From: a virus
Length of the DNA stretch: 47,613 nucleotides
Virus record (IMG/VR): IMGVR_UViG_3300015373_000008
Coordinates: 1-47,613 of that record
Reading direction: 5' to 3' (one strand)
This document shows, one piece after another, positions 1 to 47,613 of this stretch. The position numbers and the translations under genes were made by a program. Positions within the stretch are counted from its first letter, which is position 1; each line of letters starts with the position of its first letter. The notes beneath the pieces are model-generated. The model was given only the letters and a program-made list of their open reading frames with translations. It had not been told where the DNA came from and searched no databases.

Positions 1-197
1 AGGTCGGCGCGACGAGGTTCACGAAGCCTTCGAAGGCCGCGATCCCAAGTGCGGTTTACTTGCAGGACACGGCTGGCAACGACTGGGTGCTGTGGTTCGA
101 CACGTCAGGCAACCTCCGAAGCACGGATGCCGTGACCTATGAGGGTGCGTCGTTCAACTTCAACACGGGTGGTACGATTATCGGTACACAGTCGTGA
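1..197 (+). CDS. Small virion-like protein spanning the sequence ends (3' part)
   Basis: The frame is open from base 1 and stops with TGA at 195-197. Joining the window ends gives a clean start: ATG at 47610-47612 and G at 47613 continue in frame with AG at 1-2, and GGAGG at 47596-47600 lies nine bases upstream. The complete product would be 66 aa, beta-rich, with WVLWFDTSGNL-like segments. It directly follows the major capsid gene, so a small head or fibre component is plausible. I recognise no family. If the contig is not circular, this is instead the C-terminal end of an unknown protein. Confidence 0.65.
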   Translation, partial: VGATRFTKPSKAAIPSAVYLQDTAGNDWVLWFDTSGNLRSTDAVTYEGASFNFNTGGTIIGTQS

Positions 198-301
198 TGC
201 CCGTAAGGTCCTTCGCCTCACTGAACCGGTGTAGGTGGGGAGTGTAAGGGTGGTAAGGCCGGCTTTAGCCAGAACGGCGAAGCCGGCCGGAGCCGCGAAT
301 T
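198..301 (+). other. Short intergenic spacer with a perfect stem-loop (257-288)
   Basis: No gene is visible here. GGCCGGCTT at 257-265 pairs perfectly with AAGCCGGCC at 280-288 around a 14-base loop, and the right arm contains the GCGAAGC word seen across the genome. No T-run follows, so intrinsic termination is unlikely. An RNA-processing or attenuating hairpin ahead of the tail-fibre genes is possible. Confidence 0.5.
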
Positions 302-772
302 ATGGCTAGTAGTACAAAGTGGCGTTTTGACTTCCACGCGTTGAACAGTTCAGGGGTACTCATCCTATACGAAGTTGCGATTTATAACGGTGCGGTGAAT
401 TTGTGTACGGGTGGAACGGCGACGGCGGATAGTGGCACAGCGGCGAATGCTTTCGACGGAAACACCGCGACGACATGGCAAACGGCTGGAGCTGCTAGTC
501 CGTACTCACATTGGTTACAGTACGAGTTCGCGAGTCCTATTACTAACCCGACATCATACTCGATTAAAGGCAACGCGAGCAGGCCTCCGAAAGATTGGAC
601 CCTGTCTTATTGGAACGGCTCCGCTTTTGTGGTGTGTGACACACAGGGTCCTCTGTCCGGCGGGTCATGGACTGGTAACGCAACCCTTACATTCCTCCTC
701 ACCTGGGCCGCTGCCCAACTTAGTAAGTTTATGCGGTTAACAGCGTCGAAGCGTTCGATTGAGGTGTTGTGA
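302..772 (+). CDS. Discoidin (F5/8 type C)-like receptor-binding or tail protein
   Basis: A 156-aa protein. The pattern AFDGNTATTWQT, then YEF, then SYSIKGNASRPPKDW is typical of F5/8 type C (galactose-binding, jelly-roll) domains, which bind glycans. In a tail cluster this suggests host-surface recognition. The N-terminus (about residues 1-30) could attach it to another fibre protein. The start is ATG 302 with GGAG roughly ten bases upstream. The stop overlaps the next start (TGATG). Confidence 0.72.
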   Translation: MASSTKWRFDFHALNSSGVLILYEVAIYNGAVNLCTGGTATADSGTAANAFDGNTATTWQTAGAASPYSHWLQYEFASPITNPTSYSIKGNASRPPKDWTLSYWNGSAFVVCDTQGPLSGGSWTGNATLTFLLTWAAAQLSKFMRLTASKRSIEVL

Positions 773-1095
773 TGTATCAGGGTGTTGTTGAGATACAATT
801 CGACGCGGTTGACTATGAGTCGGTTTCGTTCGACGCGACGGCGGCTGTCGGTTTAACTGCGACGAAGGTTAGGCCGGCAGCGAAGCATTCGCGGCGCTCC
901 GCGTTCCTCACATTCGAAACGGGTGGGGTGAATGTGAGGTATCGGTATGATGGAACGGATCCGACGACAAGTGAGGGCCATCTCCTTGTTGATGGCAGCT
1001 CTATGCTGTTGCAGGGGGAGAGGAATATCAGCCGGTTACGGTTCATCCTCGCTGCAACGGGTGCTGGTATTGTTAAGGTGACGTACCATGCCTAA
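772..1095 (+). CDS. Small virion/tail accessory protein
   Basis: A 107-aa beta-rich protein. I choose ATG 772 because GAGGTG lies five bases upstream and the start overlaps the preceding stop; an in-frame GTG at 769 is the alternative. The segment VRYRYDGTDPTTSEGHLL followed by NISRLRFI is a pattern I know from small phage structural proteins coded beside fibres, but it has no assigned function that I can name. Its tail-operon position supports a virion role. Confidence 0.65.
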   Translation: MYQGVVEIQFDAVDYESVSFDATAAVGLTATKVRPAAKHSRRSAFLTFETGGVNVRYRYDGTDPTTSEGHLLVDGSSMLLQGERNISRLRFILAATGAGIVKVTYHA

Positions 1096-1765
1096 GCTCC
1101 TCCTCCTCTCGATCGGTGGGTTTGGTGTCATGCTGCTTAGCTTGATCGGTTTAGCCCAGCAACCGATCGTGGTGACGCCGGGGACGGCTGGGAGCGGTAG
1201 TACTCCACCGTTTATTGCGGAGGCGGTGAACATCGGTGCAATTCGCTCTGGTGCACTAACGCATGAATTTAGGGTGTATGAGGCGTACACCGACGCGACG
1301 AACTTCTCGAGGATAAACCTCACAACCAACGCGACGTGGAATGTGTTACAGAGCGAGACGCAAGTCGCGGGTGTTAACTCGACGTCGCAGGGAATGTGTA
1401 TCAGTTCGAATAATAATGTAACGAATCGATGGTGTGTGGGGGCCAACCCTACAACGAGCGGGTTGTATCAGGGTACGACACCCAGTTTAGTCTACGCTAT
1501 AACAGTGCCGACGGTTAGCTCGGGGTTTGGGACAGGGCCAACGATAGCTGGTAAGGCTAGCTCGTTTAGGGTGACTGTGGGGACAGGCGGTGCGTCGACT
1601 GGGATTGTGGCGTTTGGTGTAACGTTTACAAACGCTCCGGTGTGCAGTGCGAATAACGAGACGACGGCGCAGCTTGTTAGGGCGGTGCCGACGACGACAC
1701 AGGTGACGGTCGCGGGGACGATGGCTGCGGCTGATGTTGTTGGCGTGATGTGCTTGGGGTATTAA
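1088..1765 (+). CDS. Tail-associated protein with an N-terminal hydrophobic segment
   Basis: A 225-aa protein. Residues about 3-23 form a hydrophobic stretch ending in AQQ that looks like a signal peptide or anchor, which is odd for a tail protein. The rest is Ser/Thr/Gly-rich beta sequence. The C-terminus (AFGVTFTNAPVCSANN, then TQVTVAGTM, then VMCLGY) resembles a recurrent terminal domain of phage fibre or spike proteins. The start overlaps the previous gene by eight bases and has AAGGTG upstream. A surface-exposed fibre or periplasmic component are both possible. Confidence 0.6.
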   Translation: MPKLLLLSIGGFGVMLLSLIGLAQQPIVVTPGTAGSGSTPPFIAEAVNIGAIRSGALTHEFRVYEAYTDATNFSRINLTTNATWNVLQSETQVAGVNSTSQGMCISSNNNVTNRWCVGANPTTSGLYQGTTPSLVYAITVPTVSSGFGTGPTIAGKASSFRVTVGTGGASTGIVAFGVTFTNAPVCSANNETTAQLVRAVPTTTQVTVAGTMAAADVVGVMCLGY

Positions 1766-1766
1766 G

Positions 1767-3767
1767 ATGCCGAGTCCAAACTTCTTCCTCCGGGCGTATG
1801 ATGTACATGGGAACGAGGTACCGGTCCCAGTTACACCTGGAAATGTTGTAGGACCGACGTCTGCGGTGGATGGTCATCTCGCTGTTTTCGATGGCACGAC
1901 TGGTAAACTAGTGAAGGATGGTGGCGTAGTACCTTCAGGAGGGGGTGGGTTACCTCCCTCGACCGGCGCGAACAAGGTGCTCGCTGATGACGGGACGACG
2001 CAGGGGTGGAGTGACACGCCGATTCTGACTTCTCTGACGATCCCAGCCAGCGATTTCGACTTTGAGATCATTCACGACCTGTTCGGATTAGCGCACAAGA
2101 AAATCTCGACGGGTGCGACACGACGCCTGTTCTCTACAGAGGTTGGTGGTTCGTCCAAATTGTCTGGGCCGGGTGATTCACAAGCCTGGTTGGCGTATGC
2201 CAACGACCCGACGAAACCCTGTGCGATCTTTGGTATCGGCCTCGGTGCTTCATGGGACGCCGCCCATGACGGCGCGATTCTCGTCGGCCGCTCCCTCAAT
2301 GACACCGCCGACAACCAGACCTGGTTCGGCGACACCGTCCACCCGGTCTTCCTCATCGGTACCCCGAACATCACCGTCATCGCCTCGGGCGAGAACGACA
2401 CCAGCTTCCGGCTCAAGAACAAAACCAACGCCGAACTCGGCTGCATCTATTGGGACGCGAACAACTGGGTGATGGGCACCCAGGGCGGCGTCGACGAGGG
2501 CGGAACCGCCCGCGACACGATCCTCTCCTCGGCCGCCAATCTGATCCTCGCCACCGAAGGGACATCGCGCTGGACTCTTGACCACGACACCGGGCACCTC
2601 CGCCCCTGGGCGGACGCGGCCTACGACATCGGAGGGGGGAGTTACCGGGCACGGAACCTCTATCTCGATGGTCTGACCTTCGACCACGAGGGCCGCATCC
2701 TCACCGTTGTCCGGGTGAACGACGTCACCATCACCCCGACCGTCAACGGCGACCCCGGTACGACCAGCTACACCTACGCGGTCGTCGCGACCTTCCCCGA
2801 CTCTGGCGCCCACACCAGCGTCTACGACAACCAGATCTTGGTCAGTACTGGCGCCGCGACCCTCGACGCCGATCACTCGATCACCCTCGCCTGGGATCCG
2901 ACCCCCGGCGCCAGTGGCTACAACATCTACCGGGTGGTGAGTAACGGCACCCCTTCGTCCATCGGCCTCATCGGCACGATGGGGACGGACCTCTCGACCC
3001 CCTTCACCGATACCGGGCTCGAAGGCGACGGGATCGTCCCCCCGTTCACCAACACCACCGGGCGGCTGGGCCTGAGCGGACCCCTGGTGACCTTCAACAA
3101 CGGGCCGCTCGTCCTCGGCCTCCCCGGCAGTCCGACCGCCGATCAGACGATCCAGCCAGCGGCGTCGGTGAGTGGGAACGGTGCGAGCCTTCTGTTACAA
3201 GCGCCCAATGGTGCTGAAGGTGGTGATGGCGGTTCGATCTCGATTAGCGCCGGGTCGGCTGTCAGCGGGGACGTGACTACAGCTAGCGGCGCCGGAGTGA
3301 GCTTCAACAGCGGGACAAGTTTATCGGGTGGTGCCGTGAGCTTCATTGCAGGAACCGGCACGGATACCGTACCGGGTGGCGACGTCGTGTTCAGGGCCGG
3401 TGGCGGCGCATTCGGACACGGCGCGGTTCAGTTCCAAGATCCGGCGACGTATGCGCCAGTTCTCACACTGAACGATACCGATCTTCTCTCGGTGCGTCCC
3501 ATCACCGCCCCCGACTTCATCGTCTCCGGCTCCCGCTTCAAGACCGACACGGTCGACGGCCATGCCGCCTCGCTCAGCGCGTACGACGTCGACGGCGCCG
3601 CCTACGTCGACTTCATCACTGTTACGAACGGTAACGTCCCGACCTGCGTCGTCAAGGCCACCGACTTCAAATCCTCCGACGGCTCCTCTGGTGTGACTCA
3701 ATCGATCGTCATTCCCGGTGTCGTGACGATTACGGTGAAAAATGGAATCATCACCGCGGCAGCTTAA
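1767..3767 (+). CDS. Long tail fibre / receptor-binding protein
   Basis: A 666-aa modular protein. An N-terminal repeat-like segment (DGHLAVFDGTTGKLVKDGG) is typical of fibre shafts. A fibronectin-III-like domain at about residues 310-420 has ITLAWDPTPGASGYNIYRV. A Gly/Ser-rich shaft lies at 470-560, and the C-terminus resembles trimeric fibre ends. Codon use changes sharply inside the gene: about 2250-3170 and 3490-3700 use mostly C-ending codons, unlike the flanks, which suggests mosaic acquisition of host-recognition modules. Confidence 0.78.
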   Translation: MPSPNFFLRAYDVHGNEVPVPVTPGNVVGPTSAVDGHLAVFDGTTGKLVKDGGVVPSGGGGLPPSTGANKVLADDGTTQGWSDTPILTSLTIPASDFDFEIIHDLFGLAHKKISTGATRRLFSTEVGGSSKLSGPGDSQAWLAYANDPTKPCAIFGIGLGASWDAAHDGAILVGRSLNDTADNQTWFGDTVHPVFLIGTPNITVIASGENDTSFRLKNKTNAELGCIYWDANNWVMGTQGGVDEGGTARDTILSSAANLILATEGTSRWTLDHDTGHLRPWADAAYDIGGGSYRARNLYLDGLTFDHEGRILTVVRVNDVTITPTVNGDPGTTSYTYAVVATFPDSGAHTSVYDNQILVSTGAATLDADHSITLAWDPTPGASGYNIYRVVSNGTPSSIGLIGTMGTDLSTPFTDTGLEGDGIVPPFTNTTGRLGLSGPLVTFNNGPLVLGLPGSPTADQTIQPAASVSGNGASLLLQAPNGAEGGDGGSISISAGSAVSGDVTTASGAGVSFNSGTSLSGGAVSFIAGTGTDTVPGGDVVFRAGGGAFGHGAVQFQDPATYAPVLTLNDTDLLSVRPITAPDFIVSGSRFKTDTVDGHAASLSAYDVDGAAYVDFITVTNGNVPTCVVKATDFKSSDGSSGVTQSIVIPGVVTITVKNGIITAAA

Positions 3768-3778
3768 GGGGTCTGACG

Positions 3779-4045
3779 ATGGATGATTTCACCACCGGGT
3801 CGTCACCAATATCACTGTTCACCCTTCGCGACGCGCTCTACCCTCGTCGCGAGCGTTGTGCGGCGATCCTTGAAGCGTGTCGGCACCTGAACGCCTCTTG
3901 CTTCACGGTTGACGAACTCGCTCTTATTCTCGGAACGAGTCCTTGGCTCCTCGACGACGCGGGGCTGGCCCGAATCGAGGATCTCGCGGCGCGGCACCGT
4001 ACCGAGTTCTTCGACCCTTCCTTCACTGTCCCGGGGGTCCGCTGA
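3779..4045 (+). CDS. Hypothetical small helical protein
   Basis: An 88-aa protein with an ATG start and AAGGGG about eight bases upstream. Its middle (CFTVDELALILGTSPWLLDDAG) reads like a helix-turn-helix or other small helical bundle. It follows the fibre gene and overlaps the next start through TGATG. No family is recognised. Roles could include fibre assembly or late regulation. Confidence 0.6.
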   Translation: MDDFTTGSSPISLFTLRDALYPRRERCAAILEACRHLNASCFTVDELALILGTSPWLLDDAGLARIEDLAARHRTEFFDPSFTVPGVR

Positions 4046-4206
4046 TGCCTGACCTGCTCAGCCTCGATCAGCGCGTGGCCCAGCGCCTCGGCCAGCTCTC
4101 GCTCCAAGTCATGTCCTTGCAGGCGCAGGTGGAGCAGTTGCAACTCGCGTTGGACGAGGCGCAACGCGAGTTGGCGGCGGCGAGGCAGGCGAAGCCAGAT
4201 GCATGA
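4045..4206 (+). CDS. Short coiled-coil protein
   Basis: A 53-aa protein that starts inside the preceding stop (TGATG). Residues about 15-50 form a leucine/glutamine heptad coiled coil (LSLQVMSLQAQVEQLQ). There is no membrane segment or signal peptide. A chaperone or trimerisation factor for fibres, or a small regulatory helix, would fit. The function is unknown. Confidence 0.62.
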   Translation: MPDLLSLDQRVAQRLGQLSLQVMSLQAQVEQLQLALDEAQRELAAARQAKPDA

Positions 4207-4471
4207 GGTTTTGGATATTGCGCAGAGGTTAGTCGCGACTGCGAGGCTGTTGAATAGGGTGTTGGATCATGTTGGGAAGGAGTTAACGATGGCTGAGTTG
4301 ATCCTCCTTGCCGACTTAAACGAAGAGTTTATACGACAGGTTAGGGAGACGGACGACAGGTCGAAGAAGGTCGCAGAGGACCTTCACCAATACCTTTTGA
4401 GGAAGGGCGTCGAGCCGCGAAGCGAGGGGGATAGGCGGGTCTCGGCGAGGGACAGGCGGTGGAGGCCCTAA
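4199..4471 (+). CDS. Hypothetical charged helical protein
   Basis: A 90-aa, mostly helical protein with a strongly basic tail (residues about 70-90, RRVSARDRRWRP). ATG 4199 overlaps the previous gene by eight bases, and its stop overlaps the next ATG (TAATG). No recognisable domain. Its position between fibre and head-tail adaptor genes suggests a morphogenesis accessory. Confidence 0.6.
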   Translation: MHEVLDIAQRLVATARLLNRVLDHVGKELTMAELILLADLNEEFIRQVRETDDRSKKVAEDLHQYLLRKGVEPRSEGDRRVSARDRRWRP

Positions 4472-4707
4472 TGCTTGATAACCGCATGACGAATAATCGG
4501 CAGCACAGTGAGTGGTATTTGTGCGATGTCTGCGGCTTCCAGTACCCGAGGGTGAAGGTGCTGGTTCAGAACGGGCGGGTTGTGTGTCAGGGCGATAATA
4601 CGAATAACTGCCGGGATAAGGCCGGTACGGCATTTTACTATAGGCAGTTGAATGTACCTTATGAGGAGCGGCCTGCAACGCTACCGAATGAGGATGAGGA
4701 TCTTTAA
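4471..4707 (+). CDS. Zinc-ribbon protein
   Basis: A 78-aa protein. Two Cys pairs, CDVCG near the N-terminus and two Cys spaced by seven residues about 20 residues later (CQGDNTNNC), form a probable zinc ribbon. ATG 4471 is chosen over the upstream in-frame GTG 4459 because GGTGGAGG lies five bases before it. Small zinc-ribbon proteins in this position occur in other podovirus-like phages, but the role is not known to me. Confidence 0.66.
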   Translation: MLDNRMTNNRQHSEWYLCDVCGFQYPRVKVLVQNGRVVCQGDNTNNCRDKAGTAFYYRQLNVPYEERPATLPNEDEDL

Positions 4708-4709
4708 CG

Positions 4710-5333
4710 GTGGCAAGAAGGACGTTCGCGGCGATCGACGCAGAGGTACTGCTGCGGTTGGGTAATAGGGATGATGTGACGAGCAGCCAACGCGCGGCGT
4801 TTATACGCGACGCGACGCTGAATGTCGCGATGCTCTTCAGGCATCCGGAGATACAGAAGTTTGCGGATGTCACCCTAAGTCAAGGTGAGGATTCGCTTTT
4901 AGACGTTATTCCGGATTTGTGGTTTCCCACATTTTTGCGTAATCAGACAGACGGCTACATTATTACCCTGGAGTCGCAGGAGCGGATGGAGAAGGCGGGA
5001 ACGAAGCCCACCGCGAGGCCGTATAAGTACTATTGGTATGGGCGGGTGTTCTACTTCGACTCGCTGAGCGATACGGATAAGACTATTCGGGTGTGGTATA
5101 AGAGGAAGCCGGTCGAGTTCTCGGGTACAGACAGTAGTGAGTTGGACGAGCTGTTTGACCCGTTTATTGTAATGGACGCCGCAAGGATTGGTTTTGAGAC
5201 GGTAAGGGACTTCGATCAAGCCGCAGTACAGCTGAAGCTGTTTCAGACTGAGGCTGATAGGAAGAAGCTACCTTTGGATCAGGCGAAGCTGAACGATTAT
5301 AGGCAGGGATTCAGGCCGAGGGTGGGGCGATGA
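4710..5333 (+). CDS. Head-tail adaptor (connector) protein
   Basis: A 207-aa protein. The N-terminal helical part (AFIRDATLNVAMLFRHPEIQKF) and the beta domain with YYWYGRVFYFDS resemble the SU10-like/T7 gp11-type adaptor family, which forms the ring below the portal and binds the tail nozzle. The start is GTG 4710. It lies in the same late cluster as the nozzle-like protein at 6974. Adaptor identity is inferred from fold-like pattern and order; catalysis is not expected. Confidence 0.72.
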   Translation: MARRTFAAIDAEVLLRLGNRDDVTSSQRAAFIRDATLNVAMLFRHPEIQKFADVTLSQGEDSLLDVIPDLWFPTFLRNQTDGYIITLESQERMEKAGTKPTARPYKYYWYGRVFYFDSLSDTDKTIRVWYKRKPVEFSGTDSSELDELFDPFIVMDAARIGFETVRDFDQAAVQLKLFQTEADRKKLPLDQAKLNDYRQGFRPRVGR

Positions 5334-5533
5334 AACAGAGGGATGTTGTACTGTTAGCTGGAGCTGTTGCGGCGGGGTTGCAGGCTGCGTCAAGCAAAGC
5401 GACGAATCCCTTTGTGACTACCCTGTTCATCTTCTTAGGCGTAGGCCTTGCTTATGTTGCGAACCCTCCAAGGGATCCCGAGACGAGGGAGAGGGCGAGC
5501 GACTTAGCTGAGTCTTCGGATCGTGAGAGTTAA
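5330..5533 (+). CDS. Small membrane protein, holin candidate
   Basis: A 67-aa protein joined by an ATGA overlap to the adaptor gene. Two hydrophobic segments (about 8-22, VLLAGAVAAGL; and 28-45, VTTLFIFLGVGLAYVA) are followed by a charged C-terminus, the layout of a two-span holin. It immediately precedes the RlpA-like cell-wall protein, which makes a holin-endolysin pair plausible. A virion membrane component is the alternative. Confidence 0.55.
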   Translation: MKQRDVVLLAGAVAAGLQAASSKATNPFVTTLFIFLGVGLAYVANPPRDPETRERASDLAESSDRES

Positions 5534-5873
5534 GGCAACGCGAGAGGGTTTGGTAGGTGGCAAGACCGCGTCTGGGTACGTTGTGGATACAGTGGTACCG
5601 TTTGTCGCTTTACCTTCTTGGAAGGCCGTAGGCCGGTTCATACGGTTGACGAATCCGGTTAATGGACTTAAGACTTATGCGGTTGTGTTAGATGTAGGAC
5701 CGTGGAATGAGAACGATCATGATTATGTTTTCATGGGTACGAGGCCTGCAGCTGAGGGCGGTCGCGATGAGCGAGGGCGGGAGACAAATGGGGCGGGTAT
5801 TGATTTGAGTGAGAAGGTTTGGCACGCCCTCTGCATGAAGGATAATACTGAAGTAGAGTGGGAGTTCATCTAG
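5523..5873 (+). CDS. RlpA-like double-psi beta-barrel protein, endolysin candidate
   Basis: A 116-aa protein starting with GTG 5523. Residues about 15-110 match the double-psi beta-barrel pattern of RlpA-type lytic transglycosylases: TASGY (15-19), RLTNP (41-45), LDVGP (56-60, with the conserved Asp) and GAGIDLS (90-96). RlpA-family members cleave peptidoglycan glycan strands. There is no signal peptide, so access to the wall would need the holin-like neighbour or virion packaging. I see no other endolysin in the genome. Enzymatic activity is inferred. Confidence 0.62.
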   Translation: MRVKATREGLVGGKTASGYVVDTVVPFVALPSWKAVGRFIRLTNPVNGLKTYAVVLDVGPWNENDHDYVFMGTRPAAEGGRDERGRETNGAGIDLSEKVWHALCMKDNTEVEWEFI

Positions 5874-6758
5874 ATGGCGAGCCCTCCCTGGACAAACGTA
5901 TGGGACGAAACGAAGCCGGCGGATAACGACCTCGCGTCGAGCCTCGGCACGCAATCGCGACAGTTCAAGTTGGATGTCAGGCAGCGCATGGCGTATCAAC
6001 ACGTCTGGAATAAGGACGTGAATACCGATGGGGCCCACATCAATTTGATTTTGAGCGACGCCGATACACTGCCAAATAAGGAGCTGTTGAGAGGCGGCGG
6101 CTATTCGTTGACAGGGGCGAACGCTCAGAGCATGGTTGAGCTGTCGGGAACGTGGAACACAACTGGTACACCAGTCCTTTGCCGGTATAATGTGAACGAT
6201 ACGGCGAGTAATGCTGCGTCGCTGTTAGTAGATAGGCAGGTGAATGGGGTTTCGAAGTATAAGGTGGATAAGGCGGGGAACGCGACATTTGCTGGGTCGG
6301 TCACCGCGACTAGCGTGACGGGGGCGGCGGTCCATCAGATTGTCTTCAGGTCGACCTCGACGGAGACGATACTATCGACCTCTTTCGCGGACATAACGAA
6401 TCTCGCTAACGGCATTACCTTACAGAGTGCGTCACACAGGGTGAAGGTGAGGGCTTCAGTCAGTTTGGCGCTGACGAATAATACTGTAAGTTGGACTGGG
6501 CAGATCGACTTACAAGTGTATCGTGATACGACCCTAATACAGGAGTTTGACTCGGTGCTGTTCAGCGCGGATGCGGCGAATCAAGGATCGATGAATGCGC
6601 AGGTAGCGATAGAGACGATAGACGCTGCGCCTGGTGGCGTTGGGGCATTTACGTATAAGGTAAGGGGCAGGTATCAGAGTAATCCCGCGTCTGCACGGGT
6701 TAATTCAGCTGCTTTCGGGACGATGGGTAGTACTATCACGCTTGAGGAGATCACTTAG
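5874..6758 (+). CDS. Tail fibre-like structural protein
   Basis: A 294-aa protein. The N-terminus (PPWTNVWDETKPADNDLAS) is a recurrent start of phage virion proteins that anchor fibres. The middle has a shaft repeat (YKVDKAGNATFAGSV), and residues about 150-294 form a beta-sandwich-like domain. The role is probably structural, at the tail tip or side fibre. ATG follows directly on the previous stop. Confidence 0.65.
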   Translation: MASPPWTNVWDETKPADNDLASSLGTQSRQFKLDVRQRMAYQHVWNKDVNTDGAHINLILSDADTLPNKELLRGGGYSLTGANAQSMVELSGTWNTTGTPVLCRYNVNDTASNAASLLVDRQVNGVSKYKVDKAGNATFAGSVTATSVTGAAVHQIVFRSTSTETILSTSFADITNLANGITLQSASHRVKVRASVSLALTNNTVSWTGQIDLQVYRDTTLIQEFDSVLFSADAANQGSMNAQVAIETIDAAPGGVGAFTYKVRGRYQSNPASARVNSAAFGTMGSTITLEEIT

Positions 6759-6971
6759 GTGCGGTTGAGGCTCTTTCGCGTTGAGATACGGCCCTTCTTC
6801 GTTTTAGTGAACGATGAGGCGCAGGTGATGGACGAGGTACCGGCTGCGCCGTTTAATATGTACCCGGGCAAGTTCATACCTTTTGATGAGATGTGTCGGC
6901 GGTTGGAAGAGGAGGTCAACGCGAAAGAGGAGGAGATTCAGAAGATTGCTGAACGTCCAGTCATAGTGTAA
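6759..6971 (+). CDS. Hypothetical small protein with acidic helix
   Basis: A 70-aa protein with a GTG start directly after the previous stop. A beta-like N-terminal half is followed by a charged helix (RRLEEEVNAKEEEIQKIAE). It sits immediately upstream of the nozzle-like gene, so an assembly or tail accessory role is plausible. No family is recognised. Confidence 0.6.
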   Translation: MRLRLFRVEIRPFFVLVNDEAQVMDEVPAAPFNMYPGKFIPFDEMCRRLEEEVNAKEEEIQKIAERPVIV

Positions 6972-6973
6972 AA

Positions 6974-8548
6974 ATGCCTGCAGTCACTCGCCGTAGCCTA
7001 ACTATTCGTCCAGTCGGCGGGGCTAGTTTTCAAGATCCCCCACAGTACATCGCAGCCGGCGTTTCACCGGACATGCAGAATATGCAGGTCCAACGTGGAG
7101 TGCTGAGAAAGAGGCCTGGCTACGCATTATACACTGCGAATGGCCTGCCTTCAGCGGTAACTGGGTTATATGGAGCACAGGCGGTAACCGGCTCGCGCTT
7201 GTTATTCGCGACCACCGCGACAGGCTTGTACAGGTATAACGTAGGAACTGGTGTGTGGGATGCGATGACCGGTCCGGCACTAACCGGTACCGCAGCGAAC
7301 CTCTTTAGCCTTGAGACGTCGCAGGATAGTTTGGTGTTCAGTCAGGGCGTTGATAATATTATGGCCTTGGCTTTGACTGGGACTGTATACGCGGCGATAA
7401 ACGCCAACGCGAAACCGAGCAGGTCGCTGACGCGGTGGAATAACAGGTTGTATGCAGGGTTCACTGTTGAAGGTGGGACAAACGCGCCGTTTAGGGTGAG
7501 GTGGAGTGGATTTGGTGATCACACGGATTGGGTGGGCATTAGCGCGGGCTTCTTAGACCTGGCGGATAATGTGTATCAGGTTAGGGCCATTCGTAAGCTG
7601 ATGAACAACCTGATTGTATATACAGAGAAGGGTATCTTCGTCGGGGTGAAGACAGGCAGCGTTGCAGGGCCTGCACAGTTCGACCTAGTCGTGACGGATA
7701 TTGGGCTACTGAGCCCCTTCCTTATACAGGGTCATAACACTGTACAGTTTATAGTGGGGACGGATAACTTCTACCTGTTCAATGGGGCGCAGCTGCAGGC
7801 AGTGGGTGGAGCGGTTAGAGCCCAGTTGTTTCGGACTTATAATCCGGCCGCGGTGCTCCGCAACTTCAGTTATTTGAACCTAGACGCGCAGGAGTTCGTC
7901 GCGTACATCAACATGCAAAGCGAGGTGGTACCCGGTACTGCTTGGGTATATCAATGGGAACGCGGAGTGATGTATCCGTGGCGCTTCGCGAGTCCTGTTT
8001 TGACCTGCTCGGCGACGCACTATCGCGATAGTGATGTGACGATTGCACAGCTAGTCGGGACGATCGCCCAGCAGACGTTCACTTTCGCGTCGCTACTCAG
8101 TACCAATTCAGCCAGCGTCAACTTGTTTGGGGGGAGCGATGGGAACATATATACCATGGATAGCGCATACCCCTATGACAGTGTTGGAAGTACGAAGGTA
8201 CCTATCGCGTGCAGGTGGACTAGTCAGGACTTCACTGCGAGCGACATCGACCCTTCGCTGGCAAACCGGATGGTGGAGATGCACGGGGTTGGTTTTACGT
8301 ACCTTGATCCGGGAACGCCTTTCACGCTCGCCTTTTATTTCAGTGTTGATCGTGGGACCTCGTGGTCTGGTCCTTTTAACAAGACCGTCGGAGGTACCGC
8401 GGCTAGCGCTATTGGAGACGCTTACCTCAGTAGACAAACTACCGGTAGGAGAGTCCGCTTTAAGATAGAAAATAATTCGGATACAGAGGTGCCGTTCGTT
8501 ATAGCGTTTTACCCTGAGCTTGAGGCGAAGGCGCAGGCTATACAGTAG
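6974..8548 (+). CDS. Tail nozzle / DNA-stabilisation-like protein
   Basis: A 524-aa protein. It has repeated beta-propeller-like blades (GSRLLFATTATGLYRYNVGTG, then YLFNGAQLQAVGG) and an early PDMQNMQVQRGVLRKRPGY, a signature of P22 gp10/T7 gp12-type short-tail nozzle proteins that start with a region reading 'ages of values, then pins the source genes'. These plug the tail channel and carry fibres. Size and position after the adaptor agree. The family call is by pattern only. Confidence 0.72.
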   Translation: MPAVTRRSLTIRPVGGASFQDPPQYIAAGVSPDMQNMQVQRGVLRKRPGYALYTANGLPSAVTGLYGAQAVTGSRLLFATTATGLYRYNVGTGVWDAMTGPALTGTAANLFSLETSQDSLVFSQGVDNIMALALTGTVYAAINANAKPSRSLTRWNNRLYAGFTVEGGTNAPFRVRWSGFGDHTDWVGISAGFLDLADNVYQVRAIRKLMNNLIVYTEKGIFVGVKTGSVAGPAQFDLVVTDIGLLSPFLIQGHNTVQFIVGTDNFYLFNGAQLQAVGGAVRAQLFRTYNPAAVLRNFSYLNLDAQEFVAYINMQSEVVPGTAWVYQWERGVMYPWRFASPVLTCSATHYRDSDVTIAQLVGTIAQQTFTFASLLSTNSASVNLFGGSDGNIYTMDSAYPYDSVGSTKVPIACRWTSQDFTASDIDPSLANRMVEMHGVGFTYLDPGTPFTLAFYFSVDRGTSWSGPFNKTVGGTAASAIGDAYLSRQTTGRRVRFKIENNSDTEVPFVIAFYPELEAKAQAIQ

Positions 8549-8549
8549 T

Positions 8550-8939
8550 ATGCAACTCGACCTACAGCCCCCACTCTTACCGGTACCGGTAAGCCAGGAT
8601 GTGAAGGAGTTGTATACTTGGTTAGTACAGGTAACGCGAAAGCTGCGGCAGTTTATTGATGGTGCGGGGCTGGGTTTTGGTGATGGCGTTAATAGTGATA
8701 ATGTGAATGGGATATGGGTCAGTTATACTTCGAACGCGGTCGCGAATACCGAGGATGCGGTAGCACATAACCTGGGCGTGGTACCTGTAGGGTATTTAGT
8801 CTTCTCTCAGGATAAGGCAGCGTCATGTTACAAGGGACCGACGGCGTGGACCACAGCGAACATCTACCTGAAGTCGAGCACCGCGACGACAGCCTTTCTA
8901 CTGTTCGTTGTAGGGCCGTCGAACCAGGGCAGGAGCTGA
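8550..8939 (+). CDS. Tail-tip or fibre-like protein
   Basis: A 129-aa protein. ATG 8550 follows the nozzle stop closely. The C-terminal half (VAHNLGVVPVGYLVFSQDKA) is the short 'HNLG' beta module common at the C-termini of tail-associated proteins. The N-terminal half is helical (VKELYTWLVQVTRKLRQFI) and could bundle into trimers. The SD motif is weak, so translation may be coupled to the preceding gene. Confidence 0.62.
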   Translation: MQLDLQPPLLPVPVSQDVKELYTWLVQVTRKLRQFIDGAGLGFGDGVNSDNVNGIWVSYTSNAVANTEDAVAHNLGVVPVGYLVFSQDKAASCYKGPTAWTTANIYLKSSTATTAFLLFVVGPSNQGRS

Positions 8940-8941
8940 GA

Positions 8942-9430
8942 CTGCTTCAGCTGGATGGAGAGAAGATACACAGCCTTTCGCGGCGATACTCGAATATCGA
9001 GGTCCCACGCGAGCATCTTACCCTGTTTGAGCAGTATCTGTTCAGGGCGGATACGTGGTTCGTCGAAGTGGGGGATGTGGGTTTGTTTTACCTCACCAAT
9101 ATCGTGCCGGCGTACGCCGCGACCTTCAACACTATCTTTTGGGACAGGAAGTTCGGTCGCTCGCGCAGGATGCTGGCGCAGGACGTCATCGCGACAGCTT
9201 TCGAGGAGTTTGAGCTGATCCGGCTTGCCGCGTTTGTACCGGAGACGAGCGTACTAGCGCAGGTTGAGTATCCGAAGATCGGGTTCAGGCGAGAGGGTGT
9301 GTTACGTAAGGCGTGGAAGGAGGCGAATGCGGCGTGCGACCTATTCGCTTTCGGTTTGCTGCGGGACGAGGTTGACGCGAGTTGGCAAATCATCCCTGAG
9401 TTGAGGGTCGGCGAAGCCGAGGGTAGATAA
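8942..9430 (+). CDS. GNAT-like acetyltransferase-fold protein, unusual start
   Basis: About 162 aa. The sequence (GLFYLTNIVPAYAATF, then RRMLAQDVIATAFEEF, then KIGFRREGVLRKAW) follows the RimJ/RimL-type GNAT layout often found in late regions of podovirus-like phages. No ATG, GTG or TTG lies near the expected N-terminus. AGGAG at 8931-8935 is placed six bases before CTG 8942, the most likely initiator. An upstream ATG at 8825 would overlap the previous gene by 115 bases and add an atypical 39-residue stretch. The Q/RxxGxG acetyl-CoA loop is not evident. Confidence 0.6.
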   Translation: MLQLDGEKIHSLSRRYSNIEVPREHLTLFEQYLFRADTWFVEVGDVGLFYLTNIVPAYAATFNTIFWDRKFGRSRRMLAQDVIATAFEEFELIRLAAFVPETSVLAQVEYPKIGFRREGVLRKAWKEANAACDLFAFGLLRDEVDASWQIIPELRVGEAEGR

Positions 9431-11161
9431 ATGGCGCAGACACAACAGCCTGATGACTTCTTCGGCGCGTCGTATATAGGGCAGTCGCCTTACGCCGGCG
9501 CGACGAATGATTATTTAGCCCAGTTACAGGCTGTGCACGGTATGCTGCAGGACAATGCACAAGCCTTCGCACGGAACGCGCCGCAGTTTGGCACGCCGAC
9601 GCAAGCGAGGATGACGAGTGAGCCGTCACCTTACGCAGCGTTAGGCCCTGCACAGAACATGCAGGTTAATAACGCGACTAATGCGTCGAGAGGACCTGCA
9701 CCACCTGGAGTAGGCAATATTAGCACGGCTGTAAGCCGACCGCCTATGTCAACTGACACATCAGGTGGCACTGCAGTAAATCGGCCTTGGGGCGAGCCTC
9801 CAGGAGGGTTCAATTATCAGGGTTCGAATATCCCACCGGACATCCAGCCGCTGAGGACTGCGTTACAGGCCTACTTTGGCCAGAACGCGTTCACGCCGAA
9901 TCAGCAGTATAGCATGTTACCGGGCAGCGACCTGTTCAACCTACCCATCACGCAGAGTTTGATCAGCAGCCAGCAGAACGCCGGGTTGCAACCCACTCTG
10001 GTCCAGCAGATGCTGCAACCTGGAGCGGGTGCGTTGCAAAACCTATTGGGGTTCAACGCGCCCACGAATATCAGTCCGTTGTTGGGCCCGTTACAGAACT
10101 TCCTGCAACCCGGTGGGACGACGCCTAAGTTGGATTTGGGTGGGATACAACAGGCAGGTCAGCAGGGTGTAGCAGCGGCACAGCAGTATGGGCAGGGTGC
10201 CTTTGGGGCTGCGCAGCAGTATGGGACTGGTGCCCTCGGCGCGGCACAGCAATTTGGCGGACAGGCTTCGCAGGCACTAAGTTCGGCGTTGCCGTGGGCG
10301 CAGAATATCGCGGCGACCGGCGGTGCCCCAACTCAGCAACTGCTACAGTCTGTGCAGAGTATACAGAACGCGGGACAGCAGAATATCGCAGCGAATTTGG
10401 CGGCGATTCGCGAGCAGTATGGAGCACAGGGTCTTGGACAGGGTAGTGATGTCTCGCAAGCTCTGGGTCTTGGTGCAACGCGTGGCCAGGCAGAGATTGA
10501 GGCGCAGCAGTCGCAACTGTTGACGGGGATACTGCAGCAGGCGGCACAGACACAGTTGGGTGGCGTAAACGCGCTGCAAAACATCGCTCAGGGGTATGGT
10601 GGAATCGGCCAGTTGATAGGCGGGACAGGGTTAGGTGCCGGCCAACTGATTGGTGGAACTGGTGTACAGGCGGGGCAGCTTGAGTCTGGCGCGCAACAGG
10701 GTCTTGGCCAGTTGCTACAATCGGCGCAGGGATTGAACCTGCAGGCGCAGCAAGGCGGGGTAGCGAATCAGCTGCAGGCCATAAATAGTGGGCTTGGTGT
10801 GTTGCAGGCGCCCGCACAGAATGCCCTCGCTAGCGCGGGGATACAGTTGGGTGCTGCGGGCCAGTATCCCGGGTATGCGAATGCCTTAGGTTCGGCTTAT
10901 GGACAGAGCGCACAGAACCTCCTCGCGGTCGCTGGCCTGCAACAGCAGGGTAGTCAGTTTACACAGCAGATGCAGTACCAAAACTTCGTGAGGCAGATGC
11001 AGACGTTGCCACCCGCGTTGCAGGCTGCGCTTGGACTGGCGACGTCCTTCCCACAGGTCTACCCACAACCGCCTGGAGCTGGAGCGACGTTGGGTGCAGC
11101 GGGTATCGCTGCAGGCGGCAGTATATTGGGTGCGTTAATTACAGCTGGCTTGTTAGGGTGA
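9431..11161 (+). CDS. Gln/Gly/Ala-rich virion protein, probable ejection protein
   Basis: A 576-aa, low-complexity protein very rich in Q, G and A. Short degenerate repeats of the form AAQQYGxGAxG lie around residues 240-285, and a small hydrophobic Ala/Gly segment lies at the C-terminus (about 550-575). Such proteins upstream of two very large virion proteins are typical of the internal or ejection protein set of podovirus-like phages. No enzymatic domain is visible. Confidence 0.62.
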   Translation: MAQTQQPDDFFGASYIGQSPYAGATNDYLAQLQAVHGMLQDNAQAFARNAPQFGTPTQARMTSEPSPYAALGPAQNMQVNNATNASRGPAPPGVGNISTAVSRPPMSTDTSGGTAVNRPWGEPPGGFNYQGSNIPPDIQPLRTALQAYFGQNAFTPNQQYSMLPGSDLFNLPITQSLISSQQNAGLQPTLVQQMLQPGAGALQNLLGFNAPTNISPLLGPLQNFLQPGGTTPKLDLGGIQQAGQQGVAAAQQYGQGAFGAAQQYGTGALGAAQQFGGQASQALSSALPWAQNIAATGGAPTQQLLQSVQSIQNAGQQNIAANLAAIREQYGAQGLGQGSDVSQALGLGATRGQAEIEAQQSQLLTGILQQAAQTQLGGVNALQNIAQGYGGIGQLIGGTGLGAGQLIGGTGVQAGQLESGAQQGLGQLLQSAQGLNLQAQQGGVANQLQAINSGLGVLQAPAQNALASAGIQLGAAGQYPGYANALGSAYGQSAQNLLAVAGLQQQGSQFTQQMQYQNFVRQMQTLPPALQAALGLATSFPQVYPQPPGAGATLGAAGIAAGGSILGALITAGLLG

Positions 11162-11165
11162 GAAT

Positions 11166-12797
11166 GTGGCTAAACAAGCACCTCCAGGGTTTTCGTATTA
11201 TCCCGGTTATGTCGATTACCGTTTGATCGCTGAGGCGGTGGAGCAAGCGGGTAAGTCGATTGGTGAGGGTGTAAAGAACGCGGTTGAGCTCCGCTATAAG
11301 CTGAAGCAGTTAGATTTAGCAGGGATGCAGAAGATAACGGAGCTGATGAAGCTGCCGCCGGGCAAGAGACAGGAACTGTTGCAGGACCCGACGTTCAGGC
11401 AGGGTATTGTAGAGGCGATGGCTCCCGCAATGTTCTGGAAGAAGGGGAAGAAGGTTCCGCAGGAAAAGCTACAACAGATGCATCAGGCTGCGTTGAGTTT
11501 GGGCTTCCCAACTCAAGAGGAGACGGTCGCGTTGGGTAAAGCCCAAGCAGAGACGTTGAAGGCCCAGTCAGAAGCGAGTTTGGCGAAGCTGAAGGAAGGC
11601 ATCGCGACCGGCGTGGTAAGTATGACCCCCGCGAATGTGTTGATGGCGGGGGACGTAAAGGATCCGATTGCTGCCAAGCTATTTAGCTTGACCGATGAGA
11701 AGATGTTAGAGGATATCGCGTTGGGCGAGAAGAAAGCTGGACCCTTATACGTGAAGCAGCAGACGCAGGACTGGTATGAGAAGTTTAGCGTAGCCTTCGG
11801 CCTACCGCCTGGTGTTGCGATGCAATCGGCTATTGCAGTCGCGAATGGACAGTGGGATAAGGTACCTGAAACGTATAGAGACCCGGACACAGGCAAGGTG
11901 GTACAGGTTAGGTCGATTGCTGAGCGGCAACTCGCGGTGAACATGTTCAATGCGCAGAGCGAGAGGCAGAAGGTAAACCTCGAGTTTGCAAACTCACGAG
12001 CCCGCATCGCACAGGAGTTTGCGGATAAGGCGGCAATACCCTATGACGCAGCGTTGTTGAATGCCGACGCTGCGTTGAACGGGAAGCCGATGCCCATACA
12101 GATGCCGGGTATGGTGAATCTAGCCGCTATGGCGCAAATTGAGAGGCAGCAGCTGATACAGAAGAATGCCCAGCAGATCCTTGAGTCGAAGTCAGGGATT
12201 GGCATGATCCGCGAGTCGCTGAGTGCCCTCATCGCGACGTATAAAGAGACGTCGTTCGGAGGGCTTACTGGATTGATGTCCAGCTCGCAGAAGGCGGATT
12301 TGGAGGATAAGATAAATACCCTGACGCAGGATTTGACCGGTAGGCTCGCGGGGATGTACGGCGTACCGTTTAAGACATATGATGAGAACCACCCCTTCGC
12401 TGCGAGTGTAAGGCAAGCTGCTTCAGCTGTGTGGCAATCGGGTTTGTCTGCGGGTGCGTATGGCATTGATGAAGGGAGTGCCTTCGGTAAAGCTATGACT
12501 GAGGCGATTGGTAAGGGGCTGCGGAAGCAGCAGTCGTCGGCGGTAGTGGGAATGTTCACGCCTGCGGAGATGTACACACCAACGAAGCAGCTGACGCAGG
12601 AGCAGACAGATATCATCCGTAACATTACGAAGGGCATTCAGCAAACGGTGAACAGCCCCAACGCGACCGACGAGCAAAAGAAGGCTATGCAGGACTACTT
12701 CGAACAGAATGTGGTGCCTGCGATAAACGACCCAAGTAAGTTCATCGATCTGTTCAAACCGAAGCCACCCGCTTCGTTGGAGCAGCAGCAGGACTGA
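11166..12797 (+). CDS. Internal virion protein candidate
   Basis: A 543-aa, mostly alpha-helical, charged protein with a GTG start and long amphipathic stretches (about 85-140 and 240-330). No signal peptide, membrane segment or catalytic motif. It lies between the Q-rich protein and the 1765-aa giant, matching the order of the three ejected core proteins in T7-like phages. The assignment rests on position, length and composition. Confidence 0.6.
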   Translation: MAKQAPPGFSYYPGYVDYRLIAEAVEQAGKSIGEGVKNAVELRYKLKQLDLAGMQKITELMKLPPGKRQELLQDPTFRQGIVEAMAPAMFWKKGKKVPQEKLQQMHQAALSLGFPTQEETVALGKAQAETLKAQSEASLAKLKEGIATGVVSMTPANVLMAGDVKDPIAAKLFSLTDEKMLEDIALGEKKAGPLYVKQQTQDWYEKFSVAFGLPPGVAMQSAIAVANGQWDKVPETYRDPDTGKVVQVRSIAERQLAVNMFNAQSERQKVNLEFANSRARIAQEFADKAAIPYDAALLNADAALNGKPMPIQMPGMVNLAAMAQIERQQLIQKNAQQILESKSGIGMIRESLSALIATYKETSFGGLTGLMSSSQKADLEDKINTLTQDLTGRLAGMYGVPFKTYDENHPFAASVRQAASAVWQSGLSAGAYGIDEGSAFGKAMTEAIGKGLRKQQSSAVVGMFTPAEMYTPTKQLTQEQTDIIRNITKGIQQTVNSPNATDEQKKAMQDYFEQNVVPAINDPSKFIDLFKPKPPASLEQQQD

Positions 12798-12798
12798 T

Positions 12799-15700
12799 AT
12801 GCCTCCGTTTGACGAACAGACTGAGCAGAGTCTACCTGATCTGGTAAAGCAGACGCGAGATGCCATCGCGAAAGCTGTCCCGACGCAGGCACCGGCGCCC
12901 GAGCCCGATGATTTGAATACGATGGTTTCGGGCTTACAGGAGACGTTTGCTTCGTGGGCTACGGAGAAGGAGAAGGAGAAGACTGCTGCCCGTGCGCAGC
13001 GCATGACGCAGCCCATCACGCCGACGGATAGTGCTGATTTGATCCGATCGCAGGCCCTCGGTACGGCTGCAGGATTGATAAAGGGGTTGTTGAGCCCCGT
13101 GTCGGCGTTTTTGCCTGAGACGTTCGCAGACAAGCTGGACCTCTGGCAGGAGGATTCGGTTCGCAAAACTCTCGGTATGATGCAGAAGTCGCGTTTCGCG
13201 GCGACGTACGATGCAACGCCCGCGACGAAGCAGTTTCTAGCGGGTGCGCCCTCTACGATCGGCGAGTTCGCTGGCTCGCTGCCTGCGTTTATTGGAACAT
13301 ACGGAGCAGCGCGAAGTGCTTTCGCGGTGCCGAAGGCAGCCTCGTTTAGTGCCCAGCTTACGAGAAGCCTTTTAGCGGGCGCGGCTACGGGTGGGGTGTT
13401 GAGTGCGGCGGCGAAGTTGGATCCGGGCGAAAGCCGGTGGGCTAGGGTAGCGGAGCAGAGCGTCGCGATGGGTGCCTTCGAGATGATCGGCATCCCCGCG
13501 ATGATGAAGGCTTGGCAGGAGGAGACACCAAATATAACCGCCGCGGTTGCTACACAGTTGGGGCAGCATCAAGTCGCTGCGGCCGTGAGTAAGCCGTCAA
13601 CTGTTGCTTTCAGTACCGTGGCTGAGGTCAAGGATGCGTTAAGTACGATGACCGACGCGGAGAAGGCCCAGTTCGCTGCGGATCTGGCTGCGGGCATCAC
13701 CGCGAAAGGCAAGACTGCAGTTATATGGCAGCATACGGAGGATCCAACTCGCGTTGGTGCACTGGTCGAGGGGAAGAAGCTACCGCCCAAAGCGAAGGTA
13801 ATTGGAACATTCAGTCCTCCGCCGCCTGAAGGCGCACCTCCAACGGGAGTACCGCCGACAACGACGACGACGACGGCACCGTTAACGGACGCGGAGATTG
13901 CCGTACAGCAGATGGGAACGCCCGAGGGCAGGGCGGCAGCAGCGCGAGTTGCAACACAGGCGGGGAGGGATGTTGAGAAGATTCAGCGCGAGAGGAAGGT
14001 ATCGTGGGAAGAGGCTAAGCGTATATACCGAGATCAGCAGGCAATTGAGTCCCAGCTGACGGCGATAAGGGCGGGTGTGCCGGCGAAGCCTGAAGTGGTG
14101 CAGGCGGTGCTGAAGGCGGGGACCGCCGATTCGAAGTTAGAGCAGACCCCAATTGTGTTGCAGGCGGCGAAACAGGCCGATGCACAGGCCGCGTTGAATG
14201 AACCGCAGATTACGATTGACCCGCTCATCGCGAGTGAGGCGAAGAACCACGTTGGGCGGGTTACGGTAACGTGGCAGAGCCCTACGGGCGAGGCTGGCGG
14301 AGGGTCGACTGATTTTACATATGATCCGACTAACCCGACCCATTTGAAGGAGCAGGTCACTCGCTTTAAGCAGCAGCTGTGGCAGATGACGCAGGATGGA
14401 ACGAAGGTTAAGGTAGCAGGGATAACTAGCGCGGATGCAGATGGTGCTAATACACTGTTAACTGCGTTACAGGGTAAGGCGAAGCCACCTGCTCCTCTAG
14501 CGGTTGAGCAGAGGAAGGTACCTGGGGCAGCACCTCCCGCGACTGTAGCGGAGAATGGCGATGTACCCGCGGTGGGTGACCTTATACGGGTTGCCGAGCC
14601 GGATAAACCGGTGGTGCAGGGGACGGTGGTGCAGGGCGTGCAGATTGTCCCTCCGAAGAGTGGACGAGAGCTGCATATTGAGGATTTAGTAGCTAGAGGA
14701 CATACCCCTGAAGAAGCTGAGCAGTTAACAGCAATACTTGAACGACAGGGGTTCGTTTTCAAAGGAGCTCCTGTTGTAGAGCTTCCCGCTGTCGAACCCC
14801 CGAAGAATACCCTGACGGTTGAGCGGCCGGATGGGACGAGGAGTGAGGTACCCCTCGCGTATGTTCAGGTTCCGATGTCGATTGGGCGCAGCACGCAGAA
14901 TGTTAGGTTGAAGCCGCATTTGGATGGAAGCGATAGACGTGCCATTGTACATGTGGATACGGGCGAGATTTCGTTTGAGCCCAGGGGCGGTAGTAATCTT
15001 CCTGAGCAGAATCATTTTCGCGGTGAGCTGTTTGGCTCGACGGATCCAGATGTACAGTTTGGGTTGGACCCTCGGATGTTCATACGGAGGGATGGCTCCG
15101 TAGTCTTGAGTGTGCCTCCGCTAAGTGGACAAGCCGAGTTGTCGACCCAGAGGCGTGCGGCGCAGGTTTTGTTGCGTAAGGGGATTAGTGGCGATACATC
15201 GGTGTTAGTAGCGGTTGCAGGCGACTCGCATGTCCCTATACAGAATGTACAGAGTACGCAAAAGCTGCGGGATTTAGCTAGTATGTCGCTGCCGCTAGCG
15301 AATTTGACTGAGTTACAGGATGCGGCCAGTGAACGCGGGTTGAAGGCTATTCCCTTCGGTACGAAGATTGTCTTACAGAGCCCTAGGGGTTACAGCCGCG
15401 ACTTCGCAGATAGCTTGGAGGCGATGGAGGCGGTACAGCGCATACCACATGCCGAAGGCACGGGGAAGGTTGAGAAGGACCTCGAGCTAGCGTGGAAGAT
15501 GGGCAGCATGCGAGCGTGGGATCCCGATGTGGATGTGAATAGGTTCCTGCCCACTTCAATGCATGAACAGGCAATCGGTGAGTTGGTACAGGGTAGGAAG
15601 AATCTTGTACCGGTATATACGAAGGATGAGGGCGCGCTGCGCGGTACGGTTGCGGAGCTTGAGCGGCAAATGGGCGTGCCTGCGGATACGCTGAAAGTCC

Positions 15701-18096
15701 TCGCGTTGCCGGACATGGACAATATGGGCAGGAAAGCGTTCGTGTTGTATAATAAGGACGCGGTCACGCTGTCCGCTGCGAAGAACCGCGACGCTCTACG
15801 TTTCTTGGGTGTGGAGCAACGCGACGTGGACCAGATACTGCAGGCGCTGTCGCGGAAGGGTAAGGGAAATGGTATATATGTATTGAGCGGGCGGCCTGCT
15901 GAGGATGCTGCGCTGTATACGTATTGGCGAGACGCTGGGGCGAAGGAGTTGTGGGAACAGGGTAGGATCGAGCAGGATTCGCTTGGACCGTATAGGAGGT
16001 ACACGAAGGAGGCGAAGCAGCGGATAAACTATCCCGGCGCGGGAGATGAGCCCTATTTGAATGCGGACCTGGGCGATTTTGTAAAGGCGCCGGATGTGTC
16101 GTTTAAGCCGGATAGTGGCTCCCACATGCCTATTATTGAGCCGGAGCCGGACTTCGCCGCGACTCCTCCTAGATGGGATCCCGAACACTTGCCTGCGGAA
16201 ACACCTTTCGCCGATATCAGTGGGCCTCTAGCCAAAGTTACGATGCGGTTTCGCCCGATGATGGAGTTGTCGAAGGACCTGCAGAACAGGTTGGGCGCAC
16301 CGTTCTACGATTGGTGGCGAGCGATAAATGTCGCGGCACAGAAGGTCCAGCAGGTTACAGTCCCTGCGCTGAGGCATATAAATGAGCTGGCGTTACCTTT
16401 AGGCCGCGATGCCCGTAAACAAGTGCAGTTACTGTTTGAAGCGAGGATGCTGGGCCTGGGCGATGTTGCAGCGTATGAAAAGAAATTCGGGCCTGGTATA
16501 GTCGAGGCAGCGGGTAAGTTGGAGAAGTTTTATAACGAATTCTTCAGTAGTGAGGGTTTTAGCCAGCCGGAGGTGAAAACGTTTTTCAGTATGTTCCCCA
16601 ACATACGGAAGGCGGATGGAGATTTTCGTTATGCAGCGAGGGGTCGGAGTGTCATACCGACGTTAGGAAGGCTGTTCTCGAAGGATTTGGAGAATGGCAA
16701 TATACCGATAACGGACCGGGAGTTCGACTTCCAGAAGATTGCGAATAGGTTGATAAGGGGCCTGGCCGAGGAGAGGCATCTGAACCCGACGTGGGAGAAG
16801 ATGAAGACGGAGGCTGAAGCGTGGGTCGAAGCGCGTAGGATACCCGCCGATGTGCTGGACCTTTATGTGACGCACCTTAATGAGGTGATTCACATGCCTG
16901 ACGCCCTACAGATGAGTCTCGCGCGAGCAACGCGACAGGTGTTTAAATCGATGAAGTTGGATGTGTCGGATACTGACGCGCAGGACTTCGTTAGTATGAT
17001 GACGCAGATGAACTACTTCACCAATTTGGCGTGGAAGGTGGGTGTCCCACTTCGTAACCTGTTGCAGACCATGCAAACTAGTCTGCCTATCGTCGGCGCG
17101 AAAGATTGGCTAGAAGGGTGGCGGTACGGGACGGCTTGGTGGAAGGATAAGGCGATACAGGAGGAGATGGTTAAGCGGGGCGTGGTAAGGCCTGGCACTG
17201 TTTATGCTCCTCTGCAGGAGTTGACAGGGATTATTGAGCGGGGAACTGAGGCCTCGGCTTCACCGCTCCAGCAGAAGGTGGGTAAGGCGGCAGATTTGTT
17301 CTTTAATAGAGGGACGCGGTGGCACGCGAATACGGATGATTTTAACCGGGTTGTTGCGTATAGGGCACAGTATCTTCGGGCGAAGCGGTTCGGTGAACAG
17401 TACATCAGTGGGAAGATTGATTGGCCGACGTTCCTTGAGAAGAGTAAGGCAGATATGCGGGACGTACCGAATGGCGGCTTCATAACAGAGCTGAAGAAGC
17501 TGATGGAGCCGAAGACAGCTGACGCCGTAGAGAGGGTTGCAAGTCGCCTTGGTGACGAGTTCCAGAAGGCAACGCAGTACGTGTATGAGCGGGGGAATGC
17601 GCCGTATGCTATGCAGAGTACGTTAGGCAGGTTCCTTTTTCAGTATGGGACGTGGCCGGCTTGGTACGCAGAGAACCTCCGTAATATGTTAGTGCGGGGG
17701 TCGCGAAGCAACAGGATAGCGGCTGTGGGTAGGTGGGTAGGTGTACAGAGTGCGATGTTTGGAGCTGCCAATGCCGCTTTTGGTGTTGACGCGACAAGGT
17801 GGCTGTTTTTCAGCCCTCTGGGTTATACCGGTGGGCCGTTCGCGCAGATGGGCTTGCAAGCTGCAAGTACGTGGAACGCGATGGTCGATCCGTCACAGAA
17901 TGATCCCATTGCAAGGATACAGAGGGGGAGGCTGTTGAACAGTATTATAAAGCAGACGGTACCCCTGCCTATAGGCGCCGCGACCGATACACTAAGGGCG
18001 ATCAGGGAGTGGGAGAGTGGTAATGTGATGGAAGGGATGAGGCGAATGGCGGGGTTGCCCAGCGCGAAACAGCCGCTTACTTCGTGGACGAGGTGA
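12799..18096 (+). CDS. Giant internal virion / DNA-ejection protein
   Basis: A 1765-aa protein, the largest in the genome. The N-terminus (1-330) includes an Ala/Gly-rich hydrophobic patch near 145-215. The middle is Pro/Thr-rich linkers and beta segments. The C-terminal third (about 1130-1765) is helical and resembles the C-termini of large polyvalent phage proteins, with GAPFYDWWRAINVAAQKVQ and VGVPLRNLLQTMQTS. Size and place at the end of the late unit suggest an ejected protein. I see no clear lytic transglycosylase motif. Confidence 0.68.
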   Translation: MPPFDEQTEQSLPDLVKQTRDAIAKAVPTQAPAPEPDDLNTMVSGLQETFASWATEKEKEKTAARAQRMTQPITPTDSADLIRSQALGTAAGLIKGLLSPVSAFLPETFADKLDLWQEDSVRKTLGMMQKSRFAATYDATPATKQFLAGAPSTIGEFAGSLPAFIGTYGAARSAFAVPKAASFSAQLTRSLLAGAATGGVLSAAAKLDPGESRWARVAEQSVAMGAFEMIGIPAMMKAWQEETPNITAAVATQLGQHQVAAAVSKPSTVAFSTVAEVKDALSTMTDAEKAQFAADLAAGITAKGKTAVIWQHTEDPTRVGALVEGKKLPPKAKVIGTFSPPPPEGAPPTGVPPTTTTTTAPLTDAEIAVQQMGTPEGRAAAARVATQAGRDVEKIQRERKVSWEEAKRIYRDQQAIESQLTAIRAGVPAKPEVVQAVLKAGTADSKLEQTPIVLQAAKQADAQAALNEPQITIDPLIASEAKNHVGRVTVTWQSPTGEAGGGSTDFTYDPTNPTHLKEQVTRFKQQLWQMTQDGTKVKVAGITSADADGANTLLTALQGKAKPPAPLAVEQRKVPGAAPPATVAENGDVPAVGDLIRVAEPDKPVVQGTVVQGVQIVPPKSGRELHIEDLVARGHTPEEAEQLTAILERQGFVFKGAPVVELPAVEPPKNTLTVERPDGTRSEVPLAYVQVPMSIGRSTQNVRLKPHLDGSDRRAIVHVDTGEISFEPRGGSNLPEQNHFRGELFGSTDPDVQFGLDPRMFIRRDGSVVLSVPPLSGQAELSTQRRAAQVLLRKGISGDTSVLVAVAGDSHVPIQNVQSTQKLRDLASMSLPLANLTELQDAASERGLKAIPFGTKIVLQSPRGYSRDFADSLEAMEAVQRIPHAEGTGKVEKDLELAWKMGSMRAWDPDVDVNRFLPTSMHEQAIGELVQGRKNLVPVYTKDEGALRGTVAELERQMGVPADTLKVLALPDMDNMGRKAFVLYNKDAVTLSAAKNRDALRFLGVEQRDVDQILQALSRKGKGNGIYVLSGRPAEDAALYTYWRDAGAKELWEQGRIEQDSLGPYRRYTKEAKQRINYPGAGDEPYLNADLGDFVKAPDVSFKPDSGSHMPIIEPEPDFAATPPRWDPEHLPAETPFADISGPLAKVTMRFRPMMELSKDLQNRLGAPFYDWWRAINVAAQKVQQVTVPALRHINELALPLGRDARKQVQLLFEARMLGLGDVAAYEKKFGPGIVEAAGKLEKFYNEFFSSEGFSQPEVKTFFSMFPNIRKADGDFRYAARGRSVIPTLGRLFSKDLENGNIPITDREFDFQKIANRLIRGLAEERHLNPTWEKMKTEAEAWVEARRIPADVLDLYVTHLNEVIHMPDALQMSLARATRQVFKSMKLDVSDTDAQDFVSMMTQMNYFTNLAWKVGVPLRNLLQTMQTSLPIVGAKDWLEGWRYGTAWWKDKAIQEEMVKRGVVRPGTVYAPLQELTGIIERGTEASASPLQQKVGKAADLFFNRGTRWHANTDDFNRVVAYRAQYLRAKRFGEQYISGKIDWPTFLEKSKADMRDVPNGGFITELKKLMEPKTADAVERVASRLGDEFQKATQYVYERGNAPYAMQSTLGRFLFQYGTWPAWYAENLRNMLVRGSRSNRIAAVGRWVGVQSAMFGAANAAFGVDATRWLFFSPLGYTGGPFAQMGLQAASTWNAMVDPSQNDPIARIQRGRLLNSIIKQTVPLPIGAATDTLRAIREWESGNVMEGMRRMAGLPSAKQPLTSWTR

Positions 18097-18188
18097 TGTT
18101 AGATCAACTCGCGGTGCTCGCCGTCTTCCTCGCGTATGTATTGGCTTGGTCGTGGGTCGCGAATTGGTGGAAGAGGAGAGGAAAATGA
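18096..18188 (+). CDS. 30-aa single-span membrane peptide
   Basis: ATG 18096 overlaps the stop of the giant gene (TGATG), and the stop overlaps the next ATG (ATGA). The product has one hydrophobic span (LAVLAVFLAYVLAWSWVA) and a basic end (WWKRRGK), like a tiny holin or regulatory membrane peptide. Coupled overlaps on both sides argue that it is translated despite its size. Confidence 0.5.
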   Translation: MLDQLAVLAVFLAYVLAWSWVANWWKRRGK

Positions 18189-18346
18189 ACGCGTTTACAG
18201 GGAAAGCTATTTGTCTGTTCCTTGCTCTATTATGCTTCCTCCTCGCAGCGTTTCGGGCGAAGGGCTTGGTAGATTTCGTAGGGTTGGGCCTAGCCTTTTG
18301 GGTGTTCACAGTTTTCGCGGAGGCGATGAAATGGTTCGCAAAGTGA
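18185..18346 (+). CDS. 53-aa membrane protein, possible holin
   Basis: I choose ATG 18185 because GGAGAGGAAA precedes it; an in-frame ATG at 18146 lacks a good SD. Two hydrophobic segments (about 8-21, ICLFLALLCFLLAA; and 27-45, VDFVGLGLAFWVFTVFA) with a charged turn suggest a hairpin membrane protein. With the 30-aa span upstream it may form a second lysis pair at the end of the late operon. Confidence 0.58.
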   Translation: MNAFTGKAICLFLALLCFLLAAFRAKGLVDFVGLGLAFWVFTVFAEAMKWFAK

Positions 18347-18462
18347 AGGGCGGGTATGTAGTCCTATCCCATAAAGGGAAGAGACTGAGTAAGAGGTACG
18401 CGTCGTATAGTGCCGCCGTGAAACGGTTAAGGCAGATAGAGTGGTTTAAACATCACCGTTAG
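18331..18462 (+). CDS. 43-aa basic protein
   Basis: ATG 18331 has GGAGG seven bases upstream. The product (GGYVVLSHKGKRLSKRYASY, then KRLRQIEWFKHH) is a short basic domain I know as a recurrent stand-alone phage protein, in which a beta hairpin is followed by a helix ending in RLRQIE. Function unknown, possibly nucleic-acid binding. Its 3' end overlaps the convergent gene on the other strand by 17 bases. Confidence 0.62.
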   Translation: MVRKVKGGYVVLSHKGKRLSKRYASYSAAVKRLRQIEWFKHHR

Positions 18463-18826
18463 GCTCTTCCTCTTTCAGGGCTTCAGCTGCCTGTTGTAGT
18501 TTCTTCACAGATAGTCCCTTACTATAGTACAGTCGCTGGTATAGAGTTTGTGGAGCTACACCCCTCTTTAGTGCGGCAGCGCGAACCCCTGTCGCGGTGA
18601 TGTCGTCTATTAGGGCACGGTCTACCTCGAACTTTTGATTGTTTGGGCCGCCGGGCCCGCGAAGCGGCACACCGCATTTCGCGAAGCGATCGCGAATGGC
18701 GTTGATACTGCAGTTGAACTTTTGGGAGAGGGAGGTGAGGCTGTTCGCTTTATACAGGTCCAGCCACATCTCCTTCTCGCCGATGTAACCGAGCTTCTTC
18801 CACTCCTCAGACCATATAACCTTCAC
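18446..18826 (-). CDS. Helix-turn-helix protein
   Basis: A 126-aa protein with a GTG start in a GTGA overlap and AAGGAG eight bases upstream. Two HTH-like segments are visible: about 31-48 (SLSQKFNCSINAIRDRFAK) and about 80-100 (RAAALKRGVAPQTLYQRL). This resembles the DNA-binding halves of regulators or of homing-endonuclease-associated proteins. It is the last gene of the minus-strand operon and ends inside the last late gene. A regulatory role is inferred. Confidence 0.58.
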   Translation of the reverse strand: MKVIWSEEWKKLGYIGEKEMWLDLYKANSLTSLSQKFNCSINAIRDRFAKCGVPLRGPGGPNNQKFEVDRALIDDITATGVRAAALKRGVAPQTLYQRLYYSKGLSVKKLQQAAEALKEEEPNGDV

Positions 18827-19107
18827 TTATCTTTCTCCTTTGGCGCGGCGGCGCGGGCGGCGTATGTTCCCGTCCCGCGTTCCAAGCAATTAACGGACGC
18901 GAGGCACGAGCTTCTCGGTTTGTTGGGCTGCACGTTATCTCCGCAACCGTCACACTTCATCGATCGCGCGTCGTCCGCCGGCGGCTCGCGCAGAAGCGCG
19001 GCGACATCGGCCCAACGCACATACAGATGCTCACCCGTGCCGGTATCGCTCAACGTGCCCCAATAGCGCGGGAGCGCGGTGAGCCGGGCGCGCAGGTCAG
19101 CGGTCAT
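18823..19107 (-). CDS. Hypothetical protein with four-Cys zinc site
   Basis: A 94-aa protein. I use ATG 19107 because it forms an ATGA overlap with the small gene upstream. An N-terminal segment (LTALPRYWGTLSDTGTGEHLYVRWADVAALL) is common in small phage proteins. Later come CDGCG and two further Cys, a possible zinc site. Function unknown. Confidence 0.6.
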   Translation of the reverse strand: MTADLRARLTALPRYWGTLSDTGTGEHLYVRWADVAALLREPPADDARSMKCDGCGDNVQPNKPRSSCLASVNCLERGTGTYAARAAAPKEKDK

Positions 19108-19244
19108 CGCGTCACCAGTCCGCAGCGGAGACACCGCAGCAGGCCCGCGCGCCAACAGCGCCAGATGTGCCAGCAGCGACGTTCCTGGGGGGTCAGGAGG
19201 GTGAGCCGGGCGCGCAGCGCTACGATCTGTTCTGCATTACTCAT
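19104..19244 (-). CDS. 46-aa Cys/Trp-rich protein
   Basis: A short ORF starting at ATG 19244, two bases after the previous stop and ending in an ATGA overlap with the next start, so the operon spacing fits exactly. The product contains RCWHIWRCWRAG and CLRCG, a compact possible zinc-binding motif. A GAGGGA SD-like sequence lies about ten bases upstream. Function unknown. Confidence 0.5.
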   Translation of the reverse strand: MSNAEQIVALRARLTLLTPQERRCWHIWRCWRAGLLRCLRCGLVTR

Positions 19245-19246
19245 CG

Positions 19247-19432
19247 TTATCTTTCCCTCACCTTACGGCGCTGCCGATTGAGTGCGGCGATATCGGAAGC
19301 CTGAGCTGCGGTATCGCTGTTCCAGTGGTGAGCGGTACCCTTTCGATGTACGGCGTAGCCACCCATTCGAGCGATTTCGCGTTGACGCTCGTGCGAGAAC
19401 TTTGGGGAACCGAAGCCACGTTTAGCCATCAC
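19247..19432 (-). CDS. KGG-motif (YciG-like) small protein
   Basis: A 61-aa protein with GTG 19432 or ATG 19429 as start. The sequence GFGSPKFSHERQREIARMGG followed by HRKGTAHHW closely follows the KGG/stress-induced repeat pattern of YciG-like proteins (GF.S, QREIA..GG, H.KGTAH.W). In bacteria these small hydrophilic proteins are linked to stress. The phage role is unknown. Confidence 0.65.
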   Translation of the reverse strand: MMAKRGFGSPKFSHERQREIARMGGYAVHRKGTAHHWNSDTAAQASDIAALNRQRRKVRER

Positions 19433-19434
19433 CG

Positions 19435-20043
19435 CTATTTGACTATCCCGAGGGAGAGGATGCGTAGGATGAGTGGCGCGGAGTCTTGTACACTCTTTTC
19501 CGTATCCTTCACAACCTGGTTTATTTGCTGCTGAATTTTCTCCGTATCGGTAGCTTGCGATTCACGGAGCGATTCGAGGCTCTGTTGGATAGCCTCAAGA
19601 CGAGCGTCCATCCGCCGGACTGCATTGAGGAGGTCCGTGATATCAGGGGGTAGGTCAGATGCAGCTGGGGGCTGCGCCTGTGGCTCGGGAGGCGCAGCCC
19701 ACCTAGATGGATCAACGCGAGTTGGGTTAACGACCCACATAGGAGTGTTAGGGCCTTGCGGCCCACCACCGAGTATGTCGACGATCGTACCGTCTTTATA
19801 GGCGATTATGTCCACCGCGAAGCCCTGACAGTTGTTGCCTGTAGGCTTGAGCAGGACGCCGGCACCTTCAGCCTGTAGGGCGATCGCGACTCGCTTTGTT
19901 ACTTCGAAGCGAGCGCACTCGTCAGATGCGGGGGCGTCGGGGTTGATACCTGCGGCGATAGTCTGGGCTTTAGCCGCGGCGACGATTTCGCGGTGGTCAA
20001 CGTTCTGGGAAAGGAGCAGAATCGCCGCAAGTATCCAGTACAT
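19435..20043 (-). CDS. Exported protein with C-terminal coiled coil
   Basis: A 202-aa protein. An N-terminal signal-like segment (YWILAAILLLSQN) is followed by a conserved-looking domain (CARFEVTKRVAIALQAEGAG, then GNNCQGFAVDIIAYKDGTIVDILG), a Pro/Ala linker and a coiled coil at about 145-190. I have seen the central domain in environmental phages but know no function. GGAGG lies five bases before ATG 20043. A periplasmic role in lysis, superinfection or wall contact is possible. Confidence 0.6.
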   Translation of the reverse strand: MYWILAAILLLSQNVDHREIVAAAKAQTIAAGINPDAPASDECARFEVTKRVAIALQAEGAGVLLKPTGNNCQGFAVDIIAYKDGTIVDILGGGPQGPNTPMWVVNPTRVDPSRWAAPPEPQAQPPAASDLPPDITDLLNAVRRMDARLEAIQQSLESLRESQATDTEKIQQQINQVVKDTEKSVQDSAPLILRILSLGIVK

Positions 20044-20282
20044 TAGAACCTCCCTCTATGGGTGATGGCGGAGTTCGCGTCCATCCGTGCCTCGCGGAGT
20101 TTGCGCAACGCGACCGAACGATCGGGACAGGGTGGTACGGTGTTTAAGATAACCCGCGCTGCGTGGATTAGTGCTGCGCGCACCTCCGTGCCGGCTTGCA
20201 TCTGCTCTGCATCCCACTGGTGATAGGTGAAGCAGTCGTCGACGTTCTCGATAGTTAGGACTTCAGTGCCTACTTGCTTCAT
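20043..20282 (-). CDS. Acb2/Tad1-like cyclic-nucleotide sponge
   Basis: A 79-aa protein. FTYH at 18-21 and the C-terminal helix ALRKLREARMDANSAI at about 58-73 match the Acb2/Tad1 hairpin family (DUF7681), in which members such as phage Acb2 sequester cyclic oligonucleotides or gcADPR made by CBASS and Thoeris defence. I choose ATG 20282 because it gives an ATGA overlap with the helicase gene and lies nine bases after GGAAGG; an upstream ATG at 20291 has no spacing from it. Ligand specificity cannot be read from sequence. Confidence 0.72.
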   Translation of the reverse strand: MKQVGTEVLTIENVDDCFTYHQWDAEQMQAGTEVRAALIHAARVILNTVPPCPDRSVALRKLREARMDANSAITHRGRF

Positions 20283-21676
20283 TTTGTCCATCCTTCCGGT
20301 GTGAGTGAGTAGGATTTGTTCTGAGGATCGAAGTCGACTAGCTTAGCTTCGCGCAGTGTCGCGACCGCTGCTTTGAACTGGTCCTTGTTGAGGCGGTTAC
20401 TGTTCATGCGAAGCCATGTGCTGTGCGCGATGAAGCCTCCTTTCGACTTTATTTGCTTGAGCATTTTCGCGGTCTCCTCGCCGAATGTGTTCTGTGACAT
20501 CTCACTGAACGCAGCAGGCAGTTGGGCTTCGACCCAGTTGAGGATATGTAACGACCGTTGCATCGTTTTACGGGTGATTTTGAGCAGGTCGGGGGAGGTC
20601 CTTTCGCTTTGCAGTTCGCTGACGGTGAGGATCATCGCGAGGCGGTGCATATGGTCAGCCTTGCGTTCCGAGTAGCCCGCGAATTGCTTGTCAGGCATAG
20701 CCGTCTCGTCCCTAGTCTTGTACCAGTTGATGTACCACTCGTCCGCATTCGGTTCGATTGTAAACTGCCCCTTGATTTTGCTGTACTGGAATAGACGTTC
20801 TTTGAGTCTGTGCTCCAGCTCAGGCGAAAGTGGGGGAGGGTGGGGGAAACACCTATTCGTCTCATTCTGTACGACGAAGAGGAGACGGCTCATGAAGCCA
20901 CCACCAAAGGCGTCCTTCGGAATAGCCGTTTGGATCCAGTCCATCGTGCTACACATCAACGCGGAGAGGGCAACGTTGCGCAGACGCCTTTCGCCGTTCA
21001 TCACAGTTAGCGAGGACCATTCCTTCGGGCAGTCGAATAGGGCGGTCAGTAACGGAACCATCCCTTCGTTGTACTTCTGTTTCCCGAGGAAGACTGCGAG
21101 TTCGGGTGCGTATATCAGGCCGGTAGCGCTTGTACGGTCTTCGAACGCCGTAACGAGGGCTTCTGGTGTGACCTTATCGGCTAGGATATTCCCACCAATT
21201 GCTCGGAATAGGTTGACTGCGATATTGCAAGCGCTGGTTTTACGACACTTACCCGTGGGCGCCACAATGACGACGCATGGGTTGGGGAAGATCTGATACG
21301 CTCCCATGTCGAAGAACACATTACGGGCGAGTGCTGCGCCGATTGCTGTAACTCCGGCGAAGAAGTGGAATGGGGTGGGTGGTTCGGTGTTTTGCGTGTA
21401 TTGGATGTAGTCATAGAGCCAGCCTGTTGAAGGCAGGAGGTCTTCGAAGACGATGGGTTTGGGGCCCTTTCGCAGTCTTGTGTCGAGGGTAGCTTGGTCA
21501 ATGTTCAGTTTGCGCTTGAGCAGGTCGATCAACTCGACCGGACGCGACGCTGTCGGTAGGTCACGGACCCAGCTTACTACTTTCTCGGCAAAGCCATCTT
21601 GCAGTTCGGCGGCGGACAGTTGTTTGATATGCCGGGTTAGGATCTCAATCTGCCGACTAAGAGTAGGTGGAGGCAT
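20279..21676 (-). CDS. DUF3987-type replicative helicase/ATPase
   Basis: A 465-aa protein. ATG 21676 is preceded by GGAGGT; the longer GTG start at 21754 would overlap the DpdA-like gene by 65 bases. A P-loop-like segment APTGKCRKTSA lies at about residue 140, followed by conserved KVTPEAL, ELAVFLGKQKYNEGM, LFDCPKEW, STMDWIQTAIPKDAFGGGF and SRLLFVVQ, typical of DUF3987/RepA-like phage helicase proteins. No TOPRIM primase motif is seen. The C-terminus (about 400-465) has a winged-helix look. It would act at the fork with the PolA-type polymerase. Confidence 0.75.
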   Translation of the reverse strand: MPPPTLSRQIEILTRHIKQLSAAELQDGFAEKVVSWVRDLPTASRPVELIDLLKRKLNIDQATLDTRLRKGPKPIVFEDLLPSTGWLYDYIQYTQNTEPPTPFHFFAGVTAIGAALARNVFFDMGAYQIFPNPCVVIVAPTGKCRKTSACNIAVNLFRAIGGNILADKVTPEALVTAFEDRTSATGLIYAPELAVFLGKQKYNEGMVPLLTALFDCPKEWSSLTVMNGERRLRNVALSALMCSTMDWIQTAIPKDAFGGGFMSRLLFVVQNETNRCFPHPPPLSPELEHRLKERLFQYSKIKGQFTIEPNADEWYINWYKTRDETAMPDKQFAGYSERKADHMHRLAMILTVSELQSERTSPDLLKITRKTMQRSLHILNWVEAQLPAAFSEMSQNTFGEETAKMLKQIKSKGGFIAHSTWLRMNSNRLNKDQFKAAVATLREAKLVDFDPQNKSYSLTPEGWTK

Positions 21677-21689
21677 AAACACCTCCGGT

Positions 21690-22442
21690 TTATAGGTATT
21701 TCCGCAGGTATGCAACATTGTATACAATGTCTGGATATGCTGCTTGAATGTCACCCGCGAAGCCGGAGATGATTTTCTCTGTAGCGGGTAGGCCCCTTAG
21801 GGTTTGAATGGAGGCGGTTAGCTTGTGCCCTAGTAGGCCGAATTTGATTGGTTTCGCGGTGTCCACACTAAGGCGGTTGTGGGGGACGCCGAAGGTGTTG
21901 AAGGCCTGTCGAAATGCACTTAGCTCGTTTAATTCGTTTACCCCGAGCAGGTGGATACGTGGAGGCCATTTTATATGGTCGGGGATCTTGCGTGTGAGGT
22001 CGAGGAACCATTCAAGTCGCGGCGCGCGAAAGGGAAAGCAGATCATGTCGGCGTGATCTTTCAGCTTCATGAACATCTCCGCCCGTTCCGAGGGTGAGGC
22101 CCCAGCGAGAACGAAGGCGATCTTCTGATGCCGGGGCAGGATGTTGCGGGTCGCGTGGAACGCCTCCATCCCGAACCGATAGTCGCCAAGTTTGTCCGGC
22201 GCGATTATGATGTTCGGTTTGCTAAGCGAGGCGGCTTGCTTTAGTTCCTCCGGCGAGAGGGGGTGTCCTAGCTCGTGGAAGGAGTTGTCCATTATGACGA
22301 AGCGGCCGATTTCGGCTTGGTTTGTGTAGAACTGTCGGTACTCATCGTCTTCGAGGATTAGGTGGGCCAGCGTGAAGTCCAGGTCAGTTAGGCTGGTTAA
22401 GTTGTGCAGGAAGGGCTTTGGGATTTCCATCGCGAGTCGCAT
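21690..22442 (-). CDS. dpdA: DpdA-like DNA 7-deazaguanine transglycosylase
   Basis: A 250-aa TGT-like barrel protein. Motifs are VIMDNSFHELG (about 49-59, Asp52), IHLLGVNE (163-170) and SVDTAKPIKFG (192-202, Asp194), matching phage DpdA proteins, which exchange guanine in DNA for preQ0 or a derivative. The start ATG follows the polymerase stop directly (TGAATG) with GGAGG upstream. The gene cluster also holds folE, queE, queD and queC, which supply preQ0. I see no queF or arcS-type gene, so preQ0 itself is the likeliest inserted base. Confidence 0.78.
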   Translation of the reverse strand: MRLAMEIPKPFLHNLTSLTDLDFTLAHLILEDDEYRQFYTNQAEIGRFVIMDNSFHELGHPLSPEELKQAASLSKPNIIIAPDKLGDYRFGMEAFHATRNILPRHQKIAFVLAGASPSERAEMFMKLKDHADMICFPFRAPRLEWFLDLTRKIPDHIKWPPRIHLLGVNELNELSAFRQAFNTFGVPHNRLSVDTAKPIKFGLLGHKLTASIQTLRGLPATEKIISGFAGDIQAAYPDIVYNVAYLRKYL

Positions 22443-24971
22443 TCAAGCCTCCGTTATGTTAAGGTATTGCGTAAGCTGTTTGTTCCCTTTCTTACACTCG
22501 CGCCAGTTTAATCCGACGTGTACGTCGCAAGGACAGAACCATCCGTCCGGATAATAGTGTCGGACAGTGTTAGGTCGATCGGAATACTCCACGATGTTTC
22601 GCCAGTGCTGATGCATAACTCCGCGCAGAGTGTCTGCGGCGGTTTTCGCGAGGTCTTTGGGAACGCTAAGCAGAATCGAGTCGTGCACTGTAAGACGGAG
22701 GGCTTCATGAGGTAATTCCCGTTCGAGTTGGGGTAGGATCAAATACATCATATCCGCCGCTGTGCTACTAGGTGGAAAGTTATACATTTCTGTGACTTGT
22801 CGGGTGTACCACCAGCGACGGCGACCGAAAGCGTTACGGAGGTACGAGTCTTTTGAAACCTGCCGTTCAAGCGAATCCCGCCAGCGCCAGTATATTGGAA
22901 ATCGTGTACGGAACCGCTGGATAAAGCGTTCAACCCACGTAATGTCTCGGCCAAGCTGCTTAGCGATGTCAGTAGCGCCTCGCCCGTAGCCGAGTCCATA
23001 TACGATGAACTTGGTTTCGAACCGGGGTGAGCCCCAACCGCCCCCGGCTTCAGCGTCCCGGCGCAGGACCTCGGCGATAGGAAGTTCAAAGCATTCAGCT
23101 GCGACGGTTGTGTGGTTGTCGACGTTCTGGCTGAGGAGTTCGAGCCCGAACGGCTCTCCCGCAAGGACCATGGCAAGGCGCCACTCGATTTGCGACCAGT
23201 CGGCTTCGATGAGGACATGTTCAGGTGTGTCAGGGATATAGAGTTCACGTACTTCGAGTGGTTGGTTCTGGAAGTTAGGCGACCAGGAGATGAGTCGGCC
23301 ATTACGGGCACCAGAACCCTTTTCGCCCTTCTCCGCAGCCTTGGCTGAGCCGATATGGTAGTGTACGAAACCCGCGTCATCCGGTTCCGTTTGCAGGTAT
23401 GTGCTATCCAGCTTCAGTACTTTCCGGCGTTTGTGGATCAACGCGAAGATGGGCTGCGCTGTTACCTTCGCTAGTTCGTCGAGCGCGTTATCATCTACTG
23501 TAGGGATCTGCCCACGCTTTTTGTCCTTCTTATACTGCGTGGGCAGGCCCATCGTGTCGTAGAGTAGTTTGCGTAGCTGTTGCGGTGAGTCAAGGTTGAC
23601 GTCGAAACCGATAACGCGCTTGATCTTTTCCTCCAACTCCTTTGCAAGCCTGCGGGCGCCGAAGGACATCTTATGGGCTTGAGCTTCATTTTGGCGGAGA
23701 CCGCGAGCGGTCATTTTGCGAAGGACTGGTTGGAGGGGCATGACACTCTTGTAGTAAAGGTCATGCATGTCCAGGTTGCGTAGTTCATCGCGAAGGCTGA
23801 GGTAGGCGCGGCAAGTCGCGTCAACGTCCTTACAATTGCCAAGTTTCAGGGCGTCGAACCCTGACTTGTACATTGCGTCGCCCTTCCAAGGTGGGATGTC
23901 GGCGGCGTATAGCGACGCGATGAAGTCTAGGTTCTTTTCGAGGTCGCTGTTCGTCAGATGGAAAGCTTGAAGGGTATCGAAGCTGGGTCCGGCGAAGTTG
24001 AAGGAGCGGTGTTCGCAGTATGGGATGTCGAAGCCTTCTCCATTTTGCGTGACCTTTTCAACTGCGGGATCATTAAAGAGTTCGTGGCAGAGCTGCTGAG
24101 TATCAGGTGTGAAATGCAGAGCGTGAGCTTCGTACGGCCTTGTGGTAAGGCCCATAACTGTAATCTGGCCTGTGCCCAAGTCCAGTCCCTTATTTTTGTG
24201 CCGGACGATGCCCTCCGCCTCAAGGTCGAAGACGACGTATCCAGCTGCTCGCGCAAGTGCTGTAAACTCTGCTGCATGATATGGTAAGCTACCTGTTGTG
24301 GTATAGTACGTTTTATGCTGACGGATTTCGCGGAACTGACCTTCGACTTTGGCGCGGGCCAGGTCGTGGACCGCGAGTGGCCATAATTCTTGCTGGCGCA
24401 TGATGAACGCGGGGTGGTAGACCGGGAGGACTTTGCAGGCTTCGCCTGCGGTTTGCGTGGCATTTACCTGTCCCTCCTTGTGAAGAGGAGACGGCGTCGG
24501 TTTTTGTAGTGGGCGAAGCGCAGGTCCTTCGAGGATTCGTCCGCGGTATGCACTAATCGGACTGCATCCAGTAGACACATACAACGCCGTCGCTCCGAGG
24601 GCGACGATAAGGTTTGGACGAATGGTAGCCAGCTCTTCGGCAAGAAAGTGAGCGCAATGTCGGATTTCCGCTTCTGTGGGAGCTCGGTCGATTGGTTTGC
24701 CACTCGCGCCCTCCGTTGTTGGTCTGCACTTCACGACGTTCCGTACTTCACACTCATCGATGTCCAGGCCTGTTTGCCGGAGCCATGTTCGGAGTACTCG
24801 ACCTGCTCCACCTATGAAGTTTTTATTCAGTTGGACTTCATCGCGACCTGGAGCTTCGCCTAGCAGGAGTATTGCTGCGGGACGCGGAGGCTGAGCGAAG
24901 ACTGGCCCGGGTGCTTCGTATAGGGGACAGCCCATGCACCAGCTAGGTTTTATGTCGCTGAATTGGCTCAT
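22443..24971 (-). CDS. UDG-exonuclease-PolA fusion DNA polymerase
   Basis: An 842-aa three-module protein. Residues 1-210 form a family-4-like uracil-DNA glycosylase: CMGC (Cys12, Cys15), GEAPGRDE (38-45), NVVKC (Cys82), Cys106, and HPA at 186-188, the likely Fe-S and active-site set. Residues about 240-390 are a 3'-5' exonuclease (DLE at 249-251, later NGEGFDI). Residues about 400-842 are a family A polymerase: motif A ADWSQIEWRL, motif B with KFIVYGLGYG (a Tyr in the nucleotide-selection site) and motif C VHDS. It is the replicative polymerase. Confidence 0.88.
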   Translation of the reverse strand: MSQFSDIKPSWCMGCPLYEAPGPVFAQPPRPAAILLLGEAPGRDEVQLNKNFIGGAGRVLRTWLRQTGLDIDECEVRNVVKCRPTTEGASGKPIDRAPTEAEIRHCAHFLAEELATIRPNLIVALGATALYVSTGCSPISAYRGRILEGPALRPLQKPTPSPLHKEGQVNATQTAGEACKVLPVYHPAFIMRQQELWPLAVHDLARAKVEGQFREIRQHKTYYTTTGSLPYHAAEFTALARAAGYVVFDLEAEGIVRHKNKGLDLGTGQITVMGLTTRPYEAHALHFTPDTQQLCHELFNDPAVEKVTQNGEGFDIPYCEHRSFNFAGPSFDTLQAFHLTNSDLEKNLDFIASLYAADIPPWKGDAMYKSGFDALKLGNCKDVDATCRAYLSLRDELRNLDMHDLYYKSVMPLQPVLRKMTARGLRQNEAQAHKMSFGARRLAKELEEKIKRVIGFDVNLDSPQQLRKLLYDTMGLPTQYKKDKKRGQIPTVDDNALDELAKVTAQPIFALIHKRRKVLKLDSTYLQTEPDDAGFVHYHIGSAKAAEKGEKGSGARNGRLISWSPNFQNQPLEVRELYIPDTPEHVLIEADWSQIEWRLAMVLAGEPFGLELLSQNVDNHTTVAAECFELPIAEVLRRDAEAGGGWGSPRFETKFIVYGLGYGRGATDIAKQLGRDITWVERFIQRFRTRFPIYWRWRDSLERQVSKDSYLRNAFGRRRWWYTRQVTEMYNFPPSSTAADMMYLILPQLERELPHEALRLTVHDSILLSVPKDLAKTAADTLRGVMHQHWRNIVEYSDRPNTVRHYYPDGWFCPCDVHVGLNWRECKKGNKQLTQYLNITEA

Positions 24972-25174
24972 ATCGGCTTGAGCCCCCCGGCGAAGTAACC
25001 TCGTCCTGTTGTGCCGTCATCCCACGCGACCTCATACTGCCAAGGGTCGTTACCGTGAATAGAGGGGTAGGCAGTTTTGTATTTGCTGGTAATGGTGCCA
25101 GTGCGAAAGACGGGCGAGCCGATGGTGATTTCGCGTGCTACACGGGTACCCACTTCGTGTTCCTTTTCGGTCAA
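24968..25174 (-). CDS. Hypothetical 68-aa protein
   Basis: Its stop overlaps the polymerase start (ATGA). The sequence (GSPVFRTGTITSKYKTAYPS, then YEVAWDDGTTGRGYF) looks like a small SH3/chromo-type beta barrel, as in short DNA- or RNA-binding proteins. Function unknown. Tight coupling to the polymerase suggests replication accessory use. Confidence 0.62.
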   Translation of the reverse strand: MTEKEHEVGTRVAREITIGSPVFRTGTITSKYKTAYPSIHGNDPWQYEVAWDDGTTGRGYFAGGLKPI

Positions 25175-25491
25175 TGTATGTGCTCCTTCGGCAGGGTTTC
25201 AGTGTTCAACGGTTCGCGAGCGATTTCGACTTGCATCTCAATGGTGTACGTGATACCTTTGTTCGCGGGGCAGAAGGTCCAGTGTTGCTGTTGAGTGCGT
25301 AGAAGGGCCGTGTAAAGGTCGTCGAACTTTTGTGTGGGTGGGCGGAGCCATTCGAGGGTGGCTGCGCACCAGGGGCAGATCGCTTCGTAGATGTACCCGT
25401 CAGTGGGGTTGCCATATTGGATGAACGCGACCGGCCGTTTCGCGTTAGGCTCGCTGAGGATGTCGTGGACGAGACGCTTGTTATGTGACAT
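25171..25491 (-). CDS. Hypothetical 106-aa protein
   Basis: A soluble protein with CPWC and a later Cys, a possible metal site, and mixed alpha/beta sequence. It ends in an ATGA overlap with the next gene and starts just after folE. The SD motif is weak, so translation may be coupled. No family is recognised. Confidence 0.6.
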   Translation of the reverse strand: MSHNKRLVHDILSEPNAKRPVAFIQYGNPTDGYIYEAICPWCAATLEWLRPPTQKFDDLYTALLRTQQQHWTFCPANKGITYTIEMQVEIAREPLNTETLPKEHIH

Positions 25492-25496
25492 ACATG

Positions 25497-26051
25497 TTAG
25501 GGTGTGCCGATGAGTTGGAGGAACTCTTGACGGGCAGTTTGGTTCAGGAGGAATACACCCGACATACGGGAAGTAACGATATCGGATGTCGAACGGATTC
25601 CCCTATAGTGCATACAACCGTGCCGTCCGACAACGATACAAGCAACTCCCTGTGGGTGTATACTACGTTCAAGCGAGTCGACGACGGCGTCTGTGAGTGA
25701 CTCTTGCAGTATGGGCTGGGTAAGTTGAGACTCAACGGTCCTGGCAAGCTTAGAGAGGCCGAGGACTCTACCCGAAGGGATATATCCAACAGACACCCGC
25801 ATGGTAGCTGGTAAGAGGTGGTGCGGGCAAATCGCTGTAACCTCGTGCCCACGAAGCAGGATAAGGTTGTTGTGCCTGTTTTCGAACGACTGCATGTTGT
25901 TTTGGCGAGGCGTAAGCAGTTCGCGGTAAAGCGCCGCCACACGCCGCGGCGTGTCTCGAAAGTTCTCGCCATGAGTATCGATACCCATCCCCTCTAATAG
26001 AAGGGCTACACCCTTCTCCATCTTCCGAGTATTGAATGTGTCTGCTGGCAT
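25497..26051 (-). CDS. folE: GTP cyclohydrolase I
   Basis: A 184-aa protein. It converts GTP to 7,8-dihydroneopterin triphosphate, the first step towards preQ0 as well as folate. CPHHLLP (75-81) and GRHGCMHYRG (142-151) give the zinc ligands Cys75, His78 and Cys146. GRVLGLSKLAR (94-104) is the family signature. The length is near the shorter bacterial enzymes. It starts after queE with GAGGT eight bases upstream, and its product feeds QueD. Confidence 0.93.
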   Translation of the reverse strand: MPADTFNTRKMEKGVALLLEGMGIDTHGENFRDTPRRVAALYRELLTPRQNNMQSFENRHNNLILLRGHEVTAICPHHLLPATMRVSVGYIPSGRVLGLSKLARTVESQLTQPILQESLTDAVVDSLERSIHPQGVACIVVGRHGCMHYRGIRSTSDIVTSRMSGVFLLNQTARQEFLQLIGTP

Positions 26052-26057
26052 TTCGCG

Positions 26058-26687
26058 TTACCTCACGGTTAGGTACTTATGCAGTTGGGTGCTGAGGCGA
26101 AGGTTAGGGTGAGCGAGAACTGCCTCAATAGCTTCGTGCATCGCGGCCTCGTTCACCGCGTCCTTCGAGTTGCGAGGCTGGATGTAGACGGGTCGCATGA
26201 TGTTTTGGGCCCATCGAAGGGCGTCCTGTAGAGTGGGCCAACCGGAGCCTTCGCCCAAGCCACCGAGAATGACCTTCACCTCGTCGGCGTTAGCGACCAT
26301 GGCTTCTAGGTACTTTGGCTTTGGCGACACGGTGATCCAGAGCGAGGTGCTACGAAGGGGCGGGCGAGACCAGTAAACGGTGCCGCTTGTTTCGATGTGA
26401 ACGGTTTTGCGCTGACAGAGCTTGAGCAGGGGGAGGAGGTCACGGTCTAACGGCTCGCCACCGGTGATACAGATGTGTAGCATGTTATCGACCCATGCTA
26501 GGAGGTCCTCGGGCGAGTAGAGGCCACCACCTGATTCGGTGTACATCCGGTCGAAGTTCGTGTCGCAGGCCGTGCAGACTTTCTGTCCTACACTGCAACC
26601 GACCAGGCGGATGAAGGCCATAGGGGTACCGGTGTACTGTCCCTCACCCTGAATGCTGCGAAATCTCTCAGCAACTGGATACTTCAT
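26058..26687 (-). CDS. queE: 7-carboxy-7-deazaguanine synthase (radical SAM)
   Basis: A 209-aa radical-SAM enzyme that converts CPH4 to CDG. SIQGEG (11-16) and GGEP are family signatures. The cluster cysteines are C31, C38 and C41, a CX6CX2C spacing that differs from the common CX3CX2C and from the CX14CX2C form. ATG 26687 has AAGGAG seven bases upstream, located inside the LAGLIDADG gene. Its first codons (MKYPVAE) recur at the start of that gene. Confidence 0.9.
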   Translation of the reverse strand: MKYPVAERFRSIQGEGQYTGTPMAFIRLVGCSVGQKVCTACDTNFDRMYTESGGGLYSPEDLLAWVDNMLHICITGGEPLDRDLLPLLKLCQRKTVHIETSGTVYWSRPPLRSTSLWITVSPKPKYLEAMVANADEVKVILGGLGEGSGWPTLQDALRWAQNIMRPVYIQPRNSKDAVNEAAMHEAIEAVLAHPNLRLSTQLHKYLTVR

Positions 26688-27030
26688 TTCTGCTCCTTTT
26701 TCGGATAACCTCTTTATCTAGAGCTAAAGCTTCTTGCAGTTTGAGACGTACTAGTTTCGTCCGTTCGTCTGAAACGTGCTTCCCCATAATAGAGAGGGAG
26801 GGTTCGCATTTCTTCCCTGTTAAGACCCATCTGGGACAGGTAGAACCGTTCTCGTATACACCCCCTCCGAAGCGGTCTTGTAGCCAATCGCAAAGGTCAC
26901 CGTACATAGATACAACTACCTGTAACGCTACAGCGTCTTTACCGTTTCCTCGTAGCGTAACGCAACCTTCTCCATCGAATAACCCAGCCGCGTATGCTAA
27001 GTCATGTTCGGCGACTGGGTACTTAAGCAT
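26668..27030 (-). CDS. LAGLIDADG homing endonuclease between queD and queE
   Basis: A 120-aa single-motif LAGLIDADG protein. The motif is AYAAGLFDGEGCVTL near residues 12-26; a single copy means it would dimerise. ATG 27030 overlaps the queD stop by eight bases and the gene ends inside queE codons 5-7. Its first eight codons (MLKYPVAE) repeat the queE N-terminus with three synonymous base changes, so it appears to have captured the queE start. It is a free-standing mobile gene rather than an intron. Activity and site are untested. Confidence 0.78.
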   Translation of the reverse strand: MLKYPVAEHDLAYAAGLFDGEGCVTLRGNGKDAVALQVVVSMYGDLCDWLQDRFGGGVYENGSTCPRWVLTGKKCEPSLSIMGKHVSDERTKLVRLKLQEALALDKEVIRKRSRNEVSSC

Positions 27031-27439
27031 GGCGTGCGTACTCCGTGTACGAGACGAAGCAGTCTCGCGTTTCGCAGACACGAATGTGTACTTCGGGTTG
27101 GTTAGTGAGGAAGGACTGTAGTCCAAGGGCCCAAGTCATGGCGAGGATCTCTGCGGTAGGAGGGTGAGGGATTGTGATGACCTTCGCAAGGGGTTCTAAT
27201 GCTGCGGCGAGGGGGTCACCCGATTCTACGCAGAAGGCGTGATCCCATCCGAGGAAGTAGTCTCTGCACGCCTTCTTCAGGTCGGCGAAGTCGATGACCA
27301 TCCCCGAGTTTGGGTCGGGTTGACCACGCAGGGTAACGGAGATGAGGTAGTTATGCCCGTGAGCAAAGCGACACGCACCGCGGTGCTTCTGTAGCCGGTG
27401 GCCCATTGGGAGTTCTAGTGTATAGGCGATGTCTATCAT
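27023..27439 (-). CDS. queD: 6-carboxytetrahydropterin synthase
   Basis: A 138-aa T-fold enzyme turning dihydroneopterin triphosphate into CPH4. Zinc ligands His14 (MGH), His27 and His29 (AHGHNY) and the catalytic Cys23 (CRFAHGH) are present, as are PTAEI and CETRDCFVSY near the C-terminus. Length is typical. ATG 27439 overlaps the previous stop (TGATG). With FolE, QueE and QueC it completes a preQ0 pathway. Confidence 0.92.
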   Translation of the reverse strand: MIDIAYTLELPMGHRLQKHRGACRFAHGHNYLISVTLRGQPDPNSGMVIDFADLKKACRDYFLGWDHAFCVESGDPLAAALEPLAKVITIPHPPTAEILAMTWALGLQSFLTNQPEVHIRVCETRDCFVSYTEYARHA

Positions 27440-27651
27440 CAGACCTGCTCCGCAACTATCTGGTCGCGTAGGGTGAGCAGGTATACGACTTGGTCGATCG
27501 CCTCATCAATGGCTCGGTCGCACAGCTCAAGTTTGTCAACGCGAAATAGGTCGCCACCATGCTCGGCTTGACCGCGCCGGTATTTTGCGTCGGCGAGCGC
27601 CGCGAAACGGTGCTGGATACCTGAAAGGTGTGCTTCTTGCTGAGGGGTCAT
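27439..27651 (-). CDS. MazG-like small protein
   Basis: A 70-aa helical protein. ATG 27651 is chosen because GGAAAGGA precedes it and the upstream in-frame stretch is unlike protein. The segment KYRRGQAEHGGDLFR, followed by CDRAIDEAIDQVVYLLTLR, matches short MazG-like phage proteins, a nucleotide pyrophosphohydrolase-related fold. The usual EExxE metal-binding helix is not obvious, so catalytic activity is doubtful. Confidence 0.55.
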   Translation of the reverse strand: MTPQQEAHLSGIQHRFAALADAKYRRGQAEHGGDLFRVDKLELCDRAIDEAIDQVVYLLTLRDQIVAEQV

Positions 27652-27803
27652 AAGCGGGTCCTTTCCTTTCCCTTCCCGGCGAAGCCGCCGGCGAAGCCGT
27701 GGAGGACCTGTTTTCCTCCCGGTGTACAGGTCGCTAAACACCGGCGCAGCCGCATGCGCAGGACTCGCATGACGGTGGAGGGGACCGAAAGCTATCCTTT
27801 CCC
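27652..27803 (-). other. Intergenic spacer with two GCGAAGC mini-hairpins
   Basis: About 150 bases without a convincing gene. Two copies of CCGGCGAAGCCG-type words lie at about 27677-27699, each able to form a GAA-loop hairpin. A purine-rich SD for the downstream gene occupies the left end. No TATAAT-like promoter is visible. It may separate two transcript segments. Confidence 0.45.
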
Positions 27804-28229
27804 TTAAGTGGGTGAAGCTTCGCCGAACACAGAAACGAACTTCTTCACGTTATTCGACTCGCTGTACTGGCCCTGTGCCGGCCGCTTGATGGTGACGCCC
27901 ATCACTTCGCAGTCGACGAGTTCGTCGGTGTCCAGCTCCCAATCCTCATCCTTCCCGCAGGCTTCGACGAGCTGGCGCAGCAGCCAATCCTTTCCCTTCT
28001 CCATCGAGAGGGGGACGAAGACATGACGGCCGAACTGGTCGCCGTCGTCCTGAACGACGAGGTCGAGCATGAGGTGCCGGCCCTTGGCTTGGCTGTTCGG
28101 ATGCTTGGCCTTCCACTCCGGATCCGACGGATCGCCGTACTCGAACTTCGCGAGCCGGTACTTGTACGTGCCCTCGGGGATGGGTTCACTGGTGCTCATG
28201 TCCTTTACGGTGTATCCCTCGAATCTCAT
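27804..28229 (-). CDS. DUF669-like single-strand DNA-binding/recombination accessory
   Basis: A 141-aa protein. The pattern GTYKYRLAKFEYG, then GRHLMLDLVVQDDGDQFGRHVF, then WLLRQLVEACG, then DTDELVDCEVMGVTI follows DUF669-type phage proteins commonly encoded next to Sak/RecA-like recombinases, as here. ATG 28229 has AAGGAG seven bases upstream, better than ATG 28199. Codons are more C-ending than those of its neighbours, suggesting high expression. Confidence 0.66.
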   Translation of the reverse strand: MRFEGYTVKDMSTSEPIPEGTYKYRLAKFEYGDPSDPEWKAKHPNSQAKGRHLMLDLVVQDDGDQFGRHVFVPLSMEKGKDWLLRQLVEACGKDEDWELDTDELVDCEVMGVTIKRPAQGQYSESNNVKKFVSVFGEASPT

Positions 28230-28401
28230 GATCTGTCTCCTTGCTGCGTTGCGCAGCCCGATGTTTCTCTAGTTCTGCGCCGATGACCAACGCGACGACG
28301 ATCGCTGGTATCGCGATGAATGGCGATACCAGGAGTATAACGGCGAAGCCGTTAACGCCGAGAAAGGTTAACCACGCTTGGCTCCTTCGGGGGTTTAGCA
28401 T
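28186..28401 (-). CDS. 71-aa single-span membrane protein
   Basis: ATG 28401 has GAGG six bases upstream, within the end of the upstream ATPase gene (50-base overlap). Residues about 12-42 are hydrophobic (LTFLGVNGFAVILLVSPFIA), and the C-terminus is charged. Part of the coding DNA is the AACGGC-GAA-GCCGTT hairpin. Overlap at both ends lowers certainty; a non-coding hairpin region is the alternative. Confidence 0.5.
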   Translation of the reverse strand: MLNPRRSQAWLTFLGVNGFAVILLVSPFIAIPAIVVALVIGAELEKHRAAQRSKETDHEIRGIHRKGHEHQ

Positions 28402-29161
28402 CTAATGCCTCTGCTGCGCTCCTATCTCCCAACATCGCCTTGATTAGGAGGGTGAGGTCGGGCTTACAGTAACGGGGAATGGCGATATCGCCTGGGCTGC
28501 GCACGCCTGCGATAGCACCATGTTCGGGTTGCGTGACTAGAACGCGAAGACCGTTCTTGACGATGAGGCGGACGGTGGCGTCAGGATCACCCGGCAGTTC
28601 TTTGTACAGTTTGCTGCCAGGTAGCTCGACGCAAGGGAAGGAGGATTTGTCATCACCTTCTCCCTCCTCCGCGACACCTTCGCGGCAGATGAGGATAATG
28701 TGTGCCCGCAGGGCCATGAATTTTTTCATGGCCTGTCGACCTTTTTCCGCGACGTAGGCGTACGGGCGGCGAGGGTCCCATCCTGGTTCGGACATACCGA
28801 CTTCTTTCCGACCCAGTTTTTTCAGGGCGAGGTCCAACCAGAAGCGGCCGCAACCGCTGAACGAGTCGACGATGAGGGACTGGTACTCCTCACCGTTATA
28901 CTGCAGGATGTTGGGGACTTTGTTCAGTTCGGCGATTACGAGTTCTGTTTCCTCCCAGTCCCGTGTGACGATGTACGGCAGGTCGAGGTCGCGGACGGAT
29001 TGCAGGCCGTGTGTGTCGCCTGTTTCGTTCGCGAGGATGAGCGGCTTGGGCGCCGTACGGCCGGCGACCTGAGTTTTACCCAGCTTGGCTTTCGCGTAGA
29101 GGAGGATCGTCGCGAATTTGTTGCTAAGTTGGGAAGTTCTGTTTACCGATGGTAGCGGCAT
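28352..29161 (-). CDS. Sak4-like RecA-fold ATPase
   Basis: A 269-aa protein from ATG 29161 (AAAGGA six bases upstream). The P-loop is LLYAKAKLGKTQ at about 20-31 and Walker B is SLIVDSFSG near residue 95. This is the layout of phage Sak4-type single-strand annealing/RecA-like proteins (AAA-type). It is followed by the DUF669-like protein and preceded by a Cas4-like nuclease, a probable recombination set. Confidence 0.72.
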   Translation of the reverse strand: MPLPSVNRTSQLSNKFATILLYAKAKLGKTQVAGRTAPKPLILANETGDTHGLQSVRDLDLPYIVTRDWEETELVIAELNKVPNILQYNGEEYQSLIVDSFSGCGRFWLDLALKKLGRKEVGMSEPGWDPRRPYAYVAEKGRQAMKKFMALRAHIILICREGVAEEGEGDDKSSFPCVELPGSKLYKELPGDPDATVRLIVKNGLRVLVTQPEHGAIAGVRSPGDIAIPRYCKPDLTLLIKAMLGDRSAAEALDAKPPKEPSVVNLSRR

Positions 29162-29366
29162 CGGCCATCCTTTCTGGGTATGTGCGGTATGCGATTCTAT
29201 CGCCGACGACAACGAAGGTGAGGATAGGCTTCCACATCGACTCGCCAACACGGCGCAGTTCGACGTGAATTAGGTTGTCTAGGTGGTGCGGGCGAAGTCG
29301 AACTTCGCCCCACTTACCTAAACCTTCGAACACGTCTAGCGATAGGGGTTCGGAGGGCTTAGGCAC
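29124..29366 (-). CDS. Hypothetical 80-aa protein
   Basis: GTG 29366 overlaps the stop of the acidic protein upstream and has GAGGG before it; a longer ATG start at 29411 would overlap 53 bases. The sequence (WGEVRLRPHHLDNLIHVELR, then WKPILTFVVVGDRIAYRTYP) is mixed alpha/beta. No family is recognised. Probably an accessory of the recombination block. Confidence 0.55.
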   Translation of the reverse strand: MPKPSEPLSLDVFEGLGKWGEVRLRPHHLDNLIHVELRRVGESMWKPILTFVVVGDRIAYRTYPERMADAATIGKQNFPT

Positions 29367-29544
29367 TCTCTTCGCCCTCTTCGAGAACGTCGTCGTCGTC
29401 CTCATCGCCAAGAATCTCCTGCGCTACGTCCCCGAAGTGGTCGACGAGGTTGTTTTCGTCGTCCTCCGTCAGCTCACGGTTTGTATCGACGATACCGTCG
29501 ACGATGCCATTCAGCTGTGTTTTGAACTCTTCACGACTACTCAT
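29359..29544 (-). CDS. Acidic 61-aa protein
   Basis: ATG 29544 has AGGAGG six bases upstream and overlaps the GroES-like gene's end. The C-terminal half is almost all Asp and Glu (GDEDDDDVLEEGEE). Such DNA-mimic-like acidic phage proteins can block host nucleases or DNA-binding proteins, but that role here is only a possibility from composition. Confidence 0.62.
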   Translation of the reverse strand: MSSREEFKTQLNGIVDGIVDTNRELTEDDENNLVDHFGDVAQEILGDEDDDDVLEEGEESA

Positions 29545-29842
29545 GTTCTGCCTCCTGTTCGATGATTGCGAGAACGTCGGCTTGATGTACGGAAAGGAAC
29601 TCCACCTCCTTTCGTGAGGGTGAGTGGTAAACGCGAAAGGGACGCGACGCCCAACGATTGAATACGACCCGTTTGCCACTGAGAGAGCCTTCGGCCCAAG
29701 GCGGAGCCATGTAGTGCGTGTGGCAGAAGCCGGTTTGGGGTTTCTCACCGAGGCGGTTGGGGTAGAGAATGCCTCCCTTCGACTGTTTAATGTCTGGGTC
29801 CGGTGAGATGAGGCAGTGGCCGTATAGAGGACTGATACGCAT
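29537..29842 (-). CDS. GroES-like co-chaperonin
   Basis: A 101-aa protein. LYGHCLISPDPDIKQSKGGILYP (6-28) follows the GroES start pattern (V.V.PD..E.KT.GGI..P), with a shorter mobile loop. The middle holds GKRVVFNRWASRPF and the end EFLSVHQADVLAII, as in co-chaperonin barrels. Phage co-chaperonins such as T4 gp31 adapt host GroEL to fold capsid proteins. No GroEL gene is present here. ATG 29842 has only a weak SD. Confidence 0.65.
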   Translation of the reverse strand: MRISPLYGHCLISPDPDIKQSKGGILYPNRLGEKPQTGFCHTHYMAPPWAEGSLSGKRVVFNRWASRPFRVYHSPSRKEVEFLSVHQADVLAIIEQEAEHE

Positions 29843-29861
29843 ACTACAACTCTTTAACGCT

Positions 29862-30821
29862 TTAACGCCCCATGTCGATCGTCTCGAGCGGACGTTGCGT
29901 TGGGTCGTCGACGTAGTCGAGGCTTCGCTGTTTGTACAAGGCCCGACGGGTGCTGTTGTCCTGCATACAGAGTTCGCGGTACGCACAGGCGCTGTAACGG
30001 AAGCATTCATCGGTGTTCTTGTAGAAGACGATTTTAGGGTCCTCGCCGCAGGTGACTCGTGCTTTGCGCCATTTGATCTCGTTCGCGATCTCGATGAACT
30101 CCTGTTCGAACTCTACTAGTTCGGCGTCGCTACGCGTTTTGATGTCGCGCGTGTACTGAGGGACTTGCGTTTTAACGAGGACGTCGACGATGACGCCCGC
30201 GACACGCTGTTTGAGTAGGCGGGTTATGCCGTAGGCGTAAGCGCTGAATTGCAGTGCCATCTCGTACTTCAATAGGTCCCGTAGGTCAAGCCGGCCCGCG
30301 GTTTTGTGATCGACGATCCAGAGTCGGTTGTTCCACGCGGCTAGTTTGTCTGTGCGGAACACGAGGAAGACGAGTGAATCAGGCGGGCCTACGTTAACAC
30401 AGCCTTTTGTCTCTTGCGCTAGGGGTACCCATTGCGTTTTGCCTTCGTATTCCAGCTGGTACCCACGTAGGAGGTGTTCTACTGTGTGGAGGTGAGCTGT
30501 GAGGTCTTCCTCATCGCCCGGCATGGTTTGCTTAGGCATGAGGCTGCGGAGCTTGTTCTGGCTGCGCAGTACTGCTTCGTCGATGCCTGCGCCTGAGCCT
30601 AGGAGGGCCAGGCCCAAGTGTGTAGCGGTGCCTACGTCGAGGGCCCACTTCGGCCGGTCAAGCTCGAGGCGTTCCATGTCCCACCACATGTACTTACGAT
30701 GGCAGTTCAGGAACAGTTGAGCTCTAGACTGATTCAGGTAAATCGGGTCGTGCCGTAGGCTCTGCAGTATTAGCTGCTGCGTCTCCGGCGCCTGCGTCCA
30801 AAACGTTTCCTGCTGTTCCAT
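29862..30821 (-). CDS. Cas4/RecB-like PD-(D/E)XK nuclease
   Basis: A 319-aa protein from ATG 30821. The nuclease core RTDKLAAWNNRLWIVDHKTAG contains the D...DxK motif of Cas4/RecB-type exonucleases. One Cys lies near the N-terminus (FLNCHRKY) and three near the C-terminus (ECFRYSACAYRELC), consistent with a Cas4-like Fe-S cluster. It would resect DNA ends for the Sak4-like recombinase encoded downstream. Confidence 0.75.
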   Translation of the reverse strand: MEQQETFWTQAPETQQLILQSLRHDPIYLNQSRAQLFLNCHRKYMWWDMERLELDRPKWALDVGTATHLGLALLGSGAGIDEAVLRSQNKLRSLMPKQTMPGDEEDLTAHLHTVEHLLRGYQLEYEGKTQWVPLAQETKGCVNVGPPDSLVFLVFRTDKLAAWNNRLWIVDHKTAGRLDLRDLLKYEMALQFSAYAYGITRLLKQRVAGVIVDVLVKTQVPQYTRDIKTRSDAELVEFEQEFIEIANEIKWRKARVTCGEDPKIVFYKNTDECFRYSACAYRELCMQDNSTRRALYKQRSLDYVDDPTQRPLETIDMGR

Positions 30822-31578
30822 TTGCTGTGTCCTCGGCAGGCAAAGCCTGCAGTGGGAGTGGTTGAGCTTCGGGCGAGGTGCAACCTTCGCTGTCAACGCG
30901 AGTTGGTGGTGAGGCTGCTATGTCGTTACCGAAGAGGAATGCCGCGGCTAGGGCGCAGTTCCCATCAGACGGACGGATAAAACCCTCAAACGCGCCGCCG
31001 TATCCACCGCCATATTTGCCGCTGCTCCTAAGGCTTGCCCGTACTCGAAGCATTCCTCCGGCGAGGCGGACTGTAAGCCATCCTCCACCAGTGATTCCAT
31101 AACTTCGGATAGTCCTTTCGCTATGTCGTACGTTAATACCGAGGTCCGCAATATCTGGCCACAGCTCTCGCGAAGTAGGGAGTGGAGGGTCGTCGACGTC
31201 GGGTTCCAACTGCTGGTCGATGGCTGTGAGGCCGATCGCGATTGCTTGTGCTCTAGCAGGTTCGATATTGGCTTCGGTGACGAGGAATTCGGTGTATCGT
31301 TGTCGTTGTCCATAGTCCGTCCATTTACACGCAAGGCTGCGGAGATATGTGTCGCAGTCGGATTGTGACCAGGCCATTGGAAGGGTTCTGAAGCCCCACT
31401 GACGGAAGGGTCCGGTTTGCGTTGGCGGTGAGGCGACAAGGCCGAGGCAAGCGGTGTCGTCGTCGTAGCTGTGGCTGCGCAGGTACATATTTTCGCGGGG
31501 CGAGGTCCAGATGTCGTGCCGCGACTCTATGTGGTCGATGAGTTGTTCGGCTTCCCACCAGAGTAGCATCAGACTCAT
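30724..31578 (-). CDS. Hypothetical protein; real in its N-terminal half
   Basis: Open for 284 codons from ATG 31578, which overlaps the queC stop (ATGA). Residues 1-145 look genuinely coding (LIDHIESRHDIWTSPRENMY, then YTEFLVTEANIEPARAQAIAI). From about 31140 downwards this frame turns into Gly/Ser/Pro-rich sequence, while another frame looks coding, and its last 33 residues are a shadow of the nuclease N-terminus. The protein may end early through a frameshift (programmed or sequence error) or be overlapped by a nested gene. Confidence 0.5.
   Translation of the reverse strand: MSLMLLWWEAEQLIDHIESRHDIWTSPRENMYLRSHSYDDDTACLGLVASPPTQTGPFRQWGFRTLPMAWSQSDCDTYLRSLACKWTDYGQRQRYTEFLVTEANIEPARAQAIAIGLTAIDQQLEPDVDDPPLPTSRELWPDIADLGINVRHSERTIRSYGITGGGWLTVRLAGGMLRVRASLRSSGKYGGGYGGAFEGFIRPSDGNCALAAAFLFGNDIAASPPTRVDSEGCTSPEAQPLPLQALPAEDTANGTAGNVLDAGAGDAAANTAEPTARPDLPESV
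30822..30947 (-). other. Spacer with GCAGGC-AAA-GCCTGC hairpin (30836-30850)
   Basis: A perfect six-pair stem with a three-base loop sits 15 bases upstream of the nuclease start. The frame of the preceding gene runs through here without a stop, but its residues look unlike a folded protein. I read it as probable spacer. See the frame conflict under the neighbouring genes. Confidence 0.4.
30948..31151 (-). CDS. Small helical protein in an alternative frame (nested or frameshifted)
   Basis: The frame ending at 30948 encodes AKGLSEVMESLVEDGLQSAS, then EECFEYGQALGAAANMAVDT, ending in LRVLSVRLMGTAP, a convincing amphipathic helical protein. Possible starts are TTG 31151 (67 aa) or ATG 31100 (50 aa); neither has a strong SD. 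It may instead be the true C-terminus of the gene starting at 31578. A coding-potential analysis or close homologue would decide. Confidence 0.45.
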   Translation of the reverse strand: MRTSVLTYDIAKGLSEVMESLVEDGLQSASPEECFEYGQALGAAANMAVDTAARLRVLSVRLMGTAP

Positions 31579-32276
31579 TTTGCCGCCTGCGGCGTAGCCG
31601 CCGCCGCAGGCCCGTATTGGGTTGGGTCATGTAGGCCGGCTAGTGTAAAGGCTTCGTGTCGCTCGACGCAGGTGCCACAGAGGCCACAGTGAAGCGGTTG
31701 GCCTTCGTAGCAGCTGTAGGTTAGGTGGAATGGTACATCTAACTGGTGACCGAGGGCTACGATGTCTGCCTTAGTTTTACGTAGGAACGGCGTTTCGAGG
31801 TAGATGGGGCTGAAGTGACAGATGTGGAGGAGCTCGGCCATCTTCCAGGCGAATTGGGGACGACAGTCTGGGTAGATAGCGTGATCGCCGGCGTGAGCAG
31901 CGTAGGCGATGTGATCGTAGCCAAGGCTAATTGCACGCGCAGCGGCTAGAGAGAGGAGGAGCATATTACGGTTCGGGACTACGGTAACTTGCATCGACTC
32001 GTCCATGTAGTGTCCGTGTGGCACCGCGACAGAGTAGTTCGTTTGGCTACTTTCTGCGTTGTGGAATATACTCGGGTCGATGTGCGTTTGGTATAGCGGG
32101 ACGCCAAAGGCTTGGGCGATGTCTGATGCAGCCTTTAGCTCGCGCGTGTGGCGTTGACCGTAGGCCACCGCGAGTGCTTCGATGGGATTGCCTACCTCCT
32201 TTCGGAGGAGGTAGGCAAGTAGGGTGCTCGAGTCGAGACCGCCCGAGAGCAACGCGACGAAGCCTCGCTTCATCAT
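31575..32276 (-). CDS. queC: 7-cyano-7-deazaguanine (preQ0) synthase
   Basis: A 233-aa ATP-dependent enzyme that converts CDG to preQ0. The PP-loop SGGLDSS lies at 11-17, later VPNRNMLLLSLAAARA is family-typical, and the C-terminal zinc site includes CHFSP-like context and CYEGQPLHCGLCGTC. No amidotransferase (Gat) domain is fused, so it should stop at preQ0. ATG 32276 overlaps the previous stop and has GGAG seven bases upstream. Confidence 0.93.
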   Translation of the reverse strand: MMKRGFVALLSGGLDSSTLLAYLLRKEVGNPIEALAVAYGQRHTRELKAASDIAQAFGVPLYQTHIDPSIFHNAESSQTNYSVAVPHGHYMDESMQVTVVPNRNMLLLSLAAARAISLGYDHIAYAAHAGDHAIYPDCRPQFAWKMAELLHICHFSPIYLETPFLRKTKADIVALGHQLDVPFHLTYSCYEGQPLHCGLCGTCVERHEAFTLAGLHDPTQYGPAAAATPQAAK

Positions 32277-32734
32277 TCTATGTCTCCAGAGGCGAGTGCG
32301 TATTCGAACGTCTGCTGGTCGGTGGGGCGGTCCGACAGTTCGGAGATGAGGTTATCGAACAGGCGCAGCACTTCCTCCTTAGTGCGTTCGCGCGAGTCGT
32401 TCCAACCTGGTATGCTGTGCACGCCTAGCATTTTGCACATGTACTGGAAGACTTTCTTCTCACGCGGCTGGCTGAGGTTCAGCGCCATCGTCTCGACCAT
32501 GCTCCGTCGTTCGTGTGGCGTGAGGTTGTTCAGCTGCTCGCAGATGAGGGGTTCCATGTTCAGCTCGTTCGCGATCGCGAGACGCATGCTTTGTTGGATG
32601 GCGCCCTCGGTGCACACGAAGTCGATCGACTCGCCGTCGCGCCAGCCCTTACGGTGCCAGGTGCCTTGGGTCCATCCACGATCGATCATGTCGCGGGCGA
32701 TCATCGCGACGCTGAGTAAGTTCAGTTTAGCCAC
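32273..32734 (-). CDS. DUF6197-like protein
   Basis: A 153-aa protein with a GTG start and AGGAG upstream. IDRGWTQGTWHRKG near the N-terminus and IPGWNDSRERTKEEVLRLFD near the C-terminus follow the DUF6197 pattern (W.Q..., then WND...RT..EVL..FD). The function of that family is unknown to me. It precedes queC in a tight overlap. Confidence 0.6.
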   Translation of the reverse strand: MAKLNLLSVAMIARDMIDRGWTQGTWHRKGWRDGESIDFVCTEGAIQQSMRLAIANELNMEPLICEQLNNLTPHERRSMVETMALNLSQPREKKVFQYMCKMLGVHSIPGWNDSRERTKEEVLRLFDNLISELSDRPTDQQTFEYALASGDIE

Positions 32735-32814
32735 GTTCTGTGTCTCCTGTAAGGTTGAGCTTGCGTCTGACGTGAAGTGTGAAGCATGTTCATGTTCGCA
32801 TTAGGTTTAGTCGC

Positions 32815-32838
32815 GGAGGGAGCCTTGGAGCTCCCTCC
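32815..32838 (-). terminator. Perfect 9-bp hairpin behind the LAGLIDADG gene
   Basis: GGAGGGAGC and GCTCCCTCC flank a six-base loop. It lies just downstream of the endonuclease stop on the minus strand and about 80 bases before the next gene. No U-run follows, so it is a weak terminator, attenuator or RNA-stability element. Confidence 0.45.
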
Positions 32839-32843
32839 ACGTA

Positions 32844-33116
32844 TTAAGCTGTAGCTTGTTTGAACGCGTTGAGGAAGTGCCAATTTTCCAAGACTTGGCC
32901 CTTCCTGTAGGTTGATAGAAGTCTCGGGTAGATCAGTTCGAACAGTTTGGAACAGTTCTCCTTTCCTGTGTGTACTCCTCTCCCGCTGTTCTCCTGAACT
33001 AGGAGTAGGAGTTCCTTATCCCGTTGGCTGATAGAGAGGGTAGGGCAGTAGTTGTTATCGTAGAAGCTGCCTTCCCCCTCTATGAAACCTACGACCCAGT
33101 CGAGAGAAGGCTTCAC
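32844..33116 (-). CDS. Small LAGLIDADG endonuclease, possibly truncated
   Basis: A 90-aa protein with one LAGLIDADG motif (DWVVGFIEGEGSF at about 5-17). It starts at GTG inside the previous stop (GTGA). Single-motif family members are usually longer (about 150 residues or more), so this may be a decayed or minimal copy. It is followed by the hairpin at 32815-32838. Confidence 0.7.
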   Translation of the reverse strand: MKPSLDWVVGFIEGEGSFYDNNYCPTLSISQRDKELLLLVQENSGRGVHTGKENCSKLFELIYPRLLSTYRKGQVLENWHFLNAFKQATA

Positions 33117-33514
33117 GCTGACGCCTGTTCCGTTGACGCGGCGAGACGTGCTTTCGCGGCGGCAACGAGTTCATCATGGATGCCCAATTCTTTCGCGCGG
33201 GCGATGAGCTGCTTCTGCAGTTCGTTGCGCTTGGTGCGGTAGGCCTTTTGCTTTTCCTTGACCTCCGGCCGCGACATGTACTCCTTGCGCTTGCTCTGCA
33301 GGACGCTGTACTTCTCCGGGTCCAGCTTGATCTGCTCGTTGCGCTTCTTCTGGTACGCGAGCCGCTTCTCCTTCATCTCGGGCTTCGCGTTGTATTCGAG
33401 CTGCTTGGCCTTACGCTTGTGCCGCTCCTCCTGCGCCTTGAGGAACTCGGCGCGGAGTTCGTCTTCCGACATGCTTTCCACTTGCTTCGCGATCTCGTCG
33501 AGGATGCCTGCCAT
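33113..33514 (-). CDS. Lys/Glu-rich repeat protein, early
   Basis: A 133-aa, highly charged helix. Two related blocks are visible: PEMKEKRLAYQKKRNEQIK (about 43-62) and PEVKEKQKAYRTKRNELQK (about 83-101). ATG 33514 has AAGGAGG eight bases upstream. It is the first gene after a strong promoter (33616-33644) and uses C-ending codons, suggesting high early expression. Nucleic-acid binding is likely from composition; function unknown. Confidence 0.65.
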   Translation of the reverse strand: MAGILDEIAKQVESMSEDELRAEFLKAQEERHKRKAKQLEYNAKPEMKEKRLAYQKKRNEQIKLDPEKYSVLQSKRKEYMSRPEVKEKQKAYRTKRNELQKQLIARAKELGIHDELVAAAKARLAASTEQASA

Positions 33515-33539
33515 GTTTACCGCCTCCTTAAAGCGGTGT

Positions 33540-33569
33540 ACGAAATGTGACCGAACGAAATGTGACCGA
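33540..33569 (-). repeat. Tandem 15-base repeats in an early leader
   Basis: ACGAAATGTGACCGA occurs twice in direct succession (33540-33554, 33555-33569), followed by a partial third copy (ACG...GTGTGAC). It lies between the promoter and the start of the 133-aa gene, in the expected leader. It could bind a repressor or an RNA-binding protein. Confidence 0.7.
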
Positions 33570-33615
33570 ACGCGTGTGTGACTCCGAAGGATGCCTTCAT
33601 TTGATCTTCGAGAGT

Positions 33616-33644
33616 ATTATACCACAAATCGTAACGCTTTACAA
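33616..33644 (-). promoter_or_regulatory. Sigma70-like promoter P(33.6)
   Basis: On the minus strand, TTGTAA (33644-33639), a 17-base spacer and TATAAT (33621-33616). The predicted start of transcription is near 33609, leaving a leader of about 95 bases before the gene at 33514 and containing the tandem repeats. Confidence 0.8.
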
Positions 33645-33653
33645 CTTTTGATA

Positions 33654-33983
33654 TCAACCGCCTCCTTCTGGGATGTAAGCATGTTTGTAGATCAGGTCGA
33701 GTTGATGCGCCTCCCTACACGATAGTGTGGCGCAGCACGGTTTGAACAGCAGGCCGAGTTTGGCGTACGGCTGCGGGTAGTTGAGACGACGCAGCCGGCG
33801 GTAGAGGGCGTAGTTAGGGTTCGGTGTGCTGTACTGTGCCTCGGCGCTGCAGAGCCGGAGTGTGAGTTGGGAGATGTTTGTGTTCCCACAGAGATAGCAG
33901 CGTGCACCTCCGGTGCCTCCGTAATGGAGGAGGCACTCTAGCTTGGACTTATAGTGTGACAGTTCGACAGCAAAGTTAGTCAC
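33654..33983 (-). CDS. Degenerate HNH-like protein
   Basis: A 109-aa protein from GTG 33983. CLLHYGGTGGARCYLCGNTN followed later by YRRLRRLNYPQPYAKLGLLF parallels phage HNH proteins of the kind LL..YGG..C..CG...L.IDHI...LYRWL...GYP.GYQVLC.NCN. The His residues of the IDH segment and the NCN/H motif are replaced (LRLC, KPCC), so nuclease activity is probably lost. Zinc-binding Cys remain. It may be decaying or reused as a DNA-binding protein. Confidence 0.6.
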   Translation of the reverse strand: MTNFAVELSHYKSKLECLLHYGGTGGARCYLCGNTNISQLTLRLCSAEAQYSTPNPNYALYRRLRRLNYPQPYAKLGLLFKPCCATLSCREAHQLDLIYKHAYIPEGGG

Positions 33984-34179
33984 GGTCGTCGTCCTCGGCT
34001 TCGCTGTTGAGGAATTCGGTGAGAGAGGTGGTCTCGTCGATGCACGCGGTTTTGCAGGTCTCGCAGGTGATGTCTTCGGGCGAAGCCCGGATGTCCTGCA
34101 GCCGAGTGTAAACGCGGCAGGCGGTATAAATTTCACCGAAGCGGGTGGGGTGTTCACCGGCGAGGGCGTAGTGGGTCAT
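33976..34179 (-). CDS. 67-aa protein with CxxC zinc motif
   Basis: ATG 34179 overlaps the upstream stop (ATGA). The sequence THYALAGEHPTRFGEIYTAC, then ITCETCKTAC carries a Cys cluster that could bind zinc, and ends in an acidic tail (AEDDDRD). Part of an early zinc-ribbon cluster. Function unknown. Confidence 0.6.
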   Translation of the reverse strand: MTHYALAGEHPTRFGEIYTACRVYTRLQDIRASPEDITCETCKTACIDETTSLTEFLNSEAEDDDRD

Positions 34180-34352
34180 TTCCTTAGCCTCCACTTCTGT
34201 TCGGTGGCCTCGTTGTGGTAACGGCACTGACCGACGGGCACGTCGAGGTTTTGACGGCCAGATTTGAACGTATGGGCGACGCTACCGCGAAGAGGAGGCA
34301 GTGTGCGTACACGTTTGATGCGGTTGCAGATGCTGCAGTAGAAACGTTTCAC
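34176..34352 (-). CDS. 58-aa zinc-ribbon protein
   Basis: A short ORF beginning at GTG 34352 within the previous stop (GTGA) and ending in an ATGA overlap, so it fits the operon perfectly. FYCSICNRIKRVRTLPPLRG and a later CRYHN suggest a CxxC...C..H zinc site. Without it a gap of about 170 bases would lie in an otherwise gapless operon. Confidence 0.6.
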   Translation of the reverse strand: MKRFYCSICNRIKRVRTLPPLRGSVAHTFKSGRQNLDVPVGQCRYHNEATEQKWRLRK

Positions 34353-34924
34353 TTTGTTTTGTCCTCGATAACGGGATAAGCGTGCACGCTCTGCATCTCG
34401 AAGGCGTCAGCTTCAAGTGCTTTGTTTACGATACGTTGTACGGCTTCTGTGGGGGAGCACGACAGTTCTACGCAGGCGTGGGCGAGCGCCGCGAGTTGCG
34501 GGAGGGTGAGGGTAAGCTTAACCGTGACGAGGTGTGGTGTGGAGCGGATGACTTCGTCCAGGGCGAGAGGGCCGTTGCTTTCGGCTACTGCTGGTGATGT
34601 GACTGTAGAAGCCGTAGTTTCAGCCCGCTTATCGGCCCAGTACTTCTTCATTCGGATACTCATTGCTTTACGTGCGGAGGGTGTCATGACTGCTTCCTTT
34701 CCTTTGCGACGAGGGATTTGTGGATATTCGTATGAGGGTTCCCAAATGATTTTTTCCCAGTTGGATTGGTTGTCGCTGCGGTCGATGGTGATCAGGCTGC
34801 AGTTTGTAGGACGGTTGTGGCGCAGAGCGAGAGGGAACGCCTCCTCTATACTGCGGAGGCGGACGGAGCGGAGTTCGCTGTGACCGGAGCCGTCGCTTTG
34901 CCAGTAGTGGAGGATGTACGACAT
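34349..34924 (-). CDS. Hypothetical basic protein
   Basis: A 191-aa protein (ATG 34924, or ATG 34933 nine bases upstream). The first 80 residues are a mixed domain (ILHYWQSDGSGHSELRSVRL). From about residue 80, TPSARKAMSIRMKKYWADKR is a familiar DNA-binding-like basic stretch that often starts small phage proteins, so an internal start (Met near 34684) is possible. The C-terminus is a short helical domain. Confidence 0.55.
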   Translation of the reverse strand: MSYILHYWQSDGSGHSELRSVRLRSIEEAFPLALRHNRPTNCSLITIDRSDNQSNWEKIIWEPSYEYPQIPRRKGKEAVMTPSARKAMSIRMKKYWADKRAETTASTVTSPAVAESNGPLALDEVIRSTPHLVTVKLTLTLPQLAALAHACVELSCSPTEAVQRIVNKALEADAFEMQSVHAYPVIEDKTK

Positions 34925-34925
34925 A

Positions 34926-35192
34926 CTACTCATAGTCCTTGAGACATTCTTCGTCTGCGTCGCGTAGGTCGGTTTGTGTCGCGAGTTCGCACAGCGAAGT
35001 GTGCAGTGCGGAGCCTATGATCTGCAGGGCAAGGGTTTTCGACATTTTGCCGTAGAGGTATGTTTGGATGATGTTTTGGAACTCCCGGATTTCGATACTT
35101 CCGACAGGTTCGCGCCATGTCCATGTGACGACAGTAGTGGGGTCGCTACCGGGCGTTGTGTACTCCGAACGGGTGAAGCCGTACAGATTCAT
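34926..35192 (-). CDS. Hypothetical 88-aa protein
   Basis: ATG 35192 follows the zinc-finger gene by one base with AAGGACT upstream. It shows an N-terminal beta part (WTWREPVGSIEIREF) and a helical C-terminus (MSKTLALQIIGSALHTSLCE). Function unknown; it lies in the early block. Confidence 0.58.
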   Translation of the reverse strand: MNLYGFTRSEYTTPGSDPTTVVTWTWREPVGSIEIREFQNIIQTYLYGKMSKTLALQIIGSALHTSLCELATQTDLRDADEECLKDYE

Positions 35193-35193
35193 T

Positions 35194-35655
35194 TTACTTC
35201 AGTCCTTTCTGCGCGGAACGCGCGCGTTTTGCGTACCACGTAGTGGCGCATTCGAGGCAGAGGCCCCCGGCGTAGCCGGTTGCTCGAGGTCGTTCTGGAT
35301 GACAACGCGCAAGAAGGCCGTCGGTCCGTTCAAAAGTGTCCGCTGGTCCTTCTTTGATGCAGAGCGAAAGGTTGCGCAGTTCTTGATCAGCCTGATCGCG
35401 TTTCTCCTCGTTAAGCCGGCCGCGAAGCGGCAGTTGAGCGTGAGCTCCTCGACGGCTGTAACGCAGGATAGTAGCCACCGCGAGTTGGTTTTGTGTGTAC
35501 AGTTCTGGTGCGGTTTTGTGGTGCCAGAGCATGACGCCTTTCGTGCGTTCGACATCGCCTTCGGCAAGTACACACTCCTTGCAGAGTTGTTCGTCCGGTA
35601 GAGCGAGGATGCGTGCGGGAGGGATTTCGTTCCCGCACTTGATACAGTGGCGCAT
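35194..35655 (-). CDS. DksA/TraR-type zinc-finger protein
   Basis: A 153-aa protein. Residues 4-28 match the DksA/TraR zinc finger (C4xxC7GxxIPxxR...C25xxC28). A second CxxC near the C-terminus (GGLCLECATT) suggests another ribbon. DksA/TraR proteins act on RNA polymerase through its secondary channel. Here the finger stands without the acidic coiled-coil tip, so transcription control is only suggested. GAGG lies six bases before ATG 35655. Confidence 0.68.
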   Translation of the reverse strand: MRHCIKCGNEIPPARILALPDEQLCKECVLAEGDVERTKGVMLWHHKTAPELYTQNQLAVATILRYSRRGAHAQLPLRGRLNEEKRDQADQELRNLSLCIKEGPADTFERTDGLLARCHPERPRATGYAGGLCLECATTWYAKRARSAQKGLK

Positions 35656-35656
35656 G

Positions 35657-35962
35657 TTACGCCTCTATCTCGTCTACCGAAGCCGGTTGTTCGTAGATCG
35701 AGATGTACGTAAAGTTCAGGTGTGAGGCTTGTTGACGGAGGCGAACTTCGGCGAGGTGCGCCTCCGCTTGTGACGCGAAGCTGAATTGCATGTCGCGGTG
35801 ACCGAAACCCGTGCCGGTACTGATCTCGGTGCCCGGCCAGCAGAGGTTTCGGCACAGTGTGTTGATGTGGAGCCATTCCTCCATGTCGAAACCCTGGCTG
35901 AAGTCACCGCGAAGCGGTACGGCGAGGTCGAGGATCCACTGTGTCTTCATGTTGTGTTGCAT
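35657..35962 (-). CDS. Hypothetical early protein
   Basis: A 101-aa protein. ATG 35962 is chosen because AAAGGA precedes it and the longer ATG at 36049 would begin almost at the predicted transcript start. The sequence (WILDLAVPLRGDFSQGFDME, then GFGHRDMQFSFASQAEAHLA) is mixed alpha/beta. No family is recognised. First gene behind P(36.06). Confidence 0.6.
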   Translation of the reverse strand: MQHNMKTQWILDLAVPLRGDFSQGFDMEEWLHINTLCRNLCWPGTEISTGTGFGHRDMQFSFASQAEAHLAEVRLRQQASHLNFTYISIYEQPASVDEIEA

Positions 35963-36059
35963 GAACCTGTCCTTTCGGTAACGAGGTTGATCTGCACGAA
36001 GTGCGAGCCGGATGTTTGGATATGTGTACCTTCCTTTCTCTATCTCCAATCATACGATA

Positions 36060-36088
36060 ATTATATTACAGACTGTTTTAGAAATCAA
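36060..36088 (-). promoter_or_regulatory. Sigma70-like promoter P(36.06)
   Basis: On the minus strand, TTGATT (36088-36083), 17 bases, TATAAT (36065-36060). It directs transcription towards 35962. Predicted start near 36053. Same architecture as P(36.8). Confidence 0.82.
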
Positions 36089-36104
36089 GGGGAAAATTGA
36101 CCCG

Positions 36105-36302
36105 CTATACGTTGGGACCTGAAGACATGGCGACTCGGTAGCCCTCCATGAAAGCTTTGGCTAGTTTGACAGCTGCGTGTGCAGCAATGTAGAGCTCGTC
36201 AGCAGAACAGAGCTCGTTCGGTGGGTCGCATATAACTACAATTGTCCACTGCTTACGAGGAGTAGTGCGGATTGTACAGACTCGGCTGTTGCTAGTAGTC
36301 AT
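36105..36302 (-). CDS. Hypothetical 65-aa protein
   Basis: ATG 36302 overlaps the end of the upstream gene by 11 bases. The product (QWTIVVICDPPNELCSADEL, then AAHAAVKLAKAFMEGYRVAM) is a beta strand followed by an amphipathic helix. It lies just before P(36.06). No family is recognised. Confidence 0.55.
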   Translation of the reverse strand: MTTSNSRVCTIRTTPRKQWTIVVICDPPNELCSADELYIAAHAAVKLAKAFMEGYRVAMSSGPNV

Positions 36303-36810
36303 AGTCTGAGAAGTCTTGGTCATCTGGATCCTCCGGAGGTTCTGGTTGCGATGTTGGAGGCTCGTCGTCAGGAAGGGTGATGCCCATGTTGAGTAGACCG
36401 GCGGCGGACTTCGCTTCGAGGCGACGGATGTCATCCGGCCACTCTTCGGGGTGGAACGGGTTTGCGTTGGCGACCTGCTTCGCTTTATCGTAAGATGTGC
36501 CAAGGTCCAGAGCGACTTTGTTGAAGTAGGGGATACTACCCTCGGCGTCGAACTTTCCCTCGTCTCGCATCTGCGCACGAACGATGCGGAGCAGCTCGAC
36601 GCGTTCGCGTATCTCCGCCATACACTCCTCAAACGACTTACCGGAGGCTCTGCTGAGTTCTTGGGCTGTTTCCTCCTCCTTTCGAGCGGCGTGGTATTTT
36701 TGCATGTAGAGTCGTTGTTTGTCTCGGTTCTTCTCTCTCCACTTCTTCCAGTACTCCTTCGTCCCAACCTTTACGTTTGGACCGAACTGTGATGTTCCCT
36801 TAGCCGGCAT
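36292..36810 (-). CDS. Charged early protein, packaging- or DNA-binding-like
   Basis: A 172-aa protein with a basic N-terminus (YWKKWREKNRDKQRLYMQKY), a helical middle (FEECMAEIRERVELLRIVRA) and an acidic, Pro-rich C-terminus ending DDQDFSDYDY. AAGGAGG precedes ATG 36810, which follows P(36.8). It resembles small terminase-like or HTH phage proteins only loosely. Function unknown. Confidence 0.62.
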   Translation of the reverse strand: MPAKGTSQFGPNVKVGTKEYWKKWREKNRDKQRLYMQKYHAARKEEETAQELSRASGKSFEECMAEIRERVELLRIVRAQMRDEGKFDAEGSIPYFNKVALDLGTSYDKAKQVANANPFHPEEWPDDIRRLEAKSAAGLLNMGITLPDDEPPTSQPEPPEDPDDQDFSDYDY

Positions 36811-36842
36811 TGTGATACCTCCTTCTTAATAGCTCTACAGTT

Positions 36843-36871
36843 ATTATACTTGAAAATGAACAAAAAATCAA
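36843..36871 (-). promoter_or_regulatory. Sigma70-like promoter P(36.8)
   Basis: On the minus strand, TTGATT (36871-36866), 17 bases, TATAAT (36848-36843), leading to the gene at 36810. It is the cleanest match of the set, with an A/T-rich spacer. Confidence 0.83.
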
Positions 36872-36907
36872 CCGGGTAGTCAGGCAGACGAGTTTGGGTG
36901 TACCGGC

Positions 36908-37114
36908 TCAGGCGGCGCACCGCGACGGCTCTTTGTGGATTTGGATGTAAGGAGTTAGATGTTGTGCCGCAATAATTACTATATATATAAGGAGGGGGGT
37001 CAATATATATATATACCTATTATAGTATACCTTGATATTGTTATTCTCATTAAGCATTAGGCATTCGGCAAGAACAAAGAACATGCAGAAACAAATCAAC
37101 AAATAGGCATTCTC
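36908..37114. other. AT-rich island, candidate origin or DNA-unwinding region
   Basis: About 200 bases dominated by A and T, with ATATATA runs at about 36979-37014, in a GC-rich genome. A 73-codon minus-strand frame here (hydrophobic, TTG start, no SD) is unlikely to be a gene. The block adjoins two copies of the ACGAACGTTCAGC repeat. An origin of replication or a regulatory spacer would fit; there is no direct evidence of function. Confidence 0.45.
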
Positions 37115-37127
37115 ACGAACGTTCAGC
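37115..37127 (+). repeat. ACGAACGTTCAGC repeat, copy 1
   Basis: A 13-base sequence containing the 8-base palindrome GAACGTTC. Copies 1 and 2 are exactly 40 bases apart; copy 3 is at 37978. It may be an operator or replication-protein site. Confidence 0.6.
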
Positions 37128-37154
37128 AATTCGCGGTGCGCCGCGGCGGCAGTA

Positions 37155-37167
37155 ACGAACGTTCAGC
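37155..37167 (+). repeat. ACGAACGTTCAGC repeat, copy 2
   Basis: Identical to copy 1 over 13 bases, next to the AT-rich island and followed by a GCTTCGC mini-hairpin word and the terminator-like hairpin. Confidence 0.6.
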
Positions 37168-37187
37168 GGGCTTCGCCGCCTGACGGC

Positions 37188-37213
37188 GGGAGGGCTCCCG
37201 TAGGAGCCCTCCC
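37188..37213 (-). terminator. Terminator-like hairpin after the 92-aa gene
   Basis: GGGAGGGCTCC and GGAGCCCTCCC form a perfect 11-base-pair stem with loop CGTA. A second small stem (CCGCC/GGCGG) abuts it. It lies seven bases beyond the minus-strand gene stop. No T-run. Confidence 0.55.
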
Positions 37214-37219
37214 TGGAGT

Positions 37220-37498
37220 TTACATCATGCTGCGGGGAATGTACCAGGCGTCGCTGGTGTAATGCTCTTCGAGGTAGGTGATGACCTTCAGCAGGTTCGG
37301 CGATTCGCGGAAGATCTCGCGTTGCTTCTCCCAGCCGTGGCCGAGAGCTAACGCGAGTCCGATGCTGTCGTACCACCCGTAAAGGTAGTGTTCGGCGTCA
37401 GACGGCTCACCGAACTCCGCGCGTAGTTCGTCGTCGATTGCCGAGAACTTACTGTTTTCCGTAGCACCTTTCCTCCGGAGTGTGAAGCAATTCGGCAT
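37220..37498 (-). CDS. Hypothetical 92-aa early protein
   Basis: ATG 37498 has AAAGGAC upstream. The sequence (FGEPSDAEHYLYGWYDSIGL, then REIFRESPNLLKVITYLEEH) is helical and acidic. It is flanked by hairpin terminators on both sides, and I see no own promoter, so it may be expressed by read-through from the 37.9 kb promoter. Function unknown. Confidence 0.6.
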   Translation of the reverse strand: MPNCFTLRRKGATENSKFSAIDDELRAEFGEPSDAEHYLYGWYDSIGLALALGHGWEKQREIFRESPNLLKVITYLEEHYTSDAWYIPRSMM

Positions 37499-37524
37499 TG
37501 TCCCGTCCTTTCGGATCGAGTTGC

Positions 37525-37549
37525 GGGAGGCGGTACGCAGCCGCCTCCC
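37525..37549 (-). terminator. Terminator-like hairpin after the 89-aa gene
   Basis: GGGAGGCGG and CCGCCTCCC form a perfect nine-base stem with a seven-base loop between two early minus-strand genes. No U-run follows, so partial read-through is likely. Confidence 0.5.
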
Positions 37550-37561
37550 TAGGTTACCGCA

Positions 37562-37831
37562 CTACGCCTTCTTGATGAGCCGCGGCTCCGCCGCCTTCGC
37601 AGCCTTCTCCTTCATCTCCGCTTCAGCCTTCGCCTTGGCTTCGGCGAGGAGCTGCTTGTAGCGCGGATCTTCCCGCGCCATCTTGTTCACCTCCTGCTTC
37701 GTCGCGTTGTACGTCTTCCGGAACTCGCGGTTCGCCGCGAACTGGCTCAGCCAGCTGAGCACCGTCTCGGTACCGAGTTCCTTCACCGCCGACTCGACCG
37801 ACTGCCACCGCAACACAACCTGCTTCGCCAT
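37562..37831 (-). CDS. Early charged protein, paralogue A
   Basis: An 89-aa helical protein. Residues FRKTYNATKQEVNKMAREDP and a Lys/Ala/Glu-rich tail align with the 74-aa product at 38038-38262 (YRKKYNAIKNELNREVRNDP), showing a duplication. AAGGAGG precedes ATG, and promoter P(37.9) lies about 70 bases upstream. C-ending codons suggest high expression. Early host take-over is inferred from promoter position only. Confidence 0.65.
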   Translation of the reverse strand: MAKQVVLRWQSVESAVKELGTETVLSWLSQFAANREFRKTYNATKQEVNKMAREDPRYKQLLAEAKAKAEAEMKEKAAKAAEPRLIKKA

Positions 37832-37900
37832 AACGAACCTCCTTGGCGTCGCTACGCGGAATGCGTAACGATGTAAGCTCTATCTCAAGCTTACACCTAT

Positions 37901-37929
37901 ATTATACTTCCGTTTAAGATTGAAAGCAA
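37901..37929 (-). promoter_or_regulatory. Sigma70-like promoter P(37.9)
   Basis: On the minus strand, TTGCTT (37929-37924), 17 bases, TATAAT (37906-37901), reading towards the 89-aa gene. Confidence 0.78.
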
Positions 37930-37977
37930 CAGGAAAATTCAACTGCACTCCGGCGAAGCGCGCCGCCGGCGAAGCCG

Positions 37978-37990
37978 ACGAACGTTCAGC
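37978..37990 (+). repeat. ACGAACGTTCAGC repeat, copy 3
   Basis: Third identical copy, about 820 bases from copy 2. It lies just after a pair of GCGAAGC words (37952-37975) and before the terminator at 38011-38034. Confidence 0.58.
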
Positions 37991-38010
37991 GGAGGGGGCT
38001 TCGGCACGAA

Positions 38011-38034
38011 GAAAAGGGCCTTCGGGCCCCTTTC
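38011..38034 (-). terminator. Intrinsic terminator, bidirectional
   Basis: GAAAAGGGCC and GGCCCCTTTC form a ten-base stem with one mismatch and a TTCG tetraloop. On the minus strand the stem is followed by T-rich sequence (CCCTTTTCTT), placed right after the 74-aa gene stop; on the plus strand it ends in TTTCTT. Confidence 0.68.
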
Positions 38035-38037
38035 TTC

Positions 38038-38262
38038 CTACGCCGACTGCTTCGCGAGCTTGGCCTCAACCTTCCGCTTCGCGGCCTCCTTCAACGCCTT
38101 GAGCCGCGGATCGTTCCGCACCTCACGGTTGAGTTCGTTCTTGATGGCGTTGTACTTCTTGCGGTAGGCGTCGTTCTCGATCCGCTGCTCGATCCAGTGG
38201 ACGATACGCTCCTCACCGTGCGCCTTCACGAACGCCGCCAACTTCTCTGTGTTGCTCGCCAT
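38038..38262 (-). CDS. Early charged protein, paralogue B
   Basis: A 74-aa helical protein related to the 89-aa product at 37562. It is the first gene of the minus-strand early region and has its own promoter (38314-38342) and terminator (38011-38034). AAGGAGG precedes ATG 38262. Strong expression and small charged character suggest an early host-interacting protein. Function unknown. Confidence 0.65.
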   Translation of the reverse strand: MASNTEKLAAFVKAHGEERIVHWIEQRIENDAYRKKYNAIKNELNREVRNDPRLKALKEAAKRKVEAKLAKQSA

Positions 38263-38313
38263 AACGAACCTCCTTGTTCCGGATACAGCGGAATGCTGTA
38301 TCGAACAAAAAAT

Positions 38314-38342
38314 ATTATACTACAGGCGCGAAGCGCAAAGCA
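38314..38342 (-). promoter_or_regulatory. Early promoter P(38.3)
   Basis: TATAAT (38319-38314) with a weaker -35 TGCTTT (38342-38337) 17 bases upstream on the minus strand. It overlaps a GCGCGAAGCGC mini-hairpin in the spacer. It drives the first early gene. Confidence 0.65.
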
Positions 38343-38412
38343 CTTTATATCGTAAAGGGGAATCATTCCCATTTTTGAGGGTCGTAACGTCTGAAATGAA
38401 CGTCCGGCGAAG

Positions 38413-38451
38413 CCGGCCCCCCCCGTCCGGACCGGCCGCGCGGGGGGCCGG
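38413..38451. other. GC-rich palindromic element in the divergent region
   Basis: CCGGCCCCCC (38413-38422) pairs with GGGGGGCCGG (38442-38451), and the loop holds the palindrome GTCCGGAC. It lies between the divergent early and late promoters, just before the HNH/terminase genes. It could separate transcription units or be a recognition element. No function is shown. Confidence 0.5.
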
Positions 38452-38507
38452 GGTAGTCCAGTCTTCTATTTGGAGGGGGTTTCGCATCCGAACTTGAACT
38501 GAGACGG

Positions 38508-38536
38508 AGCTTTTCAAACGCGAAATAGGGTATAAT
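38508..38536 (+). promoter_or_regulatory. Plus-strand promoter candidate for the packaging genes
   Basis: TATAAT at 38531-38536, 26 bases before ATG 38562. The -35 region (AGCTTT, 17 bases upstream) is a poor match, so activation may need a phage or host factor, as expected for late genes. Confidence 0.58.
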
Positions 38537-38561
38537 ATCCCCAGTCTAGAGGAAACCTTGT

Positions 38562-38936
38562 ATGGCCGCGCACTTGCTCTGGTTTCGGAAGTGGGTACTC
38601 TATAAAACGTTCAGGAACGCGGTCCTCGACGTCTACGGAGGAGTCTGCCGCGTTTGTGGCGAAGCGGATAAGACTAAGCTAGTCCTTCACCACGTCTACG
38701 GCGACGGCGAAGCAGATCGACGTGGATGGCGAGGGATGAGAAACATGGGAGGTCATCCAGGAATGAAGCACTTAGCTTCAAAGTGCTTCCCACCTGGACG
38801 CTGCGTCCTTTGCTACGGGTGCCACGGCTTGATACACCGAACCGGCCGGAACCTCAAACCCCTCTTCGCGATGATCCCCAAGATACAAGAGAAGGAAGCC
38901 GCGATCCTTAAGGAAGCCGGTATCCGTGCCATCTGA
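38562..38936 (+). CDS. HNH endonuclease
   Basis: A 124-aa protein with GAGGAA eight bases upstream. Cys29 and Cys32, His43-His44 (VLHHVYGDG) and Cys84, Cys87, His88 and His92 (CVLCYGCHGLIH) give a zinc-finger HNH nuclease. HNH proteins next to terminase genes assist terminase cleavage in several phages, which fits this position. A homing-type endonuclease is the alternative. Confidence 0.78.
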   Translation: MAAHLLWFRKWVLYKTFRNAVLDVYGGVCRVCGEADKTKLVLHHVYGDGEADRRGWRGMRNMGGHPGMKHLASKCFPPGRCVLCYGCHGLIHRTGRNLKPLFAMIPKIQEKEAAILKEAGIRAI

Positions 38937-39441
38937 ACCGTTTCCTCACCCGGTCCGAACCGAGTGGAAAATACTCGCGTTGCTCCGCCGAGATAATCCA
39001 GGGATCACCTACGCCGAGCTCGGTCGCCAGCTCGGCGTCTCTCACCTCACCATAATGCATTGGACGCGGAAGCCGCTGTACCAGTCCTACGAGAATTGGC
39101 TCATCAACGCGACGTACGACAACACCCCGCTCGCGTTGAAGCGGACTCGCGCTGAGGTGAAGTATCAACTGGATGAGTTTGCCGAGGAGATGCTGGAGCG
39201 GCTCCGTGACATTGTCGAAACGTCGGGCGACGAGCGCTTGATCGCCCAGATAGGGTTCGACGTGCTAGACCGAGCAGGCTACAGCGAACCGAAGAGGGAT
39301 GCGAACAGACCAATTAACGTCGTGTTAACGACGGAACTGCTTGCACAACTAGCCCGCCGGGCGCAAGAGGCAGTTGCAGCACCCGACTTAATCGAGGCGA
39401 CGCCGGACTGTATTGATGTACCGAAGGTAAGCCATGCCTAG
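38926..39441 (+). CDS. Terminase small subunit
   Basis: A 171-aa protein from GTG 38926. An HTH (GITYAELGRQLGVSHLTIMHW, about 26-46) would recognise the packaging site. Helices with RTRAEVKYQLDEFAEEMLER follow, and the C-terminus is charged. It overlaps the HNH gene and precedes the large terminase cluster. The call rests on HTH plus position. Confidence 0.72.
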   Translation: MPSEPFPHPVRTEWKILALLRRDNPGITYAELGRQLGVSHLTIMHWTRKPLYQSYENWLINATYDNTPLALKRTRAEVKYQLDEFAEEMLERLRDIVETSGDERLIAQIGFDVLDRAGYSEPKRDANRPINVVLTTELLAQLARRAQEAVAAPDLIEATPDCIDVPKVSHA

Positions 39442-39871
39442 TATTGACCGCCTACAAGCTCTTGACGTGTATGGTAATCTTATGCCCTTTCCATCTGAGC
39501 TACTGAAGCAGGCCACGCTATCGCTGTCGGGAGCTGCGATCCATGCGGCGGTACAGGCTTGGCAGAATCCTGAGCAGGTTCCGATCATCATAACGAGGGT
39601 CATCCTAGACCTTACAACCGTCGCAACGGCCGCGGCGACACTGGACATCGGCACGACGGCGACCAGCGCGACGACGCTTAGCGATAACCTCATCGACGGA
39701 CCTGATGTACACACCGCTGCAGGCCTATTCGACAACATAAACGACGCTGGGACGAATGGCCTAGCTAAGGTCAAGCTAGCTGTGGGGAAGTGGCTAACTG
39801 TCGCGGAGGCGTCGGGCAACGCGACAGGCCTCGTCGGTACACTATACATCCACTACGTCCTCGCCGGTTAA
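39434..39871 (+). CDS. Small structural-like protein between terminase subunits
   Basis: A 145-aa Ala/Thr-rich beta protein (IITRVILDLTTVATAAATLD, then FDNINDAGTNGLAKVKLAVG). The pattern is known from small phage virion components of unknown function. It starts within the terminase small subunit gene. A decoration or capsid accessory role is likely. Confidence 0.62.
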   Translation: MPSIDRLQALDVYGNLMPFPSELLKQATLSLSGAAIHAAVQAWQNPEQVPIIITRVILDLTTVATAAATLDIGTTATSATTLSDNLIDGPDVHTAAGLFDNINDAGTNGLAKVKLAVGKWLTVAEASGNATGLVGTLYIHYVLAG

Positions 39872-39888
39872 GCTACACAGGGCGCGTT

Positions 39889-41556
39889 GTGGACATAATC
39901 GAGACGAAGGCACGCGAGGCGAAGTTCGACCTGCTCGGGGTCGCCTTACCAACCGACTCGGTCGCAGATCAGGTTTATGAGACGACGCGACTGAACGGCC
40001 GGCGAAGCCTGTACTTCTTCGCCAGCGCGATTTGCGGCTTCGACAAGCTTCAGCAACAGCCCCACCTAGAGCTGTGTTCCTTCGTCCAACGGATACCAAA
40101 ACAACGGAAGGTCCTACTCATTCCTCGGGACTGTTATAAGAGTACAACTTGCTCTAAGGCCCTTCCCCTCTGGATCCTTATCCAGGAACTGTTCCTCGGC
40201 CTGCCTGGCCCCGAACACCGTGTCCTACTAAGTAGCTTCAGCTCGATGAATGCGAGTAAGCATGTTAAGGCTATTCGGCATATCATCGAGCGGAACACGC
40301 TCTTCCAGTGGCTGTACCCCGAGATCATACCGGACTTCAGCCGAACGACGTGGACTGACAGTAACCTGCTATTCCCCCGAAACGGTACATATGGTGAGGA
40401 TACAATTGAGTCGGCAGGTGTCGATACACACCTCGTATCGAGGCACTATACCGTCCAGATAAAGGATGACCTCGAAGATGAGAAGGCGATGCAGTCACCA
40501 ACCATACGTCAGAAGGTGTACGACTGGTATAAGGCGAGTGAGCCGTTGTTCGTCGATGAGCGTTCGGCCTTCGACCTGCTCGTGGGCACGAGATGGGGGC
40601 ACGACGATCTATACGCCCAGATAATGGAGCATGAGGCTGAGACCTACGAAGTATTGTGCAGGCCACTACATTGGACTCGGGACGACTTGGAACAGGACCT
40701 GCGCTCTGCTCGTGAAGCAGGTCGAAGGCCTATCTACGACATGGACCCGGATAAGCTAGCCCCTGATCCATCGCGAACGTACTTCTTCTTCCCCAACCTC
40801 TTCCCTGAGGAGTCGTGCAAGCGGATTAAGGCGAAGCAGGGTACGTTCATGTACAGCATGCTGTACTTGAACAACCCGAAGGACCCCGCCCTCGCCGAGT
40901 TTAAGGAGCGCGATTTCCGCTACTTCACCTTCGACACACACGGCAACCTCATCCTTGATTTAGGGGATGGGCAGCATGAAACGGTAATCTTCGACACGCT
41001 AAAGCGGGTTCTGTTTTGGGACCCCGCTATGAGTAGTGCCGAGCAGGTTAAAAACGCGCGAAATGCGATGGTTGCTGCGGCAGAGGACAGTGACGGGCGT
41101 ATTTTCGTGCTGGACGCTTACGCTGAGCGGACAAACCCCACCTTCCTCTATGCAAAGTTCATTGGCTTGCACCGGAGGTATCAGATTTCGCGGTGCGCTA
41201 TAGAGGACGTGGCATTTCAACGGGTGTTGAAGTTCCCGTTGTATAAGGCGCAGATGGAGTTGGGATACAAATTCCCTGTGTTGGAGCAGAGACCGATCGG
41301 CGATAAGGACACGCGGATTCGTAGCCTGATACCCTACACTGAGTCGCATTTACTATTCATGCGACGCGGGTTGAAAGACCTTGCGGAGGAGATGAGAGGC
41401 TTCCCACTATTCCCAACGAAGGATTTAGTGGACGCCCTAGCTGCGTGTGTGCCGTTATTTGGCCTGCGTAGCCCCATATCTGCGTTGGATCAGTACAGGC
41501 GGGACGCAGTAGCGCAACGTGCGAACGCAACGCGAAGTAAGCTAACAGGGTACTGA
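39889..41556 (+). CDS. Terminase large subunit
   Basis: A 555-aa packaging motor from GTG 39889; an upstream in-frame ATG at 39790 reads atypical sequence over the previous gene. The P-loop IPRDCYKSTT (about 78-87) has Tyr before the Lys instead of Gly, as in some T7-like terminases. YTVQIKDDLED carries Walker B. The nuclease domain has FWDPAMSS, IEDVAFQ and a late Asp (LVDALAAC). Confidence 0.85.
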   Translation: MDIIETKAREAKFDLLGVALPTDSVADQVYETTRLNGRRSLYFFASAICGFDKLQQQPHLELCSFVQRIPKQRKVLLIPRDCYKSTTCSKALPLWILIQELFLGLPGPEHRVLLSSFSSMNASKHVKAIRHIIERNTLFQWLYPEIIPDFSRTTWTDSNLLFPRNGTYGEDTIESAGVDTHLVSRHYTVQIKDDLEDEKAMQSPTIRQKVYDWYKASEPLFVDERSAFDLLVGTRWGHDDLYAQIMEHEAETYEVLCRPLHWTRDDLEQDLRSAREAGRRPIYDMDPDKLAPDPSRTYFFFPNLFPEESCKRIKAKQGTFMYSMLYLNNPKDPALAEFKERDFRYFTFDTHGNLILDLGDGQHETVIFDTLKRVLFWDPAMSSAEQVKNARNAMVAAAEDSDGRIFVLDAYAERTNPTFLYAKFIGLHRRYQISRCAIEDVAFQRVLKFPLYKAQMELGYKFPVLEQRPIGDKDTRIRSLIPYTESHLLFMRRGLKDLAEEMRGFPLFPTKDLVDALAACVPLFGLRSPISALDQYRRDAVAQRANATRSKLTGY

Positions 41557-41557
41557 G

Positions 41558-41857
41558 ATGTTTGCTGGTTTTCTCTGGTTCGGTAAGAAGAAGGAACCGG
41601 TTCCTGCGTCGCCCCTAGCCCAGATTATGAGTCGTAGGCATGATGAAGAGGTACAGAAAGCGGTTTCGGTCCTGCCTCCCGGTTCGCTGCACATCGCGAT
41701 GAGCCTCGTTGCCGAAGCGGCGAACAAGTTCTTAAACGATGAGAAGCGTAGGGAGTGGGCCGTTGGGCAGCTGAAGCAAACGTTTCCCGGGTGGATGGCT
41801 AGGCTGTTAGTAGAGTTAGCGGTCGCGTTGCTGAAGAAGGAAGCGGGGCAGGCATGA
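41558..41857 (+). CDS. Hypothetical 99-aa helical protein
   Basis: It follows the terminase by one base. It has an N-terminal hydrophobic-basic start (FAGFLWFGKKKE) and a helical body (MSLVAEAANKFLNDEKRREW, then WMARLLVELAVALL). Function unknown. Its stop forms an ATGA overlap with a longer frame discussed under rejected items. Confidence 0.6.
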   Translation: MFAGFLWFGKKKEPVPASPLAQIMSRRHDEEVQKAVSVLPPGSLHIAMSLVAEAANKFLNDEKRREWAVGQLKQTFPGWMARLLVELAVALLKKEAGQA

Positions 41858-41875
41858 AACGGAAGGAGGCGGAGC

Positions 41876-41971
41876 ATGGCGAGGGGAAAGACGAACAAGA
41901 TGCGGGGCAAGGCAAAGACTGGGAAAAAAGGAATGAAAGGGAAATCCAAAGCCAAAGGCCGCGGGTACTGA
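41876..41971 (+). CDS. 31-aa strongly basic protein
   Basis: ATG 41876 has GGAGG six bases upstream. The product is almost all Lys, Gly and Arg (KAKTGKKGMKGKSKAKGRGY), a type of tiny basic peptide often found near phage head genes, possibly binding packaged DNA. An overlapping 136-codon frame is the competing reading. Confidence 0.55.
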   Translation: MARGKTNKMRGKAKTGKKGMKGKSKAKGRGY

Positions 41972-41983
41972 CGGGAGGACGAC

Positions 41984-42214
41984 ATGAAAAGCGGAAAGGG
42001 GATAGTCCTCGTAGGGCAGCGCAAAACGCGAGCGGTCGCGAAGCCGACGCGCAACGCGAGTCCGGGCAGTCTGGACGGCGGTCAACGCATGGGTTGGCCA
42101 ACCAAACCGGAGGAAGAGAACCCAAGGAGCCGGCTGCGCAGCTCAAATCCAGCGCCGAGCATGGCAGGCAGGGGCGGAACCCTCCACGACGCTTCAAGAC
42201 TGAAAGTATCCTGA
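41984..42214 (+). CDS. 76-aa basic protein
   Basis: ATG 41984 lies six bases after GGGAGGA. The sequence (GKGIVLVGQRKTRAVAKPTR, then GQRMGWPTKPEEENPRSRLR) is Arg/Pro-rich and probably unstructured. It sits between the terminase and portal genes. No family; confidence is limited by the overlapping frame. Confidence 0.5.
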   Translation: MKSGKGIVLVGQRKTRAVAKPTRNASPGSLDGGQRMGWPTKPEEENPRSRLRSSNPAPSMAGRGGTLHDASRLKVS

Positions 42215-42263
42215 ACACTGCTCGCTTAGGTAACAGATTGCGACCGAAGCCCGAGGCTCGTTG

Positions 42264-44297
42264 ATGGCCTTTCCAGCTGCTCCACCTACGCCGTTCGCCC
42301 CGGCCGCAGGCCTCGCAGGCCCAGCAGGCCCAGTCGCGAATGTACTGCAACCGCAGCCTCTTGAGCTGGATGAACAGGGTGAAGCGGAGCTAAGAGAGGT
42401 CGTTCACCGCGAGTTGCAAGCCGCAGTGGAGGCTCATGCTCAGAGGCAGAAGTTTCTGGCGAGGTTGCTCAAGGCGTATAAAGCCTTGCCTGAGTATGAG
42501 GTAAAGAACTTCCCGTGGCCTAACGCGTCGAATATCGTGGTACCGATCGTCGCGATTAGCGTGGATACGGTCGCGGCGCGGCTGCAGAGGGCGGTGTTAG
42601 GGGCGAAGGATCCGGTCGAGGCGCATGTACAGACGAAGACGCCCTACATCATACAAGTTCCGCCCGCACCGGAAGAGGGCGTACAAGGCGGGGCCCAGGA
42701 GCTGGACGACAAACTACTAAGGGATTGGTGTGCGTGGTTCCTTCGCGAGTCGGGTGGCCGGGACCGTTTGCGTACGGTTTTCGCGGATATGCCGCTTTAC
42801 GGCGACGCTTTCGCGTCGCTCAACTGGGTTGAAGAGGAGAGGGTGTATCACGCGTATGATGATACGGGTGCAGTGGTTGAGTTGAAAGTCCCTGCGTACA
42901 CTGGGGTACGCTGGAGTGTCGCTGCGCCAAGTGATGTGTTCTGGCCTACCGGTTATGACGAGTGGCAACAGCTACCCTGGTTCGCGTTGCGCCTCCGATA
43001 CAGCTTACCTGAGTTGATGGACTTGGTTGAGAAGGGGGTGTTCCAACGTGAGGATGTGGATCAACTGAAACCGAGTATGAGGGAGGATGCACGGCGCCTG
43101 ACATCAAAGCGAAGTGAGCATGTTACAGACATGCCACAGGAACCCTACACCCTGTACGAGATAAGGGGCAGGTTCGAGATACCTCCGGCTGAGGGCCAGA
43201 CAACTGACGGGGCCGTCCCGGTCTTTGAGGAGGTTGTGCTGACGTATAGTTTGGATAAGAATATCTTCCTGAGGAAGATATACAACCCGTATTTCGGTAA
43301 GGCGCGACATTTTGTTAAGGTACCCTACCTCGTCCAGCCGCATGAGTTAGTTGGTATGGGTGTCGCTGAGATGTCCATTCCCTTCCAGGAGGAGGCCACG
43401 ACATCTCATAACCAGGTGATTGACGCGGCTACGGCGGCGAATGCGGGCATAACCGTTCTATCGTCTAATGTACAGATTGGACCGAATGAGGAAATTTACC
43501 CGGGTAAGACTGTGGTGACGGATGGGAGCGCAAAGGATGATATAAACATAGTCCATCTGAGTGAACCTTCGCAAGTCCTTGGTGCGGTTGAGGAGAAGGC
43601 TTTCTTCATGAACGAGAAGCGGACGGGCGTTTCTGTGTACAATTTGGGTATGGAATCACCTACCGTAGGCAGCCGCGCCACCGCGACAGGCACGACCGCG
43701 TTGATAAATGAGGGGAATCAGAGGTTTTGGGTTAGCATTGATGATATGCGCAGTGCGATTGAGGAACTGTTGTACCTCACGATCCAGCTTGAGCAGCAGA
43801 TGCGCCCAGAGGGCTTCTTCTTCGAACGCGGACGCTACATCCAGTTTCCGCCTGGCGACCCGAGGCAGAGTATCGCGCTGCGCCTGAACGTCAGTTCGGA
43901 GTCGGTTAACAGGGATATCGAAGTTCAGCAGATGCAGCTGCTGATGCAGGTCGTGAACGACTACTACATGCGCCTCAATCAGGCAATGATGCTCATCGCG
44001 AACCCTCAGTTCCCGCCGCAAGCGAAGCTGATGGCTGCGCAGACGATGGAAGCCTCAAGTAGGTTGGTGAAGAAGTTTGTCGAGCGGTTCGATGTGGAGG
44101 ATTTGGACGCGGTCGTACCGAGCGTGGTACAGACCCTTCAAATGATGTCGCAGATGATGTCAATGGCTGGAGGCCAGGGTGGACAACCAACAGTTGCAGC
44201 AGCTCCCACAGGCGGACCAGCAGCGCCTACTCAAGGTATTCGAGGAGGACCTCCGCAGGCATTCGGCCCGCCTCAGGGAGGCGGACGACCATTTTGA
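42264..44297 (+). CDS. Portal protein
   Basis: A 677-aa protein with ATG 42264. The body (FPWPNASNIVVPIVAISVDTVAARLQRAVLGAKDP) and length match large podovirus-type portals that form the dodecameric DNA channel. Residues about 480-600 include the stem/clip-like region with ELLYLTIQLEQQMRPEG. The C-terminal 35 residues are Gly/Pro/Ala-rich and overlap the next gene for 119 bases. Confidence 0.8.
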   Translation: MAFPAAPPTPFAPAAGLAGPAGPVANVLQPQPLELDEQGEAELREVVHRELQAAVEAHAQRQKFLARLLKAYKALPEYEVKNFPWPNASNIVVPIVAISVDTVAARLQRAVLGAKDPVEAHVQTKTPYIIQVPPAPEEGVQGGAQELDDKLLRDWCAWFLRESGGRDRLRTVFADMPLYGDAFASLNWVEEERVYHAYDDTGAVVELKVPAYTGVRWSVAAPSDVFWPTGYDEWQQLPWFALRLRYSLPELMDLVEKGVFQREDVDQLKPSMREDARRLTSKRSEHVTDMPQEPYTLYEIRGRFEIPPAEGQTTDGAVPVFEEVVLTYSLDKNIFLRKIYNPYFGKARHFVKVPYLVQPHELVGMGVAEMSIPFQEEATTSHNQVIDAATAANAGITVLSSNVQIGPNEEIYPGKTVVTDGSAKDDINIVHLSEPSQVLGAVEEKAFFMNEKRTGVSVYNLGMESPTVGSRATATGTTALINEGNQRFWVSIDDMRSAIEELLYLTIQLEQQMRPEGFFFERGRYIQFPPGDPRQSIALRLNVSSESVNRDIEVQQMQLLMQVVNDYYMRLNQAMMLIANPQFPPQAKLMAAQTMEASSRLVKKFVERFDVEDLDAVVPSVVQTLQMMSQMMSMAGGQGGQPTVAAAPTGGPAAPTQGIRGGPPQAFGPPQGGGRPF

Positions 44298-44421
44298 GGT
44301 GCTCCGCGTGCAGGGTGTAGTAAGGTACCTCCACAACGCGATAACACAGATTACCCGCGCAGCGAGTAAGTCGGCGGACGCGATAGATAAGGACGCGCTG
44401 AAGAGAGCGTCAGTTTACTAA
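44179..44421 (+). CDS. 80-aa helical protein overlapping the portal end
   Basis: GTG 44179 has GGAGG five bases upstream and lies in another frame inside the portal C-terminus, which is low-complexity there. The helices (VFEEDLRRHSARLREADDHF) look genuine and continue past the portal stop. It may act in head assembly. The long overlap is unusual for this genome. Confidence 0.62.
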   Translation: MDNQQLQQLPQADQQRLLKVFEEDLRRHSARLREADDHFEVLRVQGVVRYLHNAITQITRAASKSADAIDKDALKRASVY

Positions 44422-44435
44422 GCCTGAGGTGGCGA

Positions 44436-45311
44436 ATGCCCGCAAAACTCGAGTTGGATGCGAACGGCGTTGTTACGACGCCTGGTAGGTTTCAAGGCAG
44501 GCACATTGATGAGGTGTACAACTACTTAGAGGGTCTAGAAGCGGCTGTAACGCAACAGGTAACGACTGCTGCAGAACCGCAGGCTGCGCAACCGCCGCAA
44601 GTTGCGCAGCCACAAGTGGGGCAGCAGCCAAGTCAGCAACCACAGGCCCAACCGGGGACGGCGCCTCAACCGCCTGGGTCGACGGACGCTGCCTCGCGAT
44701 TGGCTGCTGCCTCTCAACGTAGGATGGACCCGCTACAGGCGATGACTCTGCAGCGCCTTGAGCAGGATGATGAGGAGGCGTTTGCTGCGCAGGTTTCGGA
44801 TTATGAGGTGTACCGGGAACAGATAAATAAGGTGAAGGGTACGCTCGCGCCCGAAATCCGGGCGCAACGCAACCTGCACCGTACACTGTACATCAACGTG
44901 AAGTCGAATGACGAACGGATCCGGCAGAGGCTTTATGAACCGTTACCCGCTGCAGAGGGCGGTGACGAAACTGCGCCAGTTACGCAGACTGCACAACCGG
45001 CTGCAGCTGGACAGTCGACACAGCAGCCTCAGACTGGCGCAGCAACTCGCGTTGGGCCACAGGCCGCTCCACCCATGGCTCGACCAACCCCCGCCTCTCG
45101 CGCGGCGCAGCCTCCACCGAAGAAGGCCAAACTCATCGCGACGGATAAGGTCAGAGCGTTTTGTCGGCAGACGGGACAGAACGTCGACGAGTACCTCCTG
45201 CGGCTCGAAGCGAATGGCGTGACGCAGAGCGAGATGGACAACGCGGGCCAGTTGGGTCGGACAGCGGAACAGCGGACTCATGTGTACGATAGGAAGAGGG
45301 CAGGGGCATGA
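44436..45311 (+). CDS. Scaffolding-like protein
   Basis: A 291-aa protein. Low-complexity Gln/Pro-rich stretches (about 45-85 and 185-230) separate charged helices (about 90-180), and the C-terminus carries a basic segment (KVRAFCRQTGQNVDEYLLRL). Charged helical proteins between portal and capsid genes are usually scaffolds that guide capsid assembly. GAGGTG lies five bases before ATG. Confidence 0.68.
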   Translation: MPAKLELDANGVVTTPGRFQGRHIDEVYNYLEGLEAAVTQQVTTAAEPQAAQPPQVAQPQVGQQPSQQPQAQPGTAPQPPGSTDAASRLAAASQRRMDPLQAMTLQRLEQDDEEAFAAQVSDYEVYREQINKVKGTLAPEIRAQRNLHRTLYINVKSNDERIRQRLYEPLPAAEGGDETAPVTQTAQPAAAGQSTQQPQTGAATRVGPQAAPPMARPTPASRAAQPPPKKAKLIATDKVRAFCRQTGQNVDEYLLRLEANGVTQSEMDNAGQLGRTAEQRTHVYDRKRAGA

Positions 45312-45685
45312 CTCTCGACTGGATCGTCGGCTTCTACGAAGGCGAGGGTTGCTGTACTCTACTACGCGGAGGCGCTGAGCTTCATCGTCTTCGAGTTTGT
45401 ATTGTACAGAAGGAAGAGGGTGTACTATACAAAATACAAGACTTCCTTCGTAGGGAGTACAATATTGACGGTTTGATCTGTCCCACTGGGGATTGCTGGC
45501 AGTACTACATTCAAAGGCAGCAACACGCGATAGCGTTTCTGAACCTCATTCGGGATAGAATACAGAGTGAGAAGAAGGGGACGCAGATCGATACCGTCTT
45601 CCGTGAGTACGTAGTACAAAGGAAGTTGAGCCCTCCAAAGACTGTAGGTGGAACGAAGAAGTTCGTTCCGAAGGTGGTTGCATGA
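45308..45685 (+). CDS. LAGLIDADG endonuclease in the head operon
   Basis: A 125-aa protein with one LAGLIDADG motif (DWIVGFYEGEGCC at about 4-16). It starts and ends in ATGA overlaps, and GCATGAST-like words (GCATGACT, GCATGAGT) flank it, as if inserted into an existing start-stop junction between scaffold and head genes. It interrupts no gene. Endonuclease activity is inferred. Confidence 0.78.
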   Translation: MTLDWIVGFYEGEGCCTLLRGGAELHRLRVCIVQKEEGVLYKIQDFLRREYNIDGLICPTGDCWQYYIQRQQHAIAFLNLIRDRIQSEKKGTQIDTVFREYVVQRKLSPPKTVGGTKKFVPKVVA

Positions 45686-46131
45686 GTACAGAAACACGTG
45701 GACAGCGTCCTGATAGGCTGTTTGTGCCAGATAAGGATCCATCTTACGTCTATCGCTGGCTGAATTGCAACCAAGGTCCTCATGGGGATCAAAACCTCTA
45801 CTTGGCGCAGTGGGAGGGGTGGGAACCTGCCCCGATGGACCCTGCGAAACTGCCACCCGGCGTCCTCGCCAGCGTAGGGCAGGAGCTGTCAACTCCAGGT
45901 GGCACGACTCTCCATCGTCGCGGCGATTTGGCGCTATACCGGATGAAGCGTGAGGTGTGGGAACGCACAGTTCACGCGGAGACGGAAGCGGCTCGCCAGC
46001 GTCAAGAAACGACGCTCGATACGATGGTCTTGCAGGCTCAGGAGAATGCCGCAAGAGCCTTGCGCAGTCGAGGGCAGACTCGCATACCCTCGAACCTTGT
46101 CTTCCGCGAGAATATTGAGGATAATCCGTAA
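45682..46131 (+). CDS. Hypothetical head-region protein
   Basis: A 149-aa protein. The pattern YRWLNCNQGPHGDQNLYLAQ, then GWEPAP, then HRRGDLALYRMKREVWERTV recurs in phage head clusters beside capsid genes. The C-terminal half is a charged coiled coil. A head completion or scaffold-partner role fits. Function unknown. Confidence 0.62.
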   Translation: MSTETRGQRPDRLFVPDKDPSYVYRWLNCNQGPHGDQNLYLAQWEGWEPAPMDPAKLPPGVLASVGQELSTPGGTTLHRRGDLALYRMKREVWERTVHAETEAARQRQETTLDTMVLQAQENAARALRSRGQTRIPSNLVFRENIEDNP

Positions 46132-46136
46132 CATAT

Positions 46137-46153
46137 GTGGGGCTTCGCCCCAC
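46137..46153 (+). promoter_or_regulatory. GTGGGGC-TTC-GCCCCAC mini-hairpin before the decoration gene
   Basis: A perfect seven-base-pair stem with a three-base loop, 11 bases before ATG 46164 and immediately upstream of its GGAGG. It contains the GCTTCGC word. It may stabilise the transcript or tune translation of the downstream head genes. Confidence 0.5.
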
Positions 46154-46163
46154 CGGAGGCGAT

Positions 46164-46673
46164 ATGGCAACACAAGCGAAGATTGCCATCCGCGCTGTGA
46201 GGACCCTTTCCGGTTCACCGATCCCGAAGGTCGCGGTGCCGGAGAAGGCTTCTCAGACGTTTGTGAAAGGGGCCCTCTGCTTCGTTGACTCTACAGGGTA
46301 TAATGTGGAGTGCGGAGCGGACCCTGCCCTGATCTTAGGCGTCGCGACGACGGATGCGAGTAACAGTGGGTCAAGCGGGACGGTGATCGATGTGTTGGAA
46401 CTGGCACATCCAAGCACGCTGTTTCGAGGTTACTTCGACACGAGTGCAAGTGAGGGTACGGGTACCGACGCTCAGACCGATTTGATGAAGGGTTACGGCG
46501 TCGTGAAGGCTGCCGCGGGGGGTTTTTGGTTCGTCGACAAGGCGGAAACCACCGCGAAGCGGGTTGTGATTTGGGAGTTCTGGGGCGAACCGGGATTCGC
46601 TGTGGGTGACACACGCCCGCACATCATCTTCGGCTTCACCTTCGCGTTCTTCCAAGGCAACGTAGGGACATAG
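46164..46673 (+). CDS. Head decoration-like protein
   Basis: A 169-aa beta-rich protein from ATG 46164, with GGAGG four bases upstream; an in-frame GTG-type start at 46137 lies in the hairpin. Sequence such as KGALCFVDSTGYNVECGADP and FRGYFDTSASEGTGTD fits decoration or capsid-associated proteins, and it immediately precedes the major capsid gene. Confidence 0.68.
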   Translation: MATQAKIAIRAVRTLSGSPIPKVAVPEKASQTFVKGALCFVDSTGYNVECGADPALILGVATTDASNSGSSGTVIDVLELAHPSTLFRGYFDTSASEGTGTDAQTDLMKGYGVVKAAAGGFWFVDKAETTAKRVVIWEFWGEPGFAVGDTRPHIIFGFTFAFFQGNVGT

Positions 46674-46686
46674 GGAGGAGACTAGC

Positions 46687-47604
46687 ATGGCAACAACAAC
46701 TGGTGGGTTTGCCTCGCTCCTCGCCCCAGGCCTCTTCGACGTGCTGTTTAACGAGATTGATCACCAACCCAATCAGTGGGTTCCGGTGTTCAACATCTAC
46801 GACAGCGTGAGACAGTATGAAGAGGAGCTGAAGGTCGCGGGCCTTGGAGCGATGGTTGCGAAGCCTGAGGGGACGAACGTAACGTTCGACGACCCTCTGA
46901 TCAGTGGGAAGGTACGGTACACTCATTCGTCGTATGGCCTCGGCTTCCGTGTAACGCGGGAGATGTACGACGACGACCTGTACGACGTGATGAATGAGAT
47001 GTCGGCCGAGCTGGGCCGCGCTGCTGCGTATAAGGTCGAGATTGACGCCTGGTCTGTGTTGAACAACGCGTTCTCGTCCAGTTTTACCGGCATCGACGGA
47101 CTCGCGTTGTGCCACACCGCACATACTCGGTTGGACGGCGGCACCACGATAGGGAATCGGCCGAGCACCGACGCGGACTTCAGCTTCACGTCGTATCAGG
47201 CTGCGTTGGACGCGTTCAACACGATGGTCGATGATCGGGGACGGCCCCTTGTGTTGATGCCCAGCCTCCTTATCTGCGACCCCACGTTCATGTGGGCCGC
47301 GAAAGAGGTACTCGGCAGTGAGTACAAGCCGTATACGGCGAACAATGAGATCAACCCTCTGAACATGGAGGGGGTCGATTGGCTTGCCTGCCGCTACCTC
47401 ACGAACACGCGGAGTTGGTTCCTCGTGTGCCCACCGAAGCAGCAACGCAAGGGTGGGCATGATATGAAGTTTTTCTGGCGGACGAGGCCGGAGACAAGTG
47501 ACGCCGATGAGTTCCAAAGCGGGGATGCGATGTTCAAGATCTTCGCTCGCTACTCAAAAGGGTTCTCTGAGTTTCGGGGAGTGTACGGAAGCAGTGGAGG
47601 CTAA
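46687..47604 (+). CDS. Major capsid protein
   Basis: A 305-aa HK97-fold-like protein of the Mu gpT-type group, with RYTHSSYGLGFRVTREMYDD, then AAKEVLGSEYKPY, then SGDAMFKIFARYSKG. It has the strongest SD around (AGGAG six bases before ATG), as expected for the most abundant virion protein. It is followed by the gene that crosses the window ends. Confidence 0.85.
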   Translation: MATTTGGFASLLAPGLFDVLFNEIDHQPNQWVPVFNIYDSVRQYEEELKVAGLGAMVAKPEGTNVTFDDPLISGKVRYTHSSYGLGFRVTREMYDDDLYDVMNEMSAELGRAAAYKVEIDAWSVLNNAFSSSFTGIDGLALCHTAHTRLDGGTTIGNRPSTDADFSFTSYQAALDAFNTMVDDRGRPLVLMPSLLICDPTFMWAAKEVLGSEYKPYTANNEINPLNMEGVDWLACRYLTNTRSWFLVCPPKQQRKGGHDMKFFWRTRPETSDADEFQSGDAMFKIFARYSKGFSEFRGVYGSSGG

Positions 47605-47613
47605 CCAAAATGG

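Follow-up and report, generated by a model that had tools for sequence, protein, structure and literature searches.

A probable Acb2-type cyclic-nucleotide sponge encoded next to a primase/helicase-like gene in a phage with predicted modified DNA

The window analyzed here is the whole of a 47,613-nucleotide viral record (IMGVR_UViG_3300015373_000008); IMG/VR contig 3300015372_000026 is 99.9% identical to it over 8.8 kb and represents the same virus. On the minus strand, a small open reading frame (20282..20043) encodes a 79-residue protein, MKQVGTEVLTIENVDDCFTYHQWDAEQMQAGTEVRAALIHAARVILNTVPPCPDRSVALRKLREARMDANSAITHRGRF, which would reach 82 residues if begun at the ATG at 20291. The ATG at 20282 is the most likely start; a sequence resembling a Shine-Dalgarno element, GGAAGG, lies 9 nt upstream of it and abuts the ATG at 20291. 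Residue numbers such as Tyr23 and Arg38 refer below to the 82-residue form. A previous sequence-only reading placed a sponge-like protein at 20043-20282 without giving a strand. These coordinates fit the 79-residue form, and the motifs quoted in that reading, FTYH and ALRKLREARMDANSAI, occur exactly as given in the minus-strand frame from either start, while the plus-strand frame at 20043..20282 is closed by stops.

The gene lies tightly between its neighbors (Table 1). Its ATG at 20282 overlaps the TGA of the upstream gene (ATGA), and its stop has one base in common with the ATG of the downstream gene (TAATG), so that the three genes look translationally linked. The upstream gene is of the DUF3987 or phage DNA primase type, consistent with its description in the sequence-only reading as a replicative helicase. 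The downstream product has a hydrophobic N-terminus and possibly a coiled coil; Pfam and PHROG profiles gave only weak matches to it, mostly of coiled-coil type.

Table 1. Features of the hairpin locus and of the DNA modification genes in the window
Feature	Position	Strand	Evidence
Downstream gene, 202 aa, function unknown	19435..20043	-	ORF
Acb2-type hairpin protein, CDS	20043..20282	-	ORF; PF24729 6e-6; phrog_1454 1e-10; AlphaFold2 pLDDT 90
DUF3987 primase/helicase-like gene, upstream of the hairpin gene	20279..21754	-	PF13148 3e-14; phrog_14296 3e-41
Shine-Dalgarno-like GGAAGG (putative)	20292..20297	-	Sequence
DpdA-like DNA guanine transglycosylase, 250 aa	21690..22442	-	DpdA of Flavobacterium phage immuto and CP220-group Campylobacter phage proteins, 27-29% identity
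FolE, GTP cyclohydrolase I	25497..26051	-	PF01227 2e-44
QueE-like radical SAM	26058..26687	-	TIGR04322 2e-24, under its cut-off
QueD	27023..27439	-	PF01242 7e-24; TIGR03367 2e-20, under its cut-off
QueC	31575..32276	-	PF06508 2e-54; TIGR00364 6e-48, over cut-off

The modified-DNA context proposed earlier is borne out by the presence of FolE, QueE, QueD, QueC and a DpdA-like transglycosylase. This gene set leads one to expect a 7-deazaguanine in the phage DNA, probably dPreQ0 or a derivative, made by the known pathway (PMC6884629). The DpdA-like protein has no Pfam match; its DpdA-annotated match in the Flavobacterium phage sits among folE and queF, and Campylobacter phages of the CP220 group encode hypothetical proteins that are 28-29% identical to it. 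For Campylobacter phages without a recognized DpdA, a DpdA-independent dADG route was suggested in 2019 (PMC6884629), and this protein family may be the enzyme overlooked there. The window also encodes a family A DNA polymerase (22443-24971, minus strand) that carries a uracil-DNA glycosylase-family domain at its N-terminus; between the two, a 3'-5' exonuclease profile matches weakly. Two possible free-standing homing endonucleases of LAGLIDADG type were also observed: one at 45308-45685 (plus strand), with a weak Pfam match below cut-off (E 0.004), and one between queE and queD at 26668-27126 (minus strand), suggested by a motif (LFDGEGC), for which the stretch scanned gave no Pfam support.

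The hairpin ORF is not a chance reading frame: it matches PF24729 and a PHROG family of unknown function (phrog_1454), it has 53 distinct relatives, and it evolves under purifying selection, with a dN/dS whose median over 15 close pairs is 0.155. Scans of IMG/VR and GTDB contigs yielded 61 viral and 3 genome loci with relatives, and the alignment used throughout holds 54 distinct sequences, that is, the 53 relatives and the window protein. A Pfam search with the window protein returned PF24729 (Acb2_Tad1_hairpin) over model positions 1-57 of 58, with 26.7 bits, 0.3 bits short of the cut-off of 27. Relative L032 scores 28.0 bits and most canonical relatives 37-51, all over the cut-off, and 52 of the 54 aligned sequences match the model (E up to 0.1). 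T4 Vs.4 (Acb2) matches the same model in the same register, its Tyr8 occupying the profile position of Tyr23.

Profile comparisons extend this relationship. The clade of the window protein matches a canonical PF24729 set, 13 proteins encoded by cultured phages or found on contigs, with an E-value of 4e-27, and the canonical profile in turn reaches six chains of 'Acb2 homolog 43' (PDB 9ptq; E 3.7e-6 against all PDB sequences) and T4-type Acb2 (E 1e-4, single comparison). When hhalign sets the 54-sequence alignment directly against T4-type Acb2, the match is marginal (E 0.011), with one register kept from end to end; family membership therefore rests on the profile chain rather than on a direct match. 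A single-sequence PDB search with the window protein returned just chance matches to MurA-type enzymes, and a hand-made consensus-like query found no match in cultured phages, where the window protein itself has a single match (36%, canonical type). A weak match of canonical members to the HK97 capsid protein (E 0.28) was judged to be due to chance.

AlphaFold2, run on a monomer with a 21-row alignment, predicts helices at 17-20, 28-51 and 56-77 with a mean pLDDT of 90, in agreement with the Acb2 fold (PMC10419184). In a Foldseek search of the PDB, three chains of the T4 Vs.4:cGAMP complex occupy ranks 1-3, but with E-values above 1. In the BFVD viral fold library, the top matches are nearly all Acb2/Tad1 hairpin proteins (probability 1.0), several of them with an rmsd of about 1-2 Å. 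Together with the PF24729 match, the presence of T4 Acb2 in the same model and the profile chain, these fold matches uphold the family assignment first made from the sequence, and the window protein is almost certainly a member of the Acb2/Tad1 hairpin family.

Within this family, the window protein shares with Acb2 (T4 Vs.4, PDB 7uq2; Pseudomonas phage PaP2/PaMx33 p26, PDB 8h2j) the PF24729 domain in the same register, a size of about 80-90 residues, a short N-terminal helix followed by an antiparallel hairpin, and a tyrosine and a basic residue at pocket positions; the second-helix motif [RK]L[RK]EAxM is shared with T4-type Acb2. Direct sequence similarity to the T4 and PaP2 proteins is marginal, and their inter-helix loop is about 20 residues longer. 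The short-loop hairpin (P[ED]G type) is instead that of Acb2 homolog 43 and of the canonical PF24729 proteins of Paenibacillus, Mycobacterium, Gordonia and Lactococcus phages, to which the profile match is strong. The canonical pattern FTYHxP...Y...REAVMxANASIA compares with YHxW...G...REARMD[AC]NSAITHxGK[YF] in the window branch.

In T4 Acb2, Y8A abolishes cyclic-dinucleotide binding, Tyr8 is also required for Panoptes activation, the ligand is stacked upon by Phe82, and a reduced affinity is described for T68M (PMC12657218, PMC12657230). In laboratory E. coli, T4 Acb2 is toxic when expressed together with Panoptes OptSE (PMC12657218). Tyr23, the counterpart of Tyr8, is kept in 49 of the 54 aligned sequences. 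Arg38, kept in 50, aligns with T4 Lys23 and with Lys26 of PaP2 p26, the latter a cyclic-dinucleotide pocket residue. The window protein has Thr77 in place of T4 Phe82, and in place of Thr68 an arginine, Arg63, that is invariant in all 54 sequences. Forty-six of these form what we call the W-type set, in which Trp26 and Gly34 occur together in 44 members; the remaining eight have Pro or Ala at 26 with Tyr, Phe or Leu at 34. The W-type set is further marked by Arg69, by Asp71 and by GK[YF] at the C-terminus. This pattern may reflect ancestry alone. The W-type members found here come only from uncultured phages and contigs of Acidobacteriota metagenome-assembled genomes (MAGs), the latter being the source of all three genome contigs with hairpin relatives. 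A canonical PF24729-type protein annotated as hypothetical, gp101 of Tunturiibacter phage Tunturi_1 (L094), belongs to a cultured phage of an acidobacterium, so that tests in Acidobacteriota could conveniently begin with it.

No conserved neighborhood was detected across the hairpin relatives: of the window genes tested, none but portal, major capsid, terminase and polymerase has a homolog beside any relative, with neighbors called by longest ORF, a rough procedure in these GC-rich contigs. Several relatives lie near portal and major capsid genes (L036, L037, L038, L066) or near a tape-measure gene (L044, L048, L053, L060), a location that is unexpected for an anti-signaling protein; these late-region relatives are probably expressed late rather than early. 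The gene directly follows the portal gene in Gordonia phage Schomber, accompanies an exonuclease/helicase in Lactococcus phage 1706, lies among early-type genes in Paenibacillus phage Bob and precedes the terminase in phage Jasmine. So varied a neighborhood is what one would expect of a mobile accessory gene rather than of a structural one. We also observed an unannotated canonical hairpin ORF in the Cyanophage S-2L record (L095, 35199-35402), most of it in an interval between tail genes. S-2L is known for its diaminopurine DNA, making this another case of an Acb2-type hairpin with modified DNA.

Studied members of the family soak up the alarm nucleotides that trigger bacterial suicide on infection; Acb2, a homohexamer, sequesters cyclic di- and trinucleotides, leaves them uncleaved and inhibits CBASS. 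We propose that the window protein is probably an Acb2-type, hairpin-only sponge of cyclic nucleotides, directed against CBASS-type signaling. Produced from the replication operon, it would fold into a short N-terminal helix and a helical hairpin and assemble into a hexamer, as solved Acb2 does. The conserved second helix, together with Tyr23 and Arg38, would form pockets that capture the cyclic di- and/or trinucleotides produced by the CD-NTases of a host CBASS; the free signal would fall and effectors would stay untriggered. That CBASS is inhibited in this way is a reasonable inference. CD-NTase genes (SMODS, PF18144 over cut-off) are present in 21 of 150 genomes in the order of a Solibacteraceae MAG carrying a hairpin relative, so that plausible hosts do possess synthases of the CBASS type. 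On the other side of the balance are the residues that differ at binding-linked T4 positions (Phe82 to Thr77, Thr68 to Arg63), the branch-specific Trp26/Gly34 and Asp71, the PF24729 score just under its cut-off, the marginal hhalign comparison, the Foldseek PDB E-values above 1, and the late-region relatives.

The residue differences would be accommodated if the W-type hairpin bound a signal that is not among the CBASS nucleotides tested so far, such as a different cyclic oligonucleotide or the cyclic oligoadenylate of type III CRISPR systems. We hold this as a tentative possibility; as a sub-case of the sponge reading, its probability overlaps with that of the latter. It draws on the paired, pocket-proximal change from the canonical Pro26/Tyr34, on the other branch-specific residues and on the loss of T4 Phe82 and Thr68, but the core second-helix motif and Tyr23/Arg38 are common to canonical members and Acb2, and the paired change may be due to shared ancestry only. 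That the W-type forms a separate branch of sponges, found in uncultured phages of which some are apparently linked to Acidobacteriota, with a pocket rebuilt through Trp26/Gly34, Asp71 and GK[YF] to take a cyclic nucleotide that known Acb2 proteins do not bind, seems rather unlikely; if true, it would point to an unstudied defense signal in Acidobacteriota-linked hosts. A non-immune role, as a small virion-assembly or nucleotide-metabolism protein whose hairpin sequesters no defense signal, has in its favor the copies near virion genes, that of Schomber among them. We consider it improbable, as the context varies, from helicase here to the settings in 1706, Bob and Jasmine, in better agreement with an accessory gene, and the closest solved relatives bear the name Acb2.

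The sequence-only reading also envisaged inhibition of Thoeris. A Tad1-like sponge capturing gcADPR has in its favor the hairpin domain, which is C-terminal in Tad1 and belongs to the same Pfam family, as the name of PF24729 indicates, and a weak match to Tad1 itself (PDB 8kbb, E 0.43). In Tad1, an antiparallel beta-sheet domain precedes the hairpin; the gcADPR pocket draws on this domain and on loops, and two protomers contribute the conserved loops and helices that line it (PMC12043709). The hairpin fills the window protein: only 18 residues precede it in the 79-residue form, and AlphaFold2 predicts no strand. Absence of the beta-domain speaks against Thoeris inhibition in the Tad1 manner, and an anti-Thoeris sponge of this kind is very improbable. 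CBASS-type cyclic nucleotides are likelier ligands than gcADPR.

As an Acb2-type sponge, the window protein would add to a studied anti-CBASS family an uncharacterized branch, for which no cultured-phage member was found here. It also offers precise residues at which a changed choice of ligand could be tested. Finally, with a putative sponge beside the preQ0/DpdA gene set, a single phage is probably guarded against both restriction and nucleotide-signaled suicide, and the 'layered' counter-defense envisaged in the sequence-only reading may be regarded as a reasonable picture.
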